Counted from the first letter of the stretch, positions 1 through 64,000 are shown. The stretch is DNA of 64,000 bases from Methanomicrobium sp. W14 (GCF_017875315.1 NZ_JAGGMM010000003.1:186001-250000); one strand, 5' to 3'. The notes: generated from the letters alone by a model not told the origin. Numbers and translations: made by a program.

Positions 1-20
1 AGAAAGGAGTTATAAAAAAT

Positions 21-1292
21 ATGGATATAAATATTGCAAAAAAGAAGAATGTCTCAGCGGAATTTACAGCACCCCCTTCAAAAAGCTATACTCACAGGGC
101 CCTTATCGCGGCGGCACTCGCACAGGGGACATCTGTTATAAGAAAACCCCTTGTCGCAGACGACATAGATGTTACAACAGAGGCCTTAAAAAAACTTGGC
201 ATTGAGATAATGCAGTGCAACGAATGCGTCATCGTAAAAGGTTGTGGCGGTGTCCTTCCCGATATGGGGGACGTCACAATAGACTGCAGAAACTCAGGCA
301 CGTCTTTAAGACTTCTCGCAACGTTTGCACTTTTGTCCCCTTCAAAGATAACGCTTACAGGCTCGGAACGTATGAAACAAAGGCCTGCGAAAGGACTTTG
401 CGATGCACTGAAGCAGGCCGGTGCGGATATCAAATTTCTGGGCATGACAGGATATCCTCCCTTCAGGATATCAGGAGAACTCCGGGGAGGAAGAATCATA
501 ATAGATGCATCCAAGAGCAGCCAGTTCGTTTCATCGGTTATGCTGTGCTCACCATACGCCGACAGCCCCGTTGACATAATGCCTAAGGGAAGTGTCGTCT
601 CGCGTTCTTACGTGGACATTACAACCGATATCATGCGTAAATTCGGCGCAAACGTATACCTTACCCCCGACAGGACATGGCACGTCTCCCAGTCCGTATA
701 CAATGCAACGGACTACACAATCGAAGGCGACTATTCATCTGCCTCGTACTTTTTTGCAATAGCCCCCGTATGCGGGGGAAAAATCAAAGTAAACAATTTA
801 AACACGGAGTCAGTGCAGGGTGACAGGGCTTTTCTGATTGCCCTGCACGATATGGGATGCAAAATCTCAAAAGGGAAGAATTCCGTAACCGTTAAGTGCG
901 ACGGCGGCATCAAAGGTGTTGCGGCTGATATGACATCATGTCCTGATACAGTTCAGACTCTCTGTGCCGTTGCGGCTTTCGCATCTACAAAGACGGTAAT
1001 AAACGGCATTTCCCACCTTAAATACAAAGAAAGCGACAGAATTGATGCGATTGAAGATATGGTAGTCAAATCAGGGTGCGGATTCGAGGCGGGTGAAAAC
1101 TCCATCTCGATAACACCGGGAGAGGTGCACGGATTTGCCGCAGACCCTAATGATGATCACAGGACCGCGATGTCCTCCGCAATCATAGGGCTTGGGACAG
1201 GCGGTGTCACGGTAAAGGGTTCCGAATGCGTCTCAAAGTCATTTCCGGGTTTCTGGGACGAATTAAGGAGGGCAGGACTATTAGAAGAATAG
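21..1292 (+). CDS. aroA: 3-phosphoshikimate 1-carboxyvinyltransferase (EPSP synthase)
   Basis: Transfers the enolpyruvyl group of PEP to shikimate-3-phosphate, the sixth step of the cytosolic shikimate pathway. The 423-residue product has the usual family length and carries its signatures: SKSYTHRA near residue 20, NSGTS at about 91-95, the KESDR loop at about 336-340 and DDHRTA near 378. A Shine-Dalgarno AAGGAG at 4-9 lies 11 bases before the ATG, which supports this start. It is the first of three tightly packed aromatic-biosynthesis genes; its TAG stop shares one base with the likely GTG start of the next gene. Identification is firm. Confidence 0.97.
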   Translation: MDINIAKKKNVSAEFTAPPSKSYTHRALIAAALAQGTSVIRKPLVADDIDVTTEALKKLGIEIMQCNECVIVKGCGGVLPDMGDVTIDCRNSGTSLRLLATFALLSPSKITLTGSERMKQRPAKGLCDALKQAGADIKFLGMTGYPPFRISGELRGGRIIIDASKSSQFVSSVMLCSPYADSPVDIMPKGSVVSRSYVDITTDIMRKFGANVYLTPDRTWHVSQSVYNATDYTIEGDYSSASYFFAIAPVCGGKIKVNNLNTESVQGDRAFLIALHDMGCKISKGKNSVTVKCDGGIKGVAADMTSCPDTVQTLCAVAAFASTKTVINGISHLKYKESDRIDAIEDMVVKSGCGFEAGENSISITPGEVHGFAADPNDDHRTAMSSAIIGLGTGGVTVKGSECVSKSFPGFWDELRRAGLLEE

Positions 1293-2662
1293 TGATTACA
1301 GGCTTTCGCGGAGCAGGAAAGAGCACAATAGGAAAGATCCTTTCAAAAAAACTCGGTGTTGAATTCATCGACACCGATACCGAAATTGAAAAGGCTTCAG
1401 GAATAGACATCCCGCAGATATTCTCCGAATACGGGGAGGAACACTTCAGAAAACTTGAAAAAGACATTATTGGAAAACTACCCGAAAAGGACTGCGTAAT
1501 CTCTACAGGCGGCGGGGCGGTTCTGGATAATGAAAATGTCAAAAATCTCAGGAGACACTCATATGTCGTCTTCTTAGACGTCGACCCGAAAACTTCCTAC
1601 ATGAGAATTTCAGGAAGCGACAGACCGGCCCTGACTGACAATGAACCAGACGACGAAGTGAAATACCTTATCAGAAAAAGGTACGCACACTATGCAAGGA
1701 CTTCCGACACCTGCATAGACGCGTCCGGAGACCCTGACGAAATATGCGATGATATTACTTGCAGGGCCTTTCTGAGCGAAAAAAAAGCAAAAACCAGGGT
1801 CAGGACAATAACCGGTGTTTTTTCGGGACTTAAAATGCCTGATGGTGCAATGGAAAAACTTACAGGTTTTCTTGAAGAGCACCCGGGAGGACACATCTGC
1901 GCAATAGCGGGAAACCCGTGCGGGCACAGCAAAAGCCCTCTTATATACAACACTCTCTTTGAAAGATACGGGATATGCGGTCATTATACCTATCTTGAAA
2001 CGGAATCGGCGGAAAAGGCAGCCGGTGCATTCAGAAAGGCAGGGCTCCGCGGAATAAGCGTGACCATACCTTTCAAGGAGGACATGCTTAAGTTCGTGGA
2101 CAGGAGGGGCAGGCATGCAAAAGCCCTTGGAGCTGCAAACACTGTTGTCGACTGCTGCGACAACCTTTTAGGGTGCAACACCGACTGGGTCGGCATCTTA
2201 AGACCTCTTGAAAATTCCTGGATTAAACCTAAACTTGCCGTAATTCTTGGTGCGGGAGGTGCTGCAAGAGGTGCGGTATATGCACTGAAGCACACGGATA
2301 TTGATGTATATATACTCAACAGGACCGGGGAGAGGGCGAAAAAACTTGCACTCGAAAACGGCTACAAGTGGGGGACTCCTGATATGCTCAAAAGCCTGAA
2401 CCCTGACCTTATAATAAACACAACCCCTGTCGGGATGAAGGGCAACGACACTCTGGTAGATAAAAGTGTATTTAAGCCGGAAATGATGGTTTTTGATGCA
2501 GTCTACACACCTCCTGAAACAAGGCTTTTAAGAGAGGCGAAGGAAGTCGGGTGCACGTGCATATACGGCAAAGAGATGTTCGTCTACCAGGCGGAAGAGC
2601 AGTTCTTCAGGATGTTCGGGATACGGGTTTTGCCGTCTGAAATCAGGGAGATTCTCGGATGA
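1292..2662 (+). CDS. Fused shikimate kinase (AroK type) / shikimate dehydrogenase (AroE)
   Basis: A two-domain enzyme predicted to do two consecutive shikimate-pathway steps: NADP-dependent reduction of dehydroshikimate and ATP phosphorylation of shikimate. Counting from the GTG at 1292, residues 1-165 form a P-loop shikimate kinase (GFRGAGKST at 4-12, DTD, EEHFR, STGGGAV, lid SDRPAL). Residues 201-456 form AroE (GNPCGHSKSP, VTIPFKED, GAANTVV, NTDW at 296-299, LGAGGAARG at about 320-328). Archaea usually use an unrelated GHMP-type shikimate kinase, so a bacterial-type kinase domain is unusual here. The frame stays open upstream to an ATG at 1226 inside aroA, but residues before the GTG are not kinase-like. 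A Shine-Dalgarno GGAGG at 1267-1271 sits about 20 bases before the GTG, rather far, so the exact start is uncertain. The end overlaps aroC by four bases (ATGA). Confidence 0.9.
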   Translation: MITGFRGAGKSTIGKILSKKLGVEFIDTDTEIEKASGIDIPQIFSEYGEEHFRKLEKDIIGKLPEKDCVISTGGGAVLDNENVKNLRRHSYVVFLDVDPKTSYMRISGSDRPALTDNEPDDEVKYLIRKRYAHYARTSDTCIDASGDPDEICDDITCRAFLSEKKAKTRVRTITGVFSGLKMPDGAMEKLTGFLEEHPGGHICAIAGNPCGHSKSPLIYNTLFERYGICGHYTYLETESAEKAAGAFRKAGLRGISVTIPFKEDMLKFVDRRGRHAKALGAANTVVDCCDNLLGCNTDWVGILRPLENSWIKPKLAVILGAGGAARGAVYALKHTDIDVYILNRTGERAKKLALENGYKWGTPDMLKSLNPDLIINTTPVGMKGNDTLVDKSVFKPEMMVFDAVYTPPETRLLREAKEVGCTCIYGKEMFVYQAEEQFFRMFGIRVLPSEIREILG

Positions 2663-3651
2663 ACACGTTCGGAAGGTTTTTCAGGTGCACGACCTTCGGG
2701 GAAAGCCACGGAAACGCCCTCGGTGTAGTAGTCGACGGGTGCCCGCCCGGAATAAAATTCTCCGAAAATGACCTTCTCCCGCTTCTTGCAAGAAGAAGGC
2801 CTGGTTTAAGCCCTCTGTCTTCACCTAGAAAAGAGGAGGACAATCCTGTAATTCTATCAGGCATTTTCAACGGAAAGACGACAGGCATGCCGGTCGCAAT
2901 GGCCGTATTCAACAAAGACCAGAAAAGTGGGGACTACGAAACACTTGAAAACCTTTTCAGGCCGGGACATGCCGACTTTACATACCAGTCCAAATACGGC
3001 GCCAGGGACTTTCGCGGCGGAGGCAGAAGCTCCGGAAGGGAGACCGTTTCAAGGGTCCTTGCAGGAGGCCTTGCCCTAAAACTCCTGGAAAGAGACGGAA
3101 TATCTGTTTCAGGAAAAATTCTTGAAATTCACGGTGAAACCGATCCTGAAAAGTTTTCGGACGAAATCCTCTCGGCTAAAAACAGCAATGATTCTGTCGG
3201 CGGAATCGTTGAGACAAAGATTTCAGGGTGTCCTGCAGGACTCGGTGACCCTGTCTTCGGGAAACTTGACGCATCCCTTGCATCCGCGATAATGTCAATA
3301 GGAGCCGTAAAAGGTGTTGAAATAGGAGACGGGTTTTTGTCGGCAAAAAAATTTGGCTCGGAAAACAATGACTGCATGGACAAATCGGGGTTTCTTTCAA
3401 ACCACGCCGGTGGAATTTTAGGAGGAATTTCAACAGGTGAAGACATAAATGTCAGGTTTGCCGTTAAACCGACGCCTTCCATTAAAAAAGAGCAGAAGAG
3501 TGTGACCGTCGCGGGCAGTGAAACGACGGTTTCAACAGGCGGGCGCCACGACCCCTGTATTGTACCGAGAATAGTTGTCGTATCGGAGTGCATGGCGGCA
3601 CTCGTCATTGCAGACTGCATTTTATCGCAGAATTCGATATCAGGCTACTAA
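2659..3651 (+). CDS. aroC: Chorismate synthase
   Basis: Converts EPSP to chorismate by an FMN-dependent anti-1,4-elimination, the last step of the common aromatic pathway. Family signatures are clear: FRCTTFGESHG at the N-terminus, the LLARRRPG segment near residue 45, RDFRGGGRSSGRET near 115-128 and STGGRHDPC near the C-terminus. At 330 residues it is slightly shorter than many chorismate synthases (about 350-370), with no missing core motif. The ATG overlaps the preceding stop (ATGA), so it is probably translationally coupled to the kinase/dehydrogenase fusion. It ends 22 bases from the convergent hypothetical gene on the other strand. Confidence 0.97.
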   Translation: MNTFGRFFRCTTFGESHGNALGVVVDGCPPGIKFSENDLLPLLARRRPGLSPLSSPRKEEDNPVILSGIFNGKTTGMPVAMAVFNKDQKSGDYETLENLFRPGHADFTYQSKYGARDFRGGGRSSGRETVSRVLAGGLALKLLERDGISVSGKILEIHGETDPEKFSDEILSAKNSNDSVGGIVETKISGCPAGLGDPVFGKLDASLASAIMSIGAVKGVEIGDGFLSAKKFGSENNDCMDKSGFLSNHAGGILGGISTGEDINVRFAVKPTPSIKKEQKSVTVAGSETTVSTGGRHDPCIVPRIVVVSECMAALVIADCILSQNSISGY

Positions 3652-3673
3652 CTCTGAAAATTATCAATATTTT

Positions 3674-4447
3674 TTAATATCCGGGGGTTTTCTGCGGCAT
3701 TTCATCAAAATCTTTGAAAAAACACTTCTCTTTGTATAATCCGGAATAGTCCAAAATTATTTTTTTAATTTCCTTGCGTGTTTTTTCATTTTTCGCCAGG
3801 TAAAAAAAGATTATCTCCCCGTCGGAAATACATACAGGAGAACACCCTGAAAGTTTTCCCAGTTTTGAAAGCCTTCTTTCAAGGTAGACTTCGTGATTTT
3901 CACGCGGGAAATGCTGGTATATCATGACAGCCGAATCGTCACCAGTCTGCCTGAAAACGGACATTAACTCGGAATATAAGAGGTGTTTTTCAGTGTTTTT
4001 TCCCACTTCAAGGCCGTTGTCGGGGTCAAAAAGTACCAGCGAGGATTTCAGAGATTCTTTTGCGAGACCTGTAAAATACGCCTGGCGGTTCTTCTTGGTG
4101 AAATAATCTTCTTTTTCGGTTTCATTATTTTCAGAACAAAATGGATAAATCCGGCATTTGAGACCTTTGTCTGAAAAAAATTTCTGAATGCTCATGAAGT
4201 CTTTTTCACCGGATTTTTTGGCTGAATCGTCCAGGAATTTCATAAGCTCCCTGTTGTTGTACCCCGGCCTTTTTCTGCCGTTTAAGGAGTTTTTGCACGG
4301 CAGTATTTTACCGTCTGACGTGCCGTCGTCGCACGTCAGCATCGGGACAAACAGGAAATTACTGAATATTGACGATTTTTGCATAATCTCCATAATGATG
4401 TCATATTTGAACAGGTCCCTGACATCTCCGAAGTACTGGTTTTTCAG
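3674..4447 (-). CDS. Conserved hypothetical protein, apparent CTG start
   Basis: I do not recognise a function. The protein has a KNQYFGDVRDLFKYD segment, a CDDGTSDGK motif, an LVLFDPDNGLE stretch and an MIYQHFPRE stretch. These recall a widespread uncharacterised family that begins (M)KNQYFGD. There are no membrane segments or signal peptide. The frame is open upstream to an ATG at 4630, but the extra 61 residues are basic, low in conservation features and look like read-through. The conserved segment begins at a CTG (4447) with no ATG, GTG or TTG nearby in frame; a weak GGGGT lies about seven bases upstream. The next internal ATG would delete the conserved N-terminus. The gene lies downstream of fpaA on the same strand. 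Confidence 0.6.
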   Translation of the reverse strand: MKNQYFGDVRDLFKYDIIMEIMQKSSIFSNFLFVPMLTCDDGTSDGKILPCKNSLNGRKRPGYNNRELMKFLDDSAKKSGEKDFMSIQKFFSDKGLKCRIYPFCSENNETEKEDYFTKKNRQAYFTGLAKESLKSSLVLFDPDNGLEVGKNTEKHLLYSELMSVFRQTGDDSAVMIYQHFPRENHEVYLERRLSKLGKLSGCSPVCISDGEIIFFYLAKNEKTRKEIKKIILDYSGLYKEKCFFKDFDEMPQKTPGY

Positions 4448-4772
4448 TATAATACCCCGGTAAAATAAGGGACCAAAAAAATTTAAAAGGTTGCTATGGC
4501 ATTGATGTCTTGTTTTGGAGGAAGGAAAAAAATATTTTTGGGATTTTTTATATGGGATTTGTGTTATGACTATTCTTATCTGTCTTCCTGATCTTAACTG
4601 ATGTCTGATTGCCGGATTGTATTTTTTCACTTCACCTTTATTTTTTGCCGCCTGGAAAAGTTCTTATCCGGGGCTTTGATCTACTTTTTGACTGAAAAAT
4701 CCTTTTTGGAGGGGATTGTGCAAACGGTGCCCGTGCTTTTTTGGTCTTTTCAGTCAGGAGGTTATACGATGT
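4448..4772. other. Intergenic region between fpaA and the hypothetical gene
   Basis: 325 bases without a convincing gene. The plus-strand frame starting at 4601 is mainly the shadow of fpaA. It contains a widely spaced inverted repeat, GACTGAAAA at 4690-4698 and TTTTCAGTC at 4747-4755, which could fold after the fpaA stop. It must also hold the promoter or leader of the hypothetical gene. Nothing else is evident. Confidence 0.5.
4690..4755. repeat. Inverted repeat downstream of fpaA
   Basis: Perfect nine-base arms GACTGAAAA (4690-4698) and TTTTCAGTC (4747-4755) with a 48-base interior that has its own short AATCC/GGATT arms. It lies 18-83 bases past the fpaA stop in the direction of fpaA transcription. 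It could be a transcript 3'-end structure; no long T-run follows on the minus strand. Confidence 0.35.
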
Positions 4773-5990
4773 TTACTTTGTTTTTACAGCTTCTGCTATT
4801 GCTTTTCCTGCGTCATGGCAGAGTTTTATCTCTGACTCGTCCGGGCGGTAGTAAACTTCGATGGGGTCACGGAATATCTCGATTCCCGCGGTTTTCAGGT
4901 CGGCATCGATAAGTTTTACCGCTCCGCCGTGACCGCCGTGAGAGCCGAATGCAAATCCTTTCTTCTTCTGCGTAAGCCTCCCGGGCTTAAGGCCGCGGAG
5001 ATAGCTCATGAAGCCTGCAACTGTCGGCAGGTATTCGTCCTGAAGTGTAGACGAGCCGACAATAACGGCTTTTGAGTCAAGAACATCGGTCACCACATCA
5101 GACCTGTGGACACCTTCGTACCTCCCGTCCTTCAGCAGGCAGAACTTCACCTGGCATCCTCCTTCCATTACACCCTCGGCGATTGCCTGCGCCATTTTCG
5201 TCGTTGATCCGTGCATGGTGTCATAGACGATTGTCACCTTGTCCTTTGAAACACCGTGCGACCAGTCGGCATATGCCTGTATGATCCCGCCGGCATTTTT
5301 GCGCCAGATGACACCGTGGCTCGGTGCGACCATTTTGATTCCAATCTTAAGGTCTGTGACCTCTGCAAGCTTTTTAAGGACTTTGGGTGCGAGCGGTATA
5401 ATCAGGTTTGCAAAGAACTTCTGGGCATGCTTCATCGCTTCATCTACACCGAATTCATCGTCGAAGCGCTCTGATGATGCTATGTGCTGTCCGAATGCGT
5501 CGTTCGGGAATAATATCTCATCTTCGGCAAGGTATGTAAACATCGAGTCAGGCCAGTGAAGCATAGGGGCTTCAACGAAAACAAGTGTTTTTCCGCCGCC
5601 GAGAGGAAGGGTGTCACCAGTCTTTACGACGTGGAAGTTCCAGTCTTTCGTGTCATAATGGCGCCCGAACCCTTCGACACCGAGCTGGGTGCAGTATATT
5701 GGAACTCCGGGAAGCATCTTCGTTATCTTCGGAAGACCACCGGAGTGGTCCATTTCGACGTGGTTTGCAACAACATAGTCTATCTTTAACGGGTCAATGA
5801 CGTCTTTTATGCGTTCAAGCATCTGGTTTTCAAAGCCGGGATACGTTGTGTCGATAAGGACGTTCTTTTCCCCCGTTATAAGATACGCGTTGTAGGTAGT
5901 TCCCGGAAGCGTGTAACCGTGATAGTCACGCAGGTTCCAGTCTATTGCTCCTACCCAGTATACTCCTTCTGCAAGTTTTGTTGCTTTCAT
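4773..5990 (-). CDS. fpaA: F420H2 oxidase (A-type flavoprotein FpaA/FprA)
   Basis: Cytosolic diiron flavoprotein that reduces O2 to water with F420H2, an oxygen-protection enzyme of methanogens. The N-terminal half is a metallo-beta-lactamase-like diiron domain with HVEMDH (H77, E79, D81, H82), a further ligand in MLHWPDS and another in FPNDAFGQH. The C-terminal half is a flavodoxin domain starting at VYDTMHGSTTKMA (about residue 257). The ATG at 5990 is preferred: GGTGA lies nine bases upstream, whereas the ATG at 5999 touches that site. It is transcribed away from msvR across a shared intergenic operator. This pairing matches the msvR-fpaA arrangement described in Methanothermobacter, so redox-dependent repression is the likely control (inference from context). 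Confidence 0.93.
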   Translation of the reverse strand: MKATKLAEGVYWVGAIDWNLRDYHGYTLPGTTYNAYLITGEKNVLIDTTYPGFENQMLERIKDVIDPLKIDYVVANHVEMDHSGGLPKITKMLPGVPIYCTQLGVEGFGRHYDTKDWNFHVVKTGDTLPLGGGKTLVFVEAPMLHWPDSMFTYLAEDEILFPNDAFGQHIASSERFDDEFGVDEAMKHAQKFFANLIIPLAPKVLKKLAEVTDLKIGIKMVAPSHGVIWRKNAGGIIQAYADWSHGVSKDKVTIVYDTMHGSTTKMAQAIAEGVMEGGCQVKFCLLKDGRYEGVHRSDVVTDVLDSKAVIVGSSTLQDEYLPTVAGFMSYLRGLKPGRLTQKKKGFAFGSHGGHGGAVKLIDADLKTAGIEIFRDPIEVYYRPDESEIKLCHDAGKAIAEAVKTK

Positions 5991-6007
5991 TTTCTTCATT
6001 CACCTAT

Positions 6008-6045
6008 TGTTCGTATTATTACTAACATTCTATTGTATACGAACA
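6008..6045. promoter_or_regulatory. MsvR-type operator between fpaA and msvR
   Basis: A perfect nine-base inverted repeat, TGTTCGTAT at 6008-6016 and ATACGAACA at 6037-6045, 20 bases apart. Within it are two 16-base boxes resembling the published MsvR box TTCGTA-N4-TACGAA: 6010-6025 reads TTCGTA-N4-TACTAA, and 6028-6043 ends in a perfect TACGAA. It lies between the divergent starts, directly upstream of the TATA-like element of msvR. Autoregulation and control of fpaA are inferred. Confidence 0.75.
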
Positions 6046-6049
6046 GAAC

Positions 6050-6058
6050 CTATAAAAA
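6050..6058 (+). promoter_or_regulatory. TATA box of msvR
   Basis: CTATAAAAA at about 6050-6058, 28 bases before the msvR ATG, implies a transcript start only a few bases upstream of the gene. The operator arm ends five bases before this element, so a bound repressor could block TBP. Confidence 0.55.
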
Positions 6059-6085
6059 CTTAGCGGATCACAATGAATAGAAGAG

Positions 6086-6862
6086 ATGACCAGTTCAGAA
6101 CAGGCAGCAGTATTTCCAGACGCAATGATTTTTTCAAAAAACAGCGTTACAACAGTGATTGACAGCCCGGCAAGAATTGAAATTCTTAAAATTCTCGTTG
6201 AAGGCGACCAGAGGTTTGACGAACTGGTAAAAAGGCTGAACAAAGCGAAGTCGACAATATCGGTCCACCTTCACGACCTTATTGATGCCGGAATTCTTGC
6301 CGAAAGGACTGACGAAACCGACGCGAGGCGAAAGTACATATCCCTTGACTGCGAGTACCTCGGGACAATCGAGCAGTCAGACAGCAGTATTTTTTCGGAT
6401 TACAGGTGCATCCTTCCCGTAACAGGGCAGGAACCGATGAGACCGGCATCCGTATTCCGCATGATATTCAATTCGGTCAGGACAAGCCTTCTGCAAAAGG
6501 GCGTCAACGTCGAACCCGTACTTTTCAGCGCGGGCTTTATGGCGGGAGAAGAGATTGCAAAACTGGTTTCGGCTGATTCAATGGATAAATTCCTCGACAA
6601 TCTCTACGATTTCTTCTTAAAAAACGAGCTGGGAGAGATTACTGTAGAAAAAAAGGGTGGCCCGTGGGTTATAACAGTTAGAAACTGCTATGAATGCCAG
6701 GAACTCCCAAAAATAAACAGGCCCGCCTGCTACTTTGATTCAGGCATGCTTTCTGCGCTGTTTTCGATTCAGACAGGAGAGGACATCACTGCAAAGGAGA
6801 CAAACTGCTATGCTATGGGAGACCCTTTCTGCCGGTTTGTCATAGAAAGGGTCAGGGAATAA
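6086..6862 (+). CDS. msvR: MsvR-like redox-sensing regulator (ArsR-type wHTH + V4R domain)
   Basis: A 258-residue transcription regulator. Residues about 20-95 are an ArsR-like winged helix (SPARIEILKILVEGDQ, KAKSTISVHLHDL, RRKYISLD). The C-terminal third is a 4-vinyl-reductase (V4R) domain with the cysteine-rich pattern of this class: NCYEC, RPACYF, TNCYAM and DPFCRF. In methanogen MsvR proteins such cysteines sense redox state and control DNA binding. Divergence from fpaA and the intervening TTCGTA/TACGAA operator make the assignment strong. The ATG at 6086 follows a weak AGAAGAG. An ATG at 6073 is in another frame. Confidence 0.88.
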   Translation: MTSSEQAAVFPDAMIFSKNSVTTVIDSPARIEILKILVEGDQRFDELVKRLNKAKSTISVHLHDLIDAGILAERTDETDARRKYISLDCEYLGTIEQSDSSIFSDYRCILPVTGQEPMRPASVFRMIFNSVRTSLLQKGVNVEPVLFSAGFMAGEEIAKLVSADSMDKFLDNLYDFFLKNELGEITVEKKGGPWVITVRNCYECQELPKINRPACYFDSGMLSALFSIQTGEDITAKETNCYAMGDPFCRFVIERVRE

Positions 6863-6922
6863 ATCCCTTCTTTCAATGATTCTTCCCAAAAAGACTTACC
6901 AGGCAATATTTCACGGGGCGCC

Positions 6923-7237
6923 TCAGAAAACTGATGAGAGCAGAACGGCTATGTTGTGAGCTGCAACGACAAAAAACAGAGTGCATACACAGATCATAAT
7001 AAGGACCCCCGAGCGTTCCTTTAAGTGCTCTGCACGGCATGCAACGATTATCACGAAAACCGCAAACAAAAGCTTCACCAGAAAATGAAGATAAGGGTCA
7101 TGCACTACAAAGTCCATCACAGGGTTTAACTCCGAACCCCCGAGATCCAAGATTACTGTCGTTGTCAGGATGTCGATTGCCAGGAGACCAGAGAGGACAA
7201 TAAACAAAAACCCGACAATAAAACAGTAAATATTCAT
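6923..7237 (-). CDS. Small three-helix membrane protein (DUF5658-like)
   Basis: 104 residues with hydrophobic segments at about 3-25, 52-67 and 78-101. The motif DILTTTVILDLGGSELNP after the first helix is typical of archaeal DUF5658 membrane proteins, whose function is unknown. It is a lone gene between msvR and the NCS2 permease, ending 61 bases from msvR in convergent orientation. The family label comes from motif recall, not a search. No signal peptide cleavage site is apparent. Confidence 0.75.
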   Translation of the reverse strand: MNIYCFIVGFLFIVLSGLLAIDILTTTVILDLGGSELNPVMDFVVHDPYLHFLVKLLFAVFVIIVACRAEHLKERSGVLIMICVCTLFFVVAAHNIAVLLSSVF

Positions 7238-7358
7238 TGTTCTCTTATTGTGTCTCCTGCAAAAAAATTTAACTGCATATTTTATCTTATCATAAGAAAC
7301 ATCTCAAAAAAAGGCACCTGCCAAAAAAATTCAACCCGTCTTTTCCTTCATATGAATC

Positions 7359-8648
7359 TTATTCCGAATCCCTGCCCCTGTATACAAGGTGCTCCATTAC
7401 AAGGACAGTCAGGACGCCAACTACAAAGCCGTTCGGAAGAAGAGGCTGGAGAAAAACAGGCAGTTTCATCGCAACGTCCTGCGGGACGGCTGATGCAATT
7501 GCTCCCATCGCAACCGAAAGACCGACTATAATTCCTGAATCAAAGTCAAACCCTTTCTCCTTCATATCAGAAAAAAACACAGAGACCGACGCCGAAAACT
7601 GGGCTGCCAGTACATATATTAGAAGGCAGCCTGTGATGACAGGGGGAATTGCACAGATTAAAGACGCTGCCTGCGGAAAAAGACCGATTGCAGCAAGTAT
7701 CAGGGCCGCCGGAACAAGTGTCCAGCGTGAGGCACAGCGGCTTTCAAGGATAATTCCGGCACTTGTAGAGTAGTTGACGCCTCCTACAACACCGGAAATA
7801 CCAGAAAGGACGTTTACTATCCCGGTTGCAACGACACCTCTCTTAAACCTTCCTTTCATTTCGGCCGGCTTTACGATCTCGGATACACTCTGAATAGACC
7901 CGATATCGTTTACCATCAGTGCAAAGTAGCAGATTACAAATGAGAGCATAACTCCGGGCTCAAACACAAAAGAACCTGTAAATCCTGCAAATATGCCTGC
8001 CTGCGGCAGAGTGGACGCAATTTGGAAAGAATACGGGAAAATCAGCATATACACAGCTGTTCCGGCTAATATAACCCATAAAAGAAGTGTATTTTTAAAA
8101 AATCCCTTAAGATACCTGTTTGCCGCAAATATCAAGGGCATCAGTATAAAGGCAAATAATAAAGAACCTGCAGCGCCGGTTCCTCCCGACTCAGTTGTCA
8201 GGAGCTGTGCCAGTGTTGGGACCATGGTGAAAACAATAAGCATCAAAACAACCGTAACGACACGTTTTGTAAAAAGACGCGCAATATAAACCAGAAGTCC
8301 TGAGGCACCTGCCAAAAGGCCTATGATTCCACCGACAATAATAGCAGAATATACGGCATCAGTTGAAAAAGACTGTGATGATACTATCCCTATAAGGAGA
8401 ACTGTTGCAGGTCCGAATATTACAGGAAGCCTATGCCCTGCAATTACCTGAATTATGACAGCAAACGCAGTCATCAGAAGAAGTTTCTGTATATAGTAGA
8501 CCTGATCGGAAAAACTGCTGTACTGCAGGTTTGAAACGACAAGGCCTATTATAACGACATACGACAAAAGAACGGCCGCCCACGAGATTCCCGACTGAAC
8601 CAGATAACCAGGAGGCGGAACATCATCGGTTCCATATTTAAAATTCAT
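7359..8648 (-). CDS. NCS2-family nucleobase:cation symporter (uracil/xanthine permease-like)
   Basis: A 429-residue polytopic membrane protein with about twelve or more hydrophobic segments and NCS2 features: VIFGPATVLLIG in the substrate-binding helix region, LMVNDIGSIQSVSEI, SGVVGGVNYSTSAGII and PPVITGCLLIYV. Family members import uracil, xanthine or related bases with a cation. The canonical QH and NxGxxxxT motifs are only loosely kept, so the substrate cannot be assigned. The ATG gives the usual short cytosolic N-terminus (DDVPPPGYL). It is apparently monocistronic, with an HdeD-like gene upstream on the same strand. Confidence 0.85.
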   Translation of the reverse strand: MNFKYGTDDVPPPGYLVQSGISWAAVLLSYVVIIGLVVSNLQYSSFSDQVYYIQKLLLMTAFAVIIQVIAGHRLPVIFGPATVLLIGIVSSQSFSTDAVYSAIIVGGIIGLLAGASGLLVYIARLFTKRVVTVVLMLIVFTMVPTLAQLLTTESGGTGAAGSLLFAFILMPLIFAANRYLKGFFKNTLLLWVILAGTAVYMLIFPYSFQIASTLPQAGIFAGFTGSFVFEPGVMLSFVICYFALMVNDIGSIQSVSEIVKPAEMKGRFKRGVVATGIVNVLSGISGVVGGVNYSTSAGIILESRCASRWTLVPAALILAAIGLFPQAASLICAIPPVITGCLLIYVLAAQFSASVSVFFSDMKEKGFDFDSGIIVGLSVAMGAIASAVPQDVAMKLPVFLQPLLPNGFVVGVLTVLVMEHLVYRGRDSE

Positions 8649-8798
8649 TCAGACTACTTATTAAATTTGAATAATAAGAGAAATAAAACTGGTGATTTTA
8701 AGAGAATCAGAAAAGTGAGAAAAAACCTATGAATAATGCTTGTCAGGGCGAATGCGATACATTCCTGGCAAAAAATAAAAAATGTTTAATCATCTGTA

Positions 8799-8822
8799 TT
8801 CGGAAGAGACAACTCTCCCGAA
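8799..8822 (-). terminator. Hairpin downstream of the HdeD-like gene
   Basis: Stem TTCGG-A-AGAG / CTCT-C-CCGAA with a four-base loop, one mismatch, 34 bases after the HdeD-like stop. On the minus strand a T-rich stretch follows (complement of 8770-8783). It is a plausible transcription terminator. Confidence 0.45.
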
Positions 8823-8855
8823 ATCATTTTCGTAAATCAGATTTCCGACTTTTTT

Positions 8856-9449
8856 TCAGGCCACCGGCGCCTCTGCGGTCACTGGAACTTTTCTGGTTGT
8901 AAGTCCTGTAATCACAAGAACAACTCCCCAAACCATGCTGAACAGCGCAAATACCTGAACTACTACATCCGTTGCCATGACCGGAAACACCATGACATAG
9001 AACCCGAGTATCAGGGCGATAATTCCCGCAATCAACAGAAGAATTTTGTAGCCTGTTCCGGCATTACCTGAAAATGCCATCCAGATATTCGTAAATCCTG
9101 CCAGAAATGCCCATATCGCAATAAGGTATGTGACAAGAAGCCATGCTGAAAACAGGCTTGAAACTACGAAAAATCCTATAATTACGCCAAGTATTCCCAG
9201 AAGGATAAGCGCAGCCGATGCTCCTGCCCCTTCCTTGCTCTTTATTCCCTGGACTATGGTCATAACGCTGTAGATTATTACCATAATTCCGATAAACATG
9301 CCTACGAACAGTATAAACATAGGAGTCCATAAAAAGGCGATGGCTCCGACAACAATTGCCAAAATCCCTAAAAGAACAAATGTCCACCATGCAGGGGTGA
9401 AATTTGTGGAACACCCGAAAAATGAACACTTATCAACTTCTTCACTCAT
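8856..9449 (-). CDS. HdeD/DUF308-family membrane protein
   Basis: 197 residues with six hydrophobic helices arranged as repeated helix pairs, typical of DUF308/HdeD proteins: an aromatic entry (PAWWTFVLLGILAIVVG), glycine-rich helix turns and a late WGVVLVITGLTTRK helix. Bacterial HdeD relatives are linked to acid stress; the archaeal role is unknown. The ATG at 9449 (MSEEVDK) is preferred over the TTG four codons upstream because GGAG sits at a good distance before it. The N-terminal tail has two cysteines (CSFFGC). Confidence 0.82.
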   Translation of the reverse strand: MSEEVDKCSFFGCSTNFTPAWWTFVLLGILAIVVGAIAFLWTPMFILFVGMFIGIMVIIYSVMTIVQGIKSKEGAGASAALILLGILGVIIGFFVVSSLFSAWLLVTYLIAIWAFLAGFTNIWMAFSGNAGTGYKILLLIAGIIALILGFYVMVFPVMATDVVVQVFALFSMVWGVVLVITGLTTRKVPVTAEAPVA

Positions 9450-9832
9450 AATAATCTCCAAATCCGGTAAATCCCCGGTTATACTCTTTATCAGCCATCA
9501 TACTAAAAAGACTTTACGATAAAAAGGCTGCAAAAACAAGCCACATCCGGATCAGCAGACTTACCCCTGCAAAATAACCAAAAAAATATTCCGGCAGAAA
9601 AATTATATAAAACAAAATATTGTATATAATTCAATATGTCAGGAATAACACAGAGCCGGCTGATTTCATATATTCCGCCACTCTGTTGCAGTTCTGCACC
9701 GGAAAAACAAAGCTGATGTTATCACGGATTTTTCCGGATAAATTTTTCAATTATCAAAATGTAGAGAATTTGTAACAAAAAGGATAGTTTACATAACATA
9801 TGAACAGGCAACAAAGTCCGTTCAGTTAACTG
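9450..9832. other. Intergenic region, divergent promoter area
   Basis: 383 AT-rich bases between the divergent HdeD-like and Yip1-like genes. It holds an inverted repeat ATATTG/CAATAT (9617-9622 and 9632-9637) within a TATA-rich stretch, likely promoter or operator sequence. A 26-codon ORF from 9635 has no ribosome-binding site or family features. No RNA gene was recognised. Confidence 0.5.
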
Positions 9833-11302
9833 ATGATATCTATGACATACCCATACCTTTACCCGGGAGAGGCGGTTCTTCTGAAGGTACAGGACATTTC
9901 TATAAACGATATGGCGTTTAGTCTGACTTTAACAGACCGGAAAGTGGTGTTAAGCCAGGCAGGGACAGAAAACCCTGAAAAAACGGAAATTCCGCTTCCG
10001 GTGATTAAATCTGCGTCCACCCTCAACGGAGAACAAAATAAAAAAGGGCTCTCACTTTTCATAAAGGCTCCGGACGGGTCTGACAGGGCAATAGATATTC
10101 TATTTAACAAAGAAGGGTCGGACGAAAGAGAAAATGAGATAAAACTCCTTCAAAAAAAGATCTCTGATAATCTTCATTCAGTCAGAAAATGCGCCAAAAG
10201 TGAAAGAACCGGGCATATATCCCAACCCGGTCAAAAAGCATGGCCGGATAATCCCGCAAGAAAAACCAGAACAACAGGAATAAACAGCCCTCCTGTTAAT
10301 TATCCGGGCGGGCAAAAGCCCTGGCCCGACCGGACTGTAAGGATAAACAAAAGACCCGGGACAACCAGTCCTCCCGTCAGTTATCCGGGCAGCAGCAAAA
10401 TGACCGGTACCCGGGACAAATATGAAAATACATACAATTCAGAGAAAACAGGACCTGCGGTAAGACGTGATTTCAGGGCGCACACCGGCAGATATCCCCC
10501 GGGAAGTGAACCGGCAATTAACTATTCAAAAACATGCAAAAACTGCGGGAAAATAGAAAACGGCCATAAAATAAACCCGGACAGTCATTCAGGCAATCAC
10601 AGAACAAATCTTTCTTCAGGCAGCAGTCTGCCGCCTGCCGGTACAATACCTGTCCACAACATAGGGGTCAGAACACCTTATTCGTCCAGAAAAACACGTT
10701 CATACCGGCCCGGACTTTATTCCGGAAAATTTTCGGGGGAATTTCGTGACCTCGAAATTCATGCGGGAATAATACCTGAATTTCTTACATCCCCGTCAGA
10801 GGCTTTTCGGATCACTGAAAACAAAGACATTTCAGGGGCCTTTATGGTACTTTTAATATCCCTTATTGCATTCGCCTTTGGCAATACGATTTTTTTCGGG
10901 ATTCTGGCATCATCCCTTGATTCTGCACAATACCCTGTACTTTCTGCACTTACCGACGCAGGTACAGAACTCTTCATATCCGCTGAAATTATACTGGCAG
11001 GAGTTGTTGCCGCTGCATTTATCGGGTGCATAATTCATTTTGCGGCGTGTCTTAAGGGATATAGCAGCGATATGCAGAAAGGTCTGAAAATAGCGGCATA
11101 TTCGGCAACCCCTTTTTTATTATGCGGGTTTATACCGGTGCTCGGAATCATTGTTGCGCCCGTATGGAGCCTTATCCTTATGTTCACGGGGATCAGGCAG
11201 GGGTACTCTGAAGATATTAACCAGGCGGCAGGGATCTGGATTTTTCCGTTATTATTCATAATAATAATGATTATGGCATTTTTTGCGGAAGGGGGAAGCT
11301 AG
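9833..11302 (+). CDS. Proline-rich membrane protein with C-terminal Yip1-like domain
   Basis: 489 residues. The first about 110 residues are soluble and may be a small beta-rich PH-like domain (YLYPGEAVLLK, DRAIDILFNKEG). Residues about 120-310 are low-complexity, basic and proline-rich, with repeats of the form SPPVxYPG and (K/Q)xWPD and a small CKNCGK motif that could bind zinc. From about residue 330 come five hydrophobic segments with a Yip1-like arrangement (GAFMVLLISLIAF, IPVLGIIVAPVWSLILMF). The likely role is an integral membrane protein of unknown function. The ATG at 9842 is an alternative start; neither has a good Shine-Dalgarno site. Confidence 0.65.
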   Translation: MISMTYPYLYPGEAVLLKVQDISINDMAFSLTLTDRKVVLSQAGTENPEKTEIPLPVIKSASTLNGEQNKKGLSLFIKAPDGSDRAIDILFNKEGSDERENEIKLLQKKISDNLHSVRKCAKSERTGHISQPGQKAWPDNPARKTRTTGINSPPVNYPGGQKPWPDRTVRINKRPGTTSPPVSYPGSSKMTGTRDKYENTYNSEKTGPAVRRDFRAHTGRYPPGSEPAINYSKTCKNCGKIENGHKINPDSHSGNHRTNLSSGSSLPPAGTIPVHNIGVRTPYSSRKTRSYRPGLYSGKFSGEFRDLEIHAGIIPEFLTSPSEAFRITENKDISGAFMVLLISLIAFAFGNTIFFGILASSLDSAQYPVLSALTDAGTELFISAEIILAGVVAAAFIGCIIHFAACLKGYSSDMQKGLKIAAYSATPFLLCGFIPVLGIIVAPVWSLILMFTGIRQGYSEDINQAAGIWIFPLLFIIIMIMAFFAEGGS

Positions 11303-11325
11303 TCCAATAAGGCAATTATTGAAAC

Positions 11326-11347
11326 ACCCGGAATATATATTCCGGGT
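11326..11347. repeat. Perfect 22-base palindrome
   Basis: ACCCGGAATA followed by TATATTCCGGGT forms a perfect palindrome 24 bases after the Yip1-like gene stop. It can form an 8-10 bp hairpin, so it may end that transcript, although no T-run follows directly; alternatively it is a symmetric protein-binding site ahead of the PKD gene. Confidence 0.6.
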
Positions 11348-11478
11348 CTGCCTCAACATTATATTTATGAAGAGTGACGTTTTAAAAGTTAATTGATTTA
11401 TTTATAAGTCTCAAAATAATGAATATACAACTCAAAATAAAAGTGAAATAAAATGATCAGGACAAGAAGGTAAATTGA

Positions 11479-13116
11479 ATGAAATCAACCCGAATAAACA
11501 TTGTATTTCTGGCTTTGGCCGTAACTGCAACGTTTTTTATCATATCTTCGCTTACCGGCGACATGACTGCTCTGGCCGGGGAGGGTACTAATACGGCTAC
11601 AATATCAGTTACAACAGAGGGGTCCAATTGGGACAACTACAATATAATTGATTATTCATCATCAATACTAGGCGGAACCGCAAGTTCATGGAGCTGGAAT
11701 TTTGACGATGGTAATACTGCAACATCTAGTTCAGGAAAGCATACGTATTCCAAAGCAAATACATACAAAGTTGAAGTCTCTGCAAAGCTTTCAGACAGCT
11801 CAACAACAGTTAAAAATACCACAACGGTCACAATCAAAGAACCTGCCCTTGTCGCTTCTGCAAAACTCGACCTTGATTTAAGCGATGAAACCCTGAAATA
11901 CGACAGCAGAACACCCGGTGCAGTTTCATGGAGTTGGAATTTCGGGGACGGGGGTACTTCAACTCTTGACAATGGCACGCATGTATATACCAAACCCAAC
12001 GATTATACCGTTAAACTTACGGTCAGAAGCCCGGCGGGAAATACAAGCTACTATTCTGAAAGAATTGATATGAACAAGCTTATGGCTTATTTTGAAGCCA
12101 GTCCCGTTAAGGGAGGCGCTCCTCTTACCGTCACATTTGATGATAGATCATACAAAAACCCTGACAAGGACTATTACATCAAAGAATGGTACTGGAATTT
12201 CCATGATTCCGGTTCAGACAACAATACACTAACAAAGAAAACAGGTGCCAATGTTAAGCATACCTTTGAAAAGAACGGGAACTATACGGTAAGCCTGACA
12301 GTCACCGATAAAAACAGGAATACTGACACTTACAGCACAGTAATTTCGGTGGGGGATGAGGATGCTCCGGAGGCCAGATTTACCTTGGACGATGACTATG
12401 AAAAAAGCGGAAAATCCCCTCTCAAAGTAAAATTCATCGACAAATCAAAGCCTTCGGATAAAACAAAAGTAGATTTATATAAATGGGAGTGGACAGTTTA
12501 CGATGAAAAAGGAAGTAAATATAAACAGATACAGAAATACAAATCTTACGATCCTGAGTTTGAATTCACTGACCCGGGCACGTACACAATAAAGCTTGTA
12601 GTAACCGATGATAAAGGATTCACTGACACCGAAACAAAAAAAGACTACGTCAAAGTCACTCTGGACTTATCCGCAACATTTACGGCTTCTCCGACATCAG
12701 GACATAAACCACTTGACGTAACGTTTACTGCAACTCCTGCAGGCAGCAATGACTACCCGGTAAGCAAATACTACTGGGAGTACGGTGACGGTTATACGGA
12801 TACAACTACATCAAAAATGACAACTCATTCCTACAAATCAACCGGAACATACACGGTAAAGCTTACGGTTACCGACACAAAAAGTCATACTTACACATAC
12901 TCCAGAAGCAACTACATAACGGTCAGTGATATTTCCTCGATAACCGCCGCCACAACGCCAACTCCTGCCCCTACGAAAACTATTGTAACCACCGGTTCAT
13001 CCGGGACAAAAATATTCGGGATTCCCGGAACGGAATATTTCAGGTCTGAAATGAACAGGTTCTACGGGTTTTATGAGGAATACGTAAACCTCCTCTCAGG
13101 CATTTTCGGGATGTAA
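11479..13116 (+). CDS. Secreted PKD-repeat surface protein
   Basis: 545 residues with a signal peptide (hydrophobic residues about 10-30) followed by about five PKD domains. The repeat cores are visible as WSWNFDDG, WSWNFGDGG, WYWNFHDSG, KWEWTVYDE and YYWEYGDGY, each followed by a YTVxLTVTD-type strand. After the last repeat comes a Thr/Pro linker (about residues 495-510) and a 35-residue tail with aromatic and acidic residues. There is no C-terminal PGF or LPXTG-type sorting motif. PKD domains mediate adhesion or protein-protein contacts on archaeal cell surfaces. The ATG at 11479 is followed by a normal signal sequence; a weak GGTAAA lies upstream. Confidence 0.85.
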   Translation: MKSTRINIVFLALAVTATFFIISSLTGDMTALAGEGTNTATISVTTEGSNWDNYNIIDYSSSILGGTASSWSWNFDDGNTATSSSGKHTYSKANTYKVEVSAKLSDSSTTVKNTTTVTIKEPALVASAKLDLDLSDETLKYDSRTPGAVSWSWNFGDGGTSTLDNGTHVYTKPNDYTVKLTVRSPAGNTSYYSERIDMNKLMAYFEASPVKGGAPLTVTFDDRSYKNPDKDYYIKEWYWNFHDSGSDNNTLTKKTGANVKHTFEKNGNYTVSLTVTDKNRNTDTYSTVISVGDEDAPEARFTLDDDYEKSGKSPLKVKFIDKSKPSDKTKVDLYKWEWTVYDEKGSKYKQIQKYKSYDPEFEFTDPGTYTIKLVVTDDKGFTDTETKKDYVKVTLDLSATFTASPTSGHKPLDVTFTATPAGSNDYPVSKYYWEYGDGYTDTTTSKMTTHSYKSTGTYTVKLTVTDTKSHTYTYSRSNYITVSDISSITAATTPTPAPTKTIVTTGSSGTKIFGIPGTEYFRSEMNRFYGFYEEYVNLLSGIFGM

Positions 13117-13300
13117 TAAAAAACATATTTTACCTTTTTTTAACGGTTATTCACTATTTTCAGCGTTATTTATCCAGAAAAAAGTGTACCGCAGAAATGG
13201 CGGGGCATTGCTGAATATTACCAGTTTGCCTTCAGACTGAGATAATACTAAATACTATCATGTAATATCAAACCGCATCCAAAGAGGGGGGAATTATGAG

Positions 13301-13645
13301 ATGGGAATGGAAGAACTCAAAGCCAAAGTAAAGGAAACAAGGGAAAAATACCTCCGTGACGCAAACGCGAGGCTAAAAGAGATTAAAGCCATGAGAGGGG
13401 ATATAAACAGAAGAAAAAAGGACGCATCAGCCATTATCCTGAGAGATCTTGAAGATCAGATGGTAAACATTGACATGTACATAAACCTTGCCGACGTTGA
13501 GATAGAAATTACAGACAACTCGGATGAATTCAACTGGGAAAAACACCGCTTAAGAGTTGACGACGCCCTTGGAAAAGCTGAGAGAGAAATGGAAAGAGGA
13601 TACGAGATACTGGAAAGACCTGAAAAAAAGATGCACAGATTTTAA
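13301..13645 (+). CDS. Small charged coiled-coil protein
   Basis: 114 residues, highly charged, predicted almost entirely helical (KVKETREKYLRDANARLKEI, then EKHRLRVDDALGKAEREMER). No family was recognised; the pattern suggests a small cytosolic coiled-coil protein. The run AGAGGGGGGAA at 13282-13292 is a strong Shine-Dalgarno for the ATG at 13301 or 13307; the ATG at 13296 is out of frame. It stands alone between the PKD protein and the DUF1835-like gene. Confidence 0.7.
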   Translation: MGMEELKAKVKETREKYLRDANARLKEIKAMRGDINRRKKDASAIILRDLEDQMVNIDMYINLADVEIEITDNSDEFNWEKHRLRVDDALGKAEREMERGYEILERPEKKMHRF

Positions 13646-14005
13646 CAGTGATGTTTTCAAAAGACTTCAAAACAAAAATTCTTTTCGGGGAGCTTATATT
13701 TTAGAAAAATTTAATCCGGGCTTTCAGGATACAGGTGAATGCGCAGGCTGATAACCGGCTCGTAGAAATCATGGCATTAGACGATTTAAAAATTTGCAGC
13801 CCAAAAAAATTTGTTCAAATTAATTCAGATTATTCTTATCAGGTTATAAGTCAGTCCTGTTACTAAAGAAAACATAAAAGAAGCAGCAAAAAATACATGC
13901 AGGCATTCCGGGGTGAACAGGGCAGTCCTTCATATATATATGTAAATAAGTCATATTTCCCAGGAAACGACTGTTATAGCAACAATCTCACTGGACGGTG
14001 TTAAT
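13646..14005 (+). other. Intergenic region upstream of the DUF1835-like gene
   Basis: 360 AT-rich bases. The plus-strand ORF crossing 13557-13751 is a shadow of the coiled-coil gene running past its end. A CATATATATATG stretch near 13930-13941 is the best TATA candidate for the following gene. No RNA gene or repeat is recognised. Confidence 0.45.
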
Positions 14006-14839
14006 ATTAAAAAAGAAATCCTTCACATAGCATTTTCGGAGTCGGCGGGTGGGATGATTAAACACTCTCTCGGAAAAAACGGGAATTACGCATTTACCGT
14101 CATGCCTGACGACCTTGGAGTTGGGCCTTTGAAAAAATATGATATAGACAAAAGAATTGATTTTTTCTCCGGTTTCTGCCGGGAATCAGAATACATGGAA
14201 TATGCAAAAACAACAAAGTCTTTGCTTAAAAAATTCAGGGACGACATTTCGGGGGAATATGAGAAGAAAGTATTGTGGTTTTCAAGGAGGTCTGTACAGG
14301 AATACTGCGGTTTTCTAAGGTTTATCTCGGAACAGGACAATTCCCCGCAGACATATGTCATTGACCTTACAGACGGAGTGAATTCAGTGGATTCAGGCGG
14401 CATCTGCGGAAGCACCCCCTACAAAATGGTCCCCGCACATACAGGTGAACTAAACCAGGAACAGATTGTCAAAGCTTTTGAACAGGTGAAATGCCTCAAG
14501 GAAGCAGAAAAGGATTATTACACTTCAGTCTGGAAAAGATTAAAAAAAGAAAATGCCAACATCAGAAAACTCTGGAGAAGCCAGATTTATTCCGCACCGG
14601 ACTGCATATACGACCGGACTATAATTAAAAAGACAAAAAAACTTAGCAGGGAAGGAAAAAGATGGGTTCCCGTTACAAGAATCGTAGGAGACGTACTCGG
14701 AAGTATCAATGATGAATGCAACCAGGCCGGATATGCCCTTATATTCGGGAGGCTGATATACCTCTGCGACTCCGGGGTTCTTAAAGACAAAGGGAAACGA
14801 AAGTCGATGCGGACATTAAAAGTTAAAAATGTGAAATGA
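14006..14839 (+). CDS. DUF1835/DUF3658-like protein with apparent ATT start
   Basis: Resembles the DUF1835-DUF3658 protein family of unknown function. Read from the ATT at 14006 it begins with KKEILHIAFSESAGGMIKHS, matching the family's opening pattern (HIVFGxSxxGxLK). It continues with MPDDLGVGPL, a WFSRRSVQEYCGFLRF helix, and near the C-terminus RWVPVTRIVGDVLG, a DUF3658-like ending. The first ATG in frame (14054) would cut away the conserved first strand. No ATG, GTG or TTG precedes it in the open frame (open from 13946). GGACGGTG at 13993-14000 lies five bases before the ATT, fitting ribosome binding. The start is therefore inferred to be ATT, with CTG at 13991 as the alternative. Confidence 0.65.
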   Translation: MKKEILHIAFSESAGGMIKHSLGKNGNYAFTVMPDDLGVGPLKKYDIDKRIDFFSGFCRESEYMEYAKTTKSLLKKFRDDISGEYEKKVLWFSRRSVQEYCGFLRFISEQDNSPQTYVIDLTDGVNSVDSGGICGSTPYKMVPAHTGELNQEQIVKAFEQVKCLKEAEKDYYTSVWKRLKKENANIRKLWRSQIYSAPDCIYDRTIIKKTKKLSREGKRWVPVTRIVGDVLGSINDECNQAGYALIFGRLIYLCDSGVLKDKGKRKSMRTLKVKNVK

Positions 14840-14923
14840 AATTTTCAGTGATTTTTACTTTTTTTTAGGTCAGGTCCTGCCCGGCATATCCGTTTACTCA
14901 AAAGAGCTGCTTAAAAATTTATA

Positions 14924-16054
14924 TTGCGGTTAAAATCCAAATTATCAGGCACATTGACAATAAACCGCGAACAACTGCCTGTATTGTACTCACTCATTGC
15001 AGGGGCGCTTTTTGCTTCCGGAACTCCGCTTGCCAAACTTTTTCTGACAGACATTCCTCCCCTGTCTTTGGCGTCAGTCCTGTACCTGGGAAGTGCAACA
15101 GGTCTTCTAATCTGCTTTGCCGCTTCAAAAATCATATCGCTGGTGAAAAACGAGACTCCAAGGTCAAAAAAAGAGGCACCTCTCTCCAAAAAAGATATTC
15201 CATGGTTTTTGGGGTCAGCATTTTCCGGCTCTGTACTTTCAACGATAATTCTCATGATAAGCCTCCAGCATGTCCATGCAGTCACGGCATCGATGCTTCT
15301 TTCATTTGAGGCGGTTGCCTCAACCCTGATTGCAGTGACCGTATGCCGCGAACCTGTAGGAAGAAGGGTCTGGGCAGCCCTCTGCCTGATTACTCTGGCC
15401 TGTCTTGCGCTTGCATATTCCCCGGGAAGCGAATTCGGATTATCACTCGGAGCCCTGGGAATCGTTCTCACGTGCATATGCTGGGGAATAGATACAAACA
15501 TAGAAAGAAAACTCTCATCAAAAGACCCGTTTGAAATCATTCTTGCAAAAGGTATGACTGCCGGGACCGTGCTTTTCATCATCGCCATGGTTTCAGGTTC
15601 CGCCTTTCCCTCACCTGAAATATTAATTCCTGCAATGACTGTGGGTTTTATTTCATTCGGGGGGTTTATGATGATACTATATATATACGGTTTGAGAGAA
15701 CTCGGCGCCGCAAGAGCAAGCTCTCTTTTCGGGATGAACCCGGTATTCGGAGTTATCGCATCTTTTCTGATTTTCAGGGAACTGCCAGGCATCCTTTTCT
15801 TTCCGGCTCTTTTTCTCATGGTATCGGGACTGTTCCTCCTTTCAACCGAGAAGCATTCGCACCTGCACACGCACCCTGCGGAAACGCATGAACACAGGCA
15901 CCACCACCCCGATATTCACCATGAACACGAGCATACGCCTGACGATCCGCCTCTTGACAGGTTCGGTTATCACTCACACCTGCACACGCATACAGAACTT
16001 ACGCATACGCATGCCCACAGGCCTGATATCCACCACAGGCACAGGCATTACTGA
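14924..16054 (+). CDS. EamA/DMT-family transporter with histidine-rich C-terminal tail
   Basis: 376 residues with ten hydrophobic segments in two EamA repeats (FASGTPLAKLFL in the first; FGMNPVFGVIASFLIFRE in the second), typical of drug/metabolite transporters. After the last helix, residues about 313-376 are a tail with more than twenty histidines (HLHTH, HEHRHHH, HHEHEH, THTHAH, HHRHRH), which looks able to bind Ni, Co or Zn. This suggests metal transport, metal storage or metal-dependent gating, but the substrate is unknown. The start at 14924 is a TTG; a TTG at 14954 (MTINREQ) is also possible. The gene appears monocistronic. Confidence 0.82.
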   Translation: MRLKSKLSGTLTINREQLPVLYSLIAGALFASGTPLAKLFLTDIPPLSLASVLYLGSATGLLICFAASKIISLVKNETPRSKKEAPLSKKDIPWFLGSAFSGSVLSTIILMISLQHVHAVTASMLLSFEAVASTLIAVTVCREPVGRRVWAALCLITLACLALAYSPGSEFGLSLGALGIVLTCICWGIDTNIERKLSSKDPFEIILAKGMTAGTVLFIIAMVSGSAFPSPEILIPAMTVGFISFGGFMMILYIYGLRELGAARASSLFGMNPVFGVIASFLIFRELPGILFFPALFLMVSGLFLLSTEKHSHLHTHPAETHEHRHHHPDIHHEHEHTPDDPPLDRFGYHSHLHTHTELTHTHAHRPDIHHRHRHY

Positions 16055-16395
16055 CCTGAGGTATAAGTTTTTATTGGATTTACCTGTCAGAATACAAATA
16101 AAAAAATTAAGGGATATACCTTTTCGAAAAACCTAAAAGTTATTTTCAGCTCTTCAGAACTACTATATTGATAAATAAGTATATAATAGAGCTATTTTTT
16201 ATAAGTAAGCCATAAATAACCACATAAATCCAAAAGGTGACCGCAAAAACCGATTCAGTAAATATAATATAATCAATACGATCTGCTCTTCGCAAAAGGT
16301 AACAAAAAAACGTCATTAAATATTTTTCAGGACATTAAACGGCAGTATTAAATAGAAAAAAGGTAACATAAAAATTTGTAAAGGAGGGATTGAAA
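16055..16395 (+). other. Intergenic region upstream of the orphan HicB
   Basis: 341 AT-rich bases with several TATA-like stretches, for example TATATAATAG near 16178-16187 and TATAAGTAA near 16199. They probably form the promoter of the hicB-like gene. No HicA-type toxin ORF of about 60 codons is found here on either strand. Confidence 0.45.
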
Positions 16396-16599
16396 ATGAA
16401 CAAATTTACCGCAATGATATTTGAAGAGGGGGGATGTTACGTTGCGGAGTGTCCCGAGTTGGGGACCGTCAGTATTGGGAACACAAAGGAAGAAGCTTTG
16501 GAGAGCCTGAGGGAAGCTACATCTCATTACCTCGGGGAGTTTAGTGAGAGAAAAAGGAGTAGTCCTACAATTACGTCTTTTGAAGTTACCGCATCATAA
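16396..16599 (+). CDS. HicB-like protein (type II antitoxin fold), orphan
   Basis: 67 residues forming a compact HicB/UPF0150 fold: KFTAMIFEEGGCYVAECPEL, GTVSIGNTKEEALESLREAT and a short tail. HicB antitoxins neutralise the HicA mRNA interferase, but no hicA lies on either side. There is also no extra DNA-binding domain after the HicB core. It may therefore be a solitary regulator or a leftover antitoxin. A strong AAGGAGGGA at 16381-16389 sits seven bases before the ATG at 16396, which is preferred to the in-frame TTG at 16390. A strong terminator follows. Confidence 0.8.
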   Translation: MNKFTAMIFEEGGCYVAECPELGTVSIGNTKEEALESLREATSHYLGEFSERKRSSPTITSFEVTAS

Positions 16600-16650
16600 C
16601 CTAAATGCGGTACCAAGCATTAACCCTGCTCGGAACAAAGGTTTCTATGC

Positions 16651-16689
16651 GGCCGCACTTCCGCTATGACGGAACTGCGGCCTTTTTTT
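16651..16689 (+). terminator. Strong hairpin terminator after hicB-like gene
   Basis: Stem GGCCGCA (16651-16657) with TGCGGCC (16676-16682), one C/C mismatch, then TTCCG (16659-16663) with CGGAA (16670-16674) and a six-base loop. A run of seven T follows at 16683-16689. This is a textbook hairpin/T-tract terminator, 52 bases after the hicB-like stop. Confidence 0.85.
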
Positions 16690-16777
16690 ATTTTGGATTT
16701 AAAGGCTGTTTTTTTAAAGTTTTGAAACAAAACAGAATTTTAAGCCAATGTCCATATTCCTGAGATGTTTGGAATAA

Positions 16778-16806
16778 CGAACAAATGTTCGAATACGCGA
16801 ACACAT
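16778..16806. promoter_or_regulatory. Clustered CGAACA/TGTTCG half-sites upstream of the PARIS-like pair
   Basis: CGAACA-AA-TGTTCG at 16778-16791 is a perfect inverted repeat, followed by a further GCGAACAC at 16798-16805. The half-site resembles that in the msvR-fpaA operator, but the spacing differs. It lies about 190 bases before the ATPase start, so a direct operator role is uncertain. Confidence 0.4.
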
Positions 16807-16977
16807 ATCTATGACTATGAATTCAGGTAAACTCCCCGTATTTTTCCAGACAGTTATTATACGGATGAATCATTTCCAGCAATTGATTCCGCGATATATG
16901 AAGATTTAAAGGACTAAAACCACCTGACGTCATTTCTTCGCTACATTAATTTCGTATAACGCCCCAAAAATAAATAA

Positions 16978-18732
16978 ATGGCACTAAAAACCCTTGTAAT
17001 AACACCCGCCGGAGACGAGAAGATCTGGGACAGGGATGCAAATCTTGACAAAGACAGGCATATCAAGGCGGAATATGCCTTCACAGGAAGATTTGCAGAA
17101 AGATGCCATGAATACACAAAAAAATTCTACCCTGACGACAGGGTCATTTTATCCCCGAAATACGGGTTCGTCCTCCCGCACGAGGAGATCCTCTACTACC
17201 CCGAGAATTCATTCAGCGAATCAGGCATTGAATACGATACGATAGAGAGCAACGCCGAATCCGACGGCCTTTTAAACTACGAAAGGGTGGTCTTTTTAGG
17301 CAGCAGAAACCTGCACGGCGAATATATGGATATAGTGTCTCGCGTCTTTTCCGATAAATGGGTGGAGTACCCCCTTCTTGATGCCGAAAATACCGAGGAG
17401 ATGCTCGGGAGGCTTATTGATGCCATTACAAGGGATTTACCCTTAAGGTTCAACAGGATAAGACTGACAAAAGTCGAAATCTCAGGACTCTTCGGGAATT
17501 TCCACCACGTAATCCCGATAGAAAACGACGACAACCTATCGATAATAACCGCCCCGAACGGCTACGGAAAGACGACGATATTAAGACTTCTAAGGTCGGT
17601 ATTCGTCGGAAACCTGGGTGAAATACGCGATATCCCCTTCGACTGCTTAAACCTTACGTTCTCATCCGAAGACAAGACAGAAAAAGGTGTTTACAGCAAA
17701 AGGTCACTTGAAATAAGAAAAAGTCTCGGAAAGAGGCAGGGGATAAAGCTTCCCCTGGGGGACATGTGGTCTGTCAGCTTTAAGTCCGAAACAGATACCG
17801 GCGATACGCTTGAATACACAGTGAACCCCGACAACTTCGACGAGGAGAAGACTTCATGGGAGCTGAGCAGAATAATACCTCCTGTTCCCGTAAAATTCAT
17901 ATCCGCACAGAGATTGTGGCAGAACGCAGACGATGACAAGGGTCATGAAGGTGATCTCCTCACGGGACATGGCGGGGGGGTGAAAAGGAGCTACGAACTG
18001 ACTATCCTTAACTACTCCGACGATATAAAAAGGCGCATCCAGGCGATGTTAAGTGATTACGCCGCAAGCACACAGCAGCTTGACGTGACATACCCCGGGA
18101 GGTACATGGACCTCTGTCTTGAGATGGATGAAGGCCTTCTCCCGTCCGCTCACAGCATCACTGAAAAACTTCTTAAAATACGTCTCGAACAGAAAAAACT
18201 TAAAAATCTAGGGTTTCTGGCATACAACCCGAAGACATGGTCGGAACAGGAAATTCCCGAAAGCGACATAGAAGGGGAGACAGGGGTCCTTGCGGCTCTC
18301 AAACTCTATATAGAGGATACCGAAAAGAAATACCTGATATTCAAGGACCTCGAGAAAAAGATTGACCTTCTCATCCAGATAATAAACTCCCTTTTCCTCA
18401 ACCTCTCCTTCGAGGTCAGGGCAGACAGGGGATTTTTCTTCATGGCTTCAGACCGCGAGTCGATATCCCCTGAAAAACTTTCATCCGGTGAGCAGAACCA
18501 GCTTGTAATGTACTACGACCTGATATTCTTCACCGACCCGGGGACCCTTGTACTCGTCGACGAACCTGAAATATCGCTTCATATCGTGTGGCAGAGGCAG
18601 TACCTCGACTACATCAAAAAAATCACGAACATTACCGGGTCGGACTTCATGATTGCAACACACTCCCCCCAGCTCATTCACACATACTGGGACTACACTG
18701 TCGACCTCTCAGGTGAACGTCCCGATGTTTAA
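16978..18732 (+). CDS. PARIS-like AriA: AAA/ABC-class ATPase with extra N-terminal DUF6884-like domain
   Basis: 584 residues. Residues 1-150 form a small domain (TLVITPAGDEKIW, YAFTGRFAERCHEY, VILSPKYGFVLPHEE) resembling DUF6884/YaaA-type folds. From about residue 158 comes an ABC-class ATPase: Walker A PNGYGKTT (193-200), signature LSSGEQNQ (501-508), Walker B TLVLVDEPE (about 523-531) and a switch histidine in ATHSPQ (H562). With the overlapping DUF4435 gene it matches the two-gene PARIS anti-phage system, in which the AriA ATPase holds the AriB effector until a phage trigger releases it. Classical AriA has no such N-terminal domain to my knowledge. The ATG has no Shine-Dalgarno site but a TATA-like CGTATAAC about 25 bases upstream, suggesting a leaderless transcript. 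Confidence 0.8.
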   Translation: MALKTLVITPAGDEKIWDRDANLDKDRHIKAEYAFTGRFAERCHEYTKKFYPDDRVILSPKYGFVLPHEEILYYPENSFSESGIEYDTIESNAESDGLLNYERVVFLGSRNLHGEYMDIVSRVFSDKWVEYPLLDAENTEEMLGRLIDAITRDLPLRFNRIRLTKVEISGLFGNFHHVIPIENDDNLSIITAPNGYGKTTILRLLRSVFVGNLGEIRDIPFDCLNLTFSSEDKTEKGVYSKRSLEIRKSLGKRQGIKLPLGDMWSVSFKSETDTGDTLEYTVNPDNFDEEKTSWELSRIIPPVPVKFISAQRLWQNADDDKGHEGDLLTGHGGGVKRSYELTILNYSDDIKRRIQAMLSDYAASTQQLDVTYPGRYMDLCLEMDEGLLPSAHSITEKLLKIRLEQKKLKNLGFLAYNPKTWSEQEIPESDIEGETGVLAALKLYIEDTEKKYLIFKDLEKKIDLLIQIINSLFLNLSFEVRADRGFFFMASDRESISPEKLSSGEQNQLVMYYDLIFFTDPGTLVLVDEPEISLHIVWQRQYLDYIKKITNITGSDFMIATHSPQLIHTYWDYTVDLSGERPDV

Positions 18733-19753
18733 GAAGAAAAGATTTGGCAAATGCTCTGGAAACTACAGGCTTGAGGACATCTGGGCCGACGCTGACGAAA
18801 TTAGCGGGGCAATCAGAAAGATGGAGAAAAACTATCCCACCCTTAGCAGAAAAATATTCATCATAACTGAAGGCCCTTACGACTACGAATTTTATTCACG
18901 CTTCTTTTCAGGAGACCTGTGTGAAATAAGGATTGCAAACTCAAAAAAGAACGTGATATCCGTAGTAAACAGTATACTCTCGGAAATTTCAGGAAACGCC
19001 TCCGACTCAGTAATAGGAATAATCGACAGGGATTTTTCATTCTTTGAGGATTCGGAGGAAACAAACATAACTAACGAAGACGGCGAAGGTTCACGCCCGG
19101 AAAACCTTTTTTTGACTGATACGCATGACATAGAGACGATGATTGTCTCAAACGACCTCATAAAAAGAGTCCTTGACCATTACGCCACAAACTCTGCCGG
19201 CAAAAGTTTTCAGAGGAGCATGCTTGACGCCGTAAGAGGAGGCGACATCCTCTCAAAACTTGTTGAATGCTGCAGTTTTATCGGGTTCAGCCTCTACATA
19301 AACGAAAAATACAACCTGAATATCACCTTCAAGCACATAAACTGCAAGAAAAGAAATGTTTTCACTGACTTTACAGATGTCACCTCTATGAGTTTTGACA
19401 AAGAAAAATACCTCGTGCTCCTGAAGAAGAGAAACAAAGAAAAATATGACAGATTTCTGGAGGCATTATCCAGGGAAAAACCCTGTTTCGAAAGATTTCT
19501 GAAAGACCCTATGCAGCTGTGCCGGGGCCATGACCTTATGTGCGTCCTTCTCGCAGACATAAACATAAATTACCCGCAGAAATCCGGGGAAAAAGTTCGT
19601 TCCCGCGACCTTGAGCGGCTTTTCAGGAATATGTACGACGAGAACAGGTTCTATGAAACAGGACTCTTCAAAGACCTTAAAAGGTGGGCTGAAAATAAAA
19701 TACCCAAAATATCGGATGAAATTTTCTTAAACAGTACAGGTAACGCACAGTAA
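18725..19753 (+). CDS. PARIS-like AriB: DUF4435 TOPRIM-type nuclease/effector
   Basis: 342 residues from the ATG at 18725 (MFKKKRFGK), preceded by AGGTGA at a good distance; it overlaps the ATPase stop by eight bases. A TOPRIM-like core is clear: FIITEGPYDYEFY (E49, D53), GIIDRDFSF (D101, D103) and TDTHDIETMIV (E137). This is the DUF4435 pattern. In characterised PARIS systems AriB is released from AriA after phage sensing and cleaves host tRNA, causing growth arrest. All acidic positions expected for metal binding are kept, so the protein is probably active. The frame is open upstream to 18653 inside the ATPase gene, but that part has no family features. Confidence 0.82.
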   Translation: MFKKKRFGKCSGNYRLEDIWADADEISGAIRKMEKNYPTLSRKIFIITEGPYDYEFYSRFFSGDLCEIRIANSKKNVISVVNSILSEISGNASDSVIGIIDRDFSFFEDSEETNITNEDGEGSRPENLFLTDTHDIETMIVSNDLIKRVLDHYATNSAGKSFQRSMLDAVRGGDILSKLVECCSFIGFSLYINEKYNLNITFKHINCKKRNVFTDFTDVTSMSFDKEKYLVLLKKRNKEKYDRFLEALSREKPCFERFLKDPMQLCRGHDLMCVLLADININYPQKSGEKVRSRDLERLFRNMYDENRFYETGLFKDLKRWAENKIPKISDEIFLNSTGNAQ

Positions 19754-19890
19754 AGCCGTTTAACCCGGTTTCAGGAGTTTTGGAGTGCATTAATTTTGGG
19801 ATGCGGCACAAAAGGCTGCCCCTGCAGCAGGCTAATGTAATACGAAAAATAAATAAAAAGATTTTATACACGTAAATCAGAGTTCTTTAC

Positions 19891-20247
19891 ATGGGATTCT
19901 GGCTGGCCTCTTTTATCGGTTTTATTGCAATGATTATATTCAGTTCCGTCCTCGGGCATTACGAAGGAGCGGCGGGACTTCTGGGGCCTGTAATAGGCGG
20001 TTTTGCCGCAGGTCTTCTTGCAGGAGAGGGTGTTTCAAACGGAGCAAAAGCAGGTTTTTGTGCAGGGATATTCGGGGGAATTGTAATCTCGATTCTTATC
20101 CTCATATTCGGTGCAGCACTTTTTGGCATCGGGGGATTTATCATCGGTGCCGCGATAGACTTTGTAATAATCATAATACTTGCACTGACTCTCGGAATAC
20201 TCGGCCTTATCGGAGGGGCTCTTGGAGGACTTCTGAACAAAAGCTAA
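19891..20247 (+). CDS. Small glycine-rich four-helix membrane protein (DUF5518-like)
   Basis: 118 residues, almost entirely hydrophobic, with four glycine-rich helices (FIGFIAMIIFSSVLG, LLGPVIGGFAAGLLAG, IFGGIVISILILIFG, and a last GGALGGLLNKS end). It resembles archaeal DUF5518-type membrane proteins, function unknown; the label is by motif recall. No good Shine-Dalgarno site precedes the ATG, and TATA-like GATTTTATAC lies about 25-30 bases upstream, so the transcript is probably leaderless. It follows the PARIS-like pair with a 137-base gap. Confidence 0.7.
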   Translation: MGFWLASFIGFIAMIIFSSVLGHYEGAAGLLGPVIGGFAAGLLAGEGVSNGAKAGFCAGIFGGIVISILILIFGAALFGIGGFIIGAAIDFVIIIILALTLGILGLIGGALGGLLNKS

Positions 20248-20428
20248 AAAATACAGGCTTTAAAAAACCCTAAATTTGTTTTTAAGGAGATTTTTTCTAT
20301 ACACTTTAAATGTACCTTTTTTTTACAATATACGCAAAATACGGCGAAAACAGGAACAGGTTTTTAAAAATAATGTCAAATCAAAATCTTTTTCTTTAAA
20401 AAAGACCCTGAGGTACTATAATAACATT

Positions 20429-20845
20429 ATGATCATGACAAATGATGACGGGGAGAAGGGAAAAGGCATTAAAAAAGGAAGATTTGTCATTCACGAGAAA
20501 AAATTCCGGACTGTACAGCACCTCTTAAGACTTGAAATGGAAGGTGTCTTAAAATGCTGGATGATAGTCGACGGGATGCCCGAAAGTCCTGACGAAGAAT
20601 GCATTGCTGTTGAAGAAGACGAATGCACAACAAGAATGCTCTACTTCTCAGGTCTTATGAGAGAAAGACAAAAGACTCCTGCCAAATTCAAAATAGAAGA
20701 CTCAGGAAAGTATGAGATTCTTATCTGTACAGATGAAAATATCGAATTTATCCTGAACGGAAAAAATAATTCGGGAAAGTTCATACTTTTTAAATCCGAA
20801 GAAATCGGGCCGAAAATCTGGATTCTACAAAAATTAACGGATTAA
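20429..20845 (+). CDS. LigD 3'-phosphoesterase-domain-like protein lacking catalytic residues
   Basis: 138 residues. The beginning GRFVIHEKKFRTVQHLLRLE, then MEGVLKCWMIVDGMPESPDE and AVEEDE, and the end IEFILNGKNNSGKFILF with WILQK, follow the LigD phosphoesterase (PE) pattern (FVIQxHxAxxLHYDxRLE, LKSW, AVxxEDHPLEY, GKxLxGxWxLxR). The catalytic His and Asp positions of the H..HYD motif are K, Q and L here, and HPLEY is missing. It is probably a non-catalytic nucleic-acid-binding or structural relative. The ATG at 20429 fits the domain start; the frame extends upstream to 20276 without domain features. Assignment is by motif pattern only. Confidence 0.6.
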   Translation: MIMTNDDGEKGKGIKKGRFVIHEKKFRTVQHLLRLEMEGVLKCWMIVDGMPESPDEECIAVEEDECTTRMLYFSGLMRERQKTPAKFKIEDSGKYEILICTDENIEFILNGKNNSGKFILFKSEEIGPKIWILQKLTD

Positions 20846-20954
20846 TATTTTGCCGGCACCCCTGTACCCACAACTTAGAGCAATGAATTGCAACAGTAGT
20901 TATGAATAATAAGATCTTTTTTGCACTAAAAAGACAAATGTACCTTCAGTTCTT

Positions 20955-22166
20955 ATGCAAACCCTGAAAAACAAAAAAGTTTATTTTGAGACATACGGCT
21001 GCACCTTCAACTTCGCCGACACGGAGAAGTTAAAGGAGATTGCAGTCAGGCAGGGCTGCACGGTTTCAGGACCGGAAGATGCGGAAGCGGTCGTGATAAA
21101 TACATGTACAGTCGTTTCACAGACCGAAAGAGCCATGATAAGAGCGATTAACGAGTTTCCTGACCGCGAAATATACGTAACGGGCTGCATGCCCGTAGTG
21201 CAGAAAGAGACTCTCCTTTCGGTAAGGCCTGACATACACATAATTCTGCCCGAAGATATCTATAAACAAAACCGTCATGCCGGAGGAATGGTCGACAAAA
21301 ATACCGGCGTCGTCCAGGTGGGTACAGGATGTCTCGGGAACTGTGCATACTGCATAACAAGGCATGCAAGGGGCCGCATGAAAAGCTTCAGTTCCGAGAA
21401 TATCGTTGAAGAGACAAAGAGGCTGGTAGGCAAGGGTGCAACCGAAATACAGCTCACGGGCCAGGACTTAAGCGCCTGGGGAAAGGACATCGGGTCCGAC
21501 CTCTCAGAGCTTTTGTACCTTCTAAACGAAATAAAGGGCGATTTCGCGGTAAGGGTCGGCATGATGAACCCTGCAACCGTGATTCCTATTCTTGAAAAAC
21601 TCGTCCCGGCATTTAAGCTCAAAAAAATATACTCATTTGCACACCTCCCCGTGCAGGCAGGCTCCGACAAAGTCCTGAAGACAATGCAGAGAGGATACAC
21701 GCAGTCGGAGTACAGAAAGGTCGTCGACGAGTTCAAAAGACAGGTCCCCGGCATAAGGATTTCGACCGACTTTATAATAGGCTACCCTACCGAGACCGAA
21801 GAGGACTTTGAGGAGTCGGTAAAGCTTTTAAACGACACTAAACCTACGAAAGTGAACATCACAAGGTTTTCGGTCAGGGAAAACACTCCCGCCGCCCTTT
21901 ACAAAGACATGCCTGACTGGATTAAAAAGAACAGGTCAAGAAAACTTACAATAGCTGCAAACAGTATATATGACGAAAACAACGAAAAAATGATAGGAAA
22001 AGTCCTCCCAGTTGCAGTGACGGAAAAGAAAAAGAAAGGGTCTGTCATCTCAAGGGATAAGTCCTACAACAATATCGTGATAAAGGAGGACATCCCTTTA
22101 GGGACAAAGCTTGACGTAGTGATAAAGTCCCACAGAACACATTACCTTATCGCTGAAAGAGTTTGA
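20955..22166 (+). CDS. tRNA t6A37 methylthiotransferase (archaeal MtaB/CDKAL1-like radical SAM)
   Basis: 403-residue radical SAM enzyme that converts N6-threonylcarbamoyladenosine-37 of tRNA to its 2-methylthio form. The UPF0004 N-terminus has three cysteines for the auxiliary cluster (YGCTFNFADTE, NTCTVV, TGCMPV). The radical SAM core has CLGNCAYC, followed by TGQDLSAWG and HLPVQAGSDKVL. A TRAM-like C-terminal domain (VLPVAVTEKK ... LDVVIKSHR) ends the protein. The eukaryotic/archaeal CDKAL1-type family is the best match; MiaB would target i6A, which archaea lack. The gene is apparently monocistronic. Confidence 0.92.
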   Translation: MQTLKNKKVYFETYGCTFNFADTEKLKEIAVRQGCTVSGPEDAEAVVINTCTVVSQTERAMIRAINEFPDREIYVTGCMPVVQKETLLSVRPDIHIILPEDIYKQNRHAGGMVDKNTGVVQVGTGCLGNCAYCITRHARGRMKSFSSENIVEETKRLVGKGATEIQLTGQDLSAWGKDIGSDLSELLYLLNEIKGDFAVRVGMMNPATVIPILEKLVPAFKLKKIYSFAHLPVQAGSDKVLKTMQRGYTQSEYRKVVDEFKRQVPGIRISTDFIIGYPTETEEDFEESVKLLNDTKPTKVNITRFSVRENTPAALYKDMPDWIKKNRSRKLTIAANSIYDENNEKMIGKVLPVAVTEKKKKGSVISRDKSYNNIVIKEDIPLGTKLDVVIKSHRTHYLIAERV

Positions 22167-22222
22167 AAAGAACTGAAGTGACTTATATTGGTGACTGTAA
22201 ACTTCTGAGAACACCCTGATTT

Positions 22223-23065
22223 TTAAATCCCGCATGCCATACATACGGGGTCTTTTTCCATATTTTCCCGGAAAGTGCCTCTTCTGCTCATTATATCGTC
22301 CATGCTGTCTGAGGCTATATTTCTAAGGACTTTATCCGGCCTGTAACAGCACGGGGTCACATCGCCGTTGTATCTTACAAAAAGCGTAGTATTGAAAAGA
22401 CGGCACGGCAGCGTATGGCAAACCGGGAGATAAATCTTTAATCCGGTTTTAGCTGCAAAATCATCTGCCCGCCTGAAAACTTCATCCTCTTTTCCTGAGA
22501 ATTCAGGTCTCCAGAGATAAGACCTTTCAAAATTTACTGCGTCAACACCAAGACGGCGTGATACTGACAATGTTTCTTCGACTGTATCAAAATTACAGCC
22601 CATCATAGCAACGTTCATGTACGTTTTGGGATGTGTTAATCCTCTTTTTTCTCTGCATTTATGAAAATATTCGATATTGTTGTAAATTTTTTGAAAGAAC
22701 AGAGAGAGATCAGGAATGCTAAAAGCAACAATATCTAGGTCAGAGGAGAGCAAATCTCCAGCAATTTCGTGAATAAGTGTTGCATTGGTAGTAAAATTTA
22801 CGGAAAGCCCCTTTTTTGCGCCGTATTTTATCATCTCAAAAAGATTAGGGTTCATAAGAGGTTCACCCCACCAGTGCAGGGAGGGATACCTGAACCCGTT
22901 ATAAGATACAGCTTTTTTAAAAATTTCCGGTGATATACTACCCCCTTCTCCGGGAATGAACTTATTTCTCAGGCAAAAGGGACAGTTCATATTACAATGT
23001 GTAGTCGGTTCTATCTGAAGGACAGGCGGGGAAGAACATGCAACCCAATACTCATAATTATCCAC
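22223..23065 (-). CDS. Radical SAM protein with SPASM-like C-terminus
   Basis: 280 residues. The radical SAM motif CNMNCPFC lies near residue 23-30 after PPVLQIEPTTH. A C-terminal cysteine set (CHTLPCR, DVTPCCY, DPVCMACG) forms a SPASM or twitch-type domain for an extra Fe-S cluster. HWWGEPLMNP is the GGEP-like segment. Such proteins modify peptides or cofactors; the substrate is unknown and no precursor peptide gene was seen next to it. The start is GTG at 23065. It is convergent with the methylthiotransferase. Confidence 0.85.
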   Translation of the reverse strand: MDNYEYWVACSSPPVLQIEPTTHCNMNCPFCLRNKFIPGEGGSISPEIFKKAVSYNGFRYPSLHWWGEPLMNPNLFEMIKYGAKKGLSVNFTTNATLIHEIAGDLLSSDLDIVAFSIPDLSLFFQKIYNNIEYFHKCREKRGLTHPKTYMNVAMMGCNFDTVEETLSVSRRLGVDAVNFERSYLWRPEFSGKEDEVFRRADDFAAKTGLKIYLPVCHTLPCRLFNTTLFVRYNGDVTPCCYRPDKVLRNIASDSMDDIMSRRGTFRENMEKDPVCMACGI

Positions 23066-23390
23066 TTTCCAGTTTGTCTGTCAAAGACAAACATGATATT
23101 ATACAATAAATATAATTTTGATATCCGGTTAAAATTTTTCCTGGTAGAAATGTTACCGGCTTTTATCACATAAACAGGCAACAGTTCAAAATTCACTGTT
23201 TATTAGCATTAAAACAGGGCTAAAATAAAGATCTGTTTTTTTTTGAGTTTAAAATAAATTTATGCTAAATTTTTTTCAAAGCACTTTTATAGTCACTTTG
23301 TTAAATAGTGGTGCTTAATCGATTGCGTTTGTGTAACAGAAATAGTATATATCGTCGAAAATAACCAGTATACAAAAAGATAAAATAAAA
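23066..23390. other. Intergenic region between the radical SAM gene and the accessory stretch
   Basis: 325 AT-rich bases. A GTTTGTC/GACAAAC inverted repeat sits immediately before the radical SAM GTG (listed separately). A TTTTATAGT element near 23285 and GTATACAAAAAG near 23368 are TATA candidates for plus-strand genes. The minus-strand frame 23011-23196 is an upstream extension without gene-like features. Confidence 0.45.
23072..23092. promoter_or_regulatory. Inverted repeat at the 5' end of the SPASM gene
   Basis: GTTTGTC (23072-23078) and GACAAAC (23086-23092) with a seven-base spacer, ending seven bases before the GTG start on the minus strand. It may be an operator or a leader hairpin affecting translation. 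Confidence 0.4.
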
Positions 23391-23639
23391 ATGACAAATA
23401 ATTCAAACTATTACTGTAATACAGCAATCCGTTTCCAAAAATCACAGTTTCCTTACGAGGCGACTATAAAGTCCAATGGTCATACACCCCAGGGAGGTAA
23501 AACATTTTATGCCGAGAATCTTTTCAGATGGATAGCATGGGTGCAGCCCGGGTGCAATGCCACGATAAATTTCAGGCTGAAATTGAGTGAAAGCTATAAG
23601 GAAGGTAATACTATTCCGGTGAAAAACTGTGACAGATGA
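23391..23639 (+). CDS. Small hypothetical protein upstream of Yip1-like gene
   Basis: 82 residues with no recognised family, containing YEATIKSNGHTPQGGKTFYA and WIAWVQPGCNATINF stretches that look beta-rich. Its end overlaps the GTG start of the next gene by 11 bases. GTATACAAAAAG about 25 bases before the ATG could be a TATA box of a leaderless transcript. No Shine-Dalgarno site is present. It may be a remnant of a larger protein; the stretch around it contains other broken genes. Confidence 0.4.
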   Translation: MTNNSNYYCNTAIRFQKSQFPYEATIKSNGHTPQGGKTFYAENLFRWIAWVQPGCNATINFRLKLSESYKEGNTIPVKNCDR

Positions 23640-24327
23640 ACTGAAAAACGGACCTGAAGAAAGCGAACACACTGATTACCTCCACCTTATATATCTTTTT
23701 TACAGGCACCCGAAAAAGGCTTTTGAGATTGTAAATAAAGGCAGGGCTGTTCACGGGATAATAGCTTTTATAATATCTGTACTTGTAGTTTACATGATTT
23801 TTCACTTTATCAGATCACATATATACAATGTATACGACGGGCTTTTTCCATTTCTCAATCCATGTTCCATTTCTCAGGATTATACAGCATTTTTGCCTGA
23901 TATGGCCGTGTATTTTATTTCCTTTGGAATGGAAGCAGTCATTCTTGTTATAATGCTTAAGTTATCGGGGTTTGGTTTTCAGCTTAAACCGGCTTTAAGC
24001 GTAATATTTTACAGCTGCGCCATAGCATTTCCTTTTATTGAACTCTGGTGGAGTATAGACACTGCCTTCAATTTTTTTACCGGGATGTCAATAGATGTTG
24101 CAATTGGCTGCCTTTATTATACCGGAGTTGACGACCTTTATTATTCTCCAATCAGCTACATTTTTTACATTTTTGCTGTGCCTCTTGCGTATCTTGAATA
24201 TACCGGACTTAAGGGAATGTTAAAAACAAGAAAGCACCTGATTCTGCTTCTGGTATTAATTGCGGTCATAGTCCAGTGCATTTTATATCAGCCCCTTTAC
24301 GATTATATATTTGATATTCTTCTGTGA
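23629..24327 (+). CDS. Yip1-like membrane protein, paralogue 1
   Basis: 232 residues with five to six hydrophobic segments. A cytosolic N-terminal motif DYLHLIYLFYRHPKKAFE is followed by FEIVNKGRAVHGI, VIFYSCAIAFPF and VPLAYLEYTGLKGMLK. The pattern is Yip1-like. Two more copies occur at 25657 (broken) and 27713. The start is the GTG at 23629, overlapping the small gene before it. Function is unknown; membrane location is certain. Confidence 0.75.
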   Translation: MTDELKNGPEESEHTDYLHLIYLFYRHPKKAFEIVNKGRAVHGIIAFIISVLVVYMIFHFIRSHIYNVYDGLFPFLNPCSISQDYTAFLPDMAVYFISFGMEAVILVIMLKLSGFGFQLKPALSVIFYSCAIAFPFIELWWSIDTAFNFFTGMSIDVAIGCLYYTGVDDLYYSPISYIFYIFAVPLAYLEYTGLKGMLKTRKHLILLLVLIAVIVQCILYQPLYDYIFDILL

Positions 24328-24416
24328 TGACTTATGAAATGTACAGATATACAATATGAATAAAAAATATTTTTCACAACAGACCATAAACCGACATTTT
24401 TCAGAGAGGAGAAATA

Positions 24417-24506
24417 ATGATTAGCTGTCTCATTGAACCGGTTCTAAGAAATGATATCGAAAAAATAATAGAAATTGATGCATCACATAAACCTGTGATT
24501 TTATGA
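24417..24506 (+). pseudogene. Truncated N-acetyltransferase-like ORF (29 codons)
   Basis: A strong GAGAGGAG sits five bases before the ATG at 24417. The 29-residue peptide (IEPVLRNDIEKIIEID) looks like the first strand and helix of a GNAT acetyltransferase, then ends at a TGA that overlaps the next ATG (ATGA). It may be a gene remnant now serving as a translated leader coupled to the propeller gene. Confidence 0.45.
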
Positions 24507-25660
24507 AAAAAAGAGCAATTACAGCAATATTAATTATAATCATAATTTCTGTTATTGCGTATCCCCTCTTTTCAGACCTTACATCAGGGGAGATATTTCC
24601 AACAAGCCGTATCAGTCCGGTGATAAATGCACACTGCCTGATACTTGATATTTCAGGTGACAGAATGCTGTATCAGTTTGAGAATGTCAGCGGGATGTAC
24701 AAGACATATCTCTCAGATTTAAACGGAACCGTATATGATGAAGTCAAAAACGAAGTTCCTTTTTTCCCGGAATTGGACAATGCGGGCGATAAATTTGCAG
24801 CCACTGAAAACCTGTCAGAAGACCTTAGAATATATAACAGCAGAACACGGACAGACACACGTATAAATGTACAGGACATACACGCCCGCTATATATACGA
24901 TATATCCTGGAGCCCTAAAGGAGACAAAATCGCCATTACTGTGGCAACAGCGAGTTCTGACTACTCCATCTGTGTATATGACCTTAATACCGGCGAATCC
25001 GAAAACATATTTAATTCAACCGAATATTTCAGTCCGCCCTCATGGAGTCCTGATGAAAATTATCTGTCCTTTATTGTCCAAAATGATTCGCGGAGTACAG
25101 AAAGCACAATGTATATAGCGGATTTGAAAAATCTTAGTGTTACGGCATCCGGTCTTAAAATAGAAAACAATGCTCATACAAACATCCCTGAAAGAACTGC
25201 ATGGAGTCCGAAAGGAGATATAATTGCATATTCTTCTTCAGGCACAATTGGAATCTGCAGTCCGGACGGTAAATATCCTGACCTGATTAAATGCTATAAA
25301 GACAACAGTATCTGTAAGCACCTTGAATGGAGCCCTGACGGAAGTAAAATTCTTTATTGTTTCATTCTGCCCCCCGGAAGTCCGGAAAATGAAAGAATCG
25401 GATTTGCAGATCCCAAAACCAGCGAATCAGAAGAAATTCTGTCTGCAACACTTCAGTACGGCCATACTCTGTCATGGGCTGATAACGGCACGAAAGTGGC
25501 CTGCCTGGAAAATTCCGGATATGACAATGGTTTTCTGATTGACACCGGCAGTCGGTCAGGAAACAATATCCCGGTGATTATATTCTATATAATAATCCTT
25601 GTTATCCCGGCATGTATTGTTGTGGGATGGTATTTTGGAAAAGGAAAAGAAGAGAAATGA
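24503..25660 (+). CDS. Membrane-anchored TolB/PD40-type beta-propeller protein
   Basis: 385 residues. An N-terminal hydrophobic segment (about 5-22) acts as signal or anchor and a C-terminal helix (about 355-377) is followed by a basic tail. Between them are PD40/WD40-like blades with repeated WSPKGDKIA, WSPDENYLSF, WSPKGDIIAYS and WSPDGSKILY motifs, as in TolB-type propellers. The propeller is probably outside the cell and may bind protein or glycan ligands. Its ATG overlaps the truncated upstream ORF, and its stop overlaps the start of the broken Yip1-like copy (ATGA), suggesting that the latter was once in the same operon. Confidence 0.8.
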   Translation: MKKRAITAILIIIIISVIAYPLFSDLTSGEIFPTSRISPVINAHCLILDISGDRMLYQFENVSGMYKTYLSDLNGTVYDEVKNEVPFFPELDNAGDKFAATENLSEDLRIYNSRTRTDTRINVQDIHARYIYDISWSPKGDKIAITVATASSDYSICVYDLNTGESENIFNSTEYFSPPSWSPDENYLSFIVQNDSRSTESTMYIADLKNLSVTASGLKIENNAHTNIPERTAWSPKGDIIAYSSSGTIGICSPDGKYPDLIKCYKDNSICKHLEWSPDGSKILYCFILPPGSPENERIGFADPKTSESEEILSATLQYGHTLSWADNGTKVACLENSGYDNGFLIDTGSRSGNNIPVIIFYIIILVIPACIVVGWYFGKGKEEK

Positions 25661-25876
25661 AACCAGAAAATTTCAACGGGACGGCAGAAGATTATCTCCA
25701 CCTCATATATCTTTTTTTACAGGCACCCGAAAAAGGCTTTTGAGATTGTAAACGAAGGCAGGGCTGTTCACGGGATAATAGCTTTTTTAATATCCGCATT
25801 TATTGTCCTTTATATATACCATTTCTTTGGATCTTTTCTATATAATGTTTATATGAGCCTTTTCCCGGAGCCTTAA
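25657..25876 (+). pseudogene. Frameshifted, truncated Yip1-like gene, paralogue 2
   Basis: Starts at ATG 25657 overlapping the propeller stop. The first codons (TAEDYLHLIYLF) match paralogue 1, then a run of seven T at 25712-25718, versus six in the other two copies, shifts the frame. The continued reading FYRHPKKAFEIVNEGRAVHG is intact in the +1 frame until a stop at 25874-25876. The rest of the about 230-residue protein is missing. The stretch is nearly identical in DNA to 23700-23780. Confidence 0.85.
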
Positions 25877-25921
25877 CAGGTGCAACGGCAAATGATATAT
25901 AAAAATATTTAATATAATACC

Positions 25922-25944
25922 TTGATTAAGAATGGATTAATCAA
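25922..25944. promoter_or_regulatory. Inverted repeat upstream of the membrane wHTH regulator
   Basis: TTGATTAA (25922-25929) and TTAATCAA (25937-25944), perfect eight-base arms with a seven-base spacer, within an AT-rich promoter area 85 bases before the regulator gene. It is a candidate operator for that regulator. Confidence 0.5.
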
Positions 25945-26028
25945 AGTGTATATTATGTGCAGAAAATGTTTGATAGTCACAATTTATAATTATGACATAA
26001 TTTAGATCCTACTAAAGGAAAAACAATA

Positions 26029-26514
26029 ATGGATAAAAAAAGTATTGTTCTCAATAAGGATATCTTTGAAATTTTATCTTGCGATACAAGAATAGACATA
26101 CTCAAATCACTTAATTCAAGAAGAAAAACAAATTCAGAAATTTCAAAAGAACTTTCTTTAAGATCATCAACAATTCATCGACATCTTGAGAAACTGGAAG
26201 AAACCGGGTTAATAAAATCAATAGACTCAGAAAATAAATGGGTATATTATGAACTTACTCCCGCAGGAGACGCATTGATTAATCCTAACAAAAACAATAA
26301 TTTTATAATTTATCTATCTTCCCTGCTTACATACATAACAACTATAGCTGCATTATATACATATTATACAATTCCAAGACTCAATTCCAAATCTTTATTT
26401 CCTCTTTTAATAGAAGACCCCTTCTGTGTTTTATTTGCAGTATGCATTTCTGCGATAATTTTACAGACAATAATAATACTTGTTTTTTATTTTAAAAACA
26501 GGACCCTGATTTAA
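26029..26514 (+). CDS. Membrane-anchored ArsR-type winged-helix regulator
   Basis: 161 residues. Residues about 10-85 form a winged helix (LSCDTRIDILKSLN, SSTIHRHLEKLEETGLIKS, WVYYELTPAGD). Residues about 93-110 and 130-155 are membrane helices, so the DNA-binding domain is tethered to the membrane. Such one-component regulators are frequent in methanogens. AAAGGA precedes the ATG. The gene is notably AT-rich compared with the core genes, fitting the accessory character of this stretch. An inverted repeat upstream may be its binding site. Confidence 0.8.
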   Translation: MDKKSIVLNKDIFEILSCDTRIDILKSLNSRRKTNSEISKELSLRSSTIHRHLEKLEETGLIKSIDSENKWVYYELTPAGDALINPNKNNNFIIYLSSLLTYITTIAALYTYYTIPRLNSKSLFPLLIEDPFCVLFAVCISAIILQTIIILVFYFKNRTLI

Positions 26515-26646
26515 ACCTTTGGTAGTTATTAGTTTTCAGACTAATATTTTTGAACATTTAATATCATTTTGACGAAGAAATAGGAAATGTCAAAAATATA
26601 TTGGGTATGTATTTAAAATCCCCGTATATTTTGGCAGGACTTTGTT

Positions 26647-27646
26647 ATGATGGAAAAAAAAGAATTATTCTCTCTTTTATTGGCAACTTTTCTGATTATA
26701 TGCTTCTTTAGCACAGTTTCAGGATATCAAATGAGAGATGAGGCATTCCAGGCTGTTTCTGCAGATTATACAAAATATCTTATAGACAGTCACGGGGACG
26801 TCCCAGAGTATAATCAAAAAGGGGAAGTCATGCAGATTGGAATTGGAGAAAAAATTTCTGACAAGGATGCTATGACTAAATGGTATAAACAGTTAGAAGA
26901 TATTCTGGAAGACACCAGCACGGATATGGATGAGTATTTCTACCCCGATGGTCCTGTAATTTCTTATGGCTATGATCTATTGGGAACAATTTGCGTTGGT
27001 ATTTATGAAGAGGAAGATATTGATAAAGAAACCATCAATAAAATAATTGGGTTTATTGATTCGGATGCTACTAAAAAAGGCATTAATGATGTTCCTATAA
27101 TTTTCATATCAGAACCTATGGCAAAATTATGTTCGGACAGAGATGATAGCTGGAGACCTGTTATTGGGGGTATACAATGTGTTGCCAATAGTCACGCAGG
27201 TACAACAAGTTTTGCTGCAACGAGAAACGGACAAAATGGAATTGTGATTGCCGGGCATATGGGTCAACCAGGAGACAGAGTATATCAACCAGATTCATCA
27301 AGTTCAATTGGAACAATTACTGTATCATCAAATGGTGATAATTCAGATTCGGCATGGGTACCTTAAAGCAATGTTAATGATGATATCTTTGAATTTTCAT
27401 GGGCACAAACTGATGTATACGGGTATAGTGATCCATGGGCTAATCTTGATATATCAATGTCCGGAATAACAATTGGGACTGTTAATGGAATCGTGGTTAA
27501 GAAAGAATCGCTCTATAATACCTATTTTCATAAAAAAAATACCTGATCAATGGTATGCAAATTTCCAGTCTGCAGAAGGTGACAGTGGCAGTCCTGTTTA
27601 TTACAAGGATACACCTCACAGGATACGTTTAGCAGGTATCTTATAA
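26647..27646 (+). pseudogene. Broken secreted trypsin-like (streptogrisin-type) serine protease
   Basis: The first part (239 codons) has a signal peptide and a propeptide-like region, then IGGIQCVANSHAGTTSFAA and GIVIAGHMG, the catalytic histidine. A TAA at 27364 interrupts the frame just after NSDSAWVP, which holds the likely aspartate. The reading continues in frame (DIFEFSWAQTDVYG) until a frameshift in an A-run near 27532-27539. The next frame gives KKIPDQWYANFQSAEGDSGSPVYY, the active-site serine motif, and stops at 27644. Further similarity may run on in a third frame to about 27681. At least two disabling changes make it a pseudogene unless a programmed mechanism exists. Confidence 0.85.
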
Positions 27647-27712
27647 CAAGAAATGCAGAGGGCCAGTTATATATACTGTAGCGCAAATAAAAAAGAATTA
27701 AATTTAAAAGCG

Positions 27713-28441
27713 GTGGATATAATTACTACTAATGATTGCCCAAATCCTTCAGGCCGGAATGAAACCAATGAAAAACTGAAATTTTCCGAATACTTTCATC
27801 TCATATATCTTTTTTACAGGCACCCGAAACAGGCATTTGAGATTATAAATAAAGGCAGGGCAGTCCACGGAATTCTGGCACTTTTCATATCGGTATTTGT
27901 AATACAAATATTATATTATACACTTGTTTACTTAATCTACAATGTAATCCTGAGCCCTTTTCCATACCCCCTTTATCCTGTCATATACGGCTGGTGGCAA
28001 AATATACCGGTCATATTTACATTAATTATAATATTCGGCATTGAAGGAATAGTCCTTGTTGCCCTCCTGAAAATTCTTAAATTCAGGTTTCAGTCCATAC
28101 CCGCATTAAGCGTAATATTCTACAGTTGTGCAGCGGCCTTTCCTTTTACCAAAATCTGGTCTGTCCTTTACATGATATATTATTCACTTACCGAAAACTG
28201 CTTATTTACAGGACTGACACCTTACAGCACAGGAGGCATCATAAGCACCTGCATCTTCTTCATATATGTGGTGCCCCCCCTTGCATATCTTGAATATACC
28301 GGGCTCAAAGGAATGCTTAAAAAAAGACCACACCTTATTTTGTATTCGGTGATAACTGCGGCTGCAATCCACTGCATTCTTTACGTGCCTGTATTTCTGT
28401 ATTTAACCGGACTTCTCAGGATGACTTTCGGAATACTGTGA
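27713..28441 (+). CDS. Yip1-like membrane protein, paralogue 3
   Basis: 242 residues from a GTG at 27713, or 262 from an ATG at 27653 whose first codons lie in the tail of the broken protease. It has the same architecture as paralogue 1: SEYFHLIYLFYRHPKQAFE, INKGRAVHGI, several hydrophobic helices, VIFYSCAAAFPF and PPLAYLEYTGLKGMLK. No good Shine-Dalgarno site marks either start. The function is unknown. The repeated presence of this family next to broken genes suggests duplication and decay in this stretch. Confidence 0.72.
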   Translation: MDIITTNDCPNPSGRNETNEKLKFSEYFHLIYLFYRHPKQAFEIINKGRAVHGILALFISVFVIQILYYTLVYLIYNVILSPFPYPLYPVIYGWWQNIPVIFTLIIIFGIEGIVLVALLKILKFRFQSIPALSVIFYSCAAAFPFTKIWSVLYMIYYSLTENCLFTGLTPYSTGGIISTCIFFIYVVPPLAYLEYTGLKGMLKKRPHLILYSVITAAAIHCILYVPVFLYLTGLLRMTFGIL

Positions 28442-28509
28442 TTGAGAAAGCATCTTTAGAATCTTCAATAAAATATTTTAAGATTGTATATACTATCTAT
28501 CAACCGTTT

Positions 28510-30759
28510 TCAGGCGGTTTTTCCTTTTTTACTGCCGTAAAATTTTTCTGCCGAACCGACAAGGGTCAGAACAGCAGGCATAATGACAATTGCACCGATT
28601 AGAGAGAACACTACCGCGATTACCGTTGAAAGGCCGAAACTGGAAACAATCGGGAACACAGAAAGCATAAGTGCCGAAAAACCGCTTGCGGTAACAAGGC
28701 CCGATACCGTAACCGCAGACCCTATCTTCTGGACAGCCTTTGTAATGGCGTCGATATTCCTGTCGCAGCTGTTCCTCTCTTCAATATATCTTTCCATCAC
28801 AAGAATCGTGTATTCTGAAGCAACACCGATTGTCATCGAACCGAGACATGCACTTATCGGGTTGTAATGAAGGCCGATTGCGACCATTGCAACAGCGTTC
28901 CACCCCACTATGCACACAATCGGGACAATCGGGGTTAAAGCCTCCTTCTTCCTGTATGCCAGTGCAAGGAAAAAGAATATCAGGATAAACCCAAGCATAG
29001 TCATTTTGTCCTTGCTGTCTGCAATCTGGTCCATAAGGTTTGTGTAAAGGTCGAAGTCGCCTGTCGGGTAAACCTCCATGTGGGCGGGGATTTCTGACCA
29101 CGTAGCATCGTCTGCTACCTCCTGCTTGAGTGTGTTCTGCTCATTCAGCGTAAGAATTGTCGTTGTAAAAGAAATTACAGCCTCAGTTGAGCCGTCTAGA
29201 TACTCGCTGAGTGAGTCCTCCGGGATTTTTGAAAGGACAGTGTCCAGAGTCGCCTGGTCAAGAGGCATCTTCCCGCCGTTGTACTCCCGTACAAGAGTTG
29301 CAACGCTGTCAAAGCCTGTTATTTCGTCGTGCGTTGATGCGGCATAACTGCCGAACTTATCTATCCACGAAACGGCATCAAGCGACCTCAGGTCGTCTCC
29401 TCTCAGGTAAAGCGGAAAAGGCGTAACCGAACCTGCCACATCCTCGACCTTGTCCAGGGTAAGCTGGGCCGGAAGGTCGGGAGGGGCCATGGATTTTGTG
29501 TCCGTGTCTATCGGAATCGAAGGGTCCACGTGTATCCCTGCGTATGCTATCACGATCGAGATAACTATAACAGGAATCGCAGCAGAGGAGACCTTTTTGA
29601 CAATCCCCTCAAGAAAAGTGCTGTACCTGTTCATCAGGACGACAGCCTTTGACTGTTCGTTCTCTTTTGGTTTGTACTTTAATATGGCTGCAAGGGCGGG
29701 AAAACCGAAGAGGGACGTAAGATAACAGCAGCCAACACCGATTATTGATACTACAGCAAAAGTCTTTATCATCGGAACAGGCGTTATAAACATTGCAATA
29801 AAGCCCATGGTTGTCGCAAGCATTGCAAGAAGAACAGCAGGACCGGTGTTTTTAAGTGTGCTCTCTGACGACTCGGCAATCGATTTTCCATACCTCCTCT
29901 CCTCGTCAAAACGGGCATGGAACTGGACCGCATAATCTATACCAAGCCCCAGAAGAATAGGAAAAGACGCTATTGCACCGTTGTTTATCTCCACACCGAA
30001 CAGGCTCATGACCGCAAACGTGTACAAAAGCCCGAAGGCTAAAAGGATGAGCGGGAGATACCAGTGACGCATATTGGAGAACAGGATAAAGAGGACGATT
30101 GTCATCAGTATGAAGGCTCCGCCTACGAGAGTGATTCCTGACAGCACCATATCCTCCTGAAGTTCGTCGTTGTATGGAGTATTTCCCGTAATTTCTATAG
30201 AGATACCCGGCGGAAGAGTGGCCTCCCCTGCAAGAGCCTCAAGCTTTGGAAGAATCAAAACCGACGTATCGGTTGAAATTCCCTGCTTTATTTTGACATA
30301 CAAAAGGGACGTCTGGCTGTCAGGGACCAGAAGATTCTTCTCTGAATCCGGAATTTTAGAGAGTATATAGTCTATATCAACCTGGTTCTGCGGCAGAATT
30401 CCCCCGTTAGCTTCCTTTAGCACATCCCCTATAGAGACAGTCTCTGAAACGTAGTCAAGCCTTTTTATCTCGCCCTCGAGAACAAGAAGGTCCTGCATAA
30501 GTTCGTAGTTTGTCGTATCCGACGTCTGGACAAGAAGAATAAAAGTATCGGAGACGAACTGGGTATTGTACTGGTCGTATCTCAGACCCTCGGGAGAACT
30601 CTTGTCAAGGTACTGGTCGGATGTAGACTGAAACTTAAGGCCTGACATCGTAAATATTGCGGCAATTAAAAGAACAGTCATTATACCTATGACAAGACGC
30701 GGGTTTTTGTTTATCAGGTGTGAAATACCCCCGTAAAGGGAACTTATACCAAGACTTAT
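28510..30759 (-). CDS. RND-superfamily (MMPL/HpnN-like) exporter, apparent ATA start
   Basis: A twelve-helix RND exporter with two large extracytoplasmic loops. Helix repeats include GLGIDYAVQFHARFDEERRYGKS in the first half and GVASEYTILVMERYIEERN in the second, a pattern of archaeal MMPL-type proteins. From the first ATG (30681) it has 723 residues, but that begins inside the first helix. Reading upstream gives SLGISSLYGGISHLINKNPRLVIGI, a normal RND N-terminus, starting at an ATA (30759) with AAGGAGA eight bases before it. No ATG, GTG or TTG occurs in that part of the frame. The substrate is unknown; it is divergent from the COG1361 operon. Confidence 0.8.
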   Translation of the reverse strand: MSLGISSLYGGISHLINKNPRLVIGIMTVLLIAAIFTMSGLKFQSTSDQYLDKSSPEGLRYDQYNTQFVSDTFILLVQTSDTTNYELMQDLLVLEGEIKRLDYVSETVSIGDVLKEANGGILPQNQVDIDYILSKIPDSEKNLLVPDSQTSLLYVKIKQGISTDTSVLILPKLEALAGEATLPPGISIEITGNTPYNDELQEDMVLSGITLVGGAFILMTIVLFILFSNMRHWYLPLILLAFGLLYTFAVMSLFGVEINNGAIASFPILLGLGIDYAVQFHARFDEERRYGKSIAESSESTLKNTGPAVLLAMLATTMGFIAMFITPVPMIKTFAVVSIIGVGCCYLTSLFGFPALAAILKYKPKENEQSKAVVLMNRYSTFLEGIVKKVSSAAIPVIVISIVIAYAGIHVDPSIPIDTDTKSMAPPDLPAQLTLDKVEDVAGSVTPFPLYLRGDDLRSLDAVSWIDKFGSYAASTHDEITGFDSVATLVREYNGGKMPLDQATLDTVLSKIPEDSLSEYLDGSTEAVISFTTTILTLNEQNTLKQEVADDATWSEIPAHMEVYPTGDFDLYTNLMDQIADSKDKMTMLGFILIFFFLALAYRKKEALTPIVPIVCIVGWNAVAMVAIGLHYNPISACLGSMTIGVASEYTILVMERYIEERNSCDRNIDAITKAVQKIGSAVTVSGLVTASGFSALMLSVFPIVSSFGLSTVIAVVFSLIGAIVIMPAVLTLVGSAEKFYGSKKGKTA

Positions 30760-30924
30760 AAAAACATCTCCTTAAATTTACTATAGGGTTTTAGTTCCGG
30801 ATTAGGCAAACAACTTTTCTATATGCATTTACATTGATTCGTTGGTATATAAAAATAAAACGCAGACAGGATAAAGCATATTCCGCTTACCGGCACAGCC
30901 GGCACACTTTAGGCATATTTTTAA

Positions 30925-30943
30925 CTATAATAGTTTATTATAG
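30925..30943. promoter_or_regulatory. Palindrome in the RND/COG1361 divergent promoter
   Basis: CTATAATA (30925-30932), GTT, TATTATAG (30936-30943), a perfect eight-base inverted repeat with three-base spacer. It lies between the divergent RND exporter and COG1361 genes, 102 bases before the latter. It may be an operator or overlapping TATA elements. Confidence 0.45.
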
Positions 30944-31044
30944 ATTAAATATCCGGGCATCCGGCCAAATATTCAAAAAGGATTAACTATATATTGAGAT
31001 TACCCGGCAAAGTCCTGCCGCATAAAATATAAAGAGGATTTCAG

Positions 31045-32331
31045 ATGAAAGCGCAAATGATGTTGTTTCTGGTTATACTGACTGTTTTTGCCGTTTCTGC
31101 ACAGACCGCATGTGCAGGGGACAAGTTCTACACAGACGGACCTGACATAAACATATCGGTGTATGGCACAAACGAGGTCCAGGCAGGGGCCGACACGACG
31201 GTTACCCTGCTTGTTCAAAACAAGGGTCTGATAGACATGAAAATTGTCCAGGACCAGTATATGACTCCTGATTACCTTCCCAACACAGCAAAGGCCGGAG
31301 TAGTTGCATTAAAGCCCGGCAACTCGCCTTTTGTAGTGAAATCCGACCCGCAGGTGTTCGGAGACCTTCCCTCGGGATACATGAAGACAGTGTCGTTCGA
31401 CGTTTTTGTGCCTGAAGATGCGAAATCGGGAAATTACCAGATGACTGCCGTTGTCGAGTACCAGTACATGGAGAACTCAGACCAGGTCGGGACCGACGCA
31501 ATATCCTATGACTTCAAAACAGAAACAGTAAAAATTCCCGTAAACATCGTTTTAAAACCGTCAGTCTCTTTTGAAATCACAAATTTAACCTCACGTGACC
31601 TGAATGCCGGCGGTGAAGGTTATATCTACATGGATATAACAAACAACGGGACCGATACCGCAAAAACGCTTTCAATCTTTCTTAACCCGTCAGGGCAGAG
31701 CCCTGTAACACCTGTTGAAAACGGCGTATTTGCAGGTGACCTCAAACCCGGAGAGACAATAACTACCGGGTTCAAGGCCGCTATATCAGACGACGCGTCA
31801 TCTGATCAGACATATCCTGTTCAGGTATACGGCGTATACAAGGACTACGAGGGCCTTCCCGCCAAAACCGAACCTGTAAGTGTTGGAATCGGCTTTAAGA
31901 GCAAAATTCAGTTTGACGTGACCGGAGGTCCTGCTGTAGCTTACTCAGGTCAGGAGTGCCTGATATATGTAACATATAAAAACACTGGCGGTGCGACAGC
32001 ATACTATGCACAGGGGAGAATAAGTGTCGTCGACCCGTTCTCAAGCAGCGACACGAACGTGTATCTCGGCGACATGAAGCCTGGAGACTCGGCCCTTGCA
32101 GTATACAAGGTGACAGTAAGTTCAGGTGCGACTGCCAAAAACTATTCCCTTGACTCTGAAATCAGGTACAACGACATTGAAAACAACAACTACGTTTCAG
32201 ACACGATAAAAGTGATAGTAAAGGTAGAAGACAGTATGACAACGGGAATAGCTGTCATCGCTGTAATCGTCATACTCATACTTGCTGCTGCAGGCTACAT
32301 TGTGCACAAAAAAAGAGCGGGAAGAAAATAA
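31045..32331 (+). CDS. COG1361-type extracellular Ig-like (S-layer-related) protein 1
   Basis: 428 residues with a signal peptide (about 1-24, ending TACAG), three tandem beta-sandwich domains rich in NNGT, LKPGETI and GDMKPGDSA turns, and one C-terminal helix (about 400-420) followed by a basic tail KKRAGRK. This is the typical anchored form of COG1361/CARDB-like archaeal proteins, often located beside RND or ABC exporters. GAGGA lies seven bases before the ATG. It is the first gene of a plus-strand cluster reaching to 38350. The exact role is unknown. Confidence 0.83.
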   Translation: MKAQMMLFLVILTVFAVSAQTACAGDKFYTDGPDINISVYGTNEVQAGADTTVTLLVQNKGLIDMKIVQDQYMTPDYLPNTAKAGVVALKPGNSPFVVKSDPQVFGDLPSGYMKTVSFDVFVPEDAKSGNYQMTAVVEYQYMENSDQVGTDAISYDFKTETVKIPVNIVLKPSVSFEITNLTSRDLNAGGEGYIYMDITNNGTDTAKTLSIFLNPSGQSPVTPVENGVFAGDLKPGETITTGFKAAISDDASSDQTYPVQVYGVYKDYEGLPAKTEPVSVGIGFKSKIQFDVTGGPAVAYSGQECLIYVTYKNTGGATAYYAQGRISVVDPFSSSDTNVYLGDMKPGDSALAVYKVTVSSGATAKNYSLDSEIRYNDIENNNYVSDTIKVIVKVEDSMTTGIAVIAVIVILILAAAGYIVHKKRAGRK

Positions 32332-32371
32332 CGGTTGCAGGGTGTTACAGGAATGAAAGGAGAAATATTTC

Positions 32372-33676
32372 ATGTCAGGGATTAATACCCGGACTGCAGG
32401 CCTTTTAAGCATTTTTCTGGTCCTCATATCAGCCCTCGCAGGGACCGCTCTTTGTGCAGGAGAAGAATTTTTATACAGCCAGCCGTCTGTAGCCGCAACA
32501 ATTCTGGGCAGTTCTGAGGTCTACCCCGGAGACAACGTCGCATTTACGATAGTGGTTGAAAACCACGGTGTCGACAACGAGGAATTAAGAGGCTTGCAGT
32601 ATATGGAGACGAGCATAAACCCGACTACCTCCCTTGGAACGACACTTGACCTTCAGGCAGGCAATGCACCTCTTAGGATTAAGACGGAACCGTTTATGGT
32701 CGGAGACCTCAAAGAGGGCGGAGAGGCAAACGGGACATTTTACGCCCATGTGGACGAGAACGCCCCGAAAGGTGTATACAATCTGACGCTTTACGTGCAC
32801 TACACATACGCCTTTGCAGAAAGTCTTATTGAAGGCGACAGGTGGAACTACGTTTATAAAGACAAAACGCAGGTGATAAACCTCCCTGTCACGGTTAAAG
32901 GTGCCGTAAAACCTGAAATCCTCTCGGCCAGGACAACAGGGCTAAGCCCGGGCGAGAAGGGAAATATAATAGTCACCGTCGAAAATTCGGGATACCAGAC
33001 AGGATACAACGCCGGAGCAAAAATTTCAGGAGTTTCAGGCATAATAAGACCTGTTGACGGAAGCGTATTCCTTGGCGACTTTGCACCCGGGCAGACAAAG
33101 GAGATTGTTTTCAGTGCAGTGGTAAACGATTCGGCCGGAAGCGGGACTTACCCGGAAACAATTGACATCGTATACACCGACGAATACGGCAAAATCAAAG
33201 ACTCGGTTTCAGAGACTTTCGGGATAAACATTTCTAAAGGTGCAAAGTTCAGGATAGTTTCAGGCAACATCTCGATGACACCCGGAGATGAGAAGACGGT
33301 TGAAGTATCTTTCCTGAACTACGGGGACGAGACCGCATACGGTGCAAGCGCAAGAATTGTACCCGACAGCCCTGTTGACAGCACAACCGACACCGCAATT
33401 CTCGGCGACATAAAACCGGGAGATACAAAAACAGCTGAGTTCAGAATATCGATGGACTCAGACGCACTCATAATCCCGTACGGTATAAACACCGAGATAA
33501 AATACAGGGACGAATCCGACAACCTGATACTGTCTGACCAGATGAAGCTTCCCATATCAGCAAACAACAAAAACGAAGTCCTGAGTATAATCACAAATCC
33601 GATTTCACTCGTAATACTTGCCGGGGCGGTCTTTCTGGTTGTCTATTATTCCTACAGAAGAAAAGGCAAACTCTAA
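32372..33676 (+). CDS. COG1361-type extracellular Ig-like protein 2
   Basis: 434 residues, same layout as its upstream neighbour: signal peptide (ALAGTALCAG), Ig-like repeats with LGDFAPGQTKEI and LGDIKPGDTKTAEF, and a C-terminal helix (about 408-426) with an RRKGKL tail. The two are probably tandem paralogues that diverged. A strong AAAGGAGAAA precedes the ATG, and the 40-base gap suggests one operon. It is likely a membrane-anchored extracellular partner of the nearby exporter(s). Confidence 0.83.
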   Translation: MSGINTRTAGLLSIFLVLISALAGTALCAGEEFLYSQPSVAATILGSSEVYPGDNVAFTIVVENHGVDNEELRGLQYMETSINPTTSLGTTLDLQAGNAPLRIKTEPFMVGDLKEGGEANGTFYAHVDENAPKGVYNLTLYVHYTYAFAESLIEGDRWNYVYKDKTQVINLPVTVKGAVKPEILSARTTGLSPGEKGNIIVTVENSGYQTGYNAGAKISGVSGIIRPVDGSVFLGDFAPGQTKEIVFSAVVNDSAGSGTYPETIDIVYTDEYGKIKDSVSETFGINISKGAKFRIVSGNISMTPGDEKTVEVSFLNYGDETAYGASARIVPDSPVDSTTDTAILGDIKPGDTKTAEFRISMDSDALIIPYGINTEIKYRDESDNLILSDQMKLPISANNKNEVLSIITNPISLVILAGAVFLVVYYSYRRKGKL

Positions 33677-33738
33677 AATTTTTATTAACTAAGGAAATTT
33701 CTGTTTTTTATAGCATAAGAGCAATAGATCTATCCAAT

Positions 33739-34263
33739 ATGGATGCAATAGAAGAAGGCTTCAATGAAATTTTAAGACAGATTGAAGAGGAAGAGAAGAA
33801 CAAAGAAAAACTGTCGGATGAAGTCATGAAAAACAGTGCCGCGCTTCTTGAAAAAATGAGCGAAAAGGCGGCCCCGCTTGTAAAAAAACATGGCATAAAC
33901 ATGCTTGTCAAAGCAAGAACCGATATGCACGGCGAGATGTACGACAAAATCTACAGCGACAAAAAAATGTTTGTCCTCGGAAAAACAGAACCCATGCCTT
34001 ACCGGCCTGACGACATGACAAAAAAGGTCCAGAGCCAGTTCTGTACACTCTCTGAAGACGGCAGTCTCGAAGAAGTGATGTATTCGTCAACCGAAATCCT
34101 TACAGACTCATATATTCAGGAAATTTCTTCAAAAGAAGCGGTTGATATATACGGTACAGAGATTATTTTCATGCTCTACAAGTCATTCGCACAATACCTT
34201 GATGATGAAAAAGAGCTTGTATCAGCCCTTGAAAAAACCGTCTCGTTTATTCTAGAGAAATAA
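33739..34263 (+). CDS. Acidic cytosolic hypothetical protein
   Basis: 174 residues, no membrane segment or recognised domain. The N-terminal 60 residues are acidic and helical (EILRQIEEEEKNKEKL), followed by a region with DMHGEMYDKIYSDKKMFVLG and a helical C-terminus. It follows the COG1361 pair by 62 bases and is closed off by a hairpin terminator, so it may be the last gene of that transcript. No Shine-Dalgarno site is seen. Confidence 0.7.
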   Translation: MDAIEEGFNEILRQIEEEEKNKEKLSDEVMKNSAALLEKMSEKAAPLVKKHGINMLVKARTDMHGEMYDKIYSDKKMFVLGKTEPMPYRPDDMTKKVQSQFCTLSEDGSLEEVMYSSTEILTDSYIQEISSKEAVDIYGTEIIFMLYKSFAQYLDDEKELVSALEKTVSFILEK

Positions 34264-34807
34264 AAAATATTAATTTCAGGGTATAATCCCCTGATATCTC
34301 TTTTTTGTTAAGATTTTTGTCCGTGCAGACAATCCCTGGTAAAGAAGAGAACCATAACCTAAGAACTGTCAGAAAAAACTCATTATAAATGAAAATTCAG
34401 CATCCAAAAGTTTCTGTAATAATCTTTCTTATAGCAGCTGCGATGGGGACAGATACTTCTTCAGAAAGCATGCGGGAAGACAACAAATGTAACAACTTTT
34501 ACAACACAATAATTTTCCCGGCTTTTTTATCAAAATCCCTGGTACAATTTTAGGGTTCAGCAAAATTTTCCATTTCCATACGTATAACCATCCGGTTATA
34601 CACAGGGATTTTCTTTAATTAACTAATTTATAAATGAATAATCATTTAATATTATAATAGTGTACAATAAAATTGCAAATGAACTCTCTTTGATATAATT
34701 TTTATTTTTTTCAGTTATTACAGGCGCAGAGACAGCAGCATAACATGAAAATTATCACTGGGATATGTTTTGCCATAAGTGTACCGTAAATTTTGTGTGG
34801 AGAGCAA
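34264..34807 (+). other. Long intergenic region before the ABC transporter
   Basis: 544 bases. After the terminator, a 54-codon ORF runs from 34389 to 34553 (MKIQHPKVSVIIFLIAAA...) with a signal-like start but no ribosome-binding site; I cannot tell whether it is real. Past 34600 the sequence is very AT-rich (TTATAAATGAATAATC near 34627 and TATTATAATAG near 34651), the likely promoter area of the ABC operon. No RNA gene is recognised. Confidence 0.45.
34276..34306 (+). terminator. Terminator after the acidic hypothetical gene
   Basis: Stem TCAGGG (34276-34281) and CCCTGA (34289-34294) with a seven-base loop, followed by a T-run at 34301-34306, 12 bases after the stop. It separates the COG1361 pair from the ABC transporter downstream. 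Confidence 0.65.
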
Positions 34808-35740
34808 ATGATTGATATAAAAAATCTGGTAAAAGAGTACAACGGCGTAAGAGCTGTTGACAATCTCTGCCTTAATATTGACAAAGGCGAGATATACGGA
34901 CTTTTAGGCCCTAACGGTGCCGGAAAAAGCACCACAATACTGATGCTTACAGGACTCATCCAGCCCACATCGGGTGAGTGCCTGATAGACGGAACCGAAG
35001 TCTCAAAGAACCCGATTGAAGTGAAGAAAAAAATAGGATATATGCCCGAAGACGTTGGTTTTTACTCCAACCTGGATGCTTATGAAAACCTTCATTTTTT
35101 CGGAAGGCTTTATTCAATTCCCGAGAAAGAGCTTAAAGACAAAATTGAGGGGCTTTTAAAGCAGGTAGGACTAAACGGTGTGAAAAAGCCCGTAGGAGGT
35201 TATTCCAAGGGAATGCGACAGAGGCTTGGAATCGCAAAAGCCCAGCTCAATGACCCGTCAGTCATAATCCTTGACGAACCGACGGCAAACCTTGACCCGA
35301 AAGGAGTTGCGGACTACAGGAAAATAATACGAAATGTTGCAAAAGAGGAAAGGACGGTTCTCGTGTCATCGCATATCCTCTCCGAGATAAGCAAGGTCTC
35401 GACAAAAATAGGAATTCTCCAGAAGGGAAGACTTGTCAGGGAAGGAACATGGGAAGAACTTTCTTCAGGGCAGGAAAGCCTGAAACTCAGCGAAATCAGG
35501 ATAAATATCGAGACAACAACACCCATGCCTGAAATATCACACTCTGAAATCATATCTGCAGAGTATAAATACGACCACAGATTCGCTTCAATTGTCGCCA
35601 AATCAGATATCAGAAGCGATATTGCAGGAATACTCACCAAAAACAGTATCGTTTTGAAAAATCTCGCCCTTGATTCTACAACTCTTGAGGATGCAGTCCT
35701 CTCATACTACAATGAAAATTCAGGGGGAACACAGGCATGA
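34808..35740 (+). CDS. ABC-2 type transporter, ATP-binding protein
   Basis: 310 residues. Walker A GPNGAGKST near residue 38-46, signature YSKGMRQRLGIAKAQL, Walker B VIILDEPTANLDP and a switch histidine in VSSHIL. The start at 34808 (MIDIKNLVKEY) follows GGAGA by five bases; the ATG at 34793 is upstream of that site. The stop overlaps the permease gene by four bases (ATGA), so both are made together. The domain past residue 225 is the variable tail seen in ABC-2 exporters. The substrate is unknown, possibly an envelope component given the neighbours. Confidence 0.92.
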   Translation: MIDIKNLVKEYNGVRAVDNLCLNIDKGEIYGLLGPNGAGKSTTILMLTGLIQPTSGECLIDGTEVSKNPIEVKKKIGYMPEDVGFYSNLDAYENLHFFGRLYSIPEKELKDKIEGLLKQVGLNGVKKPVGGYSKGMRQRLGIAKAQLNDPSVIILDEPTANLDPKGVADYRKIIRNVAKEERTVLVSSHILSEISKVSTKIGILQKGRLVREGTWEELSSGQESLKLSEIRINIETTTPMPEISHSEIISAEYKYDHRFASIVAKSDIRSDIAGILTKNSIVLKNLALDSTTLEDAVLSYYNENSGGTQA

Positions 35741-36849
35741 AATCCGCGGGTCTTGTTGAGATCTCGAAAAAAGAGTTTCGGGATCACATAATGAGCAAAA
35801 AATTTCTGATAATCCTTGCAATTATTCTGACTGCAACGATAGTCGGCATGATAGGAGGAGCTTTCGACTACAACAAACAAATTCAGAACTACGCCGAACA
35901 CCAGGTTGAAGCTCAGGAAAACGGTCACTCATCATACTCATACATGTGGTCAAAACCCTCGGTCATGACTATATTCAGCCAGATTGGTACAATAATTGCA
36001 TCTTTGGGAGCAATTCTCGGGATTGCGATGGGCTTTGACCTTATTACACGTGAAAAGGAGAGCAAATCGTTAAAGATTCTTCTCTCTCACCCGATATACC
36101 GCGATGAAGTAATAAACGGAAAAGCAGTTGGAGGAGTCGCAGCCCTTATTCTCGCTCTTATCGTGACATTTGTGGTGTGTGTGGCCCTTCTTATGATATT
36201 CAGCATAATCCCCGGAGTCTCAGAGATAGAATACATAATGATATTCGGAATAGCGGCATTTCTGATGATTTTCTCGTATTTTGCAATATCACTGTTCATG
36301 TCCACGGTATCTGAAAACAGCGGAAGTGCACTGATATACACGCTGATAATATTCATATTCCTGACAGGTCTTCTGCCGGTCCTGGTCTCCGGCTCTGTTA
36401 TGGACCTCCTTGCAGGAGACGCACCACAACCACCGGAAAGCCTCTTCAAAACCTCTTCGACGGGTGCATTATCCTCGGTTACATACGCTGTATCATCAGA
36501 CGGGGATGACGAATACTATGAAAACCCTTATGAAACAGACGAATGGCAGAATTATGAAAATAAAATAAACGAATACTGGCAAAAACGACAGGCAATATCG
36601 GACTTCTTCAACCTGCTCTCGCCTACAAACAACTTTCAGTATATATCATCGTACATAGCATACCCTCAGATATACCGGAATATGTATGATATTAGCTTTA
36701 ACGTCGAGGACGATTCATCAATTCCCGAGACAGTTGATGTAGCAGATGTCATGGGAGACCTTGCCAAAAATTTCATAGCACTTATTGCCTTCCCGGCCGT
36801 ATTCTTCGGCCTTGCATATGTCAGATTCATGAGGATGGATATCAGGTAG
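35737..36849 (+). CDS. ABC-2 type transporter permease
   Basis: 370 residues with the ABC2_membrane layout: one N-terminal helix after an EISKKEFRDHIMSKKF element, an extracellular loop, then five more helices, with a second extracellular loop rich in acidic residues (DDEYYENPYE) before the last one. TREKESKSLKILLSHPIYRDEVINGK is the conserved cytosolic coupling segment of this family. It overlaps the ATPase gene by four bases and is seven bases from the NEW3-domain gene, so the three form an operon. Confidence 0.88.
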   Translation: MKSAGLVEISKKEFRDHIMSKKFLIILAIILTATIVGMIGGAFDYNKQIQNYAEHQVEAQENGHSSYSYMWSKPSVMTIFSQIGTIIASLGAILGIAMGFDLITREKESKSLKILLSHPIYRDEVINGKAVGGVAALILALIVTFVVCVALLMIFSIIPGVSEIEYIMIFGIAAFLMIFSYFAISLFMSTVSENSGSALIYTLIIFIFLTGLLPVLVSGSVMDLLAGDAPQPPESLFKTSSTGALSSVTYAVSSDGDDEYYENPYETDEWQNYENKINEYWQKRQAISDFFNLLSPTNNFQYISSYIAYPQIYRNMYDISFNVEDDSSIPETVDVADVMGDLAKNFIALIAFPAVFFGLAYVRFMRMDIR

Positions 36850-36856
36850 GATTCAA

Positions 36857-38350
36857 ATGAAAATCACACAATATTTTTCTATAAAATCCAAAAAGAACCT
36901 AAAAGGCATCGCATTCACGGCATTTTTAATTCTGTTTCTGGTAATTTCCGCAGTCCAGCCCGTATATGCAGATGACAGCAGTTCTAACAGCGGCTCAAGT
37001 AGCAGATTCACCATGGCATGCAAATATCCCGGGCAGATAATAGAGGCAGGAGAAGTGGTTAAATTTGATATAACCATCAAAAATGTTGCCGGAACCAACA
37101 CCCCTAAAAAACTTCGGGTAGACACTTTCAAAGGGGAAAATGACTGGGAGTTCAAGTTCATCAAGAATGATATGAAAATTGACAGGCTCTCACTTGAACC
37201 GGGAGAATCCGATACGGTACAGCTGGAGGTAAAGACCGCGGGAGATACTCCGGTTGACACATACCAGCTGAGAGTTTCACTGGACGATGCAAAACTCTGG
37301 CTTTATATTATTATAGACAAAACACACGCAGGAGAAAACGGTGTTCTAAAACTTAAGATAGTCAACGAGCAGGGCGACACCATAAAAGGTGCAAAAGTTT
37401 CGGCATTTTCTGACAGGAAATCCAATGCCTCTACAGTCGTCTACTCGACATCCGACGGAGAAGTCAGGACAGAGCTTGTACAGGGAACATACCGGCTCCT
37501 GGTTGAAAACGACGGATACCTGAGCCGCGAAAAGGATGACGTTGTTATCCAGAGCGGGTACACCGAGGACGTCGGCACTTTAATGCTCGAAAGAAAGAAT
37601 TTCGGTCTTGATATCGACACGAAAGCCCCCGTTGTAACTGCACAGATTGGAGACAAGCCTATATTTGAGATGAAGCTTTCAAACGTCGGAAAAAGCGACG
37701 ATACATTCACACTCTCATACGAGGACATGCCTGACGGCTGGTACGGCCGCTACAAAGAGGCTGCAGACTCCACGAGCGAGGTCTCTGAAGTCTTCATAAA
37801 GGCAGGAGAAGAAAAAACGGTATTCTTTGAGGTCATCCCCCCGTACTCCGTGACGAAAGGGGATTATACCTTCAAATCAGACGTCATATCTTCAGACAAT
37901 TCCTCATACAAGACAAACCTGAAGGCCACAATCAAGGGAAGCAGTGACCTGGAAGTATTCTCCGAAAAATACCTTTACGAGGTGACAAAAGGCGAAACAG
38001 TAGAAATTCCCGTTAAAATCCTCAACAAGGGCAACGGTGTAGCCCTGACAAACGTAAGAATAGAGGTCTCAACGCCTGAAGGATGGAAGGTTACGACATC
38101 ACCGGAGACTCTTCCAAGCATCGCACCAGGCAAAAAGGACACAGTACTCTTAAAGGTCGTCCCGCCGTCCAATATCGCCGCATCCGAATACAAAATAACC
38201 GTAAAAGTAGTGTCAGACCAGAACGAGGTCTCTGACAGCATAAGAATTGATGTGAAGGAAAACTCACTCATAGGAATTTTCGGCATACTGATGATAATTA
38301 TAGTCGGAGCAGGCGTTTATTATATGTACAGAAAATACGAAAGAAGATAA
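36857..38350 (+). CDS. NEW3/COG1470-type extracellular protein
   Basis: 497 residues. A signal segment (about 16-36, ending VYADD) is followed by Ig-like NEW3 domains (IKNVAGTNTPKKLRV, LSNVGKSDDTFTLSYE, ILNKGNGVALTNVRIE) with an inserted carboxypeptidase-regulatory-like beta domain around residues 150-240 (GAKVSAFSDRKSN, GTYRLLVENDGYL). A C-terminal helix (about 475-492) with tail YRKYERR anchors it. COG1470 proteins frequently sit beside ABC-2 transporters in methanogens and may be their extracellular partners. GTAGGA precedes the ATG by six bases. Confidence 0.85.
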   Translation: MKITQYFSIKSKKNLKGIAFTAFLILFLVISAVQPVYADDSSSNSGSSSRFTMACKYPGQIIEAGEVVKFDITIKNVAGTNTPKKLRVDTFKGENDWEFKFIKNDMKIDRLSLEPGESDTVQLEVKTAGDTPVDTYQLRVSLDDAKLWLYIIIDKTHAGENGVLKLKIVNEQGDTIKGAKVSAFSDRKSNASTVVYSTSDGEVRTELVQGTYRLLVENDGYLSREKDDVVIQSGYTEDVGTLMLERKNFGLDIDTKAPVVTAQIGDKPIFEMKLSNVGKSDDTFTLSYEDMPDGWYGRYKEAADSTSEVSEVFIKAGEEKTVFFEVIPPYSVTKGDYTFKSDVISSDNSSYKTNLKATIKGSSDLEVFSEKYLYEVTKGETVEIPVKILNKGNGVALTNVRIEVSTPEGWKVTTSPETLPSIAPGKKDTVLLKVVPPSNIAASEYKITVKVVSDQNEVSDSIRIDVKENSLIGIFGILMIIIVGAGVYYMYRKYERR

Positions 38351-38356
38351 AATGAT

Positions 38357-38392
38357 GATCTGATTTCCTAAAAGATCAGTTCTTTTTTTTAT
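38357..38392 (+). terminator. Terminator between the NEW3 gene and the kinase
   Basis: Stem CTGAT(TT) with (AAG)ATCAG at 38360-38379, followed by a long T-run on the plus strand. It ends the ABC/NEW3 transcript; the convergent kinase gene stops inside its T-tract at 38376. Confidence 0.6.
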
Positions 38393-40214
38393 TTTTTCCG
38401 GTTTTTTCTTTGTCTTTATCACCTTTCAGGCATATGTAAAGACTTCTTATATCCTCAAGAAGGCTTTCTATATCATCATACCTTAATAAGGGGTCTTTTT
38501 CGAGGCATTTCCGGATTATTTTGTCCGCGGGTTTCAGTGAATCGTCCGAAAGAACTGATGATACAGGCTTTATTTCTTCTTTCTCATCCTCAGAGAAGAA
38601 TTTCCCGATTATGTCTCCGGTATGGACTTTTCTTCCTGTCAGTATTTCATAAAACAAAAGGCCTGCCTGGTAGATGTCCGTTTTTTTGCCGGGTCTTCCG
38701 TATTTCATGGGGAATATCTGCTCAGGTGCGGCATAAAAAAACGAAAATCCCATACCCGAGCACTCAAAATTGTCAGATGCACTCCTGCAAAGCCCCCAGT
38801 CAGTGAGTTTCGGGGTGCTGTCTGAATCTATGAGGACATTTGCAGGCTTTATATCATGGTGGACTATTTCCTTTTTGTGGGCATAGGACAGCCCCTCAAG
38901 AATCCCGCACATTATCTCAAACGCATAAAGAACCGGAATATGCGCCAGAAGGTCTGAAATATTCTTTTCGATGTACTCCATTTCTATGTAAGGGACGGGA
39001 AGAATATTTGCAGAGTAGACCTCTACGATATTTTTGTGCCTAAGCTTCTCCCACACTCCTATCTCGCGTATAAATGACCTGCCGGTAAGCTCATCCCTGC
39101 TTATGGGTACCTTTACCGCAACGTCACGCCCGTCCTCTTTTCTTTTTGCATGAAAAACTATTGCAATTCCGCCGGCACCGGCAATCGAGACGTCACTGTA
39201 ATTTTTGTAAAGTTCCTTCGGAAACAGCGGCTGCCTTTCTTCAGGTGTATTTTCACCGGAATCGAAAACAAGAGTATTGTCTCCTTTTTCAAAATTTGCC
39301 GCATTTGTAGATTTGCCGGATGAAAAAACCGGCACAAACCGCGGTACTAAGACAAGAAGGGCCGAGAGAACCAGAAGAAGCGGTATATATACCAGGTTCA
39401 TGCCATAGAGTGCGGGATTTTCGGATGACAGGCACAGGGCATAAAAGATTCCTGCTCCTGCAAGGGACAAAAAATGGGCATGCGGGGAATACCCGGTTTT
39501 TCCGGACGCTATCGTAAGACCAAAAAACAGTATTGATGAGGCCGCTGCATATATCAGGGTAAAGATAAGCCCTGCGCATATGAAAAGGCCCTGTTCTGAT
39601 AATTCAAAAATGCTGTATGAGCTTTCGATAAGCCCTGATGATATAAGGCACATCAGTGAGGCTATGAGAATATTCCCGCCTGCTATCAGGATTTTTTTTG
39701 CCGGGTCCCCAAAAAACCAGCCTTTTTCATGCCTGTTGGGAATTATGGAGAGCACGGCCGACATTACGAAGGAGATTATAAGGGCGAAATAAAAAAATCC
39801 GGAATTCTCCGAGTACCATATTTCAGCCCAGCTGCTGTTAAGAAGTGACTCGTCTCCACGTACGCTGACATCAACTAAAGGGACTGTATATAAATCCAGA
39901 CCTCCATCATATTTATGACCTGATTCGTTGAAAGAATCATTGAATTTTTGTGAATTCAGGATATGTACGACAACTTTGGCCGGACTGTTCTCCAAAAAGA
40001 TTCCTTCCCCGGAGCCTGATATATTTAAAGAGTTATTTGAAAAAATGAAGCTTTCCGGATTGTCTTCGGTGTAATCTCCTGATGTCACAGTGACATATGA
40101 AGGCGAAGATTTCAGGCTGGAATTCCCGGAAAAAGACAGAACAAAAACGGCAGCCGCTACTACCATAACAATGGCGAGGGCAACTGCAATTTCGGCATAT
40201 GCATTTTTCTTCAA
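38376..40214 (-). CDS. Membrane Ser/Thr protein kinase (Hanks type)
   Basis: 612 residues. The first about 330 residues hold an N-terminal anchor helix, an extracytoplasmic domain of about 110 residues and six to seven further helices. The C-terminal 260 residues are a eukaryotic-like kinase: glycine loop IAGAGGIAIVFHAK, lysine in VAVKVP, HHDIKPANVL for the catalytic loop (HRD becomes HHD), DWG in place of DFG and YAAPEQI for APE. Catalytic Lys, Asp and Asn are kept. Its start overlaps the upstream wHTH-FHA gene by four bases. The likely role is phospho-signalling from membrane or outside signals to that partner. Confidence 0.9.
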   Translation of the reverse strand: MKKNAYAEIAVALAIVMVVAAAVFVLSFSGNSSLKSSPSYVTVTSGDYTEDNPESFIFSNNSLNISGSGEGIFLENSPAKVVVHILNSQKFNDSFNESGHKYDGGLDLYTVPLVDVSVRGDESLLNSSWAEIWYSENSGFFYFALIISFVMSAVLSIIPNRHEKGWFFGDPAKKILIAGGNILIASLMCLISSGLIESSYSIFELSEQGLFICAGLIFTLIYAAASSILFFGLTIASGKTGYSPHAHFLSLAGAGIFYALCLSSENPALYGMNLVYIPLLLVLSALLVLVPRFVPVFSSGKSTNAANFEKGDNTLVFDSGENTPEERQPLFPKELYKNYSDVSIAGAGGIAIVFHAKRKEDGRDVAVKVPISRDELTGRSFIREIGVWEKLRHKNIVEVYSANILPVPYIEMEYIEKNISDLLAHIPVLYAFEIMCGILEGLSYAHKKEIVHHDIKPANVLIDSDSTPKLTDWGLCRSASDNFECSGMGFSFFYAAPEQIFPMKYGRPGKKTDIYQAGLLFYEILTGRKVHTGDIIGKFFSEDEKEEIKPVSSVLSDDSLKPADKIIRKCLEKDPLLRYDDIESLLEDIRSLYICLKGDKDKEKTGKNKKKN

Positions 40215-41047
40215 CTAATTGCCCCTTGGTTATCTGCATTTCCGACATCGCTGCACACACCGTGAAAAACAAGCCTTGCCCGGTACCTTCCCCTTCCGAG
40301 GTCTATTATATCCCCGTCTGAAAGCATTACCTCATCACCTGATGAAACCGCCCTGTGGTTTACAAAAGATCCGTTTGTACTTTTGAGGTCTGAAAAGTAC
40401 CAGCAATCCCCGCGGTGCACAAAACATGCGTGAAAACCACCAATTCTTGTAACAGACCTGTAATACCCTGAAAGAGCCACAATACCGGATATTCTGCTGT
40501 AATCGTAATCACCGGTAGCTCTTCCTATCTTCACCAGGTCTGACAAAAGAAAAATCGATTTGCCGTCGTCATCACCGCCGAGAACGGCAAGATACGGAAA
40601 TTTTTCATAGCAGCTGTTCAGTTTTTTGCTGCACATTAAAAGGCATTTTTCGGATTTTTCACTTATTATCTTAAGATTTAGATTTGAAAACAGGTTCAGG
40701 CTCCTTATAAGAGACTCCATCCCACCGGGAATAAGTGAATATTTCCACACCGGAAGTGAGCCTTTTGAGGTTTCAAAACCGACTCCTGCCTCTTTTTTGA
40801 TTATTCCTGTTTTCATAAGTCTTTCTATGTGCTTTTTGGCATTGTCGTAGCTGCAGTTTATATGAGAGGCAATCTCCTTTACCGAACTGGGATGCTTTTC
40901 AATTAAAAGAATTATCTCAAGTCTCACGGGATTTGATATCGCCTGAAGATATGACAGGAGTTCTTCAAAAAAACCCGGCTCAGAACCGTCTTCAAGCGTA
41001 GGGTCATCAGAAATGCCGCTGTTGGCAAGGGTGCCCGGAGATTTCAT
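40211..41047 (-). CDS. Winged-helix / FHA-domain regulator
   Basis: 278 residues. Residues about 25-115 are an ArsR-like winged helix (ISNPVRLEIILLIEK, CSYDNAKKHIERLMKTG). Residues about 175-265 are a forkhead-associated domain: VKIGRAT, a conserved GGFHACFV, DLKSTNGSFVN and the LSDGDIIDLG strand. FHA domains bind phosphothreonine. Coupling to the downstream kinase by an ATGA overlap implies that a phosphothreonine made by that kinase directs this DNA-binding protein. The first 25 residues are unstructured with a possible phospho-acceptor (PTLEDGSEP). The start has no strong Shine-Dalgarno site. Confidence 0.88.
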   Translation of the reverse strand: MKSPGTLANSGISDDPTLEDGSEPGFFEELLSYLQAISNPVRLEIILLIEKHPSSVKEIASHINCSYDNAKKHIERLMKTGIIKKEAGVGFETSKGSLPVWKYSLIPGGMESLIRSLNLFSNLNLKIISEKSEKCLLMCSKKLNSCYEKFPYLAVLGGDDDGKSIFLLSDLVKIGRATGDYDYSRISGIVALSGYYRSVTRIGGFHACFVHRGDCWYFSDLKSTNGSFVNHRAVSSGDEVMLSDGDIIDLGRGRYRARLVFHGVCSDVGNADNQGAIS

Positions 41048-41182
41048 CTGCTTTAATATATTCTTATTCAGGATATATCAATGGTTTTGAAGAGAAGACA
41101 AAAAACAAAAATGTCTCATTTAAGGTGATACCTAGTCATAGTAAGATCAGATTAATCTGTTATGCCAGGTTTCAGGAATAAT

Positions 41183-42148
41183 TCATGTAATTTCCGACCA
41201 GTGTTTGTCCTGATATACTGCAATAGTCGTTCCGTCATTTTGGTAATATGGTCCCCCCGGATGTTTTGAACTCCAGTCCAGATTTAACCAGTATCTGGTC
41301 TGTCCATTTTTCTCTGAGGTTCTGTATGCAATTTTTTTGCAGTTATATCTTTTGCAGATATAATTTCCTATTTTCTGAAGGCCCTTCTTGTTTTTTGCAA
41401 TATAAACTTCCGCATAGGCATGTCCGGCCTTATTTTTGTTACTGGCCAGAATAACCCGTGGAGTACCGCCGATTGCAAGCAGAGACGATGCCATAACGAT
41501 AGCAAAATCGTCACAGTCTCCCTTCAAACTGAGATTTATTGTTCTGCTTGCTGGAGAATAATATTCATCACCTTTTGGATCGTTTACGTATGTCCACTGT
41601 CCGTCAATTTTTTCCCACATATCGCAAATCTGCTCAATATTATAATTTCCCCCGTGCTCTTTATCGATCAGCGACAGAGCATAATCTCTGGTAGTAGGAT
41701 TTGTATAATCCATTGCGTCAACTACATCTGAGGTCTTGGTTTTCCAGACTGACTCGGACAATTTGTCTCCGGTCTCAGCCACCGATGACAGAACAGGACT
41801 GACATCTACGTTACTGACAGCACTGCCTGCATAATTCAGAGTATTCATTATTTCCGGCCCCGCTAATACTAAAATGAAGATAATAACCAAAACTATAGCA
41901 ATTTTTGTTAAACACCCACTTGATCGCGGAGGCTCATACTGTTCAGGTACGTCATCTTCATCCTCATAATCTTCATTGATTTCAACGGGATCACCTAGGA
42001 CTGAGTCATTTAATTCATAACACTGATCATCAAGCCAGATATATTCCTGCCCTTCTATCACGCAGTGTACAATGTCTTCAAGATCAAACCATTCCCCATC
42101 TATGCAGATTGTCTCATGCGGCACTACAAATGGTTCTTTATTAAACAT
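41183..42148 (-). CDS. Membrane transglutaminase-like (cysteine protease fold) protein
   Basis: 321 residues. An acidic cytosolic N-terminus of about 80 residues (LEDIVHCVIEGQEYIWLDDQ, DYEDEDDVPEQ) precedes one membrane helix (about 81-100). A transglutaminase-like domain follows with the catalytic Cys in KGDCDDFA, His in AGHAYAEV and Asp in YWLNLDW. Such archaeal proteins probably act as proteases or protein crosslinkers outside the cell; the exact substrate is unknown. The ATG has no ribosome-binding site, and a TTTATATAA-type element lies upstream, fitting a leaderless transcript. Confidence 0.82.
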   Translation of the reverse strand: MFNKEPFVVPHETICIDGEWFDLEDIVHCVIEGQEYIWLDDQCYELNDSVLGDPVEINEDYEDEDDVPEQYEPPRSSGCLTKIAIVLVIIFILVLAGPEIMNTLNYAGSAVSNVDVSPVLSSVAETGDKLSESVWKTKTSDVVDAMDYTNPTTRDYALSLIDKEHGGNYNIEQICDMWEKIDGQWTYVNDPKGDEYYSPASRTINLSLKGDCDDFAIVMASSLLAIGGTPRVILASNKNKAGHAYAEVYIAKNKKGLQKIGNYICKRYNCKKIAYRTSEKNGQTRYWLNLDWSSKHPGGPYYQNDGTTIAVYQDKHWSEIT

Positions 42149-42447
42149 ATTACAATGAATGTGAATAGTGTCACATCCGTATTAACTATTTAGTTTTATA
42201 TAAATACACATCTTTATATAATCAACATGATGCAGAACAGTCAATTGGTAGTTAAATTAATTATCTAATCCTCAACAATTCATAGGAAAATCTCATTTGA
42301 GACAGTAAAATAAAAAATAAAATTAGTCCACTAAAATCTCTGCCGATAAGAATAAAATTTTGTAAACCCTTACCGGTCTGATGCAATTTTGTATCAAAAA
42401 AATCTGTTAAAAGAAATCTGTGAAATTCGATTTGATCAAGAATCTAG

Positions 42448-42520
42448 TGGGCCCGGTGCGGCTCGAACGCACGACCTCCCGGTTATCAGCCGGGTGCACC
42501 ACCGACTATGCTACGGGCCC
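42448..42520 (-). tRNA. tRNA-Ile (anticodon GAT)
   Basis: On the minus strand the 73 bases fold to a cloverleaf: acceptor GGGCCCG with CGGGCCC, D arm GCAT...GTGC, anticodon arm CCCGG-CTGATAA-CCGGG with GAT, variable loop AGGTC, T arm GTGCG-TTCGAGC-CGCAC and discriminator A. CCA is not encoded (CTAG follows) and there is no intron. A TTTATTTA element about 15-20 bases upstream on the minus strand is a probable TATA box. Confidence 0.95.
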
Positions 42521-42853
42521 TCCCTTGTGTTGCCTAAATAAATTGACTTTGGAGGTTATTATATGTTGTGAATTTGTTCAGGGAGATTTCCCGGATTTAT
42601 TTTCAAACCGCACGGCTTTATTATAATATAATTAAGAGATTAAAGGTTAAAAGCAGCGGCTGAAAGGATTACCCCGCTACAGTTACAGGCATAACAGAAC
42701 ACGTGGATTTTTCATTTTTCATAAAACCACAAGAGATTAAGAGAAAATTTTCAGGGAATTGCCTATCCTATGCCTGCAATAAGAGATCAAAATGAGATTA
42801 AACCCATGGTAAAACCACCGGATTTTGTTGTATAAAAAAGCGCAGGACAACGG
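42521..42853. other. Intergenic region between tRNA-Ile and sbcD
   Basis: 333 AT-rich bases. It contains the tRNA promoter on the minus strand near 42532-42543 and TTATTATAATATAATT near 42617, a candidate promoter for sbcD. No integrated element, attachment-like duplication of the tRNA end or small gene was seen. Confidence 0.45.
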
Positions 42854-44119
42854 ATGAAGATAATACATACGTCCGACTGGCACCTCGGAAAAAGGCTGTA
42901 CGGAAAAAACAGGTACCTGGAATCGGAAAAATTTCTGGACTGGCTTCTCGGCATAATAGAAAGCGAATCGGCCGACGCCCTGATAGTCGCGGGCGACATA
43001 TTCGACACAATAACACCCTCAAACAAATCGCTTGAGCAGTACTACAATTTTTTGTACAGGGTGTCAGTGTTGTCGTGCTGCGAAAATGTCATAATCACGG
43101 CAGGAAACCATGATTCTCCCTCCCTTTTAACGGCGCCGAAAGAACTTCTCCGGGTTTTAAATGTCCATGTCATCGGAAACGTTTCGGAAAATCCCGAGGA
43201 CGAAGTCATCATAATAAACAAAAACGGCAGAGAAACAGGGGCTGTGGTCTGCGCAGTACCCTACATCAGGGAAAAGGACATAAGAACAGCAGGTGACAAC
43301 GAAACGCCAGGTGACAAATCCAAAAAAATGCTTGAAGGGATAAAGATGCACTATTCCGCCGTCGTCCGCACAGCAGAAAAAAAAAGGAGTCCGGGCGGAG
43401 AAAAAATGCCCCTTATTGTCACCGGACACCTTTTTGCAGCCGGGGGGACGACGGTAAAAGGAGACGGAGTCAGGGAGATATATGTCGGAAACCTTGAAAA
43501 TGTCGGAAGTGACATTTTTCCCGACGGCATAGACTACCTTGCCCTGGGACACCTCCATGTCCCCCAGAAAGCTTTCGGGTGCAACAACATGCGCTACTGC
43601 GGATCACCTCTTCCGGTCGGCTTTTCTGAAGCAAAACAGAAAAAGACCGTTGTATCCGTGGAATTCTCTGGCGGCATAACGGACATCAGGGATATCCAGG
43701 TTCCTGTTTTCAGGCGACTTGAGTCCATTAAAGGTGATACGGACCACATCAGGGACAAAATCTTTGAACTTAAACTCTCTGGAGAGCCAGTGTGGGCCGA
43801 GGTAATATACACAGGGAACACGGTGAACGGAGACCTCAGGGGAATTATCCTTGACATGGCAAAAAATTCCCGCATTGAGATACTAAGAATCAAAAACGAG
43901 AGTCTTTCTGCCGGAATCCTTTTGAGGGAGGCTGAAGGCGAGACTCTTGACAGCCTCACGGAATCCGAAGTTTTTGAAAGATGCCTTGAATCATCCGGCG
44001 TTTCCGGTTCGCAGAAAGGTGAACTCAGGCAGACATTTAACGAAGCATTAAGGCTGGTTCTGGAAGACGACGGAGAAGAATGGGAATATGACCAGGAAAG
44101 CCTGAAATCCCGGAGCTGA
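42854..44119 (+). CDS. sbcD: Exonuclease subunit SbcD (Mre11-like)
   Basis: 421-residue metallophosphoesterase nuclease. Its motifs are IHTSDWHLGKRLYG, IVAGDIFDT, TAGNHDSP, VTGHLFAAGG and ALGHLHVPQ, the five phosphoesterase blocks of Mre11/SbcD. It trims DNA ends at double-strand breaks together with SbcC. The KRLYGKNRYLES signature and the C-terminal cap are of the bacterial SbcD type rather than archaeal Mre11, which is usually paired with HerA and NurA (absent here). sbcC follows after six bases. Confidence 0.93.
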   Translation: MKIIHTSDWHLGKRLYGKNRYLESEKFLDWLLGIIESESADALIVAGDIFDTITPSNKSLEQYYNFLYRVSVLSCCENVIITAGNHDSPSLLTAPKELLRVLNVHVIGNVSENPEDEVIIINKNGRETGAVVCAVPYIREKDIRTAGDNETPGDKSKKMLEGIKMHYSAVVRTAEKKRSPGGEKMPLIVTGHLFAAGGTTVKGDGVREIYVGNLENVGSDIFPDGIDYLALGHLHVPQKAFGCNNMRYCGSPLPVGFSEAKQKKTVVSVEFSGGITDIRDIQVPVFRRLESIKGDTDHIRDKIFELKLSGEPVWAEVIYTGNTVNGDLRGIILDMAKNSRIEILRIKNESLSAGILLREAEGETLDSLTESEVFERCLESSGVSGSQKGELRQTFNEALRLVLEDDGEEWEYDQESLKSRS

Positions 44120-44125
44120 TAAGTT

Positions 44126-47100
44126 TTGAAAATACTGAAACTGAGATTTTCAAACCTGAATTCCCTCTACGGCGAATGGTCAGTTGATTTTACTTTGCCG
44201 GAATATACAAATGACGGGATATTTGCAATTACAGGGCCTACCGGTGCCGGAAAAAGCACTATTCTGGACGCTGTGTGCCTTGCGCTTTACGGACAGACCC
44301 CGAGGCTTGGCAAAATCTCCCAGGGTTCAAACGAGATAATGTCCAGAAAAACAGGGGAATGCTTCTCGGAAGTTATCTTCGGGTCCGCAAAAGGAAGGTT
44401 CAGGTGCCACTGGAGCCAGAAGAGGTCATACTCAAAACCTGACGGAAACCTGCAGATTCCAAAGCATGAAATCTCGGATGCGGATTCGGGCAAAATCCTT
44501 GAGACCTCAAGAAATACCGTTTTAAAACGTATAGAAGACCTGACAGGCATGAATTTTGAGCGTTTCACACGCTCGGTCATGCTTGCACAGGGAGACTTTG
44601 CGGTATTTCTCAACGCAGACCCCGCCGACAGGTCACCCATTCTCGAGCAGATTACAGGAACGGAAATCTACAGCAGAATATCGGTTAAGGTGCACGAAAA
44701 GACCAGGGAGGAAAAAGAAAAACTATCGGTTTTAAACGCACAGGCAGGTGCGGTCACCCTCATCTCGGATGAGGAGAAAAAAGGACTTCTGAAAGAGAAA
44801 GAAGAGAAAAGAAAAAGGGCGGAAGAGCTTTCAACCACATTGAACAGGCTTTCCGGATACCTACTCTGGATCTCCGGAATGGACAAAACCAGGGAAGAGA
44901 TAGCAGGACTTGAAGAAAAACGGGCGTCAGTCCTTAAGAAGGAAATGAATTTTTCCGGAAACCTAAAAAGGCTTGAGAAAGCGAAAAGTGCGCTTAAAGC
45001 CGATGGGTCATACAGGGACTACAAGAGCACAAAAGAGCTTTATGAAAGGAATAAATCAGAATATGAAGGACTTGCCATAGAAATCGAAAATGCCGGCACA
45101 GAACTGGCTGAAATAACCAAAAAACACGTGAGTGCCAACGAAGAACATAACCTCCTGAAAAAAAGATACTCCGAAGAAGAGGAGATAATAAAGGCCGTGA
45201 ATGTTCTGGACGCCGGAACGGAACGGGAAGACATCTCATACCGGGAATACAGCAAAAAACAGGACGAACTTTCCGAAAAGCACAAGGAATATGAAAACAG
45301 TCTTGAAAATTTTAAAAGGGAATACGACATAAAAAAGAAAAGATTGTCTCAAATTCTGGATTACCTTGAAATAAACGCCGTAGACGGACTTATTTTTGAG
45401 AATTTAGGTGTTATAAAAAGCAGAATATCATCCTTGTACGATTATGAAAAAAAGGCCTCTGCAATAAAAGAAAGCCTGAAAAAAACAATAATTAAAAAGA
45501 AAGAATGCCTGAAAAAGCTTGAAAAATATAAAACTGCCCTTGAAGAGAAAAAAGAGGAGCGCAAAACATCAAAATCAAAAGTTAATGAAATATCGGACGA
45601 AATCAAAAGGGTCTGCGGGGAAAACGATCCGGAATCACTTATAAAAGAGAAATCCAGGCTTGAAAGAGAGTTGTCGGTTTTTGAAAAAACAACCGCAGCA
45701 GACAATAATATTAAGGAGCTTAACATCCAAAAGGAGTCTCTTCTGAAAAGAAACCTGGAAATTGAGACGGAAAAACTCACGTTACTCAGGGCTGCCGGGG
45801 CAGTTTCAGAGGAGATAACAACGCTTGAAGAGGTTATGTCAGCGCTTGAAAAGAAGCTTATCCTCGCTGCAAAAGTGCAGAGTCTCAGGGAAGAAAGAAA
45901 GAACTTATTTGACGGAAAACCCTGCCCTCTCTGCGGCTCAACAAAACATCCCTATTCTAAGAACATTAATACCCTCCCCGGACTTTCAGGAACGGAATCT
46001 GACATAACAAAACATAAGTCAAAGATAAAATCTCTCAGGGAAAAGCTTCTTTCAAACAACAAAAAATACGCAGGGCTTGAGACCGAGTCGGAAGGAAACA
46101 ACAATGCAATATCAGAAGCTGAAGATAAAGCAAAAAAGACCTTCCTTGCGAAAAAAGAAGAGCTTGAAAAAATAGGCATCGACCCGACTGAAATTAAAGA
46201 GGATGACTTCTATAAAAGAGCTCATTCAGAGCTTTCAGAAAAACTGGACTCCCTTAATAAAACCATTTCAGGGGCAGATAACCTTGAAAAAGAATTAAAA
46301 GAGGCAGATAAAAGATATGTCCTGGCAAGGGAAAGCGTCTATGACTGCGAAAAGGACTATGACAACTCTAAAAACGCATTTCAAAGCCTCGAAAAAGAGG
46401 AGTCCTCGTACTCGTCACAGCTGAATGAAACCGAAGAAAAAATTTCAGAGAACACAGAATTTTTAAAAGATACTCTTTCAGAATTCTTCGGAAAGGATTC
46501 ACGGGAAAAAATTACTGAAAACCTGTCTGATGTCCCGAAAATCCTTGAAGAGAGAAAGAACATATTCCTGGATAAGACTTCCGAAAAGGAGAGACTGAAA
46601 AGAGATACGGAAATACTTTCAAAGGATATAGAATCGGCGGAAAAAAGACTGGAAGAAACGGAGAGGGAAACAGGGGCAAACAGCAGCAGACTTGAAACTT
46701 CACTAAACAGGCTTTTAAAACTGAAAAAGGAAAGATTCGATATCTACGGAGATAAAGACCCTGAAAACGAGAAAAAAAGATTTCAGGAGCTTTTGTCCAG
46801 TGCCGAAAAAACGGTTTTTGACCTGAACATCAGGAAGGTAAACCTTGAAGCCGGGCTGAAATCAAAATCAGGGCGAAAAGGTGAACTTGAAAGAGAAGTT
46901 AATTCCCTTTCAGAAAAACTTGAAGAAAAATCAGCCGGATTTTACTCAAAACTTTGTGATTCGGGCTTTAAGGACGAAGAAGAATTCCTTGACTCTCTTT
47001 TATCACCGGCTGAAACGGAGAAACTCGAGACAGAACATAACGAAATCTCAGGGATGAAAAGCAGAACGGAGGCTATGCTTTCCGAAAGGAAAAAGGCATA

Positions 47101-47812
47101 TGAAAGCGAGGCAAAAAAAGCCCTGACCGACAAAGAGGCACCTGTAATTGAGGCTGAAAAGGAAAAAGCGGAAAACGATAGAAACTGGATTTTATCAGAA
47201 ATCGGGGCAGTTGATTCCGTAATTTCAGAAAATGAAAGAAAACGAAAAACACTCTCTGAACAGCTTAAAAATTGCGAAAGACAGAAGGAAAACTACCTGA
47301 GGTGGGAGAGGCTTCATGAGCTTATCGGGTCATCTGACGGAAAAAAATTCAGAAACTTTGCACAGTGTCTCACTTTCGGGATTGTAATCTCGCAGGCCAA
47401 CCTCCGCCTTGAAGAGATGAATGACAGGTACATCCTTGTCCAGAACCCTGAAAAACAGCTTGACCTCTGCGTAATAGACAACTACCAGGCAGGAGAAGTC
47501 AGGTCAACGAAGAACCTTTCCGGTGGAGAGAGCTTTATAATAAGCCTTGCACTGGCACTCGGGCTTTCCGCAATGTCAGGCAAAAATGTCCGCGTAGACT
47601 CGCTGTTCCTTGACGAAGGCTTCGGGACACTCGACGACGAGGCTTTGGATACGGCTCTTGACACACTTTCCGGGCTTAGGCAGGACGGAAAACTGATAGG
47701 GATAATTTCGCATGTACCTGCAATAAAGCAGAGAATCCCGACAAAAATAGAAGTCATAAAAAAACAGGGCGGAAAAAGCGTCCTCAAAGGTCCAGGGTGC
47801 AACAGAAGATAA
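44126..47812 (+). CDS. sbcC: ATPase subunit SbcC (Rad50-like)
   Basis: 1228 residues, starting at TTG 44126. The N-terminal ATPase half has Walker A GPTGAGKST near residue 37-45 and Q-loop MLAQGDFAVFL. Long coiled coils follow, with a zinc hook CPLC at C600 and C603. The C-terminal half has signature LSGGESFIISLALALGLS, Walker B SLFLDEGFGTLD and a switch histidine in IISHV. This size (over 1,200 residues) matches bacterial SbcC rather than archaeal Rad50 of about 880. The pair likely repairs breaks and cleaves hairpins. The gene is very rich in Lys and Glu in the coiled coil. Confidence 0.93.
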   Translation: MKILKLRFSNLNSLYGEWSVDFTLPEYTNDGIFAITGPTGAGKSTILDAVCLALYGQTPRLGKISQGSNEIMSRKTGECFSEVIFGSAKGRFRCHWSQKRSYSKPDGNLQIPKHEISDADSGKILETSRNTVLKRIEDLTGMNFERFTRSVMLAQGDFAVFLNADPADRSPILEQITGTEIYSRISVKVHEKTREEKEKLSVLNAQAGAVTLISDEEKKGLLKEKEEKRKRAEELSTTLNRLSGYLLWISGMDKTREEIAGLEEKRASVLKKEMNFSGNLKRLEKAKSALKADGSYRDYKSTKELYERNKSEYEGLAIEIENAGTELAEITKKHVSANEEHNLLKKRYSEEEEIIKAVNVLDAGTEREDISYREYSKKQDELSEKHKEYENSLENFKREYDIKKKRLSQILDYLEINAVDGLIFENLGVIKSRISSLYDYEKKASAIKESLKKTIIKKKECLKKLEKYKTALEEKKEERKTSKSKVNEISDEIKRVCGENDPESLIKEKSRLERELSVFEKTTAADNNIKELNIQKESLLKRNLEIETEKLTLLRAAGAVSEEITTLEEVMSALEKKLILAAKVQSLREERKNLFDGKPCPLCGSTKHPYSKNINTLPGLSGTESDITKHKSKIKSLREKLLSNNKKYAGLETESEGNNNAISEAEDKAKKTFLAKKEELEKIGIDPTEIKEDDFYKRAHSELSEKLDSLNKTISGADNLEKELKEADKRYVLARESVYDCEKDYDNSKNAFQSLEKEESSYSSQLNETEEKISENTEFLKDTLSEFFGKDSREKITENLSDVPKILEERKNIFLDKTSEKERLKRDTEILSKDIESAEKRLEETERETGANSSRLETSLNRLLKLKKERFDIYGDKDPENEKKRFQELLSSAEKTVFDLNIRKVNLEAGLKSKSGRKGELEREVNSLSEKLEEKSAGFYSKLCDSGFKDEEEFLDSLLSPAETEKLETEHNEISGMKSRTEAMLSERKKAYESEAKKALTDKEAPVIEAEKEKAENDRNWILSEIGAVDSVISENERKRKTLSEQLKNCERQKENYLRWERLHELIGSSDGKKFRNFAQCLTFGIVISQANLRLEEMNDRYILVQNPEKQLDLCVIDNYQAGEVRSTKNLSGGESFIISLALALGLSAMSGKNVRVDSLFLDEGFGTLDDEALDTALDTLSGLRQDGKLIGIISHVPAIKQRIPTKIEVIKKQGGKSVLKGPGCNRR

Positions 47813-47992
47813 AACACAAAATGCGGGGAAAACCAAAATTAAAAAACGGTTAAAACATCCTTTTTTCTATAAAATCTTTTATTTCCTGCCGGGCTGAAAA
47901 TATTTTTTTGTGTGTTCCCGTGACGCTGCCGTTAACTTAAGTGCCAAAGACACAGGTTAATTAGATAAGGTAAAAAATCATCATAAAGCCTT

Positions 47993-50071
47993 ATGCCTCA
48001 AAAACTCATGCCTGAAACAAAAGCCTATTCCCTTCTTAAAAAGGCTGGGATCTCTGTTCCCTGTTATTTTTTTGCCAAAAACAAAAAAGAGGTCATTGAT
48101 GCGGCAAAAAAAATTCCATATCCTGCCACCCTGAAAATATCCTCACCTGACATCTCACATAAAAGCGATGCCGGAGGTGTTGTCCTTGATATACCGGATG
48201 AGTCAGCGTTAATCAGAGAATACGAATCCCTTCTTAAAAGAGTGAAGAAAAATGCAGGGAAAGCAAGGATTAACGGTGTGATGATTTCCGAGCAGGTGCC
48301 TTCAGGGACCGAGGTTTTAATAGGGGGAGTCACCGATCCCTCGTTTGGCAGGGTGATGTCTTTCGGAAAGGGCGGAACCGAGGTAGAACTCTGGAAGGAC
48401 GTATCTTTCCGCCTCGTCCCTCTTGACAGGGAAAGAGTCAGGTCAATGATTGACGAAACAAAGATTTCAGCTATAATAAAAGGATTCCGCGGACTGAGAC
48501 CTCTTGATATTGATGCACTTACCGGTACAATACTTAAAATCTCGGAAATTTTTGAATCAGATGAAAGTATAGTATCATTTGACATAAACCCTGTCATTTT
48601 AAGCGAAACTAAGGCCGTATGTGTCGATGCAAGATTTATAACCGACAGCAGCATGAAAAAGAAGGCTCCCGAAACATACGGCAGTGAAATTCCAAAAGAC
48701 CTTTTCATGCCTGAAACGATAGCGGTTGCGGGTGCATCCCCTGTTCCGGGAAAGGTAGGATACTATGTAATGCAAAACCTCCTGGAGTTTAAGGGAGAGG
48801 TAGTCCCCGTGAATCCCGGCAGGGATATGGTACTTGGCAGAAAAGCGTTCAAAAAAGTTTCCGACATCAAAAAAACTCCGGACTGGGTCATAATATGTGT
48901 CCCTGCCAGAAAAGTGAACGAAATAGTATCCGATGCAGGAAAATCCGGGGTTAAATTCTGTGTGATAATCTCTGCGGGGTTTAAGGAGACAGGAGAAAAA
49001 GGTGAGGCACTTGAAAAAGAGGTCCTTGAAACTGCAAGAAAATACAATATGAGGATAACCGGACCCAACAGCCTCGGAATCATGATACCCGGAATAGGTC
49101 TCAATGCGACGTTCGGTCCGGCGCTTCCCAAAAAAGGCCCTGTTGCGTTCATATCCCAGAGCGGTGCGATAATCTCGGCAGTCGCGGACAGAAGCATCAC
49201 CGGTGACGTCGGGATTTCATCAGTCATTTCGGTCGGAAACCAGGCCGACCTGAAATTTTCGGACTACGTGGATATGCTTTCCGGGGACAACAGGACAAAG
49301 GCTGCCGTCTTATACATAGAAGAGATAGTCAGGGGGAGGGAGTTTCTTAAAAGGGCAGGCAGGACAATAAAAGACCTTCCCATGGTCGCAATAAAATCCG
49401 GAAGGTCGGCAAAAGGAACTGAGGCTGCGCGTTCACACACAGGCTCCCTTGCGGGGAGCTGGGAAATCTACAGGGAAGCGTTCATGGAAACCGGAATTGT
49501 CATGGCATACTCTGTCACAAGAGCTTTTCAGACAGCAGGTCTTCTGGCATCCGAAGGATGGCCAAAGGGAAACCGTGCCGTTGTAATAACAAGTGCAGGA
49601 GGATTTGCGGTTCTTTCGGCTGACTACGCAGAAGACAACGGGATTGTCCTTATCGATTTAAGCGACGAAATAAAATACGAACTGGACAAAATTCTTCCGT
49701 TTGGCTGGAGCGGCAAAAACCCGATAGACATGGTAGGAGATGCAGGTTCGAAAAGATACGCGGAAACCCTGGATGTGCTCATGAAGCATGACAACGAGTG
49801 GGACATTGCTTTTGTTGCCGCAGCGCCCGTAACGTCAATCGAACCAGTAAGACTTGCAAAGGAGATTGTCAGGTTTTCGTCCCAGACAAAAAATATGGTA
49901 ATCGGGTGCCTTATAGGCGGAGACAGCATGATGCAGGGAATAAGGGTTTTAAACGAGGCCCATGTACCAAACTTTTCGGAGCTTGCAGATGCGTTTTCAT
50001 CGGCCGGAGACTGCATAAAGGCAGCAGGAAAACTGAAAATTTTCAGTGAAAATAATACCCCGGGAAAATAA
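47993..50071 (+). CDS. ADP-forming acyl-CoA synthetase (fused, ATP-grasp half first)
   Basis: 692 residues. Residues about 1-225 are the ATP-grasp (beta) part (LKISSPDISHKSDAGGV, MISEQVPSGTEVLIGGV, DINPVILSE). The rest is the alpha part: CoA-binding Rossmann fold (TIAVAGASPVPGKVGYYV), succinyl-CoA-ligase-like domains with GPNSLGI, FISQSGAI and the phosphohistidine-loop motif RSHTGSLAG. It makes ATP from an acyl-CoA (acetyl-CoA or aryl/branched acyl-CoA) and ADP, or the reverse. A beta-then-alpha fusion order is found in many archaea, though others have alpha first or separate subunits. The substrate is not determinable here. Confidence 0.9.
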   Translation: MPQKLMPETKAYSLLKKAGISVPCYFFAKNKKEVIDAAKKIPYPATLKISSPDISHKSDAGGVVLDIPDESALIREYESLLKRVKKNAGKARINGVMISEQVPSGTEVLIGGVTDPSFGRVMSFGKGGTEVELWKDVSFRLVPLDRERVRSMIDETKISAIIKGFRGLRPLDIDALTGTILKISEIFESDESIVSFDINPVILSETKAVCVDARFITDSSMKKKAPETYGSEIPKDLFMPETIAVAGASPVPGKVGYYVMQNLLEFKGEVVPVNPGRDMVLGRKAFKKVSDIKKTPDWVIICVPARKVNEIVSDAGKSGVKFCVIISAGFKETGEKGEALEKEVLETARKYNMRITGPNSLGIMIPGIGLNATFGPALPKKGPVAFISQSGAIISAVADRSITGDVGISSVISVGNQADLKFSDYVDMLSGDNRTKAAVLYIEEIVRGREFLKRAGRTIKDLPMVAIKSGRSAKGTEAARSHTGSLAGSWEIYREAFMETGIVMAYSVTRAFQTAGLLASEGWPKGNRAVVITSAGGFAVLSADYAEDNGIVLIDLSDEIKYELDKILPFGWSGKNPIDMVGDAGSKRYAETLDVLMKHDNEWDIAFVAAAPVTSIEPVRLAKEIVRFSSQTKNMVIGCLIGGDSMMQGIRVLNEAHVPNFSELADAFSSAGDCIKAAGKLKIFSENNTPGK

Positions 50072-50404
50072 TTAAAAAATTACAGGTAATACTGAAAAGT
50101 CCGGTAAAAAATAATTTTAAAATGAGGTCCCGCTTTTTTCTGTTCCAAAAAATATTTATTCCGCAGGACTTTTTGTGACTTTAGGTTAACTTACCCATAA
50201 TTTCTGCTATCTTCAGTTTTGGATTTATTTTATAGTTCAGGGAATACATACAATATATCATAGGATAAGCACTTATGCATAACATGAGAAACAAAAAAAT
50301 TTAGGGAAACACTTACTGCATCTCATTTTTTCTGTGGTTATGCCTGAATAAGAAAACTTATAAGGGTTTAAATCCGCCAAAAATCAAGCGAGGGGAGAAT
50401 AAAA
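50072..50404 (+). other. Intergenic region upstream of the response regulator
   Basis: 333 AT-rich bases. AACTTATAAGGG at about 50355-50366 is a TATA candidate, and GCGAGGGGAG at 50388-50397 is the ribosome-binding site of the next gene. Nothing else was recognised. Confidence 0.5.
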
Positions 50405-51199
50405 ATTAACGGACAGGACAAAAAGGGTATTAAAAAAATTCTGATCGTCGAGGACGATAACCTTATTGCAGCCCTGATCAGAGATTTGCTTTCCAAAAAG
50501 CATTATGCAGTCGCAGGAAGAGTCTCCACAGGAGAAGAAGCCATAGAAATGGCGATAAAACATCTCCCGGACCTTATCCTGATGGATATACAGCTTGAGG
50601 GAAGAATAGACGGAATACTTGCGACAAAATACATAACGTCAATGTTCAAAATTCCGGTGCTTTTTGTATCAGGGGAAGAAAATGACGAGATTTTTAAAAA
50701 AGCTGCGGAATCTTCCCCTTCCGGTTTTATCATAAAGCCGTTCACCGCCAACGACATATATTCAAACATCGAGATAGCAGTAAAAAACTCACAGCTGAAA
50801 AGATCGTCCAAAGAAAGCTACGAACTTCCCGCAGTTCTTGCATACAAGTCCCTTACCGAGATGGACGCATATTTCCTCCTGGACGAGGCAGGAAGAATCA
50901 TATTCATAAACCCTTACGCAGAGCATATGATCAACCGCAAAATATGTGATGTGGCAACTGATTCCATCAACAAATACCTCCTTTTCTACGACCTGGATAC
51001 AAAACAGCCTATAAGGGACACATTCAAAAATGCAGTCCGGGAAAGCAACTTCTTCGGCAAAAAGTCCAAAATCGCCGTAAAACTTGCCAGCGGAAATTTC
51101 AGAACAGTCTTTGCAAGCTCTCTTGTGGTAAAAGACTCATTCCAGAATCCTATAGGCACGCTTTTTAAGGTTCACATGAAATCAAAGGGAGAATTGTGA
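50405..51199 (+). CDS. Response regulator: receiver domain + PAS-like domain, apparent ATT start
   Basis: 264 residues from the ATT at 50405. The receiver needs this upstream part: IKKILIVEDDNLIAALIRDL carries the acidic-pocket aspartates of CheY-like domains, followed by DLILMDIQLEGRIDG (phospho-Asp), VLFVSG and a lysine in FIIKPF. The first ATG in frame (50486) would delete the first strand and the acidic pair. No ATG, GTG or TTG precedes it back to a stop at 50369. A strong GAGGGGAG (50390-50397) sits seven bases before the ATT. The C-terminal half (about 145-260) is PAS-like (YFLLDEAGRIIFINPYAEHMI). There is no DNA-binding output and no neighbouring kinase. Confidence 0.82.
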   Translation: MNGQDKKGIKKILIVEDDNLIAALIRDLLSKKHYAVAGRVSTGEEAIEMAIKHLPDLILMDIQLEGRIDGILATKYITSMFKIPVLFVSGEENDEIFKKAAESSPSGFIIKPFTANDIYSNIEIAVKNSQLKRSSKESYELPAVLAYKSLTEMDAYFLLDEAGRIIFINPYAEHMINRKICDVATDSINKYLLFYDLDTKQPIRDTFKNAVRESNFFGKKSKIAVKLASGNFRTVFASSLVVKDSFQNPIGTLFKVHMKSKGEL

Positions 51200-51286
51200 A
51201 AACAGAAATCCTGCTTAAACAACAGTTAGACGGACCCGGCGTTAAACGAAAAAAACATGGGTTTTTTTAGATAAACTCAGTCAAAT

Positions 51287-51321
51287 TAACATTATTTACT
51301 ATAGGGAATATGATAATGTTA
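51287..51321. promoter_or_regulatory. Inverted repeat upstream of modA
   Basis: TAACATTAT (51287-51295) and ATAATGTTA (51313-51321), a perfect nine-base inverted repeat with 17-base spacer, 65 bases before the modA ATG. The centre contains a TATA-like TTACTATAGG. It is a good candidate operator for molybdate- or tungstate-dependent control; it does not match the bacterial ModE consensus that I recall. Confidence 0.55.
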
Positions 51322-51385
51322 CTTTAAATAGTGTCTATTTACAAATACTAGGTTGTAAACTGGTTATCAAATTCAGGTGATTCTG

Positions 51386-52264
51386 ATGAAATTAAACAGC
51401 AAAATTTCAATTATAATCCCTGTTCTCCTGATAGTCGCTGCAATTGCATTTGCGGGATGTACAGGGACGGGGACGGGAACAGCCGCACCTACGCAGACCA
51501 CAGCTCCAACAGCTTCGCCTGTGCAGACGACATCGGCAGAGCAGATAACTCTCACCGTGTTTACGGCAGCATCGCTTACAGGTGCTTTCACCGATGTCGG
51601 CGAGAAATATATGGCGGAAAACGAGAATGTAAACGTTGAAAATGTATTTGACGGGTCCCAGGCCTTAAGGACGCAGATTGAGCAGGGCGCACAGCCTGAT
51701 ATATTTGTTTCCGCAAACCAGAAGCACATGAACGCTCTCGTAGACGAGGGCTACATGGATAACGACACTGTCCAGCTTTTCCTTGAAAACTCTCTTGCAG
51801 TAATTGTGCCTGCAGACAACCCTGCAAAAATACAGAACCTTTCAGACCTTGCAAACTCCGGCGTCAAGATTGTAATGGGTACAAAGGACGTGCCTTTCGG
51901 GTCATACACGAGACAGATCCTTGGGAAGATGGCAAACAGCTCCGAATACGGCCAGGACTACGTTGATGCGGTCTACGGCAATGTAATCTCAGAAGAGACG
52001 TCGGTTTCAACGGTCGTTCCGAAGCTTCTTTTAGGCGAAGCTGACGCTGCATTCGTCTACAAATCCGATGTAAGCAAGGACTACGGCGACAAGATAATTC
52101 AGATAGAGATACCTGAAGAATACAACGTACTCGCAAAATACCCGCTTGGTATTCTTGCAGACTCTAAACAGAAGGACGAAGCCGAAGACTTTATTGAATT
52201 CGTCAGAGGCGATGAAGGCAGTGCTATTCTGAAGAGTTATGGATTCGACCCAATTCCAGAGTGA
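51386..52264 (+). CDS. modA: Molybdate/tungstate-binding lipoprotein ModA
   Basis: 292 residues. A signal peptide with a lipobox (AFAGC) near residue 22-26 and a Thr-rich linker precede the binding protein. LTVFTAASLTGAFTDVGEKY is the ModA N-terminal oxyanion motif, followed by VFDGSQALRTQIEQGAQPDIFVSAN and LLGEADAAFVYKSD. The start is ATG 51386, preceded by GGTGA at a good distance; the ORF also begins earlier at a GTG inside that site. It delivers oxyanion to ModB. Whether molybdate or tungstate is the real ligand cannot be decided. Confidence 0.9.
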   Translation: MKLNSKISIIIPVLLIVAAIAFAGCTGTGTGTAAPTQTTAPTASPVQTTSAEQITLTVFTAASLTGAFTDVGEKYMAENENVNVENVFDGSQALRTQIEQGAQPDIFVSANQKHMNALVDEGYMDNDTVQLFLENSLAVIVPADNPAKIQNLSDLANSGVKIVMGTKDVPFGSYTRQILGKMANSSEYGQDYVDAVYGNVISEETSVSTVVPKLLLGEADAAFVYKSDVSKDYGDKIIQIEIPEEYNVLAKYPLGILADSKQKDEAEDFIEFVRGDEGSAILKSYGFDPIPE

Positions 52265-53078
52265 AAAAAAAGCCTCCGGTATAGACAAAAGAAAGATTAA
52301 AAGACAGGGAGTAACATTCCTTGTCTTTGCTCTTTTAACGCTGTTTCTTATCTTTATACTTCTTCCCGTCGCGTCGCTGTTTCTGAAGATAACGCCGGAG
52401 GGATTTATTGAAGCTTTGCAGCAGCCTGCAGTACTCGATGCACTCTCTCTCTCCCTTACAACAGCAGGAATAAGCACAGTCATCGTAATTCTTCTCGGAA
52501 CACCCCTCTCATACATAAACGCAAGGACAAACTACAGGGGAAAAAATATCGTCGACACGTTAACCGACCTTCCGATAGTGCTTCCGCCGGCAGTCGCGGG
52601 TCTTGCCCTTCTCATGGCATTCGGAAGAAAAGGCGTCCTCGGTGTATACCTTGATGCATTCGGCATCCAGATAGCTTTCACAACTCTTGCAGTAATCTTT
52701 GCACAGGTTTTTGTCGCATCGCCTTTCTACATAAGGCAGGCAAGGGCAAGCTTCGAAGCAGTGGACATAATCTATGAAAACGCTGCAAAAACCCTCGGTG
52801 CATCAAAATTTGAAGTCCTTACAAAGGTTACAATTCCAATTGCGTGGGCTGGACTTGTATCCGGGTCTATTCTCTCTTTTGCAAGGGCTCTGGGAGAGTT
52901 CGGTGCAACCATAATGTTTGCTGGAAATTATCAGGGAAGAACGCAGACGATGCCTCTTGCAATATATACGACGATGCAGAGTAGTATGGATGAAGCTATA
53001 AGTCTCTCGATAATTCTGGTTGCAATATCCTTTGCAGTCATCCTTACAGTAAAATACGTTACAAAAAGAGGTGTCTGA
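52239..53078 (+). CDS. modB: Molybdate/tungstate ABC permease ModB
   Basis: 279 residues with about six membrane helices and the permease EAA loop (YENAAKTLGASKFEVLTKVTIP). It has LGTPLSYINARTNYRG and ALGEFGATIMFAGNYQGRTQTMPLAIY, characteristic of ModB/CysT-type permeases for oxyanions. Its ATG at 52239 lies within the last 26 bases of modA with GAAGAG just upstream, indicating coupling. The stop is one base into the modC ATG (TGATG). Confidence 0.92.
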   Translation: MDSTQFQSEKKASGIDKRKIKRQGVTFLVFALLTLFLIFILLPVASLFLKITPEGFIEALQQPAVLDALSLSLTTAGISTVIVILLGTPLSYINARTNYRGKNIVDTLTDLPIVLPPAVAGLALLMAFGRKGVLGVYLDAFGIQIAFTTLAVIFAQVFVASPFYIRQARASFEAVDIIYENAAKTLGASKFEVLTKVTIPIAWAGLVSGSILSFARALGEFGATIMFAGNYQGRTQTMPLAIYTTMQSSMDEAISLSIILVAISFAVILTVKYVTKRGV

Positions 53079-54145
53079 TGCTTTCTGTCGATGTAAATAT
53101 GAAACTGCGTGATTTCCGTCTGGACGTCAGCTTCAGCGTGTCCGACGGTGAAACACTGGTATTAATAGGTGAGAACGGAGCAGGCAAATCCACAATTTTA
53201 AATATTATATCGGGTCTTCTCACGCCGGAATCAGGAAAAATTGCACTCGGAGACGACATTTACTATTCATCAGAGAAGAAAATTTTCGTTCCCCCGGACG
53301 AAAGGAGCACAGGCCACCTGTTCCAGTCATATGCACTGTTTCCCCACCTGTCGGTGTTTGACAACATCGCATTCGGCCTCAGGCTCAAAAACGTCCCGAA
53401 AAACGAGATTGAAATGCTTGTGAACGAGCAGATGGAGACTATGATGATATCCGAGTACTCGCCGGTCAACGTAAGAAACCTCTCCGGGGGACAGAGGCAG
53501 AGAGTGGCACTTGCGAGGGCTCTTGTTTTAAAGCCCGGTATTCTCCTCCTTGACGAGCCTCTCGCAGCAGTCGACGTAAGAATGCAGGCTGAAATGAGAC
53601 GCGAACTTCACCACAGGATTAAAGCGGAGCATATACCGTGCATAGTGGTTACACATACGCTTTCGGACGCAATCGAGCTCGGAGACAAGGTTGCAATCCT
53701 TGAGAAGGGAAAGATAATACAGATGGGAAAACCTGAGGAAGTCTTCAAAAAACCGGCATCAGGGTTTGTCGCACAGTTTACCGGGATGGAGAACATATTC
53801 AGAGGATACGCGGAAAGAACAGGGCCCTCCGAAGACACAGAAATTCATGTAGGAGATGTTGTCCTTCATGCCATAACAGATATAACGGGGGATGTCATCG
53901 CGGGAATCAGGGCTGAGGAGATATTGTTTTCAACAGGACCTGTCAAATCTTCGGCAAGAAACATACTTAAAGGAACCGTATCAGAAATACACTGGAACGG
54001 TCCCCTTTCAAGAGTTATCGTGGACGCCGGAATACAGTTTACTGGCGTCATGACGCATAAAAGCATTGAGGACTTAAACCTTCATACAGGCCAGGAAATA
54101 TACGTAATATTCAAAGCTCCCGCAATCAACGTGTTCCCCTCCTGA
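53078..54145 (+). CDS. modC: Molybdate/tungstate ABC ATP-binding protein ModC
   Basis: 355 residues. Walker A GENGAGKST near 33-41, signature LSGGQRQRVALARAL, Walker B GILLLDEPLAAVD and switch His in VTHTLSD. The C-terminal about 120 residues contain a MOP-like regulatory domain (LKGTVSEIHWNGPLSRVIVDAG) that could bind oxyanion and inhibit transport. The ATG overlaps the modB stop by one base. With modAB it forms a complete transporter. Confidence 0.92.
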   Translation: MLSVDVNMKLRDFRLDVSFSVSDGETLVLIGENGAGKSTILNIISGLLTPESGKIALGDDIYYSSEKKIFVPPDERSTGHLFQSYALFPHLSVFDNIAFGLRLKNVPKNEIEMLVNEQMETMMISEYSPVNVRNLSGGQRQRVALARALVLKPGILLLDEPLAAVDVRMQAEMRRELHHRIKAEHIPCIVVTHTLSDAIELGDKVAILEKGKIIQMGKPEEVFKKPASGFVAQFTGMENIFRGYAERTGPSEDTEIHVGDVVLHAITDITGDVIAGIRAEEILFSTGPVKSSARNILKGTVSEIHWNGPLSRVIVDAGIQFTGVMTHKSIEDLNLHTGQEIYVIFKAPAINVFPS

Positions 54146-54307
54146 CTGCTATAAAAAGAAAAAAGACAGCATTTTCAAAATAGAAATAATAACAGGCTTA
54201 ATATTTTACTTTTTTTCTTTTCAACCAATTTTCAGGTAAAAATGAAATGATTTTTCTTTTTTCAGGCGACAGTTAATAGATTGTATTGAATATTGCCAGG
54301 TTAACCG

Positions 54308-54997
54308 GTGAAAATGGTTACCCAAAAAAGAGATGAGATAAATATGCAGGGAAAGAAAAAATTCGGAAAAAAATCCGCAAACCAGATGAACGACATTTCA
54401 AAGACCGTGTTTGCACCGGTATACCCGGCAATCGCGAAAAACCTTGTCGAAGAGCTGAAGATAAAAGAAGGCATATGCATCGACCTCGGAAGCGGCCCGG
54501 GCTCGCTTGCAATTGCAGTCGCAAAGATAACCGACCTTAATGTAATCTCTTTTGATAATTCACGCGAGATGCAGAGAAAAGCGGAAGAGAACATCAAAAA
54601 TGCAGGACTTTCCGGCAAAATCAGCATTCTGCACGGCGATGTCCACAAAATACCGCTTGACAACGATTACGCAGACCTTATCATAAGCAGGGGGTCGATG
54701 TTTTTCTGGGAAGACATAAACAAAGCCTTCAGGGAAATTTACAGGGTATTAAAGCCCGGCGGAAAGACTTACATCGGCGGGGGGTTCGGCTCAGAGGAGA
54801 TATTTGAAAACGTCTGCCGCGAGATGGACAGGTTAAACCCGGAATGGAGCGATTTAAGGAAGAAAAATCTCTCGGAAGAAAACAAAAAGCGCTTTGAGAC
54901 GGCACTTGAAAACATCGGTGTTACATATGAAATAAACACCAAAGAAAACGGCTTCTGGATTATTATCTCAAAAGAGACGCCAGGGGCCCTGCCATGA
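54308..54997 (+). CDS. SAM-dependent methyltransferase
   Basis: 229 residues if the GTG at 54308 is used; ATG 54314 or 54344 (MQGKKKFGKKS) is possible too. The class I fold is clear: CIDLGSGPGSLAIAV (motif I), ISFDNSREM, ILHGDVHKIPL, DLIISRGSMFFWED and REIYRVLKPGGK. It overlaps the radical SAM gene by four bases, so both are coupled. The combination with the radical SAM/periplasmic-binding fusion and modABC upstream suggests a shared, undefined cofactor or metal-related pathway. The gene's precise substrate is unknown. Confidence 0.85.
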   Translation: MKMVTQKRDEINMQGKKKFGKKSANQMNDISKTVFAPVYPAIAKNLVEELKIKEGICIDLGSGPGSLAIAVAKITDLNVISFDNSREMQRKAEENIKNAGLSGKISILHGDVHKIPLDNDYADLIISRGSMFFWEDINKAFREIYRVLKPGGKTYIGGGFGSEEIFENVCREMDRLNPEWSDLRKKNLSEENKKRFETALENIGVTYEINTKENGFWIIISKETPGALP

Positions 54998-56751
54998 AAT
55001 GTGAAATCTGTGAAAACCTTTGTGAAATTCCAAAAGATAAAAGCGGAAAATGCAGGATGTACACAAATTCAGGCGGAAATATTGTAGAAAAATTTCCGGA
55101 CGCGTACTTAACGCTCCTCCCGGTAACGATTGAAACCGTGCCCTTTGTCCACTTCGCACCGAAATCGAAGGTACTTCAGGTGAGCACATCAGGGTGCAAC
55201 TTTTCGTGCCGGGGCTGCATCTCCGAGATGCTTGCCTCACACCCGAAGGCGGTATCAGGCGCCCTTAAGCGGGTGCCCCCGGAAAAAGTCGTTTCAATGG
55301 CGCTCAAAGAGGAGTGCAAAGGTATCGTATTCTGCTTAAACGACCCCATAGTCTCCTATTATACATTTACGGGACTTGCAAAAGAGGCAAAAAAGTCAGG
55401 ACTTTTTGTCGGGTGCTCGACAAACGGGTATTTCACCGAAAAAGCACTTGAAAAACTAATCCCCCTGCTTGATTTCGTAAACGTAGGTATAAAGGGGTCA
55501 TCCGATGAGAGATACAAAGAATGCGGTGTGAAGTCTTCCGGACCTGTATTCAGAAACATCAGGCTTTTGAAAGAAGCGGGTGTCCACGTCGAGGTATCAT
55601 CGATGTACATAAACGGCTCGGAAGACGAGGTTATCAGTGCCGCAGAAAAGGTATCTGAAATATCAAAGGAGATTCCGGTTCAGGTCATGAGATTCGTTCC
55701 GTTCGGCGATGCACAGCCCGGACTTGAACCGACAATAAAGAAGGCAGAAGATATAACCGAACGGATAAGAGGAATTGTCAACTACGCATACCTTTTCAAC
55801 TCGCCGGGAACTGAATATTTAAACACTGTCTGCCCTAAATGCGGCAGGACAATCATCAAAAGGGAATTTTACGGGCCCATGGGATGCCGGGTCTCGGATG
55901 CAGCAAAAAACGCGATATGTAAATGCGGGTTTAGGGCACCGCTAAAAGGTGGAATCTCAGAATCCCAGTATACCGAATACGGGATGCTCGGAGGCTACAG
56001 GACTACAAGAGCTATTGAGATGGCACATGCCGTCCTTGTTGCACTCGGCGTTAATGACGATGAAAAACTCGGTCAGATTCTCGGAGAAATAATCAAAGAA
56101 GACTTTATCCGGGGTCTTCACGACCGTGTACAGGGCATAGACTCATGGATTGGCCTCATAGAAGAACTTTCCAGGCGTTCAGGGAAGGTGAAGAAAGGTG
56201 AAGAACTCATAGACCACATAAAAACCCGCGTCGACTATATAGAATCAGAGAGCAAAAAGTCCGGTTCAAGGCCCTCCGTATATTACTCGATGGGATACCC
56301 GTTATTCGCCCTAAACGCGGAAAGGTTTGAGACAAACCTTGTGGAAACGGCAGGGGGCAGGTGCGTAAACAAGACGATAAAAAGAAAGGGCAAGCCCGGA
56401 GTCAACATATCGGCTGACGAACTAAACAGTATGAACCCTGAAAAGATATTCATATCAGGATTTCTGAGTTCTCCTGCATCCGACTTTATCGACTACTGCA
56501 AAAAGCACAACATCGCAGTCGAAGCGGTAAAATCAGGAAGTGTCTACAACGTCCCGGCAGGGTGGGACTTCGGGAGCCCGAGATGGGTTCTGGGGCTTAT
56601 GTACATAGCAAACAAAATTCATCCTGAAATTTTCTCGTTTGACCTTAAATACGAGCAGCAGGAATTCTACAAAAAGTTTTACGGAATAGAAACAGGAGAA
56701 ATCGTCCGGAACAGGGACTTCTCATCTCCGTCCGTCGGCCGGACCGGTTAA
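54994..56751 (+). CDS. Radical SAM protein fused to a BtuF-like metal/cofactor-binding domain
   Basis: 585 residues. The N-terminus has a cysteine set (CEICENLCEIPKDKSGKC), followed by the radical SAM cluster motif CNFSCRGC and GIVFCLNDP, as in PFL-activase/AmmeMemoRadiSam-like enzymes. A further group (VCPKCGRT, GCRVSD, CKCGF) at about 287-310 may bind Zn or Fe-S. The C-terminal half (about 340-570) matches periplasmic-binding-protein-type domains (VNISADELNSMNPEKIFISG; VKSGSVYNVPAGWDFGSPRW; LMYIANKIHPEIF), typical of BtuF/FepB-like proteins, but there is no signal peptide, so it is cytosolic. Its substrate could be a metal or corrinoid/cofactor. The overlap with the methyltransferase is four bases (ATGA). 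Confidence 0.85.
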   Translation: MKCEICENLCEIPKDKSGKCRMYTNSGGNIVEKFPDAYLTLLPVTIETVPFVHFAPKSKVLQVSTSGCNFSCRGCISEMLASHPKAVSGALKRVPPEKVVSMALKEECKGIVFCLNDPIVSYYTFTGLAKEAKKSGLFVGCSTNGYFTEKALEKLIPLLDFVNVGIKGSSDERYKECGVKSSGPVFRNIRLLKEAGVHVEVSSMYINGSEDEVISAAEKVSEISKEIPVQVMRFVPFGDAQPGLEPTIKKAEDITERIRGIVNYAYLFNSPGTEYLNTVCPKCGRTIIKREFYGPMGCRVSDAAKNAICKCGFRAPLKGGISESQYTEYGMLGGYRTTRAIEMAHAVLVALGVNDDEKLGQILGEIIKEDFIRGLHDRVQGIDSWIGLIEELSRRSGKVKKGEELIDHIKTRVDYIESESKKSGSRPSVYYSMGYPLFALNAERFETNLVETAGGRCVNKTIKRKGKPGVNISADELNSMNPEKIFISGFLSSPASDFIDYCKKHNIAVEAVKSGSVYNVPAGWDFGSPRWVLGLMYIANKIHPEIFSFDLKYEQQEFYKKFYGIETGEIVRNRDFSSPSVGRTG

Positions 56752-56764
56752 AACCCGATATCTT

Positions 56765-56802
56765 TTTTCCGGATTTTTTGAATATGAAAAAAGGCCGGAA
56801 AA
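56765..56802 (+). terminator. Long hairpin after the radical SAM fusion gene
   Basis: Arms TTTTCCGG (56765-56772) and CCGGAAAA (56795-56802), with internal TTTTTT/AAAAAA pairing and a seven-base loop, 13 bases after the stop. No T-run follows on the plus strand, so it may be a 3'-end stabiliser rather than a classic terminator. Confidence 0.45.
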
Positions 56803-56904
56803 TATATTTAAAGGGGATATGTCAAGACTTATCAAATTTTTTTATTTGCGGGTGAACCCACAGTATCGTAAAAATATATATATTCAATTTCTCTATTTTA
56901 ACTC

Positions 56905-58755
56905 ATGAATTCTTTTGGGATTATGGAAAACATTAAGGGCTTTTTTAGGAGCAGATTCAAAGCCGGCCTTCTGATTTTGCTGCTGTCGCTAATATGTACA
57001 CCGAATCCGGCTTCAGCGTGCACAATCTATGTTGTAACGCCCGGCGCGTCCTCGGACAGAAAAACCTACGCCGGTCATACAAACGACGGCGTCGGAAAAG
57101 ACTGGAGAAATCGTGACGGAATATTCCTCACATACGTCCCGGCGGCTGACCACAAAAAAAACTCCAAAAGGCCGGTCTACTTCGACCCGAACAGCGGGTC
57201 TGATGCAGCGGGAGACAAGGGCGGCGGAAGCGACAGGAAAATTTTAGGCTACATAGACCAGATTTCCCACACCTACGCGTATTACACGGCCTCTTACGGA
57301 ATAATCAACGAAAAAAACCTGGTAAGCGCAGAATGCACCGATTATGCAAAACATGAACCAGGAGCAGAAGAGAAAAAACGCATCTTCTACTCGTCTGAAC
57401 TGTCCAACATAGCTCTTGAGAGGTGCTCAAAGTCGAAAGAGGCCGTTAAGCTTGTGGGAAAGCTTATCGACGACTACGGGTACTACGGAACCGGCGAGAC
57501 CCTGATATTTGCCGACGAAAACGAAGCCTGGGTCATAGAGATGTGCGGAAACCCCGCCGGGGACACAGGAGGCCTCTGGGTCGCCATAAAGATTCCGGAC
57601 GGAGAAATATTCGTCGCTGCAAACGAGTTCAGGATAAGGGAAGTGGAAAAGGACAACCCGGATATCATCTATTCTGAAAACCTTTTTTCGAACGCTGAAA
57701 AGGCCGGGCTGTGGAAACCTTCTGACGGGGAGCTGGACTGGCTTTCTACAGTAAGTTACGGGGAGTATTCGCACCCTTATTACTCTCTTATGAGAATCTG
57801 GAGACTTGAGAGTACCCTGGCACCGTCTCTTAACCTGAGCCCGTACGTGAAAGACACATACACGCGTGATTACCCGTTCTCTTTTAAGCCGGACGAAAAA
57901 GTGACATTTACGCAGGCCCTCAACATGTTCAGGGACCATTATGAAGGAACCGAATTCGACCTTACGAAAGGTGAGGCGGCAGGACCGTTCGGAAACCCTT
58001 ACCGCTACCTTGGCCCTATGGATGCGCACACCAGTTTCATGAACGAAAATTCAATGGAAATACGTGCAGGTGTAAACGTAAGACCGATATCCGCGATATT
58101 CTGCTCATACAGCTACATGACAGAGATAAGACCTGACCTTCCGGACGAACTCAAAGGAGTTATGTGGTTTGGTCCTGCCGTAGCATACGAGACAGTTTAT
58201 GCCCCCGTATACGCAAATTCACATAAGATATCCGGTTCATACTCTCGCGGAGACCGCCTGGAGTATGACCCTGATGCAGCATACTGGACTTTTGACTTTC
58301 TTACAAACTGGGCAATGCTGAAGTACGACGCCATGATAAAGGATATTTCTGAGGAACAGAAAAAAATTGAAGCGAATTCCCTCTCAAAACTTGAAAAAAC
58401 TGACAAAAAAGCAGGAAAACTCTTTAAAAAAGGCGACAGAAAAAACGCTGAGAAACTTATGACGAAATTTTCCGTAACACGTGGCGACAAAATCATATCC
58501 AAATGGAAAGCCCTTACGAAAAAGATGATTGTCAAATATTCCAACGGGCTTGTAACAGACCCAAAGACCGAAAAAGTTGAGGAAAACGGATATCCTGGCT
58601 GGTGGTGCGACAATACCGGTTACCAGTATGGTCCGAGGACATACTTCTTCAAAGAGCTTAAAGACACACCCGGACTTGCTTATACCGGCAAAACAGTATC
58701 AGTTCCAAAAGACTCAACATTCGGGGAGATCCTTAAGCAAATCAAAAACGATTGA
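56905..58755 (+). CDS. Secreted peptidase family C69 (dipeptidase-like) protein
   Basis: 616 residues. A signal segment ends at PNPASA, and the following cysteine (CTIYVVTPGASSDRKTYAG) is the N-terminal nucleophile of the C69 (U34) dipeptidase fold after cleavage. Other conserved parts are GHTNDGVGKDWRN, YGIINEKNLVSAECTD, DDYGYYGTGETLIFADENEAWVIE, and a C-terminal about 100 residues with a Lys-rich helix. It is probably an Ntn-hydrolase acting at the cell surface on peptides or on a cell-wall amide. A TATA-like AAATATATATATT about 25-35 bases before the ATG suggests a leaderless message. Confidence 0.88.
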   Translation: MNSFGIMENIKGFFRSRFKAGLLILLLSLICTPNPASACTIYVVTPGASSDRKTYAGHTNDGVGKDWRNRDGIFLTYVPAADHKKNSKRPVYFDPNSGSDAAGDKGGGSDRKILGYIDQISHTYAYYTASYGIINEKNLVSAECTDYAKHEPGAEEKKRIFYSSELSNIALERCSKSKEAVKLVGKLIDDYGYYGTGETLIFADENEAWVIEMCGNPAGDTGGLWVAIKIPDGEIFVAANEFRIREVEKDNPDIIYSENLFSNAEKAGLWKPSDGELDWLSTVSYGEYSHPYYSLMRIWRLESTLAPSLNLSPYVKDTYTRDYPFSFKPDEKVTFTQALNMFRDHYEGTEFDLTKGEAAGPFGNPYRYLGPMDAHTSFMNENSMEIRAGVNVRPISAIFCSYSYMTEIRPDLPDELKGVMWFGPAVAYETVYAPVYANSHKISGSYSRGDRLEYDPDAAYWTFDFLTNWAMLKYDAMIKDISEEQKKIEANSLSKLEKTDKKAGKLFKKGDRKNAEKLMTKFSVTRGDKIISKWKALTKKMIVKYSNGLVTDPKTEKVEENGYPGWWCDNTGYQYGPRTYFFKELKDTPGLAYTGKTVSVPKDSTFGEILKQIKND

Positions 58756-58911
58756 AATTTTTCACTTTTTGAGGAAAAAATAACCTTTTTTTTAATTATT
58801 TTTCTCAAAAAAATACCAGAATACGCTTTTTAAGGATATTGTGGTAGAGTACCTCTTTTAAACAGGGACTCTAATTATATATTCTTAATTACGCAATATT
58901 TTAAACGCGAT

Positions 58912-60288
58912 ATGTCAGAAAACCATCCCGACGAAACAGAAAGGTCAGGAAAAGAGGAAGACAATCCTGATTTCAATAAAAGACACAACTATACAATAAC
59001 CAGGAGTGCACTGTCCAAAAAAAATGAACATATAACAGCTCAGGGCATATCAGCACTTCAAAATGTTCACGAAGAAGTATACTGGATAGACAAAGAGAAA
59101 AAAATAATATTTGCAAACAAAAAAGCATGCGACAACCTTGGATATCTGCCTGAAGAGATAAAACGGAAAAAAATTGATGATATAAGACCAGGAGAGAGAA
59201 CAAAATTTTCATTTCCGGTATTATGGAAAAAACTGCATAAAAGCGGCGGTGTAATCAGCTATAGCACAGGACACAGGAGATCAGACAATACAGTATACGC
59301 TGCAGAATCATGCGCAGGAATGATGGAATTAAACAAAAAAAACATAATCTGCATATTTTCACACAAAACAGGAAGCGAATACAATTCAGAATGCCAGTCA
59401 CTGCAAACATCATGCAGTCCTTCAAAAAACAATTTCTGCATACTTGACGTCCCGAACGAAAAAAAATGCACCCGGTGTACAATGCATGAAATTCTGAACA
59501 CAGGGGAAAGTTTTGTCAGGGAGAAGTACAGCACTGACGGCAGATGCTTAAAAATTGCCGGATACCCGGTTTATGACAATTCAGGAAATATTAAAGGAGC
59601 TGTTGAATCAGTCCTTGACGTAACATCTGTAAAGGAGACTGAAAGGGCACTGCGGGAGAGTGAAAAACAGTACAAAGACCTTTTCACGACAATGACAAAC
59701 GCTTTCGCACTTCACGAAATAATTACCGGTAAAGACGGAAATCCCGTTGATTACAGGTATTTAAACGTTAATCCCGCATTTGAAAAGATGACCGGGTTAT
59801 GTGCGGAAAAAATACAGGGAAAAACGTTTCTTGAAATATTCCCACGCGGAAGAAAGGAGATAATAGAAAGATACGGGCGTGTAGCAAAGACAGGCAAATC
59901 CGAAAATTTTTCGGACTACAACCCTGCTTTAAGGCAGTACCACAAGATTCACGTCTACAGCCCGGGAAAAGACCAGTTCGCAGCAATATATACGGATATA
60001 ACCGACCTTGTAGAACTGAAGCATGAGCAGAAGATAGCTATCGACCAGCTGAACAGAAATTTTGAGGAGCTTGCGATTCTAAACGACGAAATAAGAAATC
60101 CTCTCCAGACGATACTCGGTTACATCGACCTTGGAAATTTCATATACTATAATGAGGTAATGGAGCAGATAAAAGCCATCGACAGGCTTGTAAACAGGCT
60201 TGACAAAAGATGGCTTGAATCGGAGAAAATAAGGGACTTCTTAAGGAAGCACTATAATTTCAACTGCGAAAAAAGCGACATGAAGTAA
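58912..60288 (+). CDS. PAS-domain sensor protein with degenerate kinase dimerisation motif
   Basis: 458 residues with three PAS-like units: about 50-140 (EEVYWIDKEKKIIFANKKACDNLGY), a Cys-rich one about 155-240 (CTRCTMHEILNTGESFVREKY), and about 250-370 (LFTTMTNAFALHEII). The C-terminal helix has LNDEIRNPLQTILGY, where the usual phospho-accepting His of HEIRNPL is Asn. No ATPase domain follows. It is therefore not expected to autophosphorylate. It may work by binding partners or as a relic of a histidine kinase. No Shine-Dalgarno site; probably leaderless. Confidence 0.82.
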   Translation: MSENHPDETERSGKEEDNPDFNKRHNYTITRSALSKKNEHITAQGISALQNVHEEVYWIDKEKKIIFANKKACDNLGYLPEEIKRKKIDDIRPGERTKFSFPVLWKKLHKSGGVISYSTGHRRSDNTVYAAESCAGMMELNKKNIICIFSHKTGSEYNSECQSLQTSCSPSKNNFCILDVPNEKKCTRCTMHEILNTGESFVREKYSTDGRCLKIAGYPVYDNSGNIKGAVESVLDVTSVKETERALRESEKQYKDLFTTMTNAFALHEIITGKDGNPVDYRYLNVNPAFEKMTGLCAEKIQGKTFLEIFPRGRKEIIERYGRVAKTGKSENFSDYNPALRQYHKIHVYSPGKDQFAAIYTDITDLVELKHEQKIAIDQLNRNFEELAILNDEIRNPLQTILGYIDLGNFIYYNEVMEQIKAIDRLVNRLDKRWLESEKIRDFLRKHYNFNCEKSDMK

Positions 60289-60309
60289 AAAAATATGCTT
60301 ATACTGTTC

Positions 60310-60328
60310 AATGCATGAAATGTGCATT
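60310..60328. promoter_or_regulatory. Inverted repeat upstream of iorA
   Basis: AATGCA (60310-60315) and TGCATT (60323-60328) with a seven-base spacer, 92 bases before the iorA start at 60421. It is a modest operator candidate for the indolepyruvate oxidoreductase genes. Confidence 0.35.
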
Positions 60329-60420
60329 CTTCCAAAACTTAAACTTTTTTCAGTGCTGTTTTGCCCGGACTATATCAGTCAGATTAAATGCCACCGACTT
60401 ACAAAATATTCTCCAAGGTT

Positions 60421-62190
60421 ATGGCTACACAATATATGCTTGGAAACGAGGCCATTGCACATGCCTGCTGTGAGGCAGACCTCGATTTTGCAAGCGGCTA
60501 TCCGGGCACGCCCTCTTCAGAGGTCATAGACACCCTGAGATTTCAGAAAGAGCGTGATTTCTATATAGAATGGTCTGTCAATGAGAAAGTGGCTCTTGAA
60601 AACGCCCTCGGCGCCTCGTGGACCGGCGTCCGCTGCCTTGTCACGATGAAACACGTGGGCCTAAACGTTGCGGCAGACCCCCTCATGACAAGCGGCTACA
60701 CGGGAGTCCGCGGGGGCCTTGTCATACTTTCGGCAGACGACCCGTTTGCACACAGCTCCCAGAACGAGCAGGACTCAAGGATATACGCAAAGTTTGCAGG
60801 GATTTTGTGCCTTGACCCTTCAAACCTCCAGGAGGCGCACGACATGATGAAACAGGCATACGGGCTGTCGGAAGAGTTCTCTCTGCCTGTCCTGTTCCGC
60901 CCGACGACACGCATATGCCACTCAAAAAGCGATGTCAAGATAGATAAATGCGGACAGGAGCACAGGAAGGGAAGTTTTGAAAAAGACCCGTCCCAGTATG
61001 TCGTAATTCCCGTGCACACACGCATTCTTCACAAAAAGCTTGACGAAAAACAGGCCTCACTTGCAAAAAGACTTGTAGAATCCGGGTACAACTTCTGCGA
61101 AGTCAGGGGAAAAACTGCTGTCATAACAAGCGGAATTGCGGCTGAATACGTAAAGGAGATAATTCCCGAAGATGTCTCTTTTGCAAAAATAGGCGCATAC
61201 CCCATAGATTCAGAATGGCTTAAAGGATTCGTATCAAAGCACGAAAAAGTCCTTGTCGTAGAAGAGCTCTCACCTGTAGTCGAGGAGGAAGTCAGGCAGG
61301 CCGCAGTAAAAACAACGGTTTTCGGGAAAAAGGACGGATGCGTCCCTTACGAAGGCGAACTCGACCCGGAAAGAACTGCACTTGCATTTGAAAAGGCCGG
61401 ATTTAAGCACAGTAAAAATTATCCACACCCCGTGCCTGCCGAAGGGCTTCCGCCAAGACCTCCGATTCTCTGTGCGGGATGCGGACACAGGGCGACATTC
61501 TACGCCATGAAGAAGGTCTTCGGAAAAAGCGCAGTTTATCCGTCTGACATCGGATGTTATACTCTCGGAATTCAGCTCGGAACCGTCGATACGACTATAT
61601 GCATGGGGGCATCGATAACTGTAGGGAGCGGGATTTCCCATTCGGGCGACGAAAGCGACGTTGTCTGTACAATCGGGGATTCGACCTTCCTTCATACCGG
61701 AATACAGGGTCTTTTGAACGCAGTCTACAACGGCGCCAACATGACAGTCGTAATCCTTGACAACAGAATTACTGCAATGACAGGCCACCAGCCCAACCCG
61801 AATACCGGGCTTACGGCAAAAGGAGAGACCTCACCCTCAATATCTCTTGAGACAATATGCAGGGCGTGCGGTGCCTCATTCGTCGAGACAATTAACCCGT
61901 ACGACCTTACGTCCATGCTTAACACTTTCAAATCGGCAAAGAGCACGAAAGGCGTAAAGGTTGTCATATCAAGACAGCCATGCGTAATCGCCTCGAGAAA
62001 ACAGGGCATTAAGAGAAGACATTATACCGTAAACCCCGACGCCTGCATAGGCTGCAGGGCGTGCGTAAGGTTCGGATGCCCGGCAATAGAGTTCAGGGAC
62101 GAAAAGTCGTCGATAAACGAGCTGTGTTCCGGGTGCGGTGTATGCTCCGACATCTGCCCGAAAGGGGCGATAATCCCGGAGGGAAACTAG
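60421..62190 (+). CDS. iorA: Indolepyruvate:ferredoxin oxidoreductase, alpha subunit IorA
   Basis: 589 residues from the ATG at 60421 (MATQYMLGNEA). Oxidatively decarboxylates aryl pyruvates from aromatic amino acids to aryl-acetyl-CoA, passing electrons to ferredoxin. The N-terminal pyrimidine domain has GYPGTPSSEV and NEKVALENALGAS; the TPP-binding part has CAGCGHRATFY, SDIGCYTLG, and GDSTFLHTGIQGLLNAVYN. Two ferredoxin-type clusters close the protein (CIGCRACVRFGCP, CSGCGVCSDICP). Upstream ATG 60388 and downstream ATG 60436 are other starts; none has a clear Shine-Dalgarno site. iorB begins at the next base after the stop. Confidence 0.95.
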   Translation: MATQYMLGNEAIAHACCEADLDFASGYPGTPSSEVIDTLRFQKERDFYIEWSVNEKVALENALGASWTGVRCLVTMKHVGLNVAADPLMTSGYTGVRGGLVILSADDPFAHSSQNEQDSRIYAKFAGILCLDPSNLQEAHDMMKQAYGLSEEFSLPVLFRPTTRICHSKSDVKIDKCGQEHRKGSFEKDPSQYVVIPVHTRILHKKLDEKQASLAKRLVESGYNFCEVRGKTAVITSGIAAEYVKEIIPEDVSFAKIGAYPIDSEWLKGFVSKHEKVLVVEELSPVVEEEVRQAAVKTTVFGKKDGCVPYEGELDPERTALAFEKAGFKHSKNYPHPVPAEGLPPRPPILCAGCGHRATFYAMKKVFGKSAVYPSDIGCYTLGIQLGTVDTTICMGASITVGSGISHSGDESDVVCTIGDSTFLHTGIQGLLNAVYNGANMTVVILDNRITAMTGHQPNPNTGLTAKGETSPSISLETICRACGASFVETINPYDLTSMLNTFKSAKSTKGVKVVISRQPCVIASRKQGIKRRHYTVNPDACIGCRACVRFGCPAIEFRDEKSSINELCSGCGVCSDICPKGAIIPEGN

Positions 62191-62778
62191 ATGACTGAAA
62201 GCTTTGACCTTCTCATCGTCGGAGTAGGAGGACAGGGAACAATCCTTGCGTCAAACATCATAGGAGAGGCATGCATTCTCGAAAAGAGAAGCGTAAGGTC
62301 GGCGGAGACTCACGGGATGGCCCAGAGAGGGGGATCGGTCGAGACGCACATAAGAATCGACGGAATCTATGGTCCTCTCATATCTCCGGGAGGAGCTGAC
62401 CTCATCATATCGTTTGACCTCCTGGAAGCACTGAGATACCGTCATTTCCTCAAAGAAGGAGGTATTATTGTCTCCGCATCAGGAATTGTGGTCCCGGTAT
62501 CAGCATTCCAGAACAACCTTGAGATACCCTCTGAAGAGTGGATTTTAAGCCGGCTTGAGGACGTAAACCTGATTAAAGTCGATGCAGAGAAAGCTGCCCG
62601 TGAAGCCGGAAGCATACTCTCGCAGAACGTTGTTATGCTCGGTGCGGCCTCCCATTACCTCCCGCTTAAAAAGGAGACGCTTCTTGAGGCGGTAAAGATG
62701 CTCGTCCCGAAAAAGACCGTTGAAGTCAACGAGAAAGCATTTATTCTCGGTTTTGAACGTTCAGAACAGACTAAATAA
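62191..62778 (+). CDS. iorB: Indolepyruvate:ferredoxin oxidoreductase, beta subunit IorB
   Basis: 195 residues; the gamma-type catalytic partner of IorA. GVGGQGTILASNIIGEA is the family's P-loop-like start, followed by VRSAETHGMAQRGGSVETHIR, SPGGADLIISFDLLEALR and QNVVMLGAASHYLPL. The ATG follows the iorA stop directly, with a GGAGG at 62177-62181 ten bases ahead, so expression is coupled. Together with an ADP-forming acyl-CoA synthetase elsewhere in the window this may allow energy conservation from amino acids or, in reverse, aryl-acid assimilation. Confidence 0.95.
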   Translation: MTESFDLLIVGVGGQGTILASNIIGEACILEKRSVRSAETHGMAQRGGSVETHIRIDGIYGPLISPGGADLIISFDLLEALRYRHFLKEGGIIVSASGIVVPVSAFQNNLEIPSEEWILSRLEDVNLIKVDAEKAAREAGSILSQNVVMLGAASHYLPLKKETLLEAVKMLVPKKTVEVNEKAFILGFERSEQTK

Positions 62779-62977
62779 CTATTATTTTTCAGGCTGCGGA
62801 AATTATAATCACATGTATTAATTCAGGTGGTTACAGGGTTTTCGGCCTGACAGCCGTGCAGAATAAAGATATATAGAATCAAATCTCCATAATCCCTTAT
62901 AGATTACAAAAATATTTTTCATAAAGAACCGTTTTCAGAAATATTATTCTGAAAAACGTGCATAACGAACAGTTTAA

Positions 62978-63214
62978 ATGAAGATGCCCAGAAATACTCA
63001 TAAAGCAAAAATGACGGAAAAAATGGTATATGGCGGCGCTATTCTTTCGGCAGGGAGCATAATCGTCGCAGGAATTGCCCTTATATTAATTATCATTTCA
63101 GTAAACGCCGGAGAAGAATTAGGCGGCATCATATACGTCCTGCCTGTAGCAGCAGTGTTCATCGTTGCAGGAATTGCCGCAATTCTCTACGGCTCAAGAG
63201 AAGAAGAAATATAA
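62978..63214 (+). CDS. Small two-helix membrane protein
   Basis: 78 residues with helices at about 18-41 and 47-69 (AGSIIVAGIALILIIISV; IIYVLPVAAVFIVAGIAAILYG), a basic N-terminus and an EEEI tail. No family was recognised. It lies between iorB and a nitrilase-family gene, 29 bases from the latter, so it may be co-transcribed with it. No clear Shine-Dalgarno site. Confidence 0.65.
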   Translation: MKMPRNTHKAKMTEKMVYGGAILSAGSIIVAGIALILIIISVNAGEELGGIIYVLPVAAVFIVAGIAAILYGSREEEI

Positions 63215-63243
63215 TACTTAAAAATACACTTCTTTTTTAGGAA

Positions 63244-64000
63244 ATGGCATCTGTAAGGATATGTTTTGCACAGGCAGGTCCCGCGTGGGAAAATCCCCGT
63301 AAAAGCATGGACAAAGCCGGTATTTATGCAAAAGAGGCATCAGAAAAAGCCGCCGGCATAATAATATTTCCCGAGCAGTATGCAACAGGCTGGGACCCGG
63401 AATCAAACGAAAACATGTCCGGCCCGGATGGCTTCATCCCCCGGACTTTCAGAAAAATTGCAGAGGAGAATAATATTGCTGTCCTCGGCTCTTTCAGGGA
63501 AATAACGGAAGAAAACACTTACGGCCCGGCAAAACCGAAAAACACCTCGGTCTTCTATGACGAAAACGGGAGGCTTCTGGCAAAGTACTCAAAAATTCAT
63601 CTTTTTTCACCCGGAAACGAGGACAGGTTCTTTCTTTCCGGGGACATGCCCGCCGTTTTTGATTATAAGGGAATAAGGTTCGGGCTTTCGGTATGCTATG
63701 ACCTGAGATTTTCAGACCTCTATTCATACTACTGCAAAAAAGGGTGCGAGTGCATTTTCGTCCAGGCAGCCTGGCCGAAAAAAAGAATGAAGCACTGGAG
63801 ACTATTCATTCATTCACGAGCAGTCGAAAACCAGTACTTTGTCGCAGGAGTAAATACGACCGGAAACACTTCCGTCGACGAATATCCGGGAGGCTCCCTT
63901 CTCGTGTCACCTTCAGGTGAAGACATCCTTGAGGCTGGAGAAAACGAAGACTTATATTATGCTGAAATCGACCCTTACGTTGTGAAAGAGACCAGAAAAA
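63244..64000 (+). CDS. Carbon-nitrogen hydrolase (nitrilase family), partial
   Basis: Begins at ATG 63244 and runs in frame to the window end (252 codons, no stop). The catalytic triad is present: Glu in IIIFPEQYATGW, Lys in AKYSKIHLF and Cys in GLSVCYDLRF, with the conserved HWRLFIHSRAVENQ stretch and a GGSLLVSPSGE end strand. The family splits amides or nitriles; the omega-amidase-like subgroup is the best guess. Only the C-terminal end is missing. TAGGAA lies immediately before the ATG. Confidence 0.92.
   Translation, partial: MASVRICFAQAGPAWENPRKSMDKAGIYAKEASEKAAGIIIFPEQYATGWDPESNENMSGPDGFIPRTFRKIAEENNIAVLGSFREITEENTYGPAKPKNTSVFYDENGRLLAKYSKIHLFSPGNEDRFFLSGDMPAVFDYKGIRFGLSVCYDLRFSDLYSYYCKKGCECIFVQAAWPKKRMKHWRLFIHSRAVENQYFVAGVNTTGNTSVDEYPGGSLLVSPSGEDILEAGENEDLYYAEIDPYVVKETRK

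Follow-up and report, generated by a model that had tools for sequence, protein, structure and literature searches.

The window of DNA analysed here, 64,000 nucleotides from Methanomicrobium sp. W14, a methanogen that its nearest relatives place in the order Methanomicrobiales, contains a gene whose product is an AmmeMemoRadiSam-type radical SAM enzyme with half of a class III binding protein (PBP) attached to it. This fusion is widespread in methanogens and anaerobic bacteria, yet unstudied. Its gene is coupled to that of a methyltransferase, is linked to importer genes and lies recurrently near Mo and V genes; the neighbours conserved with it are the methyltransferase gene and those of a FecCD/BtuCD-kind importer with a secreted class III PBP, and not the modABC genes that precede it in the window. 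The best reading of these observations, for which we judge the case to be nearly balanced, is that the fusion is a cytosolic enzyme processing an imported complex of Mo or V (or W).

All five genes that a preliminary description had recognised, namely modABC and a methyltransferase gene overlapping the fusion by four bases (positions 54994-54997), are present at the positions listed in Table 1. The nearest NCBIfam families of the modC-type ATPase are WtpC (350 bits) and ModC (215 bits), with both scores below cut-off. The spacer that follows modC is a possible transcription end, and because its 162 bp with T-runs separate modC from the methyltransferase gene, a single transcript running from modA to the fusion is uncertain. 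A homologue of the partner methyltransferase (L092) matches the solved structure 3dlc at 180 bits.

Table 1. Positions of the genes, domains and motifs in the window, with the basis for each
Feature	Coordinates	Strand	Basis
modA, molybdate/oxyanion-binding lipoprotein	51386..52264	+	ATG 51386 (GTG alternative at 51377); TIGR01256 156 bits, cut-off 62.5
modB permease	52239..53078	+	TIGR02141 232 bits, cut-off 182.6
modC-type ATPase with TOBE domain	53078..54145	+	PF00005 and PF03459
modC/methyltransferase spacer, 162 bp with T-runs	54146..54307	+	Sequence
Class I SAM-dependent methyltransferase (UbiE/ArsM-like)	54308..54997	+	PF08241 75 bits
Fusion, 585 aa: radical SAM enzyme and half class III binding protein	54994..56751	+	Domain and fold searches
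N-terminal four-Cys motif C3-x2-C6-x3-C10-x9-C20	55000..55053	+	Invariant
Radical SAM core, residues about 59-268	55168..55797	+	PF04055; Z 20.3 to PFL activating enzyme 3c8f
CX3CX2C (C68, C72, C75), [4Fe-4S]-SAM motif	55195..55218	+	Invariant in 63 fusions
Second four-Cys motif C280/C283/C309/C311	55831..55926	+	Invariant in 63 fusions; weak Zn_ribbon match
Half class III binding protein, residues 341-571	56014..56706	+	Z 21.3 to 4hn9, 18.4 to MolA 3psa

Both halves of the fusion are supported by the fold search. The Pfam family Radical_SAM (PF04055) matches residues 64-212 at 57.2 bits, against a cut-off of 29.5, and the NCBIfam family TIGR04337 covers residues 1-311 at 122.5 bits, which is below its curated cut-off of 220. 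Residues C3, C6, C10 and C20, as well as C280, C283 and C311, are each kept in 20 of 20 stand-alone AmmeMemoRadiSam-type proteins, in which C309 is unaligned. For this reason the N-terminal Cys motif and what had been described as a Cys-rich middle, set between a radical SAM core and a cytosolic binding domain, were both assigned to the radical SAM module; the earlier picture was right as to the fusion itself and its lack of an export signal, but not as to a separate middle or a whole binding domain. We infer that C280, C283, C309 and C311 form a zinc-ribbon-like structure or hold an auxiliary cluster. Neither AMMECR1 nor Memo was found among the scanned neighbours in the window or the recognised conserved neighbours in a non-exhaustive family scan.

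The binding half is matched by Peripla_BP_2 (PF01497) at residues 383-521 with 28.8 bits (Pfam cut-off 27.5), and in a profile alignment it corresponds to positions 145-367 of the 379 in the linked secreted binding proteins. DSSP applied to the AF2 model of the fusion (pLDDT 92.5, pTM 0.91) gave a strand-free stretch between residues 304 and 427, the region expected to contain the N-lobe sheet; residues 336-420 are helical without a strand, and the C-lobe begins at about residue 426. By this model only the connecting helix and the C-lobe of the binding protein are present, and the N-lobe sheet is missing. The partial alignment and the strand-free stretch together rule out fusion to a full PBP, and no two-lobed ligand cleft was found in the binding half in either the alignment or the model. 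The prediction that the C-terminal domain would be PBP-like thus held for the fold, which is of class III (Z 21.3), but only for its C-terminal half, and the proposal that this domain holds the substrate is not supported in its original form, since a complete PBP clamp is absent. The radical SAM module may stand in place of the lost N-lobe, possibly with the C-lobe facing the SAM site. The protein begins MKCEICENLC and has no hydrophobic N-terminus that could serve as an export signal, and, judged from its sequence, is predicted to be cytosolic.

A scan of genome contigs yielded 79 fusion loci, distributed over Methanomicrobiales, Methanosarcinales, Methanolliviera, Thermodesulfobacteriota, Bacillota, Deferribacterota, Chlorobiota, Chromatiaceae and others. 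A match at E<=1e-90 was obtained in 61 of the 391 genomes from the sampled phylum, two of the 61 being the unfused radical SAM protein only. The tree of fusions is partly well resolved and has two main branches. Three copies are found in the window genome: the one in the window (copy 1), C3:94896 (copy 2) and C1:498648 (copy 3). This genome also has a separate stand-alone AmmeMemoRadiSam relative at C1:103750. No literature on the fusion was found in the search made. For MMP1179, the sole literature mention found was one unrelated methyltransferase paper.

Of 88 fusion loci, 54 have the methyltransferase gene close to the fusion, 38 a gene for a secreted class III binding protein and 37 one for a FecCD permease, and the four-base overlap between methyltransferase and fusion recurred in 23 of 55 pairs. 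When 63 fusions were compared with 60 random regions, drawn from 12 related and exclusively archaeal genomes, the methyltransferase was present at 40 versus 1, the secreted PBP at 33 versus 1 and FecCD at 27 versus 1. The genes in Methanosarcina form one operon in the order PBP-methyltransferase-fusion-permease-ATPase, in which adjacent genes overlap or are spaced by only a few bases. Where the radical SAM protein is unfused (L148, L052 and L147), its gene is still part of an operon of this type; in L147 two PBP genes are followed by the radical SAM gene, c68, the methyltransferase, FecCD and the ATPase. The structure model of c68, the partner of the unfused protein, is of low confidence (pLDDT 51.5).

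The preliminary description had tied modABC to the two genes and let this link depend on the adjacency being conserved elsewhere. In the clade of four that contains the window fusion (support 100/100) only the window member has modABC, which was ruled out as the conserved partner. The adjacency is lineage-specific, because the closest orthologues (in G004, Methanogenium marinum and Methanoculleus) have the methyltransferase and the fusion without modABC. Closeness to Mo/W uptake had also been taken to hint at metal chemistry; the hint fails by way of modABC adjacency but finds backing elsewhere, since Mo-cofactor and Mo/V-nitrogenase genes lie near members of the family far above background. 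Overall, the earlier interpretation is partly supported.

This background comparison counted modA, modB, Mop, FmdE, MoeA or nif genes within 8 kb as Mo-related. Among 63 distinct fusions, 17 had such genes nearby, as did 2 of the 60 controls (P=2e-4, which is only a guide as the fusion sequences are related to one another); the fusion count becomes 16 without L082, which was counted on a Mop match alone, a kind of match that can stem from a ModC TOBE domain. For archaeal fusions alone, compared with controls that are likewise archaeal, the count was 14 of 46 (P=1e-4). No Mo or V gene lay within 8 kb at 46 of the 63 fusion loci, and the Mo genes were concentrated in some lineages. Considered singly, in 59 genomes and uncorrected for relatedness, 7 of 77 fusions had modB within 12 kb where 1.7 were expected (P=0.0016), and 8 had FmdE within 8 kb where 1.2 were expected; linkage to moeA alone was not significant (2 seen, 1.35 expected). 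Most homologues of FmdE reportedly adjoin metal-ion transporters (PMC2954224), and fmdB and FmdE are among the direct neighbours of the fusion in some loci.

Individual loci display this linkage in several forms. Copy 1 of the window genome adjoins modABC, copy 2 adjoins two moeA genes of the PRK14498 type (545 and 429 bits), and copy 3 lies about 6 kb downstream of nifHDKEN, in which nifD scores above cut-off. At L111 a ModA domain (218 bits, cut-off 62.5) is fused to a class III PBP upstream of the methyltransferase and fusion, and the Desulfocucumis locus combines nifD, DUF364, an importer, the fusion, a MocA-like gene and modABC. A supposed NifH/NifD-like pair in Methanosarcina loci was discarded, as these are really S-layer and carbon-nitrogen hydrolase genes.

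Linkage to vanadium nitrogenase was observed in Methanosarcina, where the G gene vnfG scored above cut-off in 6 of 31 genomes and a second fusion was present in exactly the same six (6 of 6 versus 0 of 25). Two Methanosarcina genomes with the Fe-only type G gene alone lacked the second fusion. In all six two-fusion genomes the second fusion and a nifH-type gene belonging to an alternative nitrogenase locus are divergently oriented, 888-944 bp apart, and in five of these loci the operon order is H-I1-I2-D-G-K-E. The operon of M. spelaei was typed as vanadium nitrogenase (VNFD 1008 versus a cut-off of 823; vnfG 176 versus 142). In the sixth genome (G329) the nifH-type gene is separated from the vnf genes by an Fe-only nitrogenase operon, and the fusion has a class III importer on its other flank. 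Since adjacent genes may be inherited together, the co-occurrence with vnf may in part reflect co-inheritance of neighbours, and it therefore establishes a cassette rather than a mechanism. The vnf-linked copy makes the question of how anaerobes acquire Mo and V directly testable in the genetically tractable Methanosarcina.

The importers offer some indication of the kind of cargo. MolB is the closest solved permease to those linked to the fusion (256-263 bits), and one linked PBP matches MolA at 98 bits. An unlinked permease of the window genome, L133, is nearer to heme/B12 permeases. Another unlinked FecCD permease of this genome (L134) also matches MolB best, so that MolB likeness does not identify the cargo and was dropped as proof of molybdate. 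Genes for a TonB protein (L118) and for TonB-dependent receptors (L121, L104) lie near the fusion in diderm bacteria, which, given how TonB systems work, points to a chelate as the cargo rather than a free small anion such as an oxyanion.

These observations suggest that the fusion frees or readies scarce metals after import, in a sequence of events for which we infer the ligand, the reaction, the binding faces and the order of the steps. A type II (FecCD/BtuCD-kind) ABC importer with its secreted class III PBP would carry a metal complex into the anaerobic cell, most often one of a group 5/6 metal (Mo, V and possibly W). The half-lobe of the fusion would then recognise the complex or its ligand in the cytosol, the retained C-lobe providing half of a binding cleft and the radical SAM module occupying the place of the lost N-lobe. 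Reductive or radical SAM chemistry could alter that ligand and thereby free the metal or reshape it for insertion into a cofactor; the methyltransferase, being translationally coupled, may cap or alter the same ligand by methylation, and the freed metal would pass to Mo/V cofactor assembly. A bolder version, which taken as a whole we regard as somewhat unlikely, is that this is the cytosolic half of a dedicated anaerobic system that handles complexes of Mo, V and perhaps W, be they metallophores or thiometalates. The radical SAM module would in that case have replaced one lobe of the binding protein and thereby brought binding and chemistry together in one cleft.

The neighbouring cofactor genes could also be read as signs of a helper in cofactor assembly, with the half PBP carrying molybdate, vanadate or a Mo/V complex to NifEN/VnfEN or MoeA and the radical SAM and methyltransferase activities modifying the cofactor or its organic part. 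The occurrence of moeA, nifEN, vnfDGKEN, fmdB and FmdE in the direct neighbourhood is consistent with this, as is the NifB-like fold of the core (Z about 17), although that resemblance is one of the general radical SAM barrel. The commonest neighbours, however, are importer genes rather than cofactor genes, and in many genomes with the fusion it has no nitrogenase gene close to it; we consider such a role unlikely.

A different cargo would leave the import scheme intact: an iron siderophore, heme, a corrinoid or a Ni or Co chelate might be opened or demetallated in the cytosol, as heme is by HmuW/ChuW. The usual cargoes of class III PBPs and FecCD importers are Fe-siderophores, heme or B12; the TonB receptors at L104 and L121 would suit such cargo, and a heme-uptake operon with a radical SAM enzyme provides a precedent (PMC10404700). 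Moreover, CobN and ChlID adjoin importers of the same kind in the window genome, making a tetrapyrrole or an Fe/Co/Ni chelate possible. The enrichment of Mo/V genes would be unexpected on this account, however, and no cobalamin or other riboswitch was found at 17 bacterial fusion loci. The module is also AmmeMemoRadiSam/PFL-AE-like, and no HemN-type family was listed for the fusion in Pfam or NCBIfam at E<=0.1, a result with which HemN membership is still compatible. We hold these cargoes to be distinctly unlikely.

Synthesis of a metallophore, in which the radical SAM enzyme and methyltransferase build a secreted chelator that the importer retrieves, would accord with the fact that a radical SAM enzyme and a small-molecule methyltransferase are a common biosynthetic pair, and with the O-methyltransferase-like genes present in several fusion loci. 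Yet no NRPS, ligase or export genes were among the conserved neighbours of the 88 loci, and a ligand-binding lobe is better suited to recognising an existing ligand; we consider this very improbable. We give the lowest probability to protein modification, in which the half PBP would dock the fusion onto a cellular target protein such as the importer or a metalloenzyme. The core does look like that of activating enzymes (PFL-AE) and like AmmeMemoRadiSam proteins, whose role is unknown, but the 88 loci show no conserved neighbouring gene for a glycyl-radical or peptide substrate.

To our knowledge, no enzyme is known that is dedicated to the acquisition of Mo and V by methanogens and other anaerobes in sulfidic water. 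Molybdate is converted abiotically to thiomolybdate under methanogen culture conditions (PMC10390477), so special handling of Mo would be useful in sulfidic methanogen medium.

We know of no radical SAM or methyltransferase partner of MolBCA (HI1470-1472). Fusion-linked permeases and a linked PBP match MolB and MolA of this type II molybdate importer (PMC4031551), although MolB is also the best match of an unlinked permease of the window genome. The radical SAM methyltransferases HmuW/ChuW/HutW, which degrade heme anaerobically (PMC10404700, PMC10035031), are likewise encoded within operons for chelate import, where HmuW frees the metal (PMC10404700); unlike the fusion, they belong to another radical SAM family, methylate within the same polypeptide, have no binding-protein lobe and act on heme. 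With the AmmeMemoRadiSam radical SAM enzyme (TIGR04337; function unknown) the fusion shares the N-terminal four-Cys motif, CX3CX2C and the C-terminal Cys motif, at about 27-33% identity over residues 1-317, and it differs in having about 270 extra residues that include the half PBP. Class III PBPs (4hn9, CeuE, MolA 3psa, YiuA and BtuF) share its C-lobe and connecting helix, with Z up to 21.3, whereas the fusion is without the N-lobe sheet and export signal and is joined to an enzyme; it also illustrates how an enzyme can be built by grafting the substrate-binding lobe of an importer onto a radical SAM core.

The gene encoding the fusion (585 aa in the window), which joins an AmmeMemoRadiSam-type radical SAM enzyme to half a class III binding protein, did not read as intact at every locus. 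Because the fusion genes of L050, L044 and L051 (genomes G031, G012 and G019) contain in-frame stops or frameshifts, either loss of the fusion is under way in some lineages or these are assembly errors. In L113, L117 (Syntrophomonadaceae) and L104 (Thiobaca), importers of types other than FecCD adjoin the fusion, these being SsuABC-like (beside the methyltransferase-fusion pair) or PhnD-type (beside the fusion).

Within the window, the receiver domain of the receiver-PAS gene begins upstream of the first in-frame ATG, GTG or TTG, and the open frame suggests that translation starts at a codon of a rare type, such as ATT or ATA. Elsewhere in the same genome, two large importer clusters contain several class III binding proteins and methyltransferases, together with an SPFH protein, DUF364, a CobW-like GTPase, CobN with ChlID, and FmdE.

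Coordinates of the features described
Feature	Location	Locus or basis
Receiver-PAS protein	window:50486-51199	sequence, domain search
Importer cluster	G000 C3:106-125 kb	one of L144, L145
Importer cluster	G000 C3:467-486 kb	one of L144, L145
ModA-class III binding protein	L111:5156-7231	Methanosarcinaceae UBA470
c68	L078:5148-6329	
c68	L079:7300-8472	

Directly 3' of the unfused radical SAM relative, importer operons carry a gene of the c68 family (about 390 aa; L077, L078, L079, L147, L148 and L052), no part of which matched Pfam, and the AF2 model was of too low confidence for fold assignment.

Two fusions stand in tandem in L150 (G345), each with its own binding protein, flanked on one side by the gene for formylmethanofuran dehydrogenase subunit B (TIGR03129, 624 bits) and on the other by FmdE, DUF364, modABC and Mop. 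In L111, the methyltransferase-fusion pair lies downstream of a gene for one secreted protein that combines a ModA domain (218 bits) with a class III binding protein.
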